From the NCBI GenBank assembly GCA_018701395.1, contig JABIWU010000022.1, forward strand, positions 1 through 39,995: DNA of 39,995 nt, written 5' to 3'. This stretch comes from Phycisphaerae bacterium. Lineage in GTDB: Bacteria > Planctomycetota > Phycisphaerae > Phycisphaerales > SM1A02. A model generated the notes under the pieces. It was given only the letters and a program-made list of their open reading frames with translations. It made no database searches and had not been told where the DNA came from. The stretch's first letter is position 1, and each line of letters begins with the position of its first letter. Both the position numbers and the translations under genes were made by a program. Of the stretch, positions 1 through 39,995 are shown piece by piece.

Positions 1-88
1 ATTACATAAAAAAAGAAATTTTTTAAACGAACGAAAAACCGCACAAAAAACAACAAATAAACAAATTGAGTTCAAACTACACACTCAC
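1..88. other. Upstream region of comEC, no gene seen
   Basis: Very A-rich stretch before the first gene. I see no convincing -35/-10 pair at normal spacing and no Shine-Dalgarno sequence directly before the ATG at 89. It may hold the promoter of comEC or the end of an upstream transcription unit outside the window. Confidence 0.4.
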
Positions 89-2458
89 ATGTCTTTAACA
101 ATATCGACAATAAAACCACCGGACATTCCTTGGTCTCCGCTCGCCACGCTCGGCCTCGCCTCGTCGGTTGGCTCTTATCTAGGAACAACAGAATACACAG
201 CAGATTACAACCCATTTATTTTCATTGGCGCGTCCGCAGTCACTTCAATCGCTGGGTTGGTGTTTTTGAAACAAAACAAGTTTTTGTGTCTTGCCGTTTC
301 TTTTTGCGCCCTGTTTTTTGGGAGATCTATATTAGCAACAAACAACAAGGTGCCCATTTGGATTTCTATGTTAAATGGTGACATCGTCGAAATTGTTGGG
401 GGCGTGGTTACTGACCCAACAACCAAAAAATCAACGGTTGGCGACATGGCGCCATTTGATTACAAAGAAACCACAACTCAATTTGTGGTTGAGGCAAAAC
501 TACACACCACAAACAAAGCGACACAAAAACCATCAAAAATAACTGTGATTTGCAATAATTGCGTAGCTGTTTCACTGGGGGACACCGTAGTTTGTTGTGG
601 CTGGCTTTGGAATTCAAACAACACCAATCAAAACACAAAACTGTTTGTTTCGAACAACAACTCAATACAACTACTACAAAAAAAAACAAAAAAAAGGAGT
701 TTAAAACACAAAACAAGAAACCTATTCCTTTGTAATTTGACAGGTAAACAAAAAACACTAGCAAGCGCACTGTTCTTTGGTGTTCGAGACACAGGGTGGC
801 GACCACTCTCTGAAATATTTAGAAGATCGGGAATGTCACACATCCTCGCAATCAGTGGCATGCACATAGGCCTTTTTGTTTTGTTAATTTCAATAGTTCT
901 GAATCAACTAGGAATTTCTAGAACAACTTCAATATTTATAACCCTAACAATGTTGTTTTTTGTTTTGTATTTAGTGGAAACTCGACCCCCAGTAATTCGG
1001 TCAGCATTAATGCTGGTTGTGTTTTTATTAATTAATTTTCTAAAAATAAAATGCAACACCATTTCTTTGTTGGGCTTGTCGGCAATTTGCATTTTGCTTT
1101 TGTTTCCGCAAGACGCTGGAACCGTGGGATTTCAATTAAGTTTTGTGGTTGTGGCGTCCTTGTGCACCGTTCTTCCGAGAATGATTTGGCGAACCACAGG
1201 AACGCCATGCGCAAACAGCCCGATTAAAACAACACTCTTGCGCGGGGTGGTAATCATGTGGCTAACAGGCTTATGCGCCTGGCTGGTTTCTACCCCAATA
1301 ACAATGCATACATTTGGTACGCTTTCGCCGTCGGGAATAATTTCAAACATTCCCTCTGTGGTAGCCCTACTAATAACACTCTGGGCCGGCGTTGTTTCAG
1401 CCCTTTTTCAACTTTTAGAAATACCAAGCGAAACGGTTGTGTGGATGTTTAGCACATCTTTGGCGCTTTTAATCGCCACAGCAGAAGCATTTAACAACAC
1501 GCCGTTTGGTTTTTTGGAAATAAAAAAAACGCCATGGATAGTTTCGGTGGCACTGTTGGCGAGTACCGCGCTATGGATTTTAAAAATTAAACACCGCCAC
1601 AAGGCGCGGGCGGCGCTTTTGGCCACAATTCTTTTGTGCGTTTTTATTGTTCATGCAAAATCAAACGACACAGTTATCACCACGCTTGATGTGGGGCACG
1701 GAACGTGCCACATTATTCAACACAAAGCCTTCACAATAATGATAGACGGCGGCTCAAGAAATAATCTTGATGTTGGAATGAACAAAATATCTCCACAATT
1801 AAAAGAACTAGGTGTTTCACATATTGACATGGTTGTTATAACACACTCAGACATAGACCATGTTGCGGGGATAATTGATGTTGCAAGAGCGGTTTCGGTC
1901 GGGAAAATTTTAATGGCACCACAGACGGCCAATTACCAAACCGCACCCCTAGCGAGAGTGATAAGCCTTGTTTTAAGAGAAGGTGTTCAAATAGTACTTG
2001 GAAGCGAAGGGTGGAAAGAGAGCTTTGGCGACATTAGAATAAAAATGCTATCCCCAAGCGTGCGCGATAACCCAAAATCAACAAACGCAGCATCAATTGT
2101 GCTGCTTGTAGAGTCATACCAAAAAAGAATTTTGTTTACAGGCGACATAGACGAAGAGAAAATTCTAGAACTTACAAAAACCCTCAAAGAAACGATTGAT
2201 GTGATGGAATTACCACACCACGGCCAGTGGAGCGAGGAGTCCAACGAATTTGTTCTTCAAACGCGCCCAGGCGCGATTATTCAGTCGACAAATAAATCAA
2301 GACACGCGAAAGATCGGTGGCTATTCTCAAACAACACAGAACGATTTGTAACAGCGGTTGACGGAACAATTACAACAACAATAAAACCCAGCGGCTTAAT
2401 TTCGATTATTGGGTCAAAAGACCCTGTTACCATGCCACCATGTTTATTACACCACTAA
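89..2458 (+). CDS. comEC: ComEC/Rec2-family DNA uptake channel
   Basis: Inner-membrane channel that carries single-stranded DNA into the cytoplasm during natural transformation. The 789-residue protein has the full ComEC layout. Residues 1-75 hold N-terminal hydrophobic segments, about 80-210 an OB-like (DUF4131) region, about 230-520 the polytopic Competence domain with the hallmark SGMHIG around residues 256-261, and about 530-789 a metallo-beta-lactamase-like domain. That last domain keeps LDVGHG (533-538), HSDIDH (586-591) and PHHG (709-712), so its metal site looks intact. The gene overlaps the following sugar dehydrogenase by 19 nt, so the two are probably co-transcribed. No other competence gene is in the window. 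An A9-C-A8 tract at 678-695 lies in the coding region. The family call is secure; whether the strain is transformable cannot be told. Confidence 0.95.
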   Translation: MSLTISTIKPPDIPWSPLATLGLASSVGSYLGTTEYTADYNPFIFIGASAVTSIAGLVFLKQNKFLCLAVSFCALFFGRSILATNNKVPIWISMLNGDIVEIVGGVVTDPTTKKSTVGDMAPFDYKETTTQFVVEAKLHTTNKATQKPSKITVICNNCVAVSLGDTVVCCGWLWNSNNTNQNTKLFVSNNNSIQLLQKKTKKRSLKHKTRNLFLCNLTGKQKTLASALFFGVRDTGWRPLSEIFRRSGMSHILAISGMHIGLFVLLISIVLNQLGISRTTSIFITLTMLFFVLYLVETRPPVIRSALMLVVFLLINFLKIKCNTISLLGLSAICILLLFPQDAGTVGFQLSFVVVASLCTVLPRMIWRTTGTPCANSPIKTTLLRGVVIMWLTGLCAWLVSTPITMHTFGTLSPSGIISNIPSVVALLITLWAGVVSALFQLLEIPSETVVWMFSTSLALLIATAEAFNNTPFGFLEIKKTPWIVSVALLASTALWILKIKHRHKARAALLATILLCVFIVHAKSNDTVITTLDVGHGTCHIIQHKAFTIMIDGGSRNNLDVGMNKISPQLKELGVSHIDMVVITHSDIDHVAGIIDVARAVSVGKILMAPQTANYQTAPLARVISLVLREGVQIVLGSEGWKESFGDIRIKMLSPSVRDNPKSTNAASIVLLVESYQKRILFTGDIDEEKILELTKTLKETIDVMELPHHGQWSEESNEFVLQTRPGAIIQSTNKSRHAKDRWLFSNNTERFVTAVDGTITTTIKPSGLISIIGSKDPVTMPPCLLHH

Positions 2459-3600
2459 CAATTGTTGTGGCGCTTTCGTCGGCGCCACAATATCGATTTG
2501 AACCAATTCACGCCTCTCTTCAGTTCGACGAGCCCGTGCAAGCGGTGTTCGATGGAGTTACAAACGGCGTTATGTATGTTGTAGAAAAGGATGGTGTTGT
2601 GAGAAGGGTCACAACTAATTTAACCGAAAAAGAAAAACCAATTTTCTTAGATATACGAAGCAACTGCGCAGTTAATCATTCGGAAGAAGGATTACTCTCT
2701 TTGGCATTTCATCCAAACTACAAAACAAACAAAGAATTATATGTTTGGTATACAGCAACAAATCCAAGAAGGTGTGTTCTTTCAAAATTCACAGCGGGTG
2801 AAGACGGCCTAAGCGCAGAACAATCAACCGAGGTGATTTTATTAGAAGTAGCACAGCCTTGGGGCAACCACAACGGCGGTACCGTACTGTTTGGCGACGA
2901 CGGCTTTTTATATGTAGGCATTGGTGATGGTGGCGCATCTAATGACCCACAAAAAAACGGTCAAAATAAAAAAACATTACTTGCTTCAATTATTAGAATT
3001 GATCCAAACAAAACAAATGGCGAAAAAATGTATTCCACCCCCCCAGACAACCCATTTGTCAACGAGGAAGACGCGAGGCCAGAATTGTGGGCAATAGGCA
3101 TGCGAAACCCTTGGCGCATGAGTTTTGACAAAGAAACCGGAGAACTTTGGGTCGGCGATGTTGGTCAAAACAAATGGGAAGAAATCGATATTGTGGAAAA
3201 AGGTAAAAATTACGGGTGGAATATTCGCGAAGGAAAACACCCGTTTAAGAAAAGCAAGATAGACACCGAAACGACCGAGCCAGTGTTCGAGTATGGAAGA
3301 AGAAGCGGCGGATCGATTACCGGTGGTTATGTGTATCGCGGTGAAAAAATACCAAGCCTGTTCGGAAAATATATATATTCCGACTACTTAAGCCGCAGGG
3401 TCTGGGTGCTTTCGCCCCCAAACAAAGAAGAAACCGAATATTTAGCAGAAAAAATAGCAAAAAGCACCCCGCTGGCAATTTCATCTTTTGGCGAAACGCC
3501 AAGTGGCGAAATTATTGCGTGTGGGTTTGAAACACCATACTCAACGACCGGAAAAATTTACAAGTTGGTTCATTTTTCAGATTCTCCGCCAACCAATTGA
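2440..3600 (+). CDS. PQQ-dependent sugar dehydrogenase (soluble glucose/aldose dehydrogenase family)
   Basis: Predicted periplasmic six-bladed beta-propeller of the GSDH/YliI family, which oxidises aldose sugars with pyrroloquinoline quinone as cofactor. The 386-residue protein starts with a short hydrophobic segment (residues 1-15) that could be a signal peptide, although it lacks the usual positive n-region. Family motifs are present in order: NHNGG around residues 143-147 with a His in the place of the catalytic base, GDGGASNDP, MRNPWRMSFD, WVGDVGQN and NYGWN. The start overlaps comEC by 19 nt, which fits translational coupling. The 3' end overlaps the convergent VKOR-DsbA gene by 31 nt. 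No pqq biosynthesis gene is visible here. The substrate is unknown, and some family members act on other sugars or have no known activity. Confidence 0.88.
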   Translation: MFITPLTIVVALSSAPQYRFEPIHASLQFDEPVQAVFDGVTNGVMYVVEKDGVVRRVTTNLTEKEKPIFLDIRSNCAVNHSEEGLLSLAFHPNYKTNKELYVWYTATNPRRCVLSKFTAGEDGLSAEQSTEVILLEVAQPWGNHNGGTVLFGDDGFLYVGIGDGGASNDPQKNGQNKKTLLASIIRIDPNKTNGEKMYSTPPDNPFVNEEDARPELWAIGMRNPWRMSFDKETGELWVGDVGQNKWEEIDIVEKGKNYGWNIREGKHPFKKSKIDTETTEPVFEYGRRSGGSITGGYVYRGEKIPSLFGKYIYSDYLSRRVWVLSPPNKEETEYLAEKIAKSTPLAISSFGETPSGEIIACGFETPYSTTGKIYKLVHFSDSPPTN

Positions 3601-5357
3601 ATTATTTGTTTAAACATTTCTTGCGCCGGGATTTCGTCGCTTTTCCAACGAGGAACAAAACGGTGGTCAATTGTTAGAACTGGCACACCTTTGCGCCACA
3701 CATTATTTTTTGTGAGAATATCTACTCGCATCTGATTATTGACATCAATTCCAACCATTACATCTTGAAGAATATCCAAAGAAACACCAGTAATCGATAG
3801 CGCATAGTTTTTGGCATCTTCAATATTGGTGGTTCCAACCTGTTCCATTAACCAATTGTGCATTTTCTTTCGCGCTTCTTCACCACCTAACGCATGCGCC
3901 GCAATTACCAATTTCGCCAAAACACACGAACCGTCGTATTTTGTGAGCATTGAACTAATTCCCGCATTACAGTTTTCATCTATAGGAAAATGTCTAAAGG
4001 TGTATTTAATTGTGTTTGGAAAGCGTTTAATTGTGTTTTTAATTTCACGGTCTAGCTCTTTAGACAGACTCGCCTGGTAGTCACCCCAAACCACAAATTC
4101 AATTTCCCCGTCGCCAAACCAAACCAAGCCCTCTTCGCCGGGCATTGTTGTTTTTCGACCCCTCCGCCAATCTTCCACAAGTTTTTTATTTGCGCCTGGT
4201 GGCGCCTCAACCACCCCTGCACCAACACCACCCACAACTTTATTTATTGCCTGTTCAATTGTGCCCTGACCACCGTAATACCACAAATATTCAACACCAT
4301 TAATAAAGACCATCGGCGTGAAATAAACCCCCAGCGCCTTTCCGTCTACCGCATCACCCTTTACAAGCGCCAGAGTTTTGTCGTCCATCATTGTGGCTAT
4401 AACGTCTTGTGCGTTAAACCCAAGTGCAGTGAGACTACCGGCAAAACTTTGATCGGTAAAACTCCCGCCTTGAGAAAAAAGCCAAGTGTGCATTTTCTCC
4501 CACGCCTCTTCTCCACCAATCATTGCCGCAGCCTCGGCGGCCCGGGCGGCCCAGCAGGCATTCCCATGTAATTTAAACGTACCAATAGTGTCGTTACAGT
4601 CGTAATTTAATGGGAAATGTTTAACAACAACAGAAATATCATCTCGCGTGGTCATTAGTTGTGCCAAATCACCCTCAATTCGTTTGCAATCTGGACACTG
4701 ATAATCCGTGTACATAACAATCTGAACAGGTGCGCTGGGCGAACCAATTCGGTGCCCACCCTTAAGCAAAGCAAGCGTAGATTCTTCAGCACCACCAGCG
4801 GTGATCTGCTCTAGGTTTTCTTTGTATTTTAGCGATTCGTGCTCTGTTTTATTTTTGGAAACATACGTTCCAACTATAAATAAAATGCACAAAGAAACAA
4901 CAAAACTACCCCAAAGAACAACGGGTTCAAACAAAGAAGAACCTTCGTTTTTCTTACCCCTCACACAAAGCACCCAGAATAAAATGTTACAAAAATGAGA
5001 GAGGGCACACCACTTACAAAAACTTCCAATAAAAACCATGACAACAATAAAACCCAACGAAGCGAAAACACCAAGGAGCACAGAAGACTTGAATTTATTA
5101 GAAAAGTTAGTGCCGGTAGTCCACGCAACAAATAAAGACCAAAACCAAGCCAAACCCACAAACGACACCGGAATCAAAACACCAGGAACGGTCCCCCATG
5201 GGCCGTTTGTAATATTGTCGCACCCGCTGCCAACCCCACAACCCGGAATAGAATTAAACAACCCAAGTTTTGTTCCAGACAGAACCAAAGAAGAACCAGT
5301 CGCAACAAGCAGCAGCAGTGTGCCTATATAAAAAAACGGAGATGTATATTTATTCAT
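3570..5357 (-). CDS. VKOR - DsbA - pseudo-DsbA fusion protein
   Basis: Disulfide-bond forming membrane enzyme of 595 residues. Residues 1-165 are a vitamin K epoxide reductase-like domain with several membrane helices. The loop cysteines C40 and C46 (Cx5C) and the quinone-side CKWC pair (C114/C117) are both present. After a linker come two tandem DsbA/thioredoxin-like domains. The first (about 200-385) has the catalytic CPDC at 221-224. The second (about 400-595) aligns to it over its whole length, but its CPDC position reads Ala-Ser-Leu-Ser. VKOR takes electrons from the fused DsbA and passes them to quinone; this follows from the family. The role of the second, cysteine-less domain is unknown. 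The gene begins 19 nt after argS on the same strand, and its tail overlaps the convergent sugar dehydrogenase by 31 nt. Confidence 0.92.
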   Translation of the reverse strand: MNKYTSPFFYIGTLLLLVATGSSLVLSGTKLGLFNSIPGCGVGSGCDNITNGPWGTVPGVLIPVSFVGLAWFWSLFVAWTTGTNFSNKFKSSVLLGVFASLGFIVVMVFIGSFCKWCALSHFCNILFWVLCVRGKKNEGSSLFEPVVLWGSFVVSLCILFIVGTYVSKNKTEHESLKYKENLEQITAGGAEESTLALLKGGHRIGSPSAPVQIVMYTDYQCPDCKRIEGDLAQLMTTRDDISVVVKHFPLNYDCNDTIGTFKLHGNACWAARAAEAAAMIGGEEAWEKMHTWLFSQGGSFTDQSFAGSLTALGFNAQDVIATMMDDKTLALVKGDAVDGKALGVYFTPMVFINGVEYLWYYGGQGTIEQAINKVVGGVGAGVVEAPPGANKKLVEDWRRGRKTTMPGEEGLVWFGDGEIEFVVWGDYQASLSKELDREIKNTIKRFPNTIKYTFRHFPIDENCNAGISSMLTKYDGSCVLAKLVIAAHALGGEEARKKMHNWLMEQVGTTNIEDAKNYALSITGVSLDILQDVMVGIDVNNQMRVDILTKNNVWRKGVPVLTIDHRFVPRWKSDEIPAQEMFKQIIQLVGGESEK

Positions 5358-5376
5358 TTTTAGTCTTTCTCGATTT

Positions 5377-7203
5377 TTACATTTGTTCTGGCGATTCGAT
5401 GCCGAGCATATCTAACCCATCAACAATCACCCGCCTTGTGAGGTCCGACAAACGAAGTCGTGACTGTTTTGTTAATTCATCATCTAATTTCAATACAGGA
5501 CACAATTGATAGAACGCACTAAAGGCATCAGTTAATTCATATAACCATGTACAAAGTCTGTGTGGTTCTAAGTATTTAATGGAATCGTGCAACACGTTGT
5601 TGTATTGAAGTAATTTTAAGGCAAGAACCCTCTCTTGAGGCTCTTCGATAACCAGTTTGGCACCCACCCGCTCACCACCCTTTCGGATAAGCGACGAAAT
5701 TCTCGCGCAAGCATATTGAATATATGGTCCCGTATTCCCCTCAAACGCCACCATTCTATTCATATCAAAAACATAATCACGAATAAGATCATTTGAAAGG
5801 TCTGCGTATTTAATTGCCCCGATGCCAATCTGTCTACCAATAGTTTTAAGTTCCGCGTCGCACATTTTTGAGGTTGGAGAATTTGGTTCTTTCGACCTCT
5901 TAATCACTTCGGTTGTTCCTCGTTCAACAGCTTCGTGCAACAAAGAGTCTAGGGTTACATTTGAACCACTTCGAGTTTTTAATGGCTTGTTGTCATCACC
6001 TAAAACAGAACCAAAGGGAACATGTACCAACTCCGCCCCGGTTCCGTCGGGCGTTTGGTTCCAAGAAATTAACGCTGTCGCATCAAACAAATCTTTAAAG
6101 TGGTCGCGCTGCCGAGCATCCACAACATAAATTACTCGGTCCGCCCCAAGCTCGTTCGTTCTAAATCGAACGGCGGCTAAATCCGTTGTTGCATACAAAA
6201 AACCACCATCAGATTTTTGAATTAACATTGGCCGTTCTCTATTCTTAAAACGAACAACTATTGCCCCATCATCTTCTATTCCCAACCCAGAAGAAACAAA
6301 AGATTCGACTACGCCACCAAGCCGATCCCTATAAAAAGATTCGCCCCGGTTATTCTCTGGCCCAACTTTTACATTGAGTAAATCAAGAGACGCATAAACA
6401 GCCTCCATGGTGCAATCGATTAATTTTTGCCAGTTCGCCAAGAGTTTTTTATCACCCCGCTGAAGGGCGTTTAACACGGTTTTTGCGGCGGCCTGTGCCC
6501 CGAGGGCACTTGCGTTTTGTTCTTCGATCTCTATAAATCGGTGCGGACCAGATTGTAATTTTTTCGCAGCCTTTTCTCCACGCAATTCATCTTTTGCAAC
6601 AAGTTGCGCGTTTTTGTACGCAGCGTTTAGGTCATCAAGCTCTAGCGTGTCCAGGTTTGTTTCAGAAGACAAGAGTTGCTCTAACACCATTGCAATTGGC
6701 AACCCCCAATCACCAAGATGGTTTTCCCGATATACCGTTCTCCCAACGCGTTCGTACATTCTTGCAATAGAATCACCAATGATAGTGGAGCGAAGGTGTC
6801 CAACATGAAGTTGTTTCGCAACATTTACACCACACAAGTCAATAGCAATTGCGTGTGTATCTTTGTCTGGTTCTACACCAAGGTTTTCACAATCCATTTC
6901 TTCAACAAGTTTTGTAATGGTTTCGTTGTTGATTCGGATGTTTATAAAACCAGGACCAGCAACTTCTGGTTTGTCTGCAAAAGTACCAAAGTCAACCACC
7001 GAAACTATTTTTTCAGCGAGTTCTATTGGGTTGTGTCCATATTTTTTACCCAGTCCCATTGCCCCATTCGCTTGGAAGTCAGCGATTTCTGGGTTTTGGG
7101 CTCTTCTGATTACAGGATCAATTTCATTTGGATCAATATTTAACACGCTCCCAAACGCCGTTTTAAGAGAATCGCAGATATGTTGTTGGATGTTTAAAGA
7201 CAT
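5377..7203 (-). CDS. argS: Arginine--tRNA ligase
   Basis: Class I aminoacyl-tRNA synthetase that charges tRNA-Arg; essential and cytosolic. The 608-residue protein has an N-terminal Arg-S additional domain (1-100). The HIGH-type motif HVGH (133-136) lies in the context VAKQLHVGHLRST. The KMSK-equivalent region KPLKTRSGSNV follows, and a C-terminal DALR anticodon-binding helix bundle ends the protein. It lacks a canonical KMSK, as is usual for many ArgRS. I chose the ATG at 7203 because an upstream in-frame start at 7260 would add 19 residues that match no ArgRS and would run through the divergent promoter. No Shine-Dalgarno sequence precedes it. It heads a two-gene operon with the VKOR-DsbA gene. 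Confidence 0.96.
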   Translation of the reverse strand: MSLNIQQHICDSLKTAFGSVLNIDPNEIDPVIRRAQNPEIADFQANGAMGLGKKYGHNPIELAEKIVSVVDFGTFADKPEVAGPGFINIRINNETITKLVEEMDCENLGVEPDKDTHAIAIDLCGVNVAKQLHVGHLRSTIIGDSIARMYERVGRTVYRENHLGDWGLPIAMVLEQLLSSETNLDTLELDDLNAAYKNAQLVAKDELRGEKAAKKLQSGPHRFIEIEEQNASALGAQAAAKTVLNALQRGDKKLLANWQKLIDCTMEAVYASLDLLNVKVGPENNRGESFYRDRLGGVVESFVSSGLGIEDDGAIVVRFKNRERPMLIQKSDGGFLYATTDLAAVRFRTNELGADRVIYVVDARQRDHFKDLFDATALISWNQTPDGTGAELVHVPFGSVLGDDNKPLKTRSGSNVTLDSLLHEAVERGTTEVIKRSKEPNSPTSKMCDAELKTIGRQIGIGAIKYADLSNDLIRDYVFDMNRMVAFEGNTGPYIQYACARISSLIRKGGERVGAKLVIEEPQERVLALKLLQYNNVLHDSIKYLEPHRLCTWLYELTDAFSAFYQLCPVLKLDDELTKQSRLRLSDLTRRVIVDGLDMLGIESPEQM

Positions 7204-7224
7204 ATAGACGCGTACGATAACGAA

Positions 7225-7254
7225 TTGAACCACACTTTGGCACAGTGGTATAAT
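7225..7254 (+). promoter_or_regulatory. Strong sigma70-type promoter of the cobalamin-binding/GTPase gene
   Basis: TTGAAC at 7225-7230 and a perfect TATAAT at 7249-7254 are separated by 18 nt. Only 8 nt lie between the -10 box and the ATG at 7263. Transcription would be expected to begin at or within a base or two of the start codon, giving a leaderless mRNA. No ribosome binding site precedes that ATG, which agrees. The site sits in the 59-nt gap shared with the divergent argS. Confidence 0.8.
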
Positions 7255-7262
7255 TCTCATCT

Positions 7263-8381
7263 ATGGCATCACCAACAAACTCTCCAACAACCGAGCTAGA
7301 AAAAATCGACCGGTGTAGCGAGCTACCTCATAGACCTAGGGTTTTACTTGGAAAAATGGGACTAGACGGCCACGACAGGGGCGTAAAGTTAATCGCAAGG
7401 GCGCTTAGAGACAGTGGAATTCACGTTATTTATTCCGGACTCTGGCAGACCCCAAGAAGCCTGGCAATTTCTGCTCGAGACGAAGACGCAGACATGATCG
7501 CCTGTTCGATGATGAGCAACTCCCACCTTGTTTTAGTTCCTCGCTTATTAAACGAACTCAAAAAGGTTGGTAGACCAGATTTAATTGTTGATATTGGCGG
7601 AATTATTCCCCAAGAAGATATCCAACCCATGCTTGATTGTGGCGTGCGCGGTGTTTATCACACAGGCACAACAATGCTAAATATTGTTGATGCCGTAAAA
7701 TCAGCAACGGTTCAATACAAACCCCTAGAAAACCCAACAACCACACTTGCAGAGCTTTCAAGAAACATCAGTCTTGTAGAGGTTGGCTCTTGTGTTGGTG
7801 CCAAAAAAAGGCGACCCAACAAAGTCATAGGACTAACGGGTTCGCCCGGCGCAGGCAAGTCAACGTTGTCAGCATCAATGGCGGCAGAGTGTGTTCGCCG
7901 CGGCGAAAAAATGGCAATAGTCGCTTACGATCCGATGTCAACAATTTCAGGCGGAGCACTTTTGGGCGACCGCCTTCGCGTAGATTTTAACACGGTAGAT
8001 GAAAATGTTTTTTATAGAAGTTTGGCGCGGGTTGGAGAAGACTACAATTCGCTTCCAGAAATTTTAGAATTAGTCGGCGGCGCAGGTTTTGACAACGTGT
8101 TTGTTGAAACTGTTGGGGCCGGTCAGAACGATGTTGCCATTCGCGACGTTGTAGACAAGACAGTTGTTGTTCTTGTTCCTGGAATGGGCGACTCGGTTCA
8201 AATGGATAAGGCGGGCATTCTTGAAATTGCCGACACCTTTGTCGTTAACAAGGCGGATTATGAAGGCGAAAGCGCACTGGTTCGCGAGCTGTTAGACATT
8301 GCATCGGGTCGAAAAATATTCGAAACTATCGCCACCCAAGGCAAGGGCATCGTTGAATTACTCGGTCATTTGTTTGGTTAA
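7263..8381 (+). CDS. Cobalamin-binding domain fused to MeaB/ArgK-like GTPase
   Basis: Likely part of an adenosylcobalamin-dependent acyl-CoA mutase system. The 372-residue protein has an N-terminal B12-binding fold (about 24-150) with the DxHxxG motif D35-G-H37-D-R-G40 and a GG turn at 112-113. A G3E GTPase of the MeaB/ArgK family follows (about 185-372), with P-loop G193-SPGAGKS to S200, an ETVGAGQND switch motif and NKAD at 329-332. MeaB chaperones load and protect mutase cofactor. In IcmF the same two domains precede the mutase barrel. Here no catalytic barrel follows, and only about 40 residues come after NKAD, so the MeaB dimerisation arm is missing. It may be a mutase small subunit with built-in chaperone. 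The mutase large subunit is not in the window, but a PduO-type adenosyltransferase is (36361-36885). Confidence 0.88.
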   Translation: MASPTNSPTTELEKIDRCSELPHRPRVLLGKMGLDGHDRGVKLIARALRDSGIHVIYSGLWQTPRSLAISARDEDADMIACSMMSNSHLVLVPRLLNELKKVGRPDLIVDIGGIIPQEDIQPMLDCGVRGVYHTGTTMLNIVDAVKSATVQYKPLENPTTTLAELSRNISLVEVGSCVGAKKRRPNKVIGLTGSPGAGKSTLSASMAAECVRRGEKMAIVAYDPMSTISGGALLGDRLRVDFNTVDENVFYRSLARVGEDYNSLPEILELVGGAGFDNVFVETVGAGQNDVAIRDVVDKTVVVLVPGMGDSVQMDKAGILEIADTFVVNKADYEGESALVRELLDIASGRKIFETIATQGKGIVELLGHLFG

Positions 8382-8386
8382 ACCAA
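8374..8386. repeat. Short palindrome at the convergent gene junction
   Basis: TTGGTT-A-AACCAA is a perfect 6-bp inverted repeat around one base. It contains the TAA stop (8379-8381) of the cobalamin/GTPase gene and ends 5 nt before the stop of the convergent prpD-family gene. It is too short to be a confident terminator in either direction, but it is the only hairpin at this 9-nt junction. Confidence 0.4.
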
Positions 8387-8390
8387 GCAA

Positions 8391-9953
8391 TTAATCTTTG
8401 TAAACCGGTCGATCGGCCAATTTAAAATTCCAAATGGTTTTAACACCATCAACATCTAACGAACCAACAGAAGAACATCGTTTAATAATTTCTTTTGGGT
8501 TATCCATAGCAATTTGTCCATGCATTTCGAACTTGGACTGAAGAATGTCTTCTAAATTACATTCGTTATTTCTCGCGTGTCCACTCGGATACATCACAAG
8601 GCCACTATCAAAAACTGCACCATCTTTCATGGTGATATGAACCGAAGTAGGAATGCCATCGGGGTATTTTTTGTCGAACTCTTCACCACCATGTTCAAAG
8701 TAAATAGTTTCCATTATTGCGCGGGTGGTTTCGTTGTTAATTGCGCCCTCATCAAAGTCGTAGGGTGTCAGCATTATTCGTTTCCACACCTCATCATTTG
8801 ATTGAGCAAAAAAATCAACGCCATCGCTTTTTACAATCTCTTCCGCCTTTCGCAACATGGTTGAAACGATATACACCATTGAGTGGTCGGCAGATTGTCT
8901 TGTTTTTGGATTCCGCTTTGCTGGGTCTCCAATAATTCCAAAAGCGGGTTCGTAAGCGGTGATTTTAATGACATCTATCTGTGGTGGGTTGGCGGCAATT
9001 TCAGGGTTTTTTTGAATTAGATTTAACAAACCTTGAAGCGCGCCGGCGGACTGGTGTTCATAAAGACCAATTTTGAAATGCATTCCCATCACAGCAAAAT
9101 CACTTCCGCTGTGCGACAAATTTAAATCAAAAGGCGAGTCACCGCCGGTGTTTTCAAAGTATCGAAACACAGATTCTGGGTTTCTAAAAATATCACGTGG
9201 CCCCATAAAGCCCCTCATTGCCCGCTTCATTGAAACAACAGCAACCTCAGTACTAATCGCGGCAGAAGAACCCTTTGAATCAGATAGTTGTTTACCCGCC
9301 CGAATAGCTCGCCAAGGAATAAAGTGCGCAACCGACATCCCAATAGCCGCCTCGATTTGTTCCGCCGTTGCACCACACATTGCACCATACACAGCCGCCG
9401 AAGCAATCGCCCCGTGAACAACATGGTCAATTTTATACGTCTTTAAACTAAACACCTCTGCTAGGCGCCCACGAATTTCATCTAGCAAAACCATACCCCG
9501 CAAAGCCGTTGAACCATCAAGACCCATTACTTGCGCGGCAGCAATTGGTACGGCGTAAAAATCATTGTGTCCAAATTCACCGGCGGTGTGCCCAAGGCCC
9601 GGGTTGTAACCAAAGTTTGTTCCGTTTGAATCCCACTCTCTTACAGCGGCGCAATTTGCAAGTATTGCCTTTTCGGGAAAGACCGAACACGAAGACCCAA
9701 AAACAGTTGCACCGTTTTCTGTTGGGAAATCAAGCGCCTCGTCTCGCAATACCGTTGGGGCGTTTGTTTTAACAGCTATTGCCGATAATCCACACAAGAC
9801 GGCGTCTGTAAAAAACATTGCAGTTTTATCGAGAACCGTTTGGTCTGGCTCTCCAAGACTTCCCGACATAAATCCAACGGCAAACTCCCCAATTCCCAGC
9901 GCTTGGTTTGAGTTTTTTGGAAGGGAAACAGCAGTATCTAAATTGGTAATCAT
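8391..9953 (-). CDS. MmgE/PrpD family protein (2-methylcitrate dehydratase-like)
   Basis: Member of the MmgE/PrpD superfamily, whose best known enzymes dehydrate 2-methylcitrate in propionate breakdown. The 520-residue length matches PrpD better than the shorter aconitate decarboxylase-type members. Recognisable segments are the early WDSNGTNFGYNPGLGHTAGEFG, the mid HGAIASAAVYGA and AHFIPWRAIRAGK, and the late QSADHSMVYIVSTML. The ATG overlaps the fbp stop as ATGA, so the two are translationally coupled. No prpB or prpC is visible. A cobalamin/GTPase protein lies next door and a thiolase nearby, so propionyl-CoA metabolism is plausible, but a different dehydratase or decarboxylase substrate cannot be excluded. 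Confidence 0.85.
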   Translation of the reverse strand: MITNLDTAVSLPKNSNQALGIGEFAVGFMSGSLGEPDQTVLDKTAMFFTDAVLCGLSAIAVKTNAPTVLRDEALDFPTENGATVFGSSCSVFPEKAILANCAAVREWDSNGTNFGYNPGLGHTAGEFGHNDFYAVPIAAAQVMGLDGSTALRGMVLLDEIRGRLAEVFSLKTYKIDHVVHGAIASAAVYGAMCGATAEQIEAAIGMSVAHFIPWRAIRAGKQLSDSKGSSAAISTEVAVVSMKRAMRGFMGPRDIFRNPESVFRYFENTGGDSPFDLNLSHSGSDFAVMGMHFKIGLYEHQSAGALQGLLNLIQKNPEIAANPPQIDVIKITAYEPAFGIIGDPAKRNPKTRQSADHSMVYIVSTMLRKAEEIVKSDGVDFFAQSNDEVWKRIMLTPYDFDEGAINNETTRAIMETIYFEHGGEEFDKKYPDGIPTSVHITMKDGAVFDSGLVMYPSGHARNNECNLEDILQSKFEMHGQIAMDNPKEIIKRCSSVGSLDVDGVKTIWNFKLADRPVYKD

Positions 9954-10936
9954 TTTGTGTGTTCTAGAATCGCATCGACCTGGTCAACTGAACCAAGGAT
10001 GACACCTGTTCGCTGGTGAAGCCCGTTTGGCACAACCTCTAAAATTCGTTCCCCACAACAAACACCCCTTCCCCCGGCTTGTTCAATAATCATTGCCATC
10101 GGATTTGCTTCATACATCAACCGTAACTTCCCATCTGGATTGTCGGTTGTTGGTGGATATAAGAAAACCCCACCCCTCAATAAAACGCGGTGTACATCAG
10201 CGACCATTGAACCAATATATCTGCTTGAATAATCGTTTTTATGTGCCCAAGATAAATAGTTACGAATTTCTTCACTATATTTTTCTGTGTAGGCCTCATT
10301 GGTTGAATATGTTTTATTTCCGGATGGAATTTTTAATTTTTTAGAAACAAGGACAAACGAACCAATTGCTTGATCGAGAACAAACATATCAACACCGTTT
10401 CCAGTGGTTAAAACAAGAACGGTTGATGATCCGTATAACACATAACCCGCAGCAACCTGCTTAACGCCCGGCTGTAGTATTGCTTCTTTGCGTGAGCCCC
10501 CATCTTCAAGACGAAGTACACTGAAAATTGTACCCACGCCAACAGAGACGTCTAAATTTGATGAACCATCAAGGGGGTCAAAGAGAACCGCATATCGACC
10601 GCCCTCTTCCCGACTTCGGAGCAAAACCGGCGTTTCGTTTTCTTCGCTTGCCAAGACACCAACATTGTCTCGGTTACCTAAACAATGCATAATTATTGTG
10701 TTTGCGATTATGTCTAATTTTTGTTGTGATTCCCCTTGAACATTAATACTGCCAACATCACCAATAACATCTTGAATTCTGGCGCATCGAATTTTGTTAC
10801 CAATCGCCTTCGTTGCGAGAGAAATAGCTGAAACAATCCACGTAAACTCACCCGTAGCGCCTGGGTGCTTTTGTTCTTCCGCAAGAATGTGGCTTTGGAG
10901 ACTTTCTAAATTATCTTGTGTCAAACTATTGTCCAT
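9950..10936 (-). CDS. fbp: Class I fructose-1,6-bisphosphatase
   Basis: Gluconeogenic enzyme that removes the 1-phosphate of fructose 1,6-bisphosphate. The 328-residue protein carries the class I motifs: the metal site FDPLDGSSNLDVSVGVGTIF, a phosphate-binding segment RYIGSMVADVHR, and the signature GKLRLMYEANPMA. I chose ATG 10936 over ATG 10942 because the Shine-Dalgarno GGAAAGG (10945-10951) is 8 nt from the former but only 2 nt from the latter. It is followed by the prpD-family gene with an ATGA overlap and is divergent from the thiolase gene across 104 nt. Confidence 0.94.
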   Translation of the reverse strand: MDNSLTQDNLESLQSHILAEEQKHPGATGEFTWIVSAISLATKAIGNKIRCARIQDVIGDVGSINVQGESQQKLDIIANTIIMHCLGNRDNVGVLASEENETPVLLRSREEGGRYAVLFDPLDGSSNLDVSVGVGTIFSVLRLEDGGSRKEAILQPGVKQVAAGYVLYGSSTVLVLTTGNGVDMFVLDQAIGSFVLVSKKLKIPSGNKTYSTNEAYTEKYSEEIRNYLSWAHKNDYSSRYIGSMVADVHRVLLRGGVFLYPPTTDNPDGKLRLMYEANPMAMIIEQAGGRGVCCGERILEVVPNGLHQRTGVILGSVDQVDAILEHTK

Positions 10937-11040
10937 AAGCATTACCTTTCCACCATAGTTTCGGTACGATGTCGCAACAAACTTGTTTAGGTGAAAAGAC
11001 CCATTCTACCCGAAAGTAAGACCCTTAGAGAAATACCCAA

Positions 11041-12228
11041 ATGACAAACAACACCAATCAACCCGTTATAGTTGCAGCCCGCAGAACTCCAGTAGGACGC
11101 TTTTTTGGAGGTCTTTCTCGGGTTCCAGCACCCCAACTCGGTGCATTTGCTATTGAAGCAGTATTAAGTGACTCTGGCATCGACGCCTCAAGCGTTGACG
11201 AGTGCATGATGGGGTGTGTTTTACAGGCGGGCCTTGGTCAAAACCCAGCAAGACAAGCCGCATTAAAAGGCGGTTTGCCCGACACTATTTCTGCCGTGAC
11301 AATTAATAAGGTTTGTGGGAGTGGGCTTCAATCAGTAATGCAAGCGGCGCAATCAATTAAAGCGGGCGACAACAATATTGTTGTTGCGGGCGGTATGGAA
11401 AATATGTCTAGCTCGCCACACCTCGCAAATGTGCGCCCCGGCATTAAATTTGGCGAAGGAACCCTTATTGATCATATGCAACACGATGGCTTAACGTGTC
11501 CATTCGAAGGATGGGGAATGGGGTGCGCTGCAGAATGGACCGCTGGCGAGTATGAAATTTCTAGAGACGAACAAGACGAATTGGCCGCAAACTCACACGC
11601 CCGTGCAGCAAGCGCAACATCTGACGGCTGGTACAAAGAAGAAATAATTCCGCTTGAGGCCAGACAAATTAAACAGCGAGAAGACGTAATAACTGATGAG
11701 GGCGTTCGTGCGGATTCAACAACAGAATCACTAGGAAAACTCCGACCCGCTTTTGCAAAAGAAGGAACAGTTACAGCGGGCAACGCCTCACAAATTTCAG
11801 ACGGCGGCGCCGCCGTCCTTGTTATGTCAAAAGAATCTGCTGAACAGGCGGGCGCGACGGTAATGGCAACGATTGTCGACTACAACACCTTTGGAGTTGA
11901 ACCAAAGAAAATATTTACAGCTCCCGGACTTGGAATAGAACAACTACTCAAACGAAACAATCTAACAGTGCACGACATTGATGTGTTTGAAATTAACGAA
12001 GCGTTCGCTGTACAGGTTTTGCAAAACTTGGCGCATCTTGGAATTAACCAAGACAACGTAAATATTGGTGGTGGCGGGGTGGCAATTGGACACCCAATTG
12101 GGGCTTCGGGAACAAGGGTTTTAGTTTCGTTACTTCACCACCTAAAGCGAACAAATGGTAAGCGTGGAATAATTAGTTTGTGCCTAGGCGGCGGTAACGC
12201 TGTTTCAATGCTCGTTGAACGAGAATAA
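11041..12228 (+). CDS. Acetyl-CoA acetyltransferase / beta-ketothiolase
   Basis: Thiolase of 395 residues that joins two acetyl-CoA or cleaves 3-ketoacyl-CoA. All catalytic elements are visible: the nucleophile C92 in NKVCGSGLQS, INEAFAVQVL, H351 in AIGHPIGASGTR, and C381 in SLCLGGGNA. The length and GHPIGASGTR block match degradative or biosynthetic thiolases (PhaA/AtoB/FadA types), which cannot be separated by eye. The gene stands alone on its strand. It is divergent from fbp, and its stop is 2 nt from the stop of the convergent small basic ORF. Neighbouring acyl-CoA-type genes suggest fatty acid or propionate metabolism. Confidence 0.93.
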   Translation: MTNNTNQPVIVAARRTPVGRFFGGLSRVPAPQLGAFAIEAVLSDSGIDASSVDECMMGCVLQAGLGQNPARQAALKGGLPDTISAVTINKVCGSGLQSVMQAAQSIKAGDNNIVVAGGMENMSSSPHLANVRPGIKFGEGTLIDHMQHDGLTCPFEGWGMGCAAEWTAGEYEISRDEQDELAANSHARAASATSDGWYKEEIIPLEARQIKQREDVITDEGVRADSTTESLGKLRPAFAKEGTVTAGNASQISDGGAAVLVMSKESAEQAGATVMATIVDYNTFGVEPKKIFTAPGLGIEQLLKRNNLTVHDIDVFEINEAFAVQVLQNLAHLGINQDNVNIGGGGVAIGHPIGASGTRVLVSLLHHLKRTNGKRGIISLCLGGGNAVSMLVERE

Positions 12229-12230
12229 AA

Positions 12231-12362
12231 TTAACGAGTGGTATTACTTGGCCGAGTAGCCGGAGTAGTGGTAACGGCAGGCCGGCGAATTTTAACGCTG
12301 GCCCTCGTTGTAATTTTTGGTCGCGTAGTTTGCGACCGCTTTGGTGTGATTGGGCGTTTCAT
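12231..12362 (-). CDS. Small, strongly basic protein of unknown function (43 aa)
   Basis: An unrecognised small gene, read from the sequence. The 43-residue product has 8 Arg, 4 Lys, 11 Thr and 6 Pro and no Asp or Glu, so its net charge is about +12. No fold or hydrophobic segment is visible and it looks disordered. The start is supported by a perfect AAGGAGG about 8-10 nt before the ATG, the best ribosome binding site in the window. The gene lies 17 nt after the cytosine deaminase gene and ends the tolC operon; its stop is 2 nt from the thiolase stop. The composition suggests nucleic-acid or ribosome binding, but that is inference only. It does not match bacterial ribosomal protein bTHX or other tiny ribosomal proteins I know. 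Confidence 0.65.
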   Translation of the reverse strand: MKRPITPKRSQTTRPKITTRASVKIRRPAVTTTPATRPSNTTR

Positions 12363-12370
12363 ATGTACGA

Positions 12371-12378
12371 ACCTCCTT
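12371..12378 (-). promoter_or_regulatory. Consensus ribosome binding site of the small basic ORF
   Basis: On the minus strand this reads AAGGAGGT, a full anti-16S match, 8 nt before the ATG at 12362. It lies in the 17-nt gap after the deaminase stop. Such strong sites are rare in this window, which argues that the small ORF is translated. Confidence 0.8.
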
Positions 12379-12379
12379 A

Positions 12380-12841
12380 CTAATTGCCGATGTCCTCTGC
12401 CCACAAATCGGGCTTCTCGTGACGCATCCTGTTCATTAACGCAATACATCGTGCATCATTTATAACATCAACCTTTACACCATTCGAGCACATTAACGCC
12501 TCAGCACCAAGAAAATTTTTATTTTCTCCGACAATCACTCGTTTTACACCAAATAACAGGGTTGTACCAGCACACATAACACAAGGGCTTAACGTAGAAA
12601 CAAGCGTTAGTTCGTTCCAATCTCTTCTTCTGCCCGCGTTGCGGAAACAAACAACCTCAGCGTGAGCCGTTGGGTCTCCCGACTGTACCCGCTCATTATG
12701 TCCCTTTGATACTATCGTCCCAACACGATCAACCAAGACAGAACCAACCGGAACCCCGCCCTGTGACCACGACAGTTCAGCTTGTTCAATCGCTTCGTCG
12801 AGCCAAATATTCTCTTTCGTTTTACTTCCTTCGCTATTCAC
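12380..12841 (-). CDS. Yeast-type (Fcy1-like) cytosine deaminase
   Basis: Zinc-dependent deaminase of the CDA fold, 153 residues. The zinc site is H60-A-E62 and SPC87-VMC90. Resemblance to fungal cytosine deaminase goes beyond the family signature: GGVPVG near residue 28, KGHNERVQSG, TLSPCVMC, VGENKNF at 104-110 and a C-terminal DLWAEDIGN (145-153). These match Fcy1 segments in the same order and at nearly the same spacing, including the C-terminal Trp and Asp that contact substrate in yeast. It would turn cytosine into uracil, which upp (17168-17818) could salvage to UMP. A guanine or tRNA adenosine deaminase is less likely given the C-terminus. The start is GTG, immediately after the TAA of the lipoprotein gene. 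Confidence 0.82.
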   Translation of the reverse strand: MNSEGSKTKENIWLDEAIEQAELSWSQGGVPVGSVLVDRVGTIVSKGHNERVQSGDPTAHAEVVCFRNAGRRRDWNELTLVSTLSPCVMCAGTTLLFGVKRVIVGENKNFLGAEALMCSNGVKVDVINDARCIALMNRMRHEKPDLWAEDIGN

Positions 12842-13336
12842 TTAAGAAGCGCTCTCATTGCCGCCCGTGGGAAAATTTGGCGATGGCAGTTCGGTAACTG
12901 GAATCATCCAAATCCTTTCTCTTTGAACTGTCCAGGGTTGCGAAAGTGATGACGAAAGGTATATGGTTGCTTGTTCATATTGACCACCAGAAACAGGAAA
13001 AACAATGTCAGCCTCTGCATGGAACGGGCGCTTTCGAAGCTCCGTAACGTGGTAAGCAAGTTGTCCCGAAGTTTCCATTGCAATAGCACCGCCAATTTTC
13101 TCTGAAACAATGGTGTATGTTTCTTTGTTCACGCCTTCGGGCAAATTAAAAACAACGGTGTTCATGCCACCAAAGTGTTCGTGGGCGTATAACAATGTCT
13201 CCGCCAGTATTGTAGGAACGGGCTCATTTGAAGAATTTGAAAACACAAGAGCAACACTGTTTTCTACAGGCGGATATGTTGCAACAGGCGTACACCCAAC
13301 AACAAAGACAATTAAGAGCAAAGCAAATTTATTCAT
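12842..13336 (-). CDS. Hypothetical lipoprotein
   Basis: Not recognised. The 164-residue product begins with a lipoprotein signal peptide ending FVVGC, so C15 would be lipidated and the protein exported. The mature part has two regions resembling soluble alpha/beta segments and ends in a Pro/Gly/Asn-rich tail. The ATG at 13336 is preferred over an in-frame TTG at 13354 because it puts the signal peptide at the N-terminus. It sits between ubiX (18 nt before) and the deaminase (directly after) in the tolC operon. It may be an outer-membrane accessory of the efflux system, but nothing in the sequence proves it. Confidence 0.75.
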   Translation of the reverse strand: MNKFALLLIVFVVGCTPVATYPPVENSVALVFSNSSNEPVPTILAETLLYAHEHFGGMNTVVFNLPEGVNKETYTIVSEKIGGAIAMETSGQLAYHVTELRKRPFHAEADIVFPVSGGQYEQATIYLSSSLSQPWTVQRERIWMIPVTELPSPNFPTGGNESAS

Positions 13337-13354
13337 GTTAAAAGTGTAACACAA

Positions 13355-13945
13355 CTAAACCGTAGAATTCCATCGAACAGGCATGTTGTGCTCAACACCA
13401 AGCAAATCAACTAATTTACCGGCAGTAAAGTCTATTAAGTCATCGATAGATGTTGGTTGCATGTAAAATCCAGGCGACAGCGGAGCAATTATTCCGCCAG
13501 CCTCCGATATTTTTCCCATATTTTGGATGTCAATGAGACTTACTGGCGATTCTCGGTGTGCAAGGATCAACCTTCGTCTTTCTTTTAGTGTTACCGCAGC
13601 GGCCCGCTGTACCAGGGTGTTGGTAATACCGGAACCGATTGCGCCAAGCGTATTGCTTGAACAAGGCAAGACCAGCATTCCATCATGGAGAAAAGAGCCC
13701 GACGCTATAGTTGCACCAAGATCTTTGTCTCCATAAATAATTAAATTGTTGGCGTGTTTTGAAACCCCCAACGCATCTGCATTAATCGAAGTTATGTTCG
13801 ACTCTTCAAACAAAACTCTTTTCCCAAGAGACGACATGGTCAAATGAACCTCAACATTAGCCTCTAACAACAAACGTAAAACTTTAATGAAATATGGCGC
13901 GCCAGAAGCACCCGTTACCCCAATAACAATTTTTTTATGCGTCAC
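13355..13945 (-). CDS. ubiX: UbiX-family flavin prenyltransferase
   Basis: Makes prenylated FMN, the cofactor of UbiD-type decarboxylases, from FMN and dimethylallyl phosphate. The 196-residue protein shows the flavoprotein-family motifs: the N-terminal IGVTGASGAPYF, a central PCSSNTLGAIGSGITNTLVQRA and the C-terminal LAHRESPVS followed by SPGFYMQP. The start overlaps the stop of the membrane fusion protein as ATGA. No ubiD homologue is in the window, so the client decarboxylase is encoded elsewhere. Its place inside an efflux operon is unusual; prenyl-FMN may serve quinone or aromatic acid metabolism. Confidence 0.93.
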   Translation of the reverse strand: MTHKKIVIGVTGASGAPYFIKVLRLLLEANVEVHLTMSSLGKRVLFEESNITSINADALGVSKHANNLIIYGDKDLGATIASGSFLHDGMLVLPCSSNTLGAIGSGITNTLVQRAAAVTLKERRRLILAHRESPVSLIDIQNMGKISEAGGIIAPLSPGFYMQPTSIDDLIDFTAGKLVDLLGVEHNMPVRWNSTV

Positions 13946-15444
13946 CCGTCTTCTCCGAACGAAATTCGCTCGATAACCCGACTTGGCGAAGGTTCACGAA
14001 GTAATACAACGTCTCCTAGTTTTACACCAGAGGAAAGCTCAGCATAAGAATCACTAAATCTTTCAAGGGTAACTTTGCGTTGCGAAAAACCACCCCCATC
14101 TTTAACCCAAATCCACACAACCCCCCCCGTTCGATGAATGGCGTGAATTGGCACAAATAAAACACCCTGAACACTTTCCACATAAATTTCTGCAGAGCAG
14201 CGCATTGATGGTTTTAACCGAACACCTTCGAGACTTAAAAGTTTAATCTCCACTGTGTAATCTCTGCGATTTGGATCTCTCCAACCACCACCCTCAGCAA
14301 GAACGCCAACAGACAACACCTCGCCCTCAAAAACATTATCTGGGTATGCGTCACATGTAACAATTGCCCGCAACCCCTGCGCCACCAAGCCACTGAGCGC
14401 CTCATTTACCTTGACATTTGCAATCATGTTTGAAGTATCTGGAATGGATAAAACGTGTTCATTTCTAAATAGGTTTTTGCCAGCCTTTAGCGGTTCGCCC
14501 TCTTCTCGTCGCCCGCCCATACTGCTGGCGTAAACAACCATCCCAGAAGCCGGCGCCGTAACAACACACAGCTTTAGCTGCTCTTTTCTTTTTGCTAAAC
14601 CTTCAACCTGTGACTCTAGTTGATCTTTTCTCGCCTCAACAGTTGCTTGATGATTGTTTAATTCTGATGTCAAACGAACATTGGCGCGATCAAGTTCATC
14701 AACCGCCTGCTGTAAATCAGAATTCTTCCTTTGCTCATCTTGTTTGTACGTATAGTTTTCGTAGACCACGACCTCTAGATTCGCTTTTTTAAGTGTCGCT
14801 TCTGCATTTAGCAACGCAATTTCATCCCTGTCTAATTCATCTTTACTTAAAAATTTCTGTTCATATAACCGCTCAGAAGACTCGTGTTTTTTGAACAGAC
14901 GTTGATAATCCTTTTCGGCGGTTTGAACCGCAAGTTTTAATTGTTGTTTTTTTGCAACAACCTCACCCTCGCTCCAAGCCTGTAACGCAAGCGTGGCAAG
15001 ATCAACATCCAGTTTCTTTGTTGACAACTCAGAATCTTTTCTCTTCTCGGCAATAACAAACGCAGACTCTGAATTGTCGAGCGCATTTTGTGCAGCGGTG
15101 ACATTTAATTCTGCTGCTCGAATTTCATTAATAATAGATTCATCGTTTAATCGAATTAATACATCGCCCTCACTGACAAACGACCCCTCATCAACCAACT
15201 CAATAATGGTCGCGTTTGATTCAAGCTTGTTAAAAATCTCGATTTGATTTTCTGAAACCAGTTCACCTGACGTTGGTACGGTAATTTCAAAATCGCCTTC
15301 AACAATTTCATATAACTCTCCTGCGAGTGATTTGGATTCAGTGTTATTGACACCACCAGACAACGCATACCACGACCCAAAAACCACCATACCGCCAATA
15401 ACGACAATAGCTCCAATAGTTGAAATCCCTCTTCGCATAATCAT
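13942..15444 (-). CDS. HlyD/MacA-type membrane fusion protein
   Basis: Periplasmic adaptor that links an inner-membrane pump to an outer-membrane channel. The 500-residue protein has an N-terminal membrane anchor (about 8-28). A split lipoyl domain follows (about 70-115 and after 290), with a long coiled-coil hairpin rich in Gln, Glu, Lys and Leu between its halves (about 110-285). A beta-barrel and membrane-proximal domain ends the protein. The ATG overlaps the tolC-like stop as ATGA. Notably, no ABC, RND or MFS pump gene follows; the next gene is ubiX. The pump partner must be encoded elsewhere, or the pair works with a shared transporter. Confidence 0.88.
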   Translation of the reverse strand: MIMRRGISTIGAIVVIGGMVVFGSWYALSGGVNNTESKSLAGELYEIVEGDFEITVPTSGELVSENQIEIFNKLESNATIIELVDEGSFVSEGDVLIRLNDESIINEIRAAELNVTAAQNALDNSESAFVIAEKRKDSELSTKKLDVDLATLALQAWSEGEVVAKKQQLKLAVQTAEKDYQRLFKKHESSERLYEQKFLSKDELDRDEIALLNAEATLKKANLEVVVYENYTYKQDEQRKNSDLQQAVDELDRANVRLTSELNNHQATVEARKDQLESQVEGLAKRKEQLKLCVVTAPASGMVVYASSMGGRREEGEPLKAGKNLFRNEHVLSIPDTSNMIANVKVNEALSGLVAQGLRAIVTCDAYPDNVFEGEVLSVGVLAEGGGWRDPNRRDYTVEIKLLSLEGVRLKPSMRCSAEIYVESVQGVLFVPIHAIHRTGGVVWIWVKDGGGFSQRKVTLERFSDSYAELSSGVKLGDVVLLREPSPSRVIERISFGEDG

Positions 15445-17123
15445 AAATTGTATGTACTCTCACTAGTTAAGGTTGGTAACAACAGGTTCCCGTCGCTGTT
15501 TATCCGCAACCTACCCGCCTGTAGCAAATAGTCAAGGATAGAGAGCTCAAGGTCTCTTTTTGCACTATCCCTTGCGTCTTGTGCGCTTTGTAAATCAGAA
15601 ATAGCTCTTGTTTGGTCAAGCACCGAAACCCTGTCTGGGTCAGCATTAATTGAATCAAGACCAAGTTGGGCAATTTTTACATTTCGTTCTTGCAGTTCAA
15701 AAGTAAATTGATACACCTCGATATTACGAAGCGCAGACCGAACAGAAACGGCAACGCTGTCGCGCGATTCTCTGTATGTTCGTCTTGCCCGCTCAAGAGC
15801 AATTTGTTCTTGCCGAACAGATATTCTTTCACTTTCTCTATCCAGCGGCAAACTCAAACTTAACCCAGCAAGGTAATCGACGTCTTCCCCGTTAAATTTT
15901 GCCAGCGAATTTTCTTCACTATCTGTCGTTGCTCTAGCGGTAACCCGCAATTCTGGAAGAAGTGCGTTGAATGAATTTTCAACCGAGCGCCGCGTATCAA
16001 CGACACGGTCCTTTTCGTTTTGAAGGTCTAGCCGGAGTACCAGGGCTCCTTGAACAACCTCAGAGACAACCACCTCAGGAGGAACTACACCAAGAGCCGT
16101 GGGTTGAACCTGAATTACACTGTTTACAGGCCAACCGATTCTAATTTTAAATCGATCAAGAGCGAGTCGATACCTTTCCCACGATTGGCTTAATCTGGCA
16201 ACCGCAGCAAGTGCCTGATTTTCAGCATCCGCAGAATCATAGAGCCGCGTACGACCCGACTCATACAAAGCCGCCTGTCTTTCTGCAAGTTGCCGAAGCG
16301 CATCAACGCCCCGCTGTGCGTTTTGTAGCGACTGTTTTTGAACGACAAGCGAAAGATAGTCACCAACAATAGATCTGTAAAACGTTCGGCGGAACCGCTC
16401 GTAACTTCTTGCGGCGTATACCAAATCTCTTTTAGCCTGAATCAACGACTCTCTTGCAACAGCGCCCGATCCTCGAAGTAGTGGAATGTCGAGTAGAAGG
16501 TGGACCGACGACGAAGAAGAGTTGTCAACTGTTATCGAGTGTATATCCCTTGCAATGTTTGTTAGTGCACCTGCGGACAAACTTCCGCCGTTTTCTAGTT
16601 TTTGTGTAATGCTAAAATCATTTACAACAGCCAACGAAGTGTCATACAAACCATTGGTTGAAGTCGCTGTTATGTTTGAACTAATTGTGTTGAAAAATCT
16701 TGGACCCCAAACATGCAACTCCTTTAAAAGACCAAGGGTTGATGAAAGATAATCGTATTGTGCGAATTGCATTTCTCTTGCATTTGTATCAGCCCACACA
16801 AGCGAATCCTCCAAAGAAATCACCTCGCTTGCTGCCGCCAAATCCTCTGCTGCCCGATCTAGCGATTTTGAAATTTCATCTTCGTCTAATGGGGTTGCTG
16901 GTGTAAAGCCAAGTTCTTCAGCAGAGGGGTTTAATGTCGTCGGATTGGAGTTGGTTAAAACCGAACCCGACCCATTGCTTGAAAAAATAGTTGGCGAAGG
17001 GTGATTTGCGCCCATGCTCCCACTTGCAGCAGACATAACAGCATCAACCCGCTTATCAATATCTTGAAAACCGCGGCTACAACCACCAACAAGAAAAATT
17101 AGCAATAGGCACAAACGCTTCAT
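15441..17123 (-). CDS. TolC-like outer membrane efflux lipoprotein
   Basis: Outer-membrane factor that forms the exit duct of tripartite efflux or type I secretion systems. The 560-residue product has a lipoprotein signal peptide (LVGGC, C15). A low-complexity Ser/Asn/Pro linker (to about 75) precedes two OEP repeats made of long alpha helices (about 120-330 and 340-550). It is the first gene of a six-gene minus-strand run with 4-nt overlaps to the next two genes. A good promoter lies just upstream (17134-17162), with its -10 box only 10 nt from the ATG. The family is clear from the helical repeats; the exported substrate is unknown. Confidence 0.87.
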   Translation of the reverse strand: MKRLCLLLIFLVGGCSRGFQDIDKRVDAVMSAASGSMGANHPSPTIFSSNGSGSVLTNSNPTTLNPSAEELGFTPATPLDEDEISKSLDRAAEDLAAASEVISLEDSLVWADTNAREMQFAQYDYLSSTLGLLKELHVWGPRFFNTISSNITATSTNGLYDTSLAVVNDFSITQKLENGGSLSAGALTNIARDIHSITVDNSSSSSVHLLLDIPLLRGSGAVARESLIQAKRDLVYAARSYERFRRTFYRSIVGDYLSLVVQKQSLQNAQRGVDALRQLAERQAALYESGRTRLYDSADAENQALAAVARLSQSWERYRLALDRFKIRIGWPVNSVIQVQPTALGVVPPEVVVSEVVQGALVLRLDLQNEKDRVVDTRRSVENSFNALLPELRVTARATTDSEENSLAKFNGEDVDYLAGLSLSLPLDRESERISVRQEQIALERARRTYRESRDSVAVSVRSALRNIEVYQFTFELQERNVKIAQLGLDSINADPDRVSVLDQTRAISDLQSAQDARDSAKRDLELSILDYLLQAGRLRINSDGNLLLPTLTSESTYNL

Positions 17124-17133
17124 CGTATTGTAG

Positions 17134-17162
17134 ATTCTAACAGCGTGTTATGATAATCACAA
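17134..17162 (-). promoter_or_regulatory. Promoter of the tolC-like operon
   Basis: On the minus strand, TTGTGA (17162-17157) and TAGAAT (17139-17134) are exactly 17 nt apart. The -10 box is 10 nt from the tolC ATG (17123), so the leader would be only a few nucleotides long. It overlaps the putative upp -10 on the other strand. Confidence 0.65.
17146..17154 (+). promoter_or_regulatory. Possible extended -10 promoter of upp
   Basis: TG-T-TATGAT fits an extended -10 element, 13 nt before the chosen upp ATG (17168). The only -35-like hexamer, TTGTAG at 17128-17133, is at a poor 15-nt spacing. The element contains the alternative ATG at 17150, so a transcript from it would use 17168. Confidence 0.45.
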
Positions 17163-17167
17163 TAACT

Positions 17168-17818
17168 ATGCCAACACAGATTTCAAACCACCCAAATTTA
17201 CGCGTTTTTGAACACCCCGTAATTAAAGACAAGCTTACTCGAATCCGAAACGCCGAAACACCCCACTCGACCTTTCGTAGATTATTAAACGAGATAGCGG
17301 GTCTAATGTTTTTTCAAATGTCTAGAAATTTTCAAACAATTGAGATTTCAGTTGAAACACCTATAGAAAAAACGAAGGGATTTAAATTAGCACACCAACT
17401 TACCCTTGTGCCAATTCTTCGGGCTGGCGTTGGGATGACCGATGGCGTGATGGCAATGATTCCAGAGGCGCGAGTGGGACACGTCGGTTTATATCGTGAT
17501 GAAAAAACAAAACAACCAGTGCCATATTATTGCAAACTTCCCAAAGATATTGCAAGCGGTCCAGTTTTGTTGATCGACCCAATGTTAGCAACGGGCGGAT
17601 CTGCAGCGTTTGCCGCAACTATTCTCGAAGACGAATACAAGTGTAAAGAAATCCAAATGATGTGCCTGGTCGCCTCTCCAGAAGGGGTCGAAAAAATGCA
17701 CGCAGAGCATCCAAATTTACTTATATACACCGCCTCCTTAGACAGGTGTCTAAATGAGAATGGTTACATTCTTCCTGGCCTTGGTGATGCTGGCGATCGA
17801 ATTTTTGGAACTATTTAA
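17168..17818 (+). CDS. upp: Uracil phosphoribosyltransferase
   Basis: Converts uracil and PRPP to UMP in pyrimidine salvage. The 216-residue protein matches the bacterial Upp family along its length: an LVPILRAGVGMTDGV block, GLYRDEKT, the PRPP loop LLIDPMLATGGSA, LVASPEG and the C-terminal uracil-binding GYILPGLGDAGDRIFGT. The ATG at 17168 is preferred over the one at 17150 because the latter lies within the likely -10 element and adds only six residues. It is divergent from the tolC operon across 44 nt; that operon encodes a cytosine deaminase, which would supply its substrate. It is followed after 30 nt by the phosphoesterase gene. Confidence 0.95.
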   Translation: MPTQISNHPNLRVFEHPVIKDKLTRIRNAETPHSTFRRLLNEIAGLMFFQMSRNFQTIEISVETPIEKTKGFKLAHQLTLVPILRAGVGMTDGVMAMIPEARVGHVGLYRDEKTKQPVPYYCKLPKDIASGPVLLIDPMLATGGSAAFAATILEDEYKCKEIQMMCLVASPEGVEKMHAEHPNLLIYTASLDRCLNENGYILPGLGDAGDRIFGTI

Positions 17819-17848
17819 ACTGTTTTGTACTTCCAAGACAAGTAAGCC

Positions 17849-18736
17849 ATGACACACTCAATAAATTATTCTGATTCAGTAAGTGTTTGCAAAACCCTTT
17901 TAAGTGCAGCAAAACTATTACATGCCAACACATCAAGACGTGGCTGCACGCATCACATTCCATCAAGCGGAACGGTTTGGGTTTCAGGCGATTTGCACGA
18001 TAATCCATTTAACCTATCAAAAATAATTCGTGCTGCAGATTTATTAACAAGTTCTAACCACCTTGTTTTGCAAGAGATTATCCATCCGCCAAGCGAAACA
18101 GGAAGACTCGATTTAAGTTTTAGAATGCTTGTTCGCGTTGCCAGTTTGGTGATTTCTTATCCCGAACAAGTGCATCCAATTTTAGCTAATCACGAATTGT
18201 CTCAGGCGACAAACCGGTTAATAACAAAAGGCGGGAGTGAGTTGGTTGGAAAATTTCTTTCTGGGGTCGAACATGTTTTTGCCAAAAACGCTCCAAAAGT
18301 AATAGAAGCAATTAACACATTTATTTTTGCAATGCCACTGGCCGTTCAATCTGAATCTGGGTTGATGTGTTGTCACAGCCTTCCCAACGACGACGATATG
18401 GAACAGTTTGATACGAACATCCTCCACCGAGAATTAACAAAGAAGGACACCATAAACAGAGATGGTTCTGCGTATATGTTGGTTTGGGGTCGACGACAAT
18501 CTGATAAACAAATTAATATCCTGGCACAGGCTTGGGGAGTAAAATTGTTTTGTCTTGGCCATGCGTGGGTGCCCGAAGGAATTAAAATGGCATCCGAAAA
18601 AGTTTTACTGCTTAATAGCGACCACGCTAATGGTGTTGTAATGCCTATAGATTTAAGCGAGATAAAAAACGCAGGTACGACCATGCAGTCGGCGATTAAA
18701 CTCTCTTCTATTGCAATGGATATAAACGATGGTTAA
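17849..18736 (+). CDS. Divergent calcineurin-like metallophosphoesterase
   Basis: Probable metal-dependent phosphoesterase of 295 residues. The N-terminal metal motif is GDLHDN (D48, H50), ANHE lies at 113-116 (N114, H115), and a late GHAW (H238) is consistent with GHxH-type ends. The middle motif, normally GDxxDRG, reads Leu-Gln-Glu-Ile here. Glu76 stands where the bridging Asp should be, and the DRG part is lost. It may still bind metal but with altered chemistry. It is related to PP2A/ApaH-type enzymes, but the substrate is unknown. It overlaps tsaB by 8 nt and follows upp by 30 nt, so the three are probably one transcript. Confidence 0.7.
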   Translation: MTHSINYSDSVSVCKTLLSAAKLLHANTSRRGCTHHIPSSGTVWVSGDLHDNPFNLSKIIRAADLLTSSNHLVLQEIIHPPSETGRLDLSFRMLVRVASLVISYPEQVHPILANHELSQATNRLITKGGSELVGKFLSGVEHVFAKNAPKVIEAINTFIFAMPLAVQSESGLMCCHSLPNDDDMEQFDTNILHRELTKKDTINRDGSAYMLVWGRRQSDKQINILAQAWGVKLFCLGHAWVPEGIKMASEKVLLLNSDHANGVVMPIDLSEIKNAGTTMQSAIKLSSIAMDINDG

Positions 18737-19427
18737 CCCGAACAAGCAACCAATCATTCTATCTCTAGAATTATCTCAACGAGACGGAACCGTTTCTATG
18801 TCAAATAGAGATGGCGCGGAGAGTACAAAAACAGTGCACACCGGCAGTAGAGGTGTTGACACAGTTTTCCCGACCATTTCTAAAATTGCCGAAGAACTTT
18901 CAATCAATCCACGATCAATAGAACTGGTTGCCGTTTCGATTGGTCCCGGTGGTTTTACTGGGCTTCGCACTTCTATTGCAATTGCAAAAATGATTTCTTT
19001 TTCAACAGGCGCAGCCGTTATCCCAATTGAGACAGCCCTTGTTACAGTTGCATCTTCAAAAACAGACAAGGGCTTCTATTACGTTTTGTCTGGAGTGAAG
19101 CACGATGCTTTTTGGTTATCAAAAATACGCCTCCAAACTAAAGAGCAGTGTTGTTACGCCTCGATTTCCTGTGTTGCCGAGTTAGAAAAGAGCATAAACG
19201 AGGCAGACGGCGTATTCGCAGATTCATTTGCACCAGAAGCATTGCCTACCCTTTGTTTAAACAACGATGTGCCGCTTTTTAACTCGGAACCGAACGCACA
19301 AGCGCTGTTACGCTTGGGGGGGGAACTATATAATAGTGGGGTTTCCGTTGATCCCCTAAAAGTATCACCGCTGTATCCACGAGAGCCAGAGGCGGTTCGA
19401 ATGTGGAAAGAACTTCACAAGAAGTAA
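18729..19427 (+). CDS. tsaB: tRNA threonylcarbamoyladenosine biosynthesis protein TsaB
   Basis: Partner of TsaD (with TsaE) in making t6A at position 37 of ANN-decoding tRNAs. The 232-residue protein has the N-terminal ASKHA-fold start ILSLELSQ, the signature VSIGPGGFTGLRTSIAIAKM around residues 75-95, and PIETALV. The length matches the TsaB/YeaZ family. The C-terminus is weakly conserved, as usual. The start overlaps the phosphoesterase gene by 8 nt. No tsaD, tsaE or rimI is next to it. After it comes a 201-nt gap, the longest in the window. Confidence 0.9.
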   Translation: MVNPNKQPIILSLELSQRDGTVSMSNRDGAESTKTVHTGSRGVDTVFPTISKIAEELSINPRSIELVAVSIGPGGFTGLRTSIAIAKMISFSTGAAVIPIETALVTVASSKTDKGFYYVLSGVKHDAFWLSKIRLQTKEQCCYASISCVAELEKSINEADGVFADSFAPEALPTLCLNNDVPLFNSEPNAQALLRLGGELYNSGVSVDPLKVSPLYPREPEAVRMWKELHKK

Positions 19428-19628
19428 AAAACAAACAGGGTTATTTTGTGGTCCTATAAACACGTCGATGGCGATTAAAACCAGCATTCGCGGTGGATTT
19501 ATTGCAATTTATTACCCATCTTATTGGTATAGCTGTGAAGTTGCGTAGTTTTGGGGACGAATGTGGTTTTGGCGGTTTGGATAAACCAGAGTATCTTGGT
19601 AACCCAAACGCCTACAAGGAATCACGAA
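19428..19628 (+). promoter_or_regulatory. Long leader region of the HTH-receiver gene
   Basis: At 201 nt this is the longest gap in the window. It contains a possible extended -10 element, TG-G-TATAGC, at 19525-19533 without a convincing -35. Two nested hairpins sit at 19571-19612, and the Shine-Dalgarno AAGGA at 19616-19620 follows directly. A 26-codon ORF at 19469-19549 has no ribosome binding site and is probably not a gene. Confidence 0.5.
19571..19612 (+). other. Nested stem-loop just before the ribosome binding site
   Basis: GGC (19571-19573) pairs with GCC (19610-19612), and GTTTGG (19575-19580) pairs with CCAAAC (19604-19609), with one bulged G between them. Inside, ACCA (19585-19588) pairs with TGGT (19597-19600). 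The outer stem ends 3 nt before the Shine-Dalgarno of the HTH gene, so folding could affect translation. It matches no riboswitch class that I recognise. Confidence 0.5.
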
Positions 19629-20183
19629 ATGAACAAAAAAACAAACGCAGACAAACAAGTATTTACAACAGGCGAAGCAGCAAAGGTTTGCAATGTTTCA
19701 CAACAGACAATTATTAGATGTTTTGACAATGGCCGTCTTCAGGGATTTAAAGTTCCCGGTTCGCGATTTCGTCGAATTCCTCGCGGCGAATTACTACGAT
19801 TCATGCAACAAAACAACATGGACACGGCGCGTTTGGGCTCGGGTTGTCTTCAGGTTTTAGTTATCGGTTTAGACAGCGTGGGCGTTGACGGAGTAATAAA
19901 CACACATGCAGCGGGTCACAACGTGAAAATTAACCACGCAAATGACGCTTGGACAGCTGGTTTTATTGCACACGAGTGCAACCCAAATTTAATTTTGATT
20001 GATTCTAGTATTGATGGCGTAAACACACCCGCAATTCTAGCCTCTCTCACCAGCGACGGATCAACCGCACCAAAAATCGTATTAGTTCGAAACAATTACA
20101 ACAATGGAATTAATGTGGCGTCGGAAGATGTCGATTCAAAAGAAGTAATAAAACAAGCAGTACAACAGCTACTAACTGCCTGA
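19629..20183 (+). CDS. MerR/excisionase-like HTH protein with receiver-like domain
   Basis: Probable DNA-binding regulator of 184 residues. Residues 11-62 form a helix-turn-helix of the excisionase/BldC type (TTGEAAKVCNVSQQTI, then GSRFRRIP and GELLRFM). Residues about 72-184 resemble a response-regulator receiver. The beta-3 strand PNLILIDSS keeps an Asp at the phospho-acceptor place, but the acidic pair after beta-1, the Thr/Ser of beta-4 and the Lys of beta-5 are not evident. The start at 19629 is set by AAGGA 8 nt upstream; an upstream in-frame start would add 26 residues that overlap the folded leader. It is followed by a pseudoreceiver-GAF gene 50 nt later, so both likely act in one signalling path. 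It is unlikely to be a phage excisionase, since no other phage gene is near. Confidence 0.75.
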   Translation: MNKKTNADKQVFTTGEAAKVCNVSQQTIIRCFDNGRLQGFKVPGSRFRRIPRGELLRFMQQNNMDTARLGSGCLQVLVIGLDSVGVDGVINTHAAGHNVKINHANDAWTAGFIAHECNPNLILIDSSIDGVNTPAILASLTSDGSTAPKIVLVRNNYNNGINVASEDVDSKEVIKQAVQQLLTA

Positions 20184-20233
20184 TAAACAAATCAGACCAA
20201 AAGAAGACCATTCAACACAGAGCAGCAAACAAG

Positions 20234-21325
20234 ATGAACCCCAAAACAAACCCAACAACTCAAACCAAAATATTACTCATTGGATCTGTGCCAAAAACAA
20301 CCGAATCCATTCGGGCACTTCTTGAATCAAGTAATCACACTGTTGATTTAATTCCATCCATATCAGCATTTGAGTCGAGCGTTGCAAACAAAAGATTCGA
20401 CGCAATTGTTAGCGCGGCGGACTCTTCAAAATTCAACGCAGAGGAATTGTTCGAACTTGTTTCTTTGTTGTCCACCGAAACACCGGTTATTGGTTACTCA
20501 ACAAAATCAAACCCATCTACTATCGTTGATTTTATTCGCTTTGGCGGAGTTGACTTCTTTTGTTTGCCAGAAGATCTTTCAGTTGTAACGTCTCGTGTTC
20601 AAACTGCGATTACTCAATCGCAGCAAAACACTGAAATTCAAGAGACAATTAAAAACAATAACTCGCTTTACAACACAATGAACGAAGAACTTCAACGTGT
20701 CTTAGACGAAAACGACACACTGTCTAACGATCTAGCAAACACACACTGTGAAACAGATAAGAAAATGCAACAAGTTGCAATAGGAGCAGAGTTTCAAACG
20801 CTCGTCAATCAAGAACTCGAAGTAGAGGCAATGTTGCGAACAGCACTTGGATACATGTTAACTCGAGTGGGCGCAATGAATGCCGCGGTTTATCTAAGAG
20901 AAGGCGACACAGATTGGGGAATTGGCGCATATATCAACTACGATCGACAAAGTGAACAGTTTCAAACTTTAATCGACACCCTTGGTCACGCAGTTTGCCC
21001 AATTGTTTCTGGCGAAACGCAGGTTAAACACTACAAAGACGGCGAAGTGTTTGCGCAAGTAATCGATGCGGACATAACTGATTTTTCGGGCAGCGAAGTG
21101 CTTACGGTCCCCTGTTTCCATGAAGACAGATGTATGGCGGTAATTGTTTTATTCCGCGGCGATACCCGACCTTTCAACCAAGAAACAACCGACACCATCG
21201 AAACAGTTCGAGAAATTTTTGGAACACAACTTGGAACCATCTTAAAAATTCACCGACGCGCCGAATCAAAATGGCCCAGCGAATCAATAGATGATGACGA
21301 TTGGTCACACGGCAAAGCCGCATAA
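20234..21325 (+). CDS. Pseudoreceiver - coiled-coil - GAF domain protein
   Basis: Signalling protein of 363 residues with no obvious output domain. Residues 10-130 follow the receiver pattern, but the phospho-acceptor position in FDAIVSA is Ala and the beta-5 Lys is Leu (DFFCLPED), so it should not be phosphorylated in the standard way. About 135-185 is a charged coiled coil, and about 190-345 is a GAF domain that could bind a small ligand. The tail is acidic. It comes 50 nt after the HTH-receiver gene on the same strand, which suggests the two proteins interact. The gap has only a weak 5-bp inverted repeat (CTGAT/ATCAG, 20177-20192). The ligand and partner are unknown. Confidence 0.7.
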   Translation: MNPKTNPTTQTKILLIGSVPKTTESIRALLESSNHTVDLIPSISAFESSVANKRFDAIVSAADSSKFNAEELFELVSLLSTETPVIGYSTKSNPSTIVDFIRFGGVDFFCLPEDLSVVTSRVQTAITQSQQNTEIQETIKNNNSLYNTMNEELQRVLDENDTLSNDLANTHCETDKKMQQVAIGAEFQTLVNQELEVEAMLRTALGYMLTRVGAMNAAVYLREGDTDWGIGAYINYDRQSEQFQTLIDTLGHAVCPIVSGETQVKHYKDGEVFAQVIDADITDFSGSEVLTVPCFHEDRCMAVIVLFRGDTRPFNQETTDTIETVREIFGTQLGTILKIHRRAESKWPSESIDDDDWSHGKAA

Positions 21326-21355
21326 ACTTCAAGCCATAAACAAATTCCAACAGAC

Positions 21356-24300
21356 TTACGAAGCGGTGCCCGAAACAGAAATAAGCCTAATGTTTTCTTG
21401 TCCGATTACCGCTCCAATTTGTTGAATTAATTTCGGTTCTACTACAACCCTACGCTGACTGCGAAGTGTTGCCACGTGGTCCCCGGTGTTGATATGAATT
21501 ATGACATCTGCCGGCATTGCGCCCTGCGCGACCCTAGCAGCACCGGCCTGTTTAATTATTCCAGAGACCATTTCCATTTGACCCTTTGTTTGTCCATTGG
21601 AAAGGGATTGGCTAAACGTTAATTCAATTCGTTTCGACAAAAAGAGCGATGCCTCGTCGGGCGCTATCACCATATTTACTAGTAATTGTAATTCACCACG
21701 ACTACGGTCAACCTTACCAACAACAAGAACAACGGCATCTTGTTGCAAAAGCGCAGCAAATTTTTGATATGCTTCCGAGAAAATAACACATTCAATTTTC
21801 GCCTCTTTATCTTGCAGAGTAAGGATAGCCATTTTTTGGCCAGCGCTTCTTCCGTTGCGAATTACAGTAATTCTCACTGCGGACAAAACCCCACCCACAA
21901 CAACTTCTTTTCCATCACCAACTTCTCGTATAGACACGATATTATCAGTACACCAAGGCTCAAGATCTCCTTCATGTACGTCAAGTGGGTGACCAGAAAC
22001 GTGTATTCCTAAAACCTCTTTTTCGCGATGTAGTGTTTCGGATTGCGTCCATGGCGTCACATTTGGAAGCGTAAATGTTACTTTTGTTTTTTGTTCGTCT
22101 GTAAAACCCGCTTGTGGTGCCCCAAACAAACCACCCTGTCCACTCTCTTTGTCTTTTACTGCGGACGCACCAATTGATATTGCTTTCTCTAATACAGCAA
22201 GAAGCGCGGATCGGCTATCCACCCCGTGAACAACATCGAATGCACCACCTTTAATAAGCGATTCAATTGTTGCCCTGTTTGCAGATTTTCCACTTACACG
22301 AGAACAAAAATCAAAAATAGAAGTAAATGGTCCGTTTGCATTTCGTTCTTCAACAATAGCCGAAACAGCAACATTGCCAGCACCCTTTACCGCACCGAGA
22401 CCAAAACGGATGTTGCCATTAATGTTTGTGTGTTCTTCTTCTTCGTCAAATACAACGGAAAAATCTGTGTCAGAACGGTTTATATCAGGAGGTCCAACTT
22501 CGAAACCGACGTGTCGGTTTCCCTTGCTGTGATCAGGGAAGATGACTCGACGGCAGTCTCCAATATATGGAGCCCAGTCTTCTGTTTTTCTTGCACCGCT
22601 TTCAAAGGTTAATACTGCGGCCATATATTGCACGGGGAAATATGTTTTTAAATATGCTGTTTGGAACGCTATGATTGAATAACCTGTGGAATGGCTTTTG
22701 TTAAAACCATAACCAGCAAACTTTAAAATCAAATCGAATAAGTTATTTGCAAATTTTTCTCCAAGACCTTTTTCAACCGCACCATTTACAAACTTGGGTC
22801 GATTTGCGTTGATAACCTTCCGTTTCTTTTTACCAATTGCTTTAATAAGCGTATAAGCCTCTCGAAGGGGGATGTCACCAAGGGTATGAACAATCTGCAT
22901 TACTTGCTCTTGATAAACCATAATTCCATAGGTTTCTTCGGTGAAGCCATCAACGATTTCGTGTACTTTTGGCACCTCGGCTTCGCCGTTTTTTCGCATA
23001 CAAAACGTTTCGATTAACTCCATCGGTCCGGGTCGGAACAACGCGTTGGCAGCGATTAAATCTTCAAGCCGGGTTGGCTTCATCCTTTTTAAGAGTCGGC
23101 GCATTCCTCCAGATTCAAACTGAAAAATCCCCGCCGTGTCGCCACGCATAAATAAGTCAAGAACTTTTGAATCTTCAAAGTTTATTCGCTCTAAATCCAA
23201 TGGATGTGACCCACTATCTTCCTCTTGATTTACCGCGGCCCAAATCTCTTTCTCATCAAGAGATTTTCGAATTAGTTTTTTTGCCAACTCAACCGTTGAC
23301 AGAGTTCGCAAGCCAAGAAAGTCCATTTTTAACAAACCAACACGCTCACATGTTGGCCCGTCCCATTGTGTAACAATATCAGTGCTGCCGCTTGGTTTAC
23401 AGAGTGGAATGATATTATCTAGCGGTTCAGTAGCAATGATAACACCCGCTGCATGAACGCCAACATGCCTAGCGTGATGCTCAAGCTGTAGAGCGGTGTC
23501 AATTATGTTTTTAATTTCGCTTGAACCATCGTAAGCAGATTGAAATTCCTCATTTTTCTTTAACGAGTCAGCAATAGTAATATTAAGTTCAGGTGGAATT
23601 AAATTTGCCAACCGTTGCCCATCACCAGCGGAAAGACCATGCACCCTCGCAACATCTTTAATTGCCGCGCGTGCTTTCAATCTTCCAAACGTAATAATTT
23701 GAGCGACATGCCCATATTTTTTACGAACAAAATCAATGACTGAGCCACGGCCATTCTGGCAAATATCAATATCGATATCTGGATACTCCGAGCGGTCTGG
23801 GTCGGTAAATCTTTCAAAAAGCAAACCGTATTTAACCGGACAGGCATTAGACAAGCCAAGAACATAACCAACCATTGTCCCAACGCCCGAGCCCCTTGCG
23901 TTTGCCGGTATTCCCTTTTGTCTTGCCCAATCAACGAAATCCCAGACAATTAAAAAATACGCGCTAATGTTTTTATCTGACAAGATTCTTAGTTCTCGTT
24001 CAAGTCGAGCCCTAATCTCATCAGTAACACCATCTGCACCGTATCTCCAAGTTAAACCCGCCTCACATAAACACGATAGCGCGTTGTCGCAATCGATTTT
24101 TAGTTTTTCTTCTGAAACATCCGTATCAACCTTAGAATCCCACGGGTGTAGGGTAAACAACTGGCAATGTTCTTTAAACCACTCAGTCAAATCGCCGCCC
24201 GTATAGGGCTTGATAGATTTTGGACCTGTAACACGAACAACAGGCGCGTGGTTTTTGTCTATGTCTAGTTTTACATTGCACCTTTTAGCAATAGCCGAAC

Positions 24301-25156
24301 TGTTTTCGACCGCTTCTGGTATGTCCTTAAACAATTCCGCCATTTGTTCGTGCGATTTGACATATAAATCTTTTGAATACACAAACCGTTCACGATCTAG
24401 TTTTTGTTTTTGCATTGAAATGCAACAAAGTGTATCGTGTGCGTCCCAATCCTCTAATCCAAGATAGTGCGAATCATTGTCACAAACCAGCGGCAGATCC
24501 AGTTCTTTTGCGAGCTTTACCAAATAGGGATTAATCGCAATTTGATCTTGTACATCATGGCGTTGTAATTCAATGTAAAACCGGGGATCACCTTTTTCAT
24601 TAGGCGAAAATGTTTTTGCGTGCCATTTCGCTTCTTTTATTGCGTTATCCCAATCAGACTGCTCGCCAGTATCAACGAAGCGACAAAGGTGGTACGCAAT
24701 AGAACTACCTAGATGACCGTTGATTGCAATGATACCCTCGGCGTATTGTTCAAGCGTGGAATGGTCCATTCTTGGCCTGTAATAAAACCCATTCAAGAAT
24801 GAATCAGAACTTAGTTTTACAATGTTATTCCAGCCGATATTATTTTCAGCAAGGAGCACAAGGTGAAACCCACCATCCCGAATACCGGTTTGTTTTCTTT
24901 CTTTGCGATCTCCAATAGCAACATACGCTTCGATACCAAGAATTGGCTTTATGTTTGCAGCTAGCGCTTTCGAATAAAATTCAAACGCCCCATATAAATT
25001 TCCGTGGTCTGTGACCGCTACAGCGCTCATCCCGAAACTTTTCACACGCTCTAATAAGTCGTCAATTTTATTTCCGCCGTCTAAAAGTGAATATTCACTA
25101 TGTAGATGAAGGTGGATAAATGGGTCTTGTGTTTTTTGGGTGGTTTTATCTGTCAC
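21356..25156 (-). CDS. dnaE: DNA polymerase III alpha subunit (DnaE1 type)
   Basis: Replicative polymerase catalytic subunit of 1266 residues. In order it has an N-terminal PHP domain (FIHLHLHSEYSLLDG, TDHGNLYG, GIEAYV, DNDSHYL), the palm catalytic aspartates in YPDIDIDI, MVYQEQVMQI, GYGFNKSHSTGYS, and a helix-hairpin-helix. An OB domain follows (about 1020-1110) with MAILTLQD and IECVIFSEAY. Several PHP metal ligands are present, so the domain may be active rather than vestigial. I chose the GTG at 25156 because AAGGA lies about 7 nt upstream and the residues ahead of it resemble no DnaE. The stop is 30 nt from the stop of the convergent GAF gene. Confidence 0.96.
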   Translation of the reverse strand: MTDKTTQKTQDPFIHLHLHSEYSLLDGGNKIDDLLERVKSFGMSAVAVTDHGNLYGAFEFYSKALAANIKPILGIEAYVAIGDRKERKQTGIRDGGFHLVLLAENNIGWNNIVKLSSDSFLNGFYYRPRMDHSTLEQYAEGIIAINGHLGSSIAYHLCRFVDTGEQSDWDNAIKEAKWHAKTFSPNEKGDPRFYIELQRHDVQDQIAINPYLVKLAKELDLPLVCDNDSHYLGLEDWDAHDTLCCISMQKQKLDRERFVYSKDLYVKSHEQMAELFKDIPEAVENSSAIAKRCNVKLDIDKNHAPVVRVTGPKSIKPYTGGDLTEWFKEHCQLFTLHPWDSKVDTDVSEEKLKIDCDNALSCLCEAGLTWRYGADGVTDEIRARLERELRILSDKNISAYFLIVWDFVDWARQKGIPANARGSGVGTMVGYVLGLSNACPVKYGLLFERFTDPDRSEYPDIDIDICQNGRGSVIDFVRKKYGHVAQIITFGRLKARAAIKDVARVHGLSAGDGQRLANLIPPELNITIADSLKKNEEFQSAYDGSSEIKNIIDTALQLEHHARHVGVHAAGVIIATEPLDNIIPLCKPSGSTDIVTQWDGPTCERVGLLKMDFLGLRTLSTVELAKKLIRKSLDEKEIWAAVNQEEDSGSHPLDLERINFEDSKVLDLFMRGDTAGIFQFESGGMRRLLKRMKPTRLEDLIAANALFRPGPMELIETFCMRKNGEAEVPKVHEIVDGFTEETYGIMVYQEQVMQIVHTLGDIPLREAYTLIKAIGKKKRKVINANRPKFVNGAVEKGLGEKFANNLFDLILKFAGYGFNKSHSTGYSIIAFQTAYLKTYFPVQYMAAVLTFESGARKTEDWAPYIGDCRRVIFPDHSKGNRHVGFEVGPPDINRSDTDFSVVFDEEEEHTNINGNIRFGLGAVKGAGNVAVSAIVEERNANGPFTSIFDFCSRVSGKSANRATIESLIKGGAFDVVHGVDSRSALLAVLEKAISIGASAVKDKESGQGGLFGAPQAGFTDEQKTKVTFTLPNVTPWTQSETLHREKEVLGIHVSGHPLDVHEGDLEPWCTDNIVSIREVGDGKEVVVGGVLSAVRITVIRNGRSAGQKMAILTLQDKEAKIECVIFSEAYQKFAALLQQDAVVLVVGKVDRSRGELQLLVNMVIAPDEASLFLSKRIELTFSQSLSNGQTKGQMEMVSGIIKQAGAARVAQGAMPADVIIHINTGDHVATLRSQRRVVVEPKLIQQIGAVIGQENIRLISVSGTAS

Positions 25157-25216
25157 GAATGCATCCTTGCGAATGTCTATGATAGCAACCCAAAAACTTA
25201 CTATGATTGGTTTTGT

Positions 25217-25486
25217 ATGACAATACGACAATTCCAATTTGGCTCAGTTTCAACAATGTCCTTGCCGGCAAAAATAGCATCTATAGCATTTGGTTTGGTG
25301 ATTCTTTTGCCTATCTTCGCACTTTTGATAGTCGCGGGAATCGTCGCGGCTTTTGTTTTCGGCGTGTTGTTACTCGTCCATGTCGCGCGGGTTAAAATCA
25401 AGTCGCTTTTTAACAAAAACACCGACATTGGACCAAATGCGCAAGGTAGAAAAAACGTACGGGTACGAAAAAACAATCAACCCTGA
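25217..25486 (+). CDS. Small membrane protein of unknown function
   Basis: Not recognised. The product is about 89 residues. It has a long hydrophobic stretch (about 18-57), enough for two tightly packed membrane helices, followed by a basic, Asn-rich tail (KIKSLF and then RKNVRVRKNN). The tail should be cytoplasmic by the positive-inside rule. The start is uncertain: neither ATG 25217 nor ATG 25256 has a Shine-Dalgarno sequence. The gene lies in the 60-nt-spaced divergent position to dnaE and overlaps the 3' end of the convergent aminotransferase by 10 nt. The hydrophobic pattern makes a shadow ORF unlikely, as this stretch is otherwise non-coding. Confidence 0.6.
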   Translation: MTIRQFQFGSVSTMSLPAKIASIAFGLVILLPIFALLIVAGIVAAFVFGVLLLVHVARVKIKSLFNKNTDIGPNAQGRKNVRVRKNNQP

Positions 25487-26406
25487 GCAGTTTCGCGATC
25501 GACCGTGTTTTGGTAAGAAGCGTGGAGTTGTTTTGAGAGTTGTCCAACAACCCCGTCACAAATAGGTTGGTTCTGTGTATCTTCACCCCCTTCACCTTGA
25601 ACCGTAGCCCGAACCCCAACAACCGGCAACACGCCCCAGCTGGAGTTCGTCAAAAAGACCTCGTCTGCATCGAGCAATTCATCAAACGAAACAGATTTTT
25701 TATTTGTGCCAATTCCGAGATCATCAGCGATGCCAACGATAATTTTCCGGGTGATTCCCGGCAAGACAGCAGATGGTTCTTCATCAACACTCTCTTCACC
25801 CCTTGCAATAGGTGTAAACAACGTTCCGTTTTTAACACCGAATATATTGCTAACGCATCCACCGGCAACACAGGCGCTAGGAGTAAGCCACAACGCCTCA
25901 CCACATTGTTGCATCGCAGACATTTGCAAATTCAATAGCCTTGCCCAGTAGTTTAAAGTTTTATGACCCGCAGTAAATTCGTAAGGATTTATTCTTCCGC
26001 TTGCAAGAGAAACAAGAACTCCGTTTTCATAAAATCCATCTGGATATTTTGTTGCTGGTTGAGATTGAATAACAATGGTTGGGTCACCCCCACCTTCCCC
26101 GGTTTGTTGCAACATATTTAAGTCGCCACCAGTTATCGTAATTCGCACACGCGCTTCTTTTTGCTCATTTTCTTTTATGGTTAATTGAAGCGCTTCCATT
26201 AGGGGTTCTGTTTGAAGCCTTTCCGTTAATCGAAGCGCGGCGGCGGAATCAGCAAGGCGGTTCATGTGGTCTTGTGCACGAAACACGCGACCATTTCGTG
26301 CAATCATTGTTTCAAACAAACCAACACCGTGTTGAATCCCGGCATCAAACACACTCATCTTGGCATCTTTGTCATCGACAAAGCTACCGTTTACCCAAAC
26401 TTTCAT
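25477..26406 (-). CDS. Class IV aminotransferase (BCAT / aminodeoxychorismate lyase-like)
   Basis: PLP enzyme of fold type IV, 309 residues. The N-terminal WVNGSFVDDKDAKMSVFD and GVGLFETM blocks are typical of the family. HKTLNYWARLL contains the PLP lysine, and DEVFLTNSSWGVLPV is the C-terminal phosphate-binding region. Members include branched-chain and D-amino acid aminotransferases and 4-amino-4-deoxychorismate lyase (PabC). Sequence alone does not settle which, and no pab or ilv gene is near. The ATG at 26406 overlaps the previous stop as ATGA, so I reject the TTG start at 26415. It is the last gene of the seven-gene lptB cluster. Confidence 0.85.
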   Translation of the reverse strand: MKVWVNGSFVDDKDAKMSVFDAGIQHGVGLFETMIARNGRVFRAQDHMNRLADSAAALRLTERLQTEPLMEALQLTIKENEQKEARVRITITGGDLNMLQQTGEGGGDPTIVIQSQPATKYPDGFYENGVLVSLASGRINPYEFTAGHKTLNYWARLLNLQMSAMQQCGEALWLTPSACVAGGCVSNIFGVKNGTLFTPIARGEESVDEEPSAVLPGITRKIIVGIADDLGIGTNKKSVSFDELLDADEVFLTNSSWGVLPVVGVRATVQGEGGEDTQNQPICDGVVGQLSKQLHASYQNTVDRETAQG

Positions 26407-26813
26407 TGTGTCCAAGCTCCAGCAATTAACAGCGGCTCGGTATCAGAATTGCAAATAATTCTTAATCCAGCAACATCTTTTTCGTTAATTTGAAAAACAG
26501 CAACATGCGTTGCTGTTCCATCTCCGTATTTGTCATTGTCACCACTGGTAACGATGACATTAAAGCCTCCCTCAAACTCTTTTGATTTTAGATACACCGC
26601 AGAGAGAGAATTTGCGAGCGTGGGTTTGATAATTGGGTCAAGAATTATGTCGTTAATGAATGAAGGATCAACGCGAAAAAGGGGAATCAATTTAACAACC
26701 TCATGCTGAACATGTGACGAGACACTAGATTCCCTTTCTGCTGACCACCAAGAAACACTCCCCGCAACAGCGAGAATTAAAACCAAGCCAACGTACCTTC
26801 GAATGTTATTCAC
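26403..26813 (-). CDS. Hypothetical membrane-anchored protein
   Basis: Not recognised. The 136-residue product has one N-terminal membrane helix or signal anchor (about 6-24, positively charged before it). A soluble extracytoplasmic domain of about 110 residues follows with no family motif that I know. The start is GTG and overlaps the PEGA lipoprotein gene by 8 nt; its stop overlaps the aminotransferase start as ATGA. This coupling shows it is a real gene of the lptB cluster. An envelope function is inferred from context. Confidence 0.68.
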   Translation of the reverse strand: MNNIRRYVGLVLILAVAGSVSWWSAERESSVSSHVQHEVVKLIPLFRVDPSFINDIILDPIIKPTLANSLSAVYLKSKEFEGGFNVIVTSGDNDKYGDGTATHVAVFQINEKDVAGLRIICNSDTEPLLIAGAWTQ

Positions 26814-27198
26814 GGTCGGTACCCCGCGAATAGGTTCTTAAATCTTTTGCTCGCTCAAGTAACTCTTCTGGATTGCTCTTAATTGGATCGAGTTCAAAAT
26901 GCCAAATAGTTTCTGTGTCAATGTTAATAGGTGCAACTTCGGCGGCTAAATCTACAAACGGCACATCCCAATACGGCCTGTCGGTCCACGCCGTTGTCAT
27001 GAGTGGCTCTGAACCATCGTTCTCTATACGAATATCGTATTCACCGTGGTATGTAAAGTTAAACGATACGGGCGTACGACCAATTTCTCGGTCGTTTACC
27101 CAAATCAATGCACCGGGCGGGTTGCTCGAAATTGAAATAGTTCGCTTTACACAACCAAGCATCAAACTGCTCGCAAAAATGAATAGGATTAATCGCAT
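26806..27198 (-). CDS. PEGA-domain lipoprotein
   Basis: Exported lipoprotein of 130 residues. The signal peptide ends LMLGC (C16 lipidated). Next comes a PEGA-type beta domain (about 20-70) with the recognisable SNPPGALIWVNDREIGRTP core, a short module thought to bind surface polysaccharide or protein. The rest ends in a charged helix. The gene is 38 nt after lptB and overlaps the next gene by 8 nt. Position and domain suggest an envelope role. Confidence 0.78.
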   Translation of the reverse strand: MRLILFIFASSLMLGCVKRTISISSNPPGALIWVNDREIGRTPVSFNFTYHGEYDIRIENDGSEPLMTTAWTDRPYWDVPFVDLAAEVAPINIDTETIWHFELDPIKSNPEELLERAKDLRTYSRGTDRE

Positions 27199-27236
27199 TG
27201 GTGAAATTATATAAAAAGTAGAAGAGTTAGATTTGA

Positions 27237-27971
27237 TTAATCAAACTCATCTCCTTTGAAAGTTGAGGCAAGGTAGTGTTTTCTTACTAATTCATCATTA
27301 ATAATCGTTTTTGGGTCTCCGTCGCGGAGGTTTTTACCATCATCAATGATGTAAGCCCGATCACAGATATGCAAGGTTTGTTGAACAGCGTGGTCTGTTA
27401 CCAGAATCGCAATACCAGAGTCAGCTAATTTTCTGACCTCCTTCTGAACATCTTCAACGGTGTGTGGGTCAACCGCCGCAAACGGCTCATCGAGCAAAAT
27501 TAATTTCGGACGAGTTATAAGCGAACGCGCAATTTCTAATCGCCTTCGCTCACCCCCACTGCAGGTTCGGGCTAAATGTTTTCTCTTGTGTTCTAAATGA
27601 AATTGTTCAAGCAGCTCGTTGCAACGTTGTTTTTGGACAGGCTTCGGAATGGACAGCGTTTCAAGTATGGTGAGTAAATTATCTTCACACGTCATGCCCC
27701 TGAACACGCTCGGTTCTTGAGCCAGGTACCCCATACCACGCTGTGCGTGTTGGTACATCGGCAGATAGGTAACATCTTCGCCGTCAAACAACACTCGACC
27801 GTTCTCGGGTGTAATCATTCCAATCATCATCCTGAACGATGTAGTTTTACCAGCCCCGTTTGGTCCGAGCAGACCAACAATTTCGCCCTCGTTTACTTCA
27901 AGCGAAACCTCATCAACAACTTTCCGGCCAGCGTAACTTTTTATTAAATTAGAAGCAGATAACAGAGCCAT
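27237..27971 (-). CDS. lptB: LptB-like lipopolysaccharide export ATPase
   Basis: ATP-binding subunit that drives LPS extraction from the inner membrane with LptF/LptG. The 244-residue protein has Walker A LLGPNGAGKTTS, a Q-loop in GYLAQEPSVFRGMT, the signature CSGGERRRLEIAR, Walker B LILLDEPFAAVDP and the switch TDHAVQQTL. The FAAVDP and YLAQEPSVF forms and the C-terminal length are characteristic of LptB rather than of amino acid transporter ATPases. The start is 2 nt after the stop of the 261-residue membrane protein gene. No lptA, lptC, lptF or lptG is recognisable beside it. Confidence 0.9.
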   Translation of the reverse strand: MALLSASNLIKSYAGRKVVDEVSLEVNEGEIVGLLGPNGAGKTTSFRMMIGMITPENGRVLFDGEDVTYLPMYQHAQRGMGYLAQEPSVFRGMTCEDNLLTILETLSIPKPVQKQRCNELLEQFHLEHKRKHLARTCSGGERRRLEIARSLITRPKLILLDEPFAAVDPHTVEDVQKEVRKLADSGIAILVTDHAVQQTLHICDRAYIIDDGKNLRDGDPKTIINDELVRKHYLASTFKGDEFD

Positions 27972-27973
27972 GA

Positions 27974-28759
27974 TTATTCCTCAACAATGTCTTCTTCTTC
28001 GGTTTCAATCACCTCAACCTTTACGCGCCGCGCAAGCGGTGTCCAATCTTCCGGATAAAATCTGTGCGCGAGTTTGCCAATAATTAGATGCATATCTTTG
28101 TAAATATAATCGTCTAATAAAACCGGTGCGTGGTCATCAATAATTACCTTTGCAGTCCAGGTTGTGCGGGATTTTCCCGTCTTGGAAATCCATCGCTCCA
28201 TATCAATGTCTTTTATTTCTTCTTTGGTCCAACTCCCCTCCGGCGTGGTTAGGGTGCCGTCATCATCAAAACGGTAAGCCTTTGCTTTTTTTGCCGTTTT
28301 TGAATATGCCCAAAAGTAATAAAATCCAAACGGGAGGCAAATAATAAACAGCCACTGCATTGGTAAATCGTATTTACTTGGAGGCGTGACATCCCCGTAT
28401 TTTGTCAGGTTTTTTTCAACGACCGCCTGTGCTTCACGAAGTTTATTGCTGTCGCCGCTAGATATAGCTTCGCGGAATAACACAAGCGCATTCATCCACT
28501 CTTCATCTTGGCCGTTATCTTCTTCGATTGCAACGGCAATCGCAACATTTGCTTTGTCGCGCTCTTCTGCGCCCACCTCTACAAAAAAGGCCGGTTGAAT
28601 AAAATCAAGCTGCAGTTTTGCGCGAGAAGATTCCTTTATTGCGTTTGGAATAACAACCACATAATCAATCACGCCCCAAACCCCAAGCACTATGCAAACA
28701 ATCACCATAACTATTGTTTTTAGCCAATATCTTGTTGCTAGCGATGTTGTAATTGCCAC
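27974..28759 (-). CDS. Two-helix membrane protein, unknown function, next to lptB
   Basis: Not recognised. The 261-residue protein has one membrane helix near the N-terminus (about 13-37), a hydrophilic Ala/Glu-rich region of about 85 residues, a second helix (about 127-148), and a C-terminal soluble domain of about 110 residues ending in an acidic tail (EEEDIVEE). With the N-terminus inside, the middle part would be periplasmic and the C-terminal domain cytoplasmic. It starts with GTG preceded by AAAGG, and its stop is 2 nt from lptB, so the two are coupled. It could be an LPS-export partner, but it does not look like LptC, LptF or LptG. Confidence 0.72.
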   Translation of the reverse strand: MAITTSLATRYWLKTIVMVIVCIVLGVWGVIDYVVVIPNAIKESSRAKLQLDFIQPAFFVEVGAEERDKANVAIAVAIEEDNGQDEEWMNALVLFREAISSGDSNKLREAQAVVEKNLTKYGDVTPPSKYDLPMQWLFIICLPFGFYYFWAYSKTAKKAKAYRFDDDGTLTTPEGSWTKEEIKDIDMERWISKTGKSRTTWTAKVIIDDHAPVLLDDYIYKDMHLIIGKLAHRFYPEDWTPLARRVKVEVIETEEEDIVEE

Positions 28760-28783
28760 GGGTAGTACCTTTATTCTTTATCC

Positions 28784-29383
28784 CTACTTGTCTTCATCGC
28801 ACAGTGTACGACAAAGTTCAACTCCCGCACTATAAACGCAAGTACAAGTAGAAACGGCTGGCAGGTGGGCAAGAAGGTAATCAAGCTGCCTCTTTGTTGT
28901 GCTTTCGGGGTTTAACTTTGATAAGACGTGGTCGCCAAGTTCTTCAAGTGCATGATCAAACCAGGCACAAGTGGGCTTTTGCGGATTTTTCGGTTCTTCA
29001 ATTTGTATTCGAACCATCACGCCACTCCCAAGGGCTACTATTGGGCACAACCCAAGACTTGTTGATGGCTCGCGGCATAGAACAAGTGCACAGTGACCTT
29101 TTTCACGTAAAGCGTGGTGAATTAAACCAGCATCGCGTCCTACGAGCGGAGGTCTTACGAGATATCGCCCGCCACCGTAAAGCGCATCTTCGTTTTCGAA
29201 TGATTCAACTATTTGAACACGTTTGCCGTTTTTTGCAAGAGTCGAAATAGATGTTCGCAGAACACAAAGTTCCTTCAGGGCAGCAGCAAGACCCATCCAG
29301 TTTTCACTGGACCTTATTTGGGCAACTTTTTCTACCGAAACTTTCTCTTTTTTGAATAACGTACTAGGTTTTTGATTTGCCAT
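28784..29383 (-). CDS. Hypothetical soluble protein (199 aa)
   Basis: Not recognised. Cytosolic by appearance, with no signal peptide or membrane segment. It is rather rich in Cys, with a CTC motif near residue 181 and further cysteines at the C-terminus. The middle (GGGRYLVRPPLVGRD, LGSGVMVRIQIEEP) looks beta-rich. It lies 24 nt before the 261-residue membrane protein gene and 22 nt after the 190-residue gene, so it belongs to the lptB cluster. It may be distantly related to its upstream neighbour, since both have a late beta segment of the form GVxVxIQ, but I cannot show this. Confidence 0.62.
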   Translation of the reverse strand: MANQKPSTLFKKEKVSVEKVAQIRSSENWMGLAAALKELCVLRTSISTLAKNGKRVQIVESFENEDALYGGGRYLVRPPLVGRDAGLIHHALREKGHCALVLCREPSTSLGLCPIVALGSGVMVRIQIEEPKNPQKPTCAWFDHALEELGDHVLSKLNPESTTKRQLDYLLAHLPAVSTCTCVYSAGVELCRTLCDEDK

Positions 29384-29405
29384 AAAAAAAGACGACTAAG
29401 AAAAA

Positions 29406-29978
29406 CTATCCTGCGTACGCCTCCCGAACTTCATCGGCTAATACACTGTTTCCAAACCACAACTTAACTGGGCCACCGGGTTGAATGTGCACCAACATTG
29501 GTGCGCCCACCGGAATTAGGAAAACACCTTGCTCTGGAGTTTCCGAATCATTCATAAGCGCAGTAATTAAATCAATTAATATTTGTTCATCTCCCGTTTC
29601 AAATAAGAGTGGGTCTCTAGTGTTTAGTTTGATAGTTGCGGAAGCATCAAATTCTTGCCACACATCGTTTCCGGCCATGCTAAAAGCCACCGCATCAAAT
29701 ACAGACCGCCATTTTCCAACCGGAACCAACAACGAATTGCCGTCATGTATTTTTCTAATGACACGAACGAGCGTTTCAACCATCTGTCCAGAGGTCAAAT
29801 CCAGACAGAACGTTCCACTATCGCTCTTACAGGGATTAGATTCGTTACAAAAGCAATTGGTAATAGCGGCGAACGAGGGGTCTACTTTTAGATAGATGCA
29901 AGCGTCTCCATCCGCATGGTGTGTTACGCTAAGCTCCTCAAGTAGGTCGGCTATTTCTTGTTCAGGGAGAAAATCCAA
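29406..29978 (-). CDS. Hypothetical soluble protein with Cys-rich segment (190 aa)
   Basis: Not recognised. The first gene of the lptB cluster. Residues about 42-58 contain CFC, CK and FC cysteines within 17 residues, which could bind a metal. The rest is alpha/beta with a C-terminal VFLIPVGAPMLVHIQPGG strand region. The start is TTG with a weak GGA upstream; no in-frame ATG exists until well inside the domain. A promoter with 17-nt spacing sits 13 nt upstream (29992-30020). It is divergent from the phosphatase gene across 68 nt. Confidence 0.62.
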   Translation of the reverse strand: MDFLPEQEIADLLEELSVTHHADGDACIYLKVDPSFAAITNCFCNESNPCKSDSGTFCLDLTSGQMVETLVRVIRKIHDGNSLLVPVGKWRSVFDAVAFSMAGNDVWQEFDASATIKLNTRDPLLFETGDEQILIDLITALMNDSETPEQGVFLIPVGAPMLVHIQPGGPVKLWFGNSVLADEVREAYAG

Positions 29979-29991
29979 GTATCAATTCCAA

Positions 29992-30020
29992 TCTTTAGTG
30001 TGTAATGTATTGGTATTCAA
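29992..30020 (-). promoter_or_regulatory. Putative promoter of the lptB cluster
   Basis: Minus strand TTGAAT (30020-30015) and TAAAGA (29997-29992) are 17 nt apart. The -10 box is 13 nt before the TTG start at 29978. It overlaps the phosphatase promoter on the other strand, so the two would compete for polymerase. Confidence 0.5.
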
Positions 30021-30038
30021 TACGATAGTGGCTACTAT
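30010..30038 (+). promoter_or_regulatory. Putative promoter of the phosphatase-rpiB operon
   Basis: TTGGTA (30010-30015) and TACTAT (30033-30038) are exactly 17 nt apart. The -10 box is 8 nt from the ATG at 30047, the same distance as at 7254/7263. The mRNA should be leaderless or nearly so, and no Shine-Dalgarno sequence is present. Confidence 0.6.
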
Positions 30039-30046
30039 TGCAAGTG

Positions 30047-30487
30047 ATGTCCATTTCAACCATACTTTTTGTTTGTACTGGCAACACGTGCCGAAGCCCA
30101 ATGGCCGAGGGTATTGCCCAAAAATGGCTAGATGAAAACGGTTTTAGCGACTGGCTGGCTGTTTCGGCGGGGATTTTTGCTGCTGAGGGCTGTCCAATAA
30201 GCGATGAGACTATATCGGCACTCTCGAAGCGTGGAATATCTTTTAGTGGAACAAGCAAGCCAATTACAAAAGAAATGGCAACTTCGGCGACGGCTGTTCT
30301 CTGTATGTCTAAAAACCACCTTCTCACAGCGATGCAATTTGCGGACAACGCAGAACTTTTAGATCCAAAAGGCGACATACACGACCCAATTGGTCAAAGC
30401 CAATCCGTGTACGATGAACTGGCGAGTCAAATGGAAGTCTTAATTTCAACAAAACTAAAATCACTGACAAGTAAGGGAACAAAATGA
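30047..30487 (+). CDS. Low-molecular-weight phosphatase, YwlE (protein-arginine phosphatase) type
   Basis: Cys-based phosphatase of 146 residues. The P-loop is C10-TGNTC-R16, with SPMAE right after it, and the late DPIG (in DIHDPIGQ) holds the general acid. A Thr (T14) stands where ordinary LMW tyrosine phosphatases have Ile or Val. In Bacillus YwlE this Thr selects phospho-arginine, so an arginine phosphatase is plausible. In Bacillus, ywlE also neighbours rpiB (ywlF), as here. The ATG at 30047 is chosen over the TTG at 30038, which is part of the promoter. The stop overlaps the rpiB start as ATGA. No McsB-like arginine kinase is in the window. Confidence 0.87.
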   Translation: MSISTILFVCTGNTCRSPMAEGIAQKWLDENGFSDWLAVSAGIFAAEGCPISDETISALSKRGISFSGTSKPITKEMATSATAVLCMSKNHLLTAMQFADNAELLDPKGDIHDPIGQSQSVYDELASQMEVLISTKLKSLTSKGTK

Positions 30488-30924
30488 CTTTTCAAATTGG
30501 AACAATTGCAATTGGCTCAGACCACAGAGCACGAGAAATAGTTGACGGACTCGCAACACACCTTGAACCACTTGGTTGGACAGTTCGCAAACATTATGGT
30601 GGCGATGCGGATTCGGTTGATTATCCATGCATCTCAAATGCAGTAACAAGTGAAGTTGTTTCGGGCGAAGCAGTTTGTGGCGTTTTGATTTGTGGCTCTG
30701 GAATTGGGATGTCAATGGCGGCGAATAAAGCAGACGGCATTCGTGCGGCGCTTGTGCATGAGCCAAACGCTGCGGAGATGAGCCGGAGGCACAACGACGC
30801 AAACGTACTCTGTATGGCGGCAAATAGTCCCATGGATAGTGATTACAACGCCATCGTTGACACTTGGCTTGCAACCGAATTCGAGGGTGGTCGCCACCAA
30901 CGACGGGTCGAACTTATGCGTTAA
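30484..30924 (+). CDS. rpiB: Ribose-5-phosphate isomerase B
   Basis: Interconverts ribose 5-phosphate and ribulose 5-phosphate in the pentose phosphate pathway. The 146-residue protein shows the RpiB/LacAB family motifs: the N-terminal AIGSDHR, DSVDYP, the catalytic-Cys block GVLICGSGIGMSMAANK, and SRRHNDANVLCM. The start overlaps the phosphatase stop as ATGA, so both are translated from one transcript. The 3' end is 5 nt from the stop of the convergent pepA. Confidence 0.94.
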   Translation: MTFQIGTIAIGSDHRAREIVDGLATHLEPLGWTVRKHYGGDADSVDYPCISNAVTSEVVSGEAVCGVLICGSGIGMSMAANKADGIRAALVHEPNAAEMSRRHNDANVLCMAANSPMDSDYNAIVDTWLATEFEGGRHQRRVELMR

Positions 30925-30929
30925 TTGTT

Positions 30930-32381
30930 TTATTGAGACTCTGCAAGTTCGGTGAGCAGGCGAACTCCCCAACCCGTTGGACCAGCGCAATACAGACCTC
31001 GGTCTCTTTCAACACTACTCACACCAGCAATGTCAATATGTGCCCATGGTATATTTTCGTCAACAAAGAAACTTAAGAATGCCGCACCTTGAATCGGGTG
31101 CGCACCTCGCGCAGGTGCCGAGTTGTGTAAGTCAGCATGTTTTGCCCGCATGTAATCTCGATGCTCTTCCCAAAGAGGTAATTCCCAAACCCGCTCTCCG
31201 GTATTTTTTGACGCGCCTTCAATTTGTTTCTTTAGTTTTGCATCGTTGCACCACAGCCCAGCACAGAAAGAACCAAGTGCAACTACAACACCGCCCGTTA
31301 GTGTTGCCATGTCCACAATTTTTGTTGGTTTGATTTGTTTACACGCCCACGCAAGACCGTCGGCTAAAACAAGCCGCCCCTCTGCGTCAGTATTTGTTAC
31401 TTCAACAGTTACACCATTAAACATTTCAATAATGTCATCAGGTCGATACGCGTTGCTGCTAACCATATTTTCCGCGCAGGGTAAAATGGCGGTAACGCGA
31501 GCGGGAACATTGAGGTTTGCAATGGCTTCCATCGCTCCCAGAACACCCATTCCACCGTTTTTGTCATATTTCATCCCCTTCATGCCGTTACTTATTTTTA
31601 ATGAGTATCCACCGGTGTCGTAGGTAATTGTTTTACCAACAAGGCACAAATGTTCATCACGGTTCGTTTTTTTGCTGGGGTTGTGTTCTAGAATTATTAA
31701 ACACGGTTTCTCTTTTGAGCCCTTGCCGACATTCACAATGCCGTTGAGACCAAGCTTTACTGCTTGGGCGTAGGAAATAACACTACATCTTAGTCCACAT
31801 TTTTTAGCTATTTTTTTAGCTTCTTTTGCCATCCAAGGCGGGTTGCAGATGTTTGGAGGTGTTGCCGCAATTCTTCGAGCATCGTTTACCGCGTTCCCGA
31901 GAATAACCCCACGAGTTAAACCGCCCACCACCACTTTAGACTTGCTTGTTATTTGCAAAGCGCCAAGTTTTGCTTCTCGTTTTGTTGCCGACCCATCAAA
32001 TTGATCAACACGCCAAGAGGCAATAGTCATTCCTTCTCCAACTAATTGGCCGAGTTCTTTTTCATTCACGACCCCTTGCGGAATCGTTAAATGCAATTCA
32101 ATACTAGCGGAGCGCAACCCACCCCGCCTAAGTGCCCGAACAATCGAGCCACCAAGGTCGCGAAGGGCATCGCGTTCCAGTTCACCTTTTTTACCCAGCC
32201 CAACAAAAAGAACCGAACCAATTCTGGTGGTTTCACCCCTTTTGCCAGAGAAGTTGTTGCTTGCTATTGCTTCCAAGCACACATCATTCCATGGCGAAAG
32301 AGCGTTTGAAACACCCTTTGAATCTTGCCAAACCCCAAGAACATGTGTCTTTGGGCGCGCACTACGTATTTGTATAGACAT
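30930..32381 (-). CDS. pepA: M17 leucyl aminopeptidase
   Basis: Cytosolic metallo-aminopeptidase that removes N-terminal residues from peptides. The 483-residue protein has the divergent N-terminal domain (1-165). The catalytic domain contains VGKTITYDTGGYSLK and MKYDKNGGMGVLGA, with Lys and Asp metal ligands, and the signature N330-TDAEGRLVL. GVRLL ends the protein. The start is uncertain among ATG 32381, ATG 32387 and GTG 32396; none has a good ribosome binding site, and 32381 best fits the family N-terminus. Only 21 nt separate it from the divergent thiD2-thiE gene. Confidence 0.93.
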   Translation of the reverse strand: MSIQIRSARPKTHVLGVWQDSKGVSNALSPWNDVCLEAIASNNFSGKRGETTRIGSVLFVGLGKKGELERDALRDLGGSIVRALRRGGLRSASIELHLTIPQGVVNEKELGQLVGEGMTIASWRVDQFDGSATKREAKLGALQITSKSKVVVGGLTRGVILGNAVNDARRIAATPPNICNPPWMAKEAKKIAKKCGLRCSVISYAQAVKLGLNGIVNVGKGSKEKPCLIILEHNPSKKTNRDEHLCLVGKTITYDTGGYSLKISNGMKGMKYDKNGGMGVLGAMEAIANLNVPARVTAILPCAENMVSSNAYRPDDIIEMFNGVTVEVTNTDAEGRLVLADGLAWACKQIKPTKIVDMATLTGGVVVALGSFCAGLWCNDAKLKKQIEGASKNTGERVWELPLWEEHRDYMRAKHADLHNSAPARGAHPIQGAAFLSFFVDENIPWAHIDIAGVSSVERDRGLYCAGPTGWGVRLLTELAESQ

Positions 32382-32402
32382 AAACATGTGATACACCCTA
32401 CC

Positions 32403-33413
32403 ATGAACACCATGTCCGTTGTTCAGCGAATATTAGATGCAAACATAAACCGCGCAGCCGAGGGGATGCGTGTTCTCGAAGACATTTCCCGCTTTGAGTT
32501 AAATAACCGTGGGCTCAGCAAAAAAATAAAATGTTGCAGGCACGCTCTTCGTTCTGTGAAAACATCTACCGAATTTCGTGACGTAGCAAACGATGTTGGA
32601 ACCGCAATTTCGACACCTCAAGAGGAGTGTCGAAACTCGATGCACGATATCGCAACCGCCGCAGGCAATCGCTGTGCAGAAGCGCTACGTGTTATTGAAG
32701 AGTTTTTAAAACTAAGCGACAATCAAAACGACATTGAACAAATCAGATATGAAATGTATGACCATTGTGCCAAAATACTACATCTGCTTGGTGCATCGAT
32801 TAAGAAACAATGGGGTGTGTGTTTTGTAATGACCGTAGACGACTGTTTGTTAGCGTGGCAAGACACCCTTGCCCAATCACTGGTTGCAGGTTGTGATTGC
32901 GTCCAAGTTCGCGAAAAAAATATGTCAACCGCTCAACTAATTACACATGTTCGAAAAGTAAAAGAAATTGCAGACACGCACAGTGCTCAAGTAATCGTAA
33001 ACGATCGCGTAGATGTTTATTTGGCAACCAAAGTCGCAGGCGTTCACCTTGGTAATAATGACATGTCAGTATCGGATGCTCGAAATCTATGTGGCACAGA
33101 ATGCATTATTGGCGCCACGGCTCATACAACTAGCATGTCAAAAGAATTGATTGCGCATGGGGCGGACTATATCGGCGTAGGGGCCATGTTTAATTCACCA
33201 ACAAAACCAGATGTACAAGTTGCACCACTTTCGCTTTTGAAAAACGTGTTGGCATACAACCACCTCGCCATTGGCGGGATTACGCCGAATAACGTTCACG
33301 AGTTGTATAATGAGGGATGCAAGGGCGTTGCCATAAGCTCCGCAATTGCAAGCTCTCCCGTTCCAGAAAAAGTAGTAGCAAAAATTCTACAACCAGAGCG
33401 CCAGCCCGCATGA
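32403..33413 (+). CDS. thiE: ThiD2-ThiE fusion (HMP-P kinase / thiamine phosphate synthase)
   Basis: Two thiamine biosynthesis domains in 336 residues. Residues 1-125 are an all-helical domain of the ThiD2 type (ILDANINRAAEGMRVLEDISRF, AGNRCAEALRVIEEF). In other bacteria this family is a monofunctional HMP-phosphate kinase, often fused to ThiE. Residues about 135-336 are a TIM-barrel thiamine phosphate synthase with VQVREK, VNDRVDVYLA, GVHLG, TAHT, DYIGVGAMFNSPTK and AIGGITPNNV. The ATG at 32403 is preferred; an in-frame start at 32325 would add residues antisense to pepA. There is no TPP riboswitch, as only 21 nt separate it from pepA. Its stop overlaps the antiporter start as ATGA. Confidence 0.9.
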   Translation: MNTMSVVQRILDANINRAAEGMRVLEDISRFELNNRGLSKKIKCCRHALRSVKTSTEFRDVANDVGTAISTPQEECRNSMHDIATAAGNRCAEALRVIEEFLKLSDNQNDIEQIRYEMYDHCAKILHLLGASIKKQWGVCFVMTVDDCLLAWQDTLAQSLVAGCDCVQVREKNMSTAQLITHVRKVKEIADTHSAQVIVNDRVDVYLATKVAGVHLGNNDMSVSDARNLCGTECIIGATAHTTSMSKELIAHGADYIGVGAMFNSPTKPDVQVAPLSLLKNVLAYNHLAIGGITPNNVHELYNEGCKGVAISSAIASSPVPEKVVAKILQPERQPA

Positions 33414-34654
33414 TTCTCGCCACAGCTCAACACCACGGCGTTGTTTCCACGACACTCACTACGTTTATTTCTTTACTGGCATTTGCAACTGTTGTTGGCG
33501 TTTGTGCAAAGTTCATCAAGGTGCCGTACACAATAGCCCTTGTACTAGCCGGTCTCATAGTGGCGGCACTTGGCGCAGCTCCAGATAGCGTTGTTATAAC
33601 CCAAGAATTAATTCTTGTGCTTTTATTGCCACCACTTTTGTTTCAAGCGGGATTACACCTTGATCTTGACTTACTTCAAAAAAAAGCAGTTCCAGTTGTC
33701 ATCTTGGCAATTCCTGGCGTGCTTTTGTCCATGGTGCTTGTCGCGGTTGCAATACGACCGTTTCTTGGCGATCAAGCGTGGTTGCCAGCACTTCTCTTTG
33801 GCGCGATGCTTGCGCCCACCGACCCAATCTCTGTTCTTGCAACACTAAAAACAGCAAAAGCACCAAGTCGACTAAAAACACTCATTGAGGGCGAAAGTTT
33901 ATTTAATGATGGCACTGGCGTTGTATTGTTTCTCATTTTACTTGCGGCGGTGTTTCCAACAAGCGACCACGAGAGTTCGCTCTCCATAGTTGATGGTGTG
34001 ATGCAGTTTGTCAAAGTTGCTGGGCTGGGCGTTGTGTTTGGCTTGGGCTTTGGGTTAATTGCATTTTGGATTTTGCAAAGACTAAATGACCACGTGCTTG
34101 AGAATGCAATCACAATTGTGCTTGCTTGGGGTTCATTTATCGTTGCAGAACAAAGTGGTGCTTCGGGTGTTATATCGGTGGTTGTTGCTGGGCTAATCAT
34201 TGGTAATTACGGAACAAAACTAGCAATGAGCGATCAAACCGTTCAGACGATAAATACATTTTGGGAATCAATAGATTTTTTAATCAATTCGATTGTCTTT
34301 TTACTTATCGGTTTTGAACTTCAAGATATTGGCGGGCTTGAAACGCTTCTTCAATTAGACGTGTTGCTTGCAGTTGCCGCCACGTTTGGAGCAATTCTGT
34401 TTGCACGCGCACTTATGGTGTACCCAACAGCGTTTACTATAGGAAAACATTGGCCAAAGGGATGGAAACACGTTGTATTTTGGTCTGGCTTGAAGGGTTC
34501 AATTCCACTGGCGCTAGTCCTGGGTCTTCCATCTGGGGAATTAAAACAAACACTTGTTCCAATCGCTTTTGGCGTTGTACTTGTGAGTTTATTGTTGCAG
34601 GGGCTAACTGTTGGGCCACTCATTCGAAAAACAGGCGTCTCAAATGCCAGTTAG
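33410..34654 (+). CDS. CPA1-family Na+/H+ antiporter
   Basis: Inner-membrane cation/proton exchanger of 414 residues with about 11-12 membrane helices over its whole length. Hallmarks are PTDPISVLATLKTAKAP and EGESLFNDGTGVVLF, where the ND pair forms the ion site of NhaP/NHE-type antiporters. The late WSGLKGSIPLALVLGLP is also typical. The C-terminal cytosolic regulatory domain of some relatives is absent. The ATG at 33410 overlaps the thiE stop as ATGA. An in-frame start at 33317 lies inside thiE in another frame and is rejected. It probably takes part in pH or sodium homeostasis. Confidence 0.92.
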   Translation: MILATAQHHGVVSTTLTTFISLLAFATVVGVCAKFIKVPYTIALVLAGLIVAALGAAPDSVVITQELILVLLLPPLLFQAGLHLDLDLLQKKAVPVVILAIPGVLLSMVLVAVAIRPFLGDQAWLPALLFGAMLAPTDPISVLATLKTAKAPSRLKTLIEGESLFNDGTGVVLFLILLAAVFPTSDHESSLSIVDGVMQFVKVAGLGVVFGLGFGLIAFWILQRLNDHVLENAITIVLAWGSFIVAEQSGASGVISVVVAGLIIGNYGTKLAMSDQTVQTINTFWESIDFLINSIVFLLIGFELQDIGGLETLLQLDVLLAVAATFGAILFARALMVYPTAFTIGKHWPKGWKHVVFWSGLKGSIPLALVLGLPSGELKQTLVPIAFGVVLVSLLLQGLTVGPLIRKTGVSNAS

Positions 34655-35453
34655 TGATTTTTCTTTTACGTTTCTCGGCACGGGTACATCTGCCGGAATT
34701 CCCGTTATTACCTGCGATTGTGACGTGTGCAACAGTGATGACCCAAGAGATAAACGGTTGCGGTGTAGTGTTTGTGTTCGATTTACTGACGAAGACGGGC
34801 AAAAACGGGTTGTCCTGATTGACGCTTCGCCCGACCTTCGGCAACAAGTGCTCAAGGAACAATTAACAAGGTGCGACGCAATATTATTTACCCATAACCA
34901 CGTTGATCACACGTTTGGTCTCGATGACACTCGAATGTTTAACGTTTCGATGCAACAACCAATGGATATTTATGCTGAACGTCATACGCTCGACCACCTC
35001 GCTCGAGTGTTTCAACACGTCTTTGAATCCCATAAAAACGTGAATGATTCTTTTGTGGCCAACTTGGTACCAAACGAACTAACTGTAGACACCGCGCTTG
35101 ATTTACACGGTGTTTTATTTACTCCAATTAGGCTATTGCACGGCCGACTTCCTATTGTTGGCTTCAGGATAGATGTTCCCGGCGGACCCTCGCTCGCTTA
35201 TTGCACCGACGTTTCGTCAATACCACCAGAGTCATGGCCGCAACTGCTTAAATTAGATACTCTTGTTCTGGACATGCTGCGTTTTCGGCACCACCCCACA
35301 CACCTTACACTAGACCAAGCTATTGAAATAGCAGAGCAAGTAGGCGCAAAACAAACCTATTTCACGCACATGACCCACTGTGTTGGACACGAAAAAACCG
35401 ATGCTGGTTTGCCCGAATCGATACACTTGGCGTATGACGGTTTGAGTATCTAA
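34644..35453 (+). CDS. PhnP-like metallo-beta-lactamase fold phosphodiesterase
   Basis: Soluble MBL-fold hydrolase of 269 residues. It starts with FLGTGTSAGIP and carries the Cys pattern C24-x-C26-xx-C29 with C41 later, which in PhnP binds a structural zinc. The active-site motif is T83-HNHVDH to H89. A C-terminal block HHPTHLTLDQAIEIAEQ then TYFTHMTH is typical of the PhnP/cyclic phosphate phosphodiesterase subgroup. No phosphonate (phn) genes are near, so the physiological substrate is open. I chose the ATG at 34644, which overlaps the antiporter gene by 11 nt. Confidence 0.88.
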   Translation: MPVSDFSFTFLGTGTSAGIPVITCDCDVCNSDDPRDKRLRCSVCVRFTDEDGQKRVVLIDASPDLRQQVLKEQLTRCDAILFTHNHVDHTFGLDDTRMFNVSMQQPMDIYAERHTLDHLARVFQHVFESHKNVNDSFVANLVPNELTVDTALDLHGVLFTPIRLLHGRLPIVGFRIDVPGGPSLAYCTDVSSIPPESWPQLLKLDTLVLDMLRFRHHPTHLTLDQAIEIAEQVGAKQTYFTHMTHCVGHEKTDAGLPESIHLAYDGLSI

Positions 35454-35485
35454 ATACCCGTAATTCTGATACAATCCTCCGCCTT

Positions 35486-36355
35486 ATGGCACAAATTCGC
35501 GCAATTAGAAAACGAATGGTAGCGGTTGGAACAATCGCTCGCATCACTAAAACGATGCAGATGATTGCAACAGCGAAATTCACCGCTGCCCTTACTCGAG
35601 CTAAAGACAGTCGCCCATACACCGATGCCATTCGCAATCTTGTTGGCGAGGTTTCAAGTGCCGCCGGAGACTACGATTCGCCACTCTTTTCTGAACCACA
35701 AAGTACAGGAAAGGAATTGGTCTTGGTAATTACTTCTGACCGTGGTTTATGCGGTGCGTACAACGGAAATGTTTTGCGTAAAGCGTTACAGCACACCCGT
35801 TCAGCCAAACAAAACAACTCTGAAGTGACGCTTGAAACAGCGGGAAAAAAAGCCACAACCTTTTTTAAGTTCCAAAAACTTGAAGCACGTAATCAACTTA
35901 CCTTTGGTGACAAGCCGGGCTACGAGGACGTTGCTCGTGTTGCAAACCGTTATATGGATGAATTTTCTAATGGCGAGTGGGATAAGGTTTCAGTTGTTTA
36001 TATGCGGTTTGAATCAAACGCTCGCCAAATTCCAGAGGTAATTCAACTTCTCCCAATCGCAGCAGACGCAAACGAAACGGTTGATGAATCAAGTACTGCA
36101 AATTACGAATTCTCACCTTCTGCGGAAGAAATATTAGACGACTTAATTCCACGGAGTGTCATTACAACACTATTTCAAATGTTTAACGACGCCGTGGTTA
36201 GCGAAAATATTATGCGAATGATTGCAATGAAAGCGGCAACCGAAAACGCAAACGAACTTGGTAAAGATCTTAAACGAGATTACAACCGAGCTCGTCAAGC
36301 ACAAATTACAACTGAGCTCACCGAGATTATCTCGGGAGCCGCAGCACTCGAGTAA
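35486..36355 (+). CDS. atpG: F-type ATP synthase gamma subunit
   Basis: Central rotor stalk of F1F0 ATP synthase. The 289-residue protein has the expected N-terminal helix (IRAIRKRM, ITKTMQMIATAKF), LVLVITSDRGLCGAYNGN at about 73-90, and the C-terminal helix MIAMKAATENANEL with NRARQAQITTELTEI. Full length and all motifs are present. The oddity is context: atpA, atpD, atpH and other synthase genes are not next to it, and it is followed by a cobalamin adenosyltransferase after 5 nt. TACAAT at 35470-35475 lies 10 nt from the ATG, but no -35 hexamer supports it, and no Shine-Dalgarno sequence is visible. Confidence 0.95.
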   Translation: MAQIRAIRKRMVAVGTIARITKTMQMIATAKFTAALTRAKDSRPYTDAIRNLVGEVSSAAGDYDSPLFSEPQSTGKELVLVITSDRGLCGAYNGNVLRKALQHTRSAKQNNSEVTLETAGKKATTFFKFQKLEARNQLTFGDKPGYEDVARVANRYMDEFSNGEWDKVSVVYMRFESNARQIPEVIQLLPIAADANETVDESSTANYEFSPSAEEILDDLIPRSVITTLFQMFNDAVVSENIMRMIAMKAATENANELGKDLKRDYNRARQAQITTELTEIISGAAALE

Positions 36356-36360
36356 AGCAA

Positions 36361-36885
36361 ATGCCAATCTATACACGAACTGGTGACGATGGAACTACGG
36401 GACTCGCTGGTGGTGGTCGTGTAGAAAAAGATACTATTCGAATGCATGCGGTTGGCGATGTTGATGAATTTAACGCATCGCTTGGAGTGGTGGGTGACGA
36501 AAATCTCCAACCACTACAAGCACTTTTGTTTGAACTTGGGGCCGATTTAGCATCACCCGATACAAACGAGACAAGAAGAATTAATCAATCAGACATCGAT
36601 CATATTGAACAATGGATTGACACAACAGAATCAAGTAACGAACAACTTACAACCTTTATACTTCCCGGCGGCTGTGATTTTGCATCTAGACTACATTTTG
36701 CACGGACGGTTTGCCGTCGCGCAGAACGAAGCGTGACATCACTTCACCGAGAGGGTGGTTGTTCAAGAGAATCATTAATATTTTTAAATAGAACCAGCGA
36801 CTTACTGTTTGCAATGGCGCGATCAATTAACAAAATGGCTGGTATTGGTGATATACCATGGCACCCAAGAACAGACAAGGATTAA
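36361..36885 (+). CDS. PduO-type cob(I)alamin adenosyltransferase
   Basis: Transfers the adenosyl group of ATP to cob(I)alamin to make adenosylcobalamin. The 174-residue, all-helical protein has the N-terminal ATP-binding RTGDDGTTGL, GDVDEFNASLG, FILPGG, the Arg-rich CRRAERSV and the late LNRTSDLLFAMAR. It lies 5 nt after atpG and 3 nt before gapdh, so the three form a probable operon. It can supply the cofactor for the mutase implied by the cobalamin/GTPase protein at 7263-8381. Confidence 0.93.
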   Translation: MPIYTRTGDDGTTGLAGGGRVEKDTIRMHAVGDVDEFNASLGVVGDENLQPLQALLFELGADLASPDTNETRRINQSDIDHIEQWIDTTESSNEQLTTFILPGGCDFASRLHFARTVCRRAERSVTSLHREGGCSRESLIFLNRTSDLLFAMARSINKMAGIGDIPWHPRTDKD

Positions 36886-36888
36886 TCT

Positions 36889-37902
36889 ATGACTATTCGA
36901 ATTGGCATCAATGGGTTTGGACGAATTGGACGACTTGTATATCGGGCAGCAGCAATATCAGGCGATTTTGAAATTGTTGCAATCAATGACCTTGTTCCAC
37001 AAGACAACCTTGGTTACTTGCTTCAGTACGACACGATGCACGGTACGTTTGCAAAGAAAGTTACCGTGACGGATGACGGATTTGATGTTGATGGCATGCA
37101 AACAAAATGTTTAAGCCAGCGAGACCCCTCCGCTTTGCCATGGGGCGACCTTGGCGTCGACTATGTGCTTGAATCAACTGGCTTTTTCACCGATTACGCC
37201 GGTGCTCACAAGCACGTTGAGGCGGGAGCAAAACGCGTGCTTGTTTCAGCACCTACAAAAACACCGGATGAAGTGCCAACATTTGTCTACAAAGTGAACC
37301 ACAACGAATACGACCCAGCAAAACATAAGGTTTTGTCAAACGCTTCGTGTACAACAAACTGTTTGGCGCCTATTGCAAAAGTTATTGACGATTCGTTTGG
37401 TCTTGAAGAGGGTTTGATGACCACAATTCACGCAGCGACCGCTACTCAACCAACTCAAGACGGTCCAACCAAAAAAGATTTTCGTGGCGGGCGTAATGCG
37501 TACATGAACATTATTCCTGCAAGCACGGGCGCCGCTAAAGCAGTTGGTCTTTGCTTGCCGCATTTGCAAGGCAAACTTACAGGTATGTCGATGCGAGTTC
37601 CAACCGCAGATGTTTCGGTTGTTGATCTTACTGTTCGCACAAAGAGTGCAACAAGTTATGAAGATATTTGCGGTGCAATGAAAGCGGCAGCGGGCGACTC
37701 CATGAGTGGCGTGCTAGGGTACACAGAAGAACCACTTGTCAGCTCCGACTTTGTTGGTGACCCACGAAGTTCTATCTTTGATGCAGGTGCTGGTATTGGC
37801 TTGAGCGATAACTTCTTTAAAGTAGTCAGTTGGTACGATAACGAAGCCGGATATTCAAACCGCTGCGTCGACATGATGCGTATGATGTCTGAAAACGATT
37901 AA
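36889..37902 (+). CDS. gap: Glyceraldehyde-3-phosphate dehydrogenase, type I
   Basis: Glycolytic and gluconeogenic dehydrogenase of 337 residues. The NAD-binding [15 protein letters not shown], the catalytic C154 in [12 protein letters not shown], and the substrate-binding segments FRGGRNA, MSMRVPT and [12 protein letters not shown] are all present. A Shine-Dalgarno AAGGA lies about 7 nt before the ATG. The stop TAA (37900-37902) overlaps the mdh stop on the other strand within a single TTAA. Cofactor choice (NAD or NADP) cannot be settled by eye. Confidence 0.96.
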
Positions 37903-38849
37903 CCCAACTCAGGAAAAGTTGTCTTCACTGTGTTGACCAAATCAGCAACATGTGAAGCAGACTCATCCATCATCGCTTGTTCACTTTCGTTCAATTCAAT
38001 TTGAACAACTCGCTCAACTCCGTTCTTTCCTAGAACGGCAGGAACGCCAACGAAAAGTCCGTTAATTCCAAATTCACCATCGCAGTATGCGGCGCACGGC
38101 AATATTCGTTTTTTATCTTTTATAATGGCTTCTGCCATTTGTACACTGCCACTTGCTGGTGCGTAGTATGCACTTGTTCCCATCATTTTCACAATTTCAC
38201 CACCACCAGCCTTGGCACGATCAACGCAAGCATTAATTGTTTCTTCAGGGAGTAGTTGTGAAACAGGTATGCCGTGTACCGAGGTATAGCGCGGCAATGG
38301 CACCATATCGTCACCGTGGCCACCAAGCAACAATGCTTGAATATCTTCAACAGAAACGTCAAGTTCCATCGCAAGGAACGCTCTAAATCGTGCAACATCT
38401 AAACAGCCCGCTTGACCAACGATTCGGTTTGTTGGAAAGCCAGATGCTTTCCAAGCGGTGTACACCATTGCATCAAGTGGGTTGGAAACAATAATCATGA
38501 CTGCGCCGGGCGCAGCTTGTGCAACTTGTTCCGAAACAGATTTAACAATTTTTACATTTGTTGCGATTAGGTCATCTCGGCTCATGCCCGGTTTTCGAGG
38601 AATGCCAGCCGTAACAATGACAACATCGCTTCCCTCTACATCTTTGTAGTCGCACGTGCCAGTTATACTTGCATCGAACCGCTCCATTGGACCCGCGCAG
38701 AACAAATCAAGAGCCTTGCCTTGCGCAACACCGACAGAAGTCGGAATGTCAACAAGCACGACATCACCAAGTTCTTTTGATGCTGCCCAAACAGCGCAAG
38801 TTGCACCAACATTTCCTGCTCCAATAACGCTAATTTTTGCTCTTCGCAT
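37899..38849 (-). CDS. mdh: Malate dehydrogenase (LDH-like)
   Basis: TCA-cycle enzyme of 316 residues that interconverts malate and oxaloacetate with NAD. It has the Rossmann start [13 protein letters not shown], the acidic VDIP after beta-2, [14 protein letters not shown] with the two Arg that mark malate over lactate specificity, SNPLDAMVY, and the active-site [12 protein letters not shown]. The length and sequence match the LDH-like (type 3) malate dehydrogenase. An AAGG motif lies 6-7 nt before the ATG. The stop shares a TTAA with the gap stop. It is divergent from the M48 protease gene across 136 nt. Confidence 0.95.
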
Positions 38850-38985
38850 GGTCTACACCTTTTTGAGTTGGTTGTTTTTAGAAAATCACTAAGAACACCC
38901 TATTCTACACGATTCAATTCCACCACTGTGGATATGCTGTACCTATGTTGAAACAAATACCACAAGCATTAGTAAGAACAAATAA
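38850..38985. promoter_or_regulatory. Divergent intergenic region between mdh and the M48 gene
   Basis: 136 nt that must hold both promoters. For mdh, a minus-strand TAGAAT at 38907-38902 is a candidate -10 without a clear -35. For the M48 gene, TTGAAA at 38948-38953 is a candidate -35, but the -10 (TAGTAA, 38970-38975) is weak. I see no other structure here. Confidence 0.35.
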
Positions 38986-39792
38986 ATGATACGTTCTTTT
39001 TCTCTAGCTTTATGTATATTTTTCTTGGGTTGTTCTCATGCTCCCGAAACGGGTAGAACGCAATTAATAATGCTATCTTCCTCACAAGAAATCGCACTGG
39101 GACACGAAGCATTCGCCGAAGTTCTTAAAAAAGAAAAAATAGTATCCTCAGGCGAAGAGTATGAAATGGTGCAAGAGGTTGGCGAAAAGGTCGCCCTTGC
39201 AGCAAGTCGCCTGTATCCAAACGCAGTCCGTGGCTATAAATGGAGATTTGCACTCATTAAAGACAAGGACATGGTGAATGCGTGGGCATTGCCTGGCGGT
39301 AAGTGCGCGGTGTACACGGGGTTGTTACCAATAGCAAAGAACAAAGATGGGCTTGCGATTGTTATGGCACACGAAGTAGCGCACGTTATTGCCAGGCACG
39401 GCGCTGAGCGAGCAAGCCACAGCATGGTGGGCGCAGCTGTTGTTGCGGGTATGGCGATGGCAGACATGAACAAACGCGATCGGTCGGTTGTGCTTGGCGC
39501 GTACGGGCTTGGTGTTGCGCTGCCTTTTTCAAGAACCCAAGAAACGGAAGCAGACCAACTTGGTTTGTATATTGCAGCAGATGCCGGCTTTGACCCACGC
39601 CAAGCGATTCCACTTTGGAAACGCATGGGTACCGAAAACAAAGGTGCTCCACCTGAATTTATGTCTACACACCCATCTTCAAAAACCAGAATACAACAAC
39701 TTCGTAGGTGGATGCCCAAGGCAATGTTGTACTACGACACCGCGATAGCGCATGAAGATGCGCTTCAAACCAACAACAAACCTAAAAATTAA
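38986..39792 (+). CDS. M48-family metalloprotease lipoprotein
   Basis: Envelope zinc protease of the LoiP/BepA-like M48 group, 268 residues. The signal peptide ends FFLGC (C16 lipidated). The zinc motif is H129-EVAH-133, and the third ligand lies in the ETEAD segment at 186-190. NAWALPGGKCAVYTGLL and STHPSSKTRI are other family blocks. It has no TPR domain, unlike BepA. It likely helps quality control of outer-membrane proteins. It stands alone, divergent from mdh. Confidence 0.92.
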   Translation: MIRSFSLALCIFFLGCSHAPETGRTQLIMLSSSQEIALGHEAFAEVLKKEKIVSSGEEYEMVQEVGEKVALAASRLYPNAVRGYKWRFALIKDKDMVNAWALPGGKCAVYTGLLPIAKNKDGLAIVMAHEVAHVIARHGAERASHSMVGAAVVAGMAMADMNKRDRSVVLGAYGLGVALPFSRTQETEADQLGLYIAADAGFDPRQAIPLWKRMGTENKGAPPEFMSTHPSSKTRIQQLRRWMPKAMLYYDTAIAHEDALQTNNKPKN

Positions 39793-39853
39793 CCTCCGGC
39801 TAATTTATTCGCCAGTAACCGCTCATCCGCTTTTAGCAGTTACATTCCCACAT
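39793..39853. other. Non-coding gap with a weak hairpin
   Basis: Between the M48 gene and the tRNA terminator. An imperfect inverted repeat, GTAACCGCT at 39816-39824 with AGCAGTTAC at 39836-39844, pairs at eight of nine positions on the plus strand and with a G-U wobble on the minus strand. It has no T-run after it, so terminator function is unsure. Nothing else is seen. Confidence 0.35.
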
Positions 39854-39883
39854 AAAACAACCCCCTGCATGAACAGGAGGTTG
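39854..39883 (-). terminator. Rho-independent terminator of the tRNA-Ile gene
   Basis: On the minus strand a 10-bp stem (CAACCTCCTG with CAGGGGGTTG, one U-G wobble) closes a 6-nt loop and is followed by TTTT. It starts 8 nt after the tRNA 3' end. The same repeat read as plus-strand RNA has a C-A mismatch and no U-tract, so the orientation is clear. Confidence 0.85.
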
Positions 39884-39891
39884 TATCAAAA

Positions 39892-39965
<74 letters not shown>

Positions 39966-39969
39966 TTGT

Positions 39970-39986
39970 GTTTCTTAAAAAGAAAC
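39970..39986. repeat. Perfect inverted repeat just upstream of tRNA-Ile
   Basis: GTTTCTT-AAA-AAGAAAC: a 7-bp perfect stem with a 3-nt loop, ending 5 nt before the tRNA 5' end (39965). It may be a processing stem, part of the promoter, or a terminator of an upstream gene. Confidence 0.55.
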
Positions 39987-39995
39987 TCGGTCGCG

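Follow-up and report, generated by a model that had tools for sequence, protein, structure and literature searches.

A hidden 43-residue basic Arg-Pro microprotein gene conserved across a marine Phycisphaerales genus

Does the short stretch between a cytosine deaminase gene and a convergent thiolase gene of a Phycisphaerae bacterium encode a protein, and, if it does, what could such a protein do? The original prediction, drawn from the letters of a single window (the 39,995 nt of contig JABIWU010000022.1, assembly GCA_018701395.1, that were analysed here), placed a small, strongly basic protein at this site. Upon re-reading the sequence we found both the open reading frame (ORF) and its coordinates to be right: the frame lies on the minus strand, with its ATG at 12362 and its stop ending at 12231, and encodes 43 amino acids. 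Its composition of 12 Lys and Arg, no Asp or Glu, six Pro and 14 Thr or Ser agrees with the predicted 12 basic and no acidic residues in a chain rich in Thr and Pro, and the gaps of 17 nt from the deaminase stop to the ATG and 2 nt from the microprotein stop to the convergent thiolase stop were both measured as predicted. The features of the locus are as follows.

11041 to 12228, plus strand: thiolase (acetyl-CoA acetyltransferase type), the convergent neighbour (Pfam Thiolase_N 1.1e-93, Thiolase_C 1e-41).
12231 to 12362, minus strand: gene for the 43-aa basic Arg-Pro microprotein, product MKRPITPKRSQTTRPKITTRASVKIRRPAVTTTPATRPSNTTR, kept in 13/13 genus genomes, with dN/dS of 0.04-0.10 in close pairs.
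12371 to 12379, minus strand: Shine-Dalgarno sequence of the microprotein, TAAGGAGGT, read directly from the sequence and among the 20 AAGGAGG-N4-9-ATG sites of the genome.
12380 to 12841, minus strand: cytosine deaminase, yeast-type (FCY1-like), the upstream gene (PDB 1uaq, E=1.2e-31, residues 13-152).
12842 to 13354, minus strand: ORF for a putative small lipoprotein that abuts the deaminase gene (sub-threshold Pfam match only).

We compared the locus across 13 genomes of one marine Phycisphaerales (Planctomycetota) genus, all of them metagenome-assembled drafts of roughly 1.6-2.1 Mb. The microprotein ORF is intact in every one of them, at the same site and directly 3′ of the same deaminase, with the thiolase downstream; the stop codons or lost frames in relatives that the original prediction named as evidence against a gene did not appear. 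Eleven orthologues have 43 residues and two (G007 and G010) have 41, all 13 carry 11-13 Lys and Arg and at most one acidic residue, and acidic residues are absent altogether in ten, such that length and charge, together with the Shine-Dalgarno sequence in most species, are conserved as a genuine gene had been predicted to show. Twelve positions are invariant (M1, K2, R3, P4, K8, Q11, R14, P15, R27, P28, R37 and P38), and these include four Arg-Pro pairs, one of them within the opening MKRP, spaced 11, 13 and 10 residues apart. The further claim that the ORF fills the available space exactly holds in some species and fails in others: the spacer to the thiolase varies from 2 to 119 nt, and the ORF stays at 43 codons.

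The pattern of substitution is that of a protein-coding gene. Differences at codon positions 1, 2 and 3 number 851, 571 and 1316, respectively, so that the third position varies most, and of the six frames only that of the microprotein lacks stops throughout the 11 sequences compared; its pN/pS, 0.39, is also the lowest. The dN/dS comparison that had been proposed as a check gave 0.097 (G000/G009), 0.070 (G003/G008) and 0.044 (G007/G010), along with 0.076, 0.100 and 0.059 among G001, G004 and G011; Fisher tests on the microprotein pairs returned p values of 1.5e-4 to 3.6e-11. The deaminase has similar values in the same six pairs (0.06-0.11). Two pairs tested within the group of G002, G006 and G012 gave 0.32 and 0.36, which points to looser constraint there; some of the dS values are close to saturation. 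Because length is kept despite the variable spacer, codon positions are biased and dN/dS is low, this is no chance ORF; the microprotein ORF is a genuine gene under protein-level purifying selection.

If the stretch did not encode a protein, it might hold a frame open by chance, an RNA element or a terminator lying between the convergent genes. Such a reading could appeal to the shortness of the intergenic stretch, to one terminator-like match (plus strand, 12318-12338) and to RNA folding in G000 slightly above that of shuffled sequences (z -1.6). The number of terminator-like sites is at chance level, however, Rfam has no match at the microprotein locus, and a protein is indicated by dN/dS, by the bias across codon positions and by a length that hardly changes among the 13 species. 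We rejected the RNA-element reading because the G000 hairpin is absent from the other sequences and its folding score is only slightly beyond the shuffles. The dN/dS result refutes a chance ORF or an RNA-only element in practice, and non-protein explanations as a whole appear exceedingly improbable.

Where translation begins bears on the identity of the product. The longest ORF in this frame has 72 aa and starts with an ATG at 12449, so the warning that automatic annotation might choose a longer, wrong start is plausible for a caller that takes the longest ORF; the extension itself is not conserved, and we rejected it because G005 and G011 have no open frame upstream of MKRP. In these two genomes the frame opens at the Met of MKRP, and a GGAGG or AAGGAG core precedes this codon in 9/13 species, which makes the 43-aa start the correct one. 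In G007 and G010 the microprotein ATG instead overlaps the deaminase stop by 4 nt (ATGA), and G005 and G012 have weak purine stretches only. Counting the nine Shine-Dalgarno cores and the two ATGA overlaps, we regard the translation start signal as conserved. Together with the conservation of frame, length, charge and Shine-Dalgarno sequence and with dN/dS, this lends strong support to the prediction of a hidden small protein-coding gene, and translation of the microprotein is strongly supported by the sequence comparison.

The strength of this signal is itself unusual, as Planctomycetes have a Shine-Dalgarno sequence at only a small fraction of their genes (PMC5397173). The description of the site as the best ribosome binding site of the window was borne out by a mechanical scan of the 37 window ORFs that reach 100 aa, none of whose starts exceeded five contiguous Shine-Dalgarno matches; AAGGAGG occurs at two more sites in the window, neither of which precedes a listed start. 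Across the 1.94-Mb genome, whose Shine-Dalgarno sites are otherwise weak, AAGGAGG-N4-9-ATG occurs 20 times (some of these sites are probably not gene starts) compared with once for a reversed-pattern control. Reading by eye the sequences behind this rare signal, we take the other genes to include those for bL20, an H1-like KKAT-repeat protein, a LemA-like, a GcvH-like and a citrate-synthase-like protein, and this company suggests that the microprotein is highly expressed. The KKATRKKAT-repeat protein (L142:1501-1763, contig C28 of the same genome) runs off the contig end and has the AAGGAGG-ATG signal in front of it.

How far the family extends was assessed with a search profile built from the 13 genus sequences, which matched 13/13 genus genomes at about E 1e-15 or better. 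Among 168 other genomes of the family a single match fell below 1e-3 (G137, E 1.2e-4, residues 12-39); it lies inside a 35-codon stretch that has no ATG and overlaps longer open frames. This match and three further weak ones in the order were rejected as chance-looking arginine-rich stretches over larger open frames, distinct from small ORFs of the MKRP type. No credible homologue outside the genus was found in the 168 family genomes, the rest of the 400 order genomes or the rest of the 392 phylum genomes, sets that overlap one another. None of the 13 members matched Pfam or NCBIfam at E 1, a PDB profile search with the microprotein returned nothing up to E 10, and phage records held no match to it; PHROGs gave a single chance-level match, to a family with no assigned function (E 0.17). 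In the deaminase tree a branch with 100/99 support separates the 13 genus members from the other sequences. Beyond the genus this deaminase, mostly 58-70% identical within the family, had no microprotein behind it wherever checked. G016, which belongs to a different genus of the family, has the deaminase and thiolase converging across a short gap that is empty of any such ORF. The microprotein is most likely restricted to this genus, and the simplest reading of these comparisons is an origin of the gene at the base of the genus. Loss elsewhere, or divergence of a short and biased sequence beyond detection, are possible alternatives.

These observations also bear on whether the microprotein could be a small partner or regulator of the upstream deaminase, translated together with it. 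The gene lies directly 3′ of the deaminase throughout the genus, in two cases with the ATGA overlap, and dN/dS is similar for both genes. The entire neighbourhood, thiolase included, is nevertheless syntenic in 13/13 genomes, for which reason adjacency to the deaminase carries no independent weight; the same deaminase does without the microprotein outside the genus, and yeast cytosine deaminase is not known to require such a subunit. We consider this partnership improbable.

The deaminase itself has a Pfam dCMP_cyt_deam_1 match and reaches TadA at only about 2e-15, as against 1.2e-31 for 1uaq. In a genome contig scan, Elusimicrobia MAGs at 67-69% identity make up most of its best matches after its own genus, and it may have been acquired by horizontal transfer. 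A protein whose N-terminus resembles that of the putative lipoprotein stands beside the deaminase in G019, and the pairing of lipoprotein and deaminase therefore looks older than the microprotein. Two further observations concern deaminase loci elsewhere: in G023 (L019) repeated copies of GTGCCACGGCCTTCCAGGCCGTG lie downstream of the deaminase, and contig C5 of G027 (58525-71429) holds several full and partial cytosine deaminase matches within about 13 kb.

As to function, the composition of the microprotein fits the original suggestion of a nucleic acid or ribosome binder, and the protein probably binds RNA or DNA, with RNA or the ribosome as the first preference and DNA as the second. All 13 sequences are polycationic, and AlphaFold predicted no secondary structure, at low confidence (mean pLDDT 66, pTM 0.14); for 43 residues and 13 sequences, this is weak evidence. 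One explanation, which we favour tentatively, is that this genus-restricted protein would stay unfolded in solution and act as an extended clamp. Its four invariant Arg-Pro pairs and 11-13 positive charges would hold nucleic acid at several points, with structured RNA or the surface of the ribosome as the most likely target, and its role would be that of an accessory factor outside the core. Mean pairwise identity is 57% for the microprotein and 78% for the deaminase, and this faster drift points to an accessory factor and not a core ribosomal protein. This interpretation must be made cautiously, however; the same drift, and the higher dN/dS in the group of G002, G006 and G012, also count against the clamp, no homologue has a known function, and the composition would also fit a protein that binds DNA, membranes, polyphosphate or an acidic partner protein. 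A more specific version is in our estimate unlikely: an accessory peptide of the ribosome, or one that binds RNA, would have arisen in this lineage alone, at the base of a streamlined marine genus, become fixed and, by means of its four Arg-Pro clamps, been integrated into translation or nucleoid function. If the microprotein does bind the ribosome or nucleoid, core machinery would have gained a young component specific to this lineage, with an origin datable to the genus base.

Known systems offer partial parallels to the accessory clamp that we favour. The small basic 30S protein bTHX (Thx, PF17070) is likewise very short and very basic and provides a model for a peptide that lines rRNA. We rejected bTHX as the identity of the microprotein because the Thx profile matched in 0/13 genus genomes at E 0.1, in a search that was positive in Thermus. 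Replacement of a lost ribosomal protein was considered for bS21 and bL36; each was found in 12/13 genus genomes, with the misses in different drafts, and we therefore rejected the idea that the microprotein replaces either.

AT-hook and SPKK minor-groove peptides, like the microprotein, combine Arg-Pro pairs with a basic chain that does not fold, and on this model the microprotein would be a nucleoid or DNA-binding peptide, a minimal analogue of an H1 tail that enters the minor groove through its T/S-P-K-R and Arg-Pro elements. Each of the eleven 43-aa orthologues has T/S/A-P-K-K/R at residues 6-9, an element reminiscent of the SPKK motif in histone tails; the protein is very basic, mostly devoid of acidic residues, and the genome encodes the H1-like KKAT-repeat protein behind the same strong Shine-Dalgarno sequence. 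In contrast to these peptides, none of the 13 sequences contains GRP, part of the R-G-R-P AT-hook core, and the TPKR element is not invariant, being absent from both 41-aa orthologues, which retain the RP pairs. A DNA-binding role is thus conceivable, though we think it rather unlikely.

The proline-rich antimicrobial peptides (PrAMPs) drosocin, apidaecin and oncocin resemble the microprotein in their Arg-Pro pairs and in being cationic and extended, so that a proline-arginine peptide seated in the ribosome exit tunnel, or a secreted antimicrobial like the animal PrAMPs, might be envisaged for this strongly cationic, unfolded chain. Bacteriocin-like genes are usually patchy in distribution, and this gene is retained by the whole genus; it has no evident signal peptide or other sign of secretion, and inspection revealed no adjacent immunity or export gene. 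The Pro-Arg-Pro motif of PrAMPs (PMC11678341) is moreover present in 0/13 orthologues, and we regard such a role as very unlikely.

A further likeness is to the genus-restricted families of the GMSC catalogue, which are shorter than 100 aa, unannotated and confined to one genus; more than half of its small-protein families with at least three members are genus-specific (PMC11364881). Unlike those families, the microprotein had its orthology, synteny, start and dN/dS checked individually across 13 genomes, and it is a clear example of the small functional genes that standard annotation tends to miss: all 13 species retain it, and its full Shine-Dalgarno signal is among the few in a lineage mostly without them. 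Genus-restricted small proteins are common; what distinguishes this one is demonstrable selection combined with a rare, strong translation signal.
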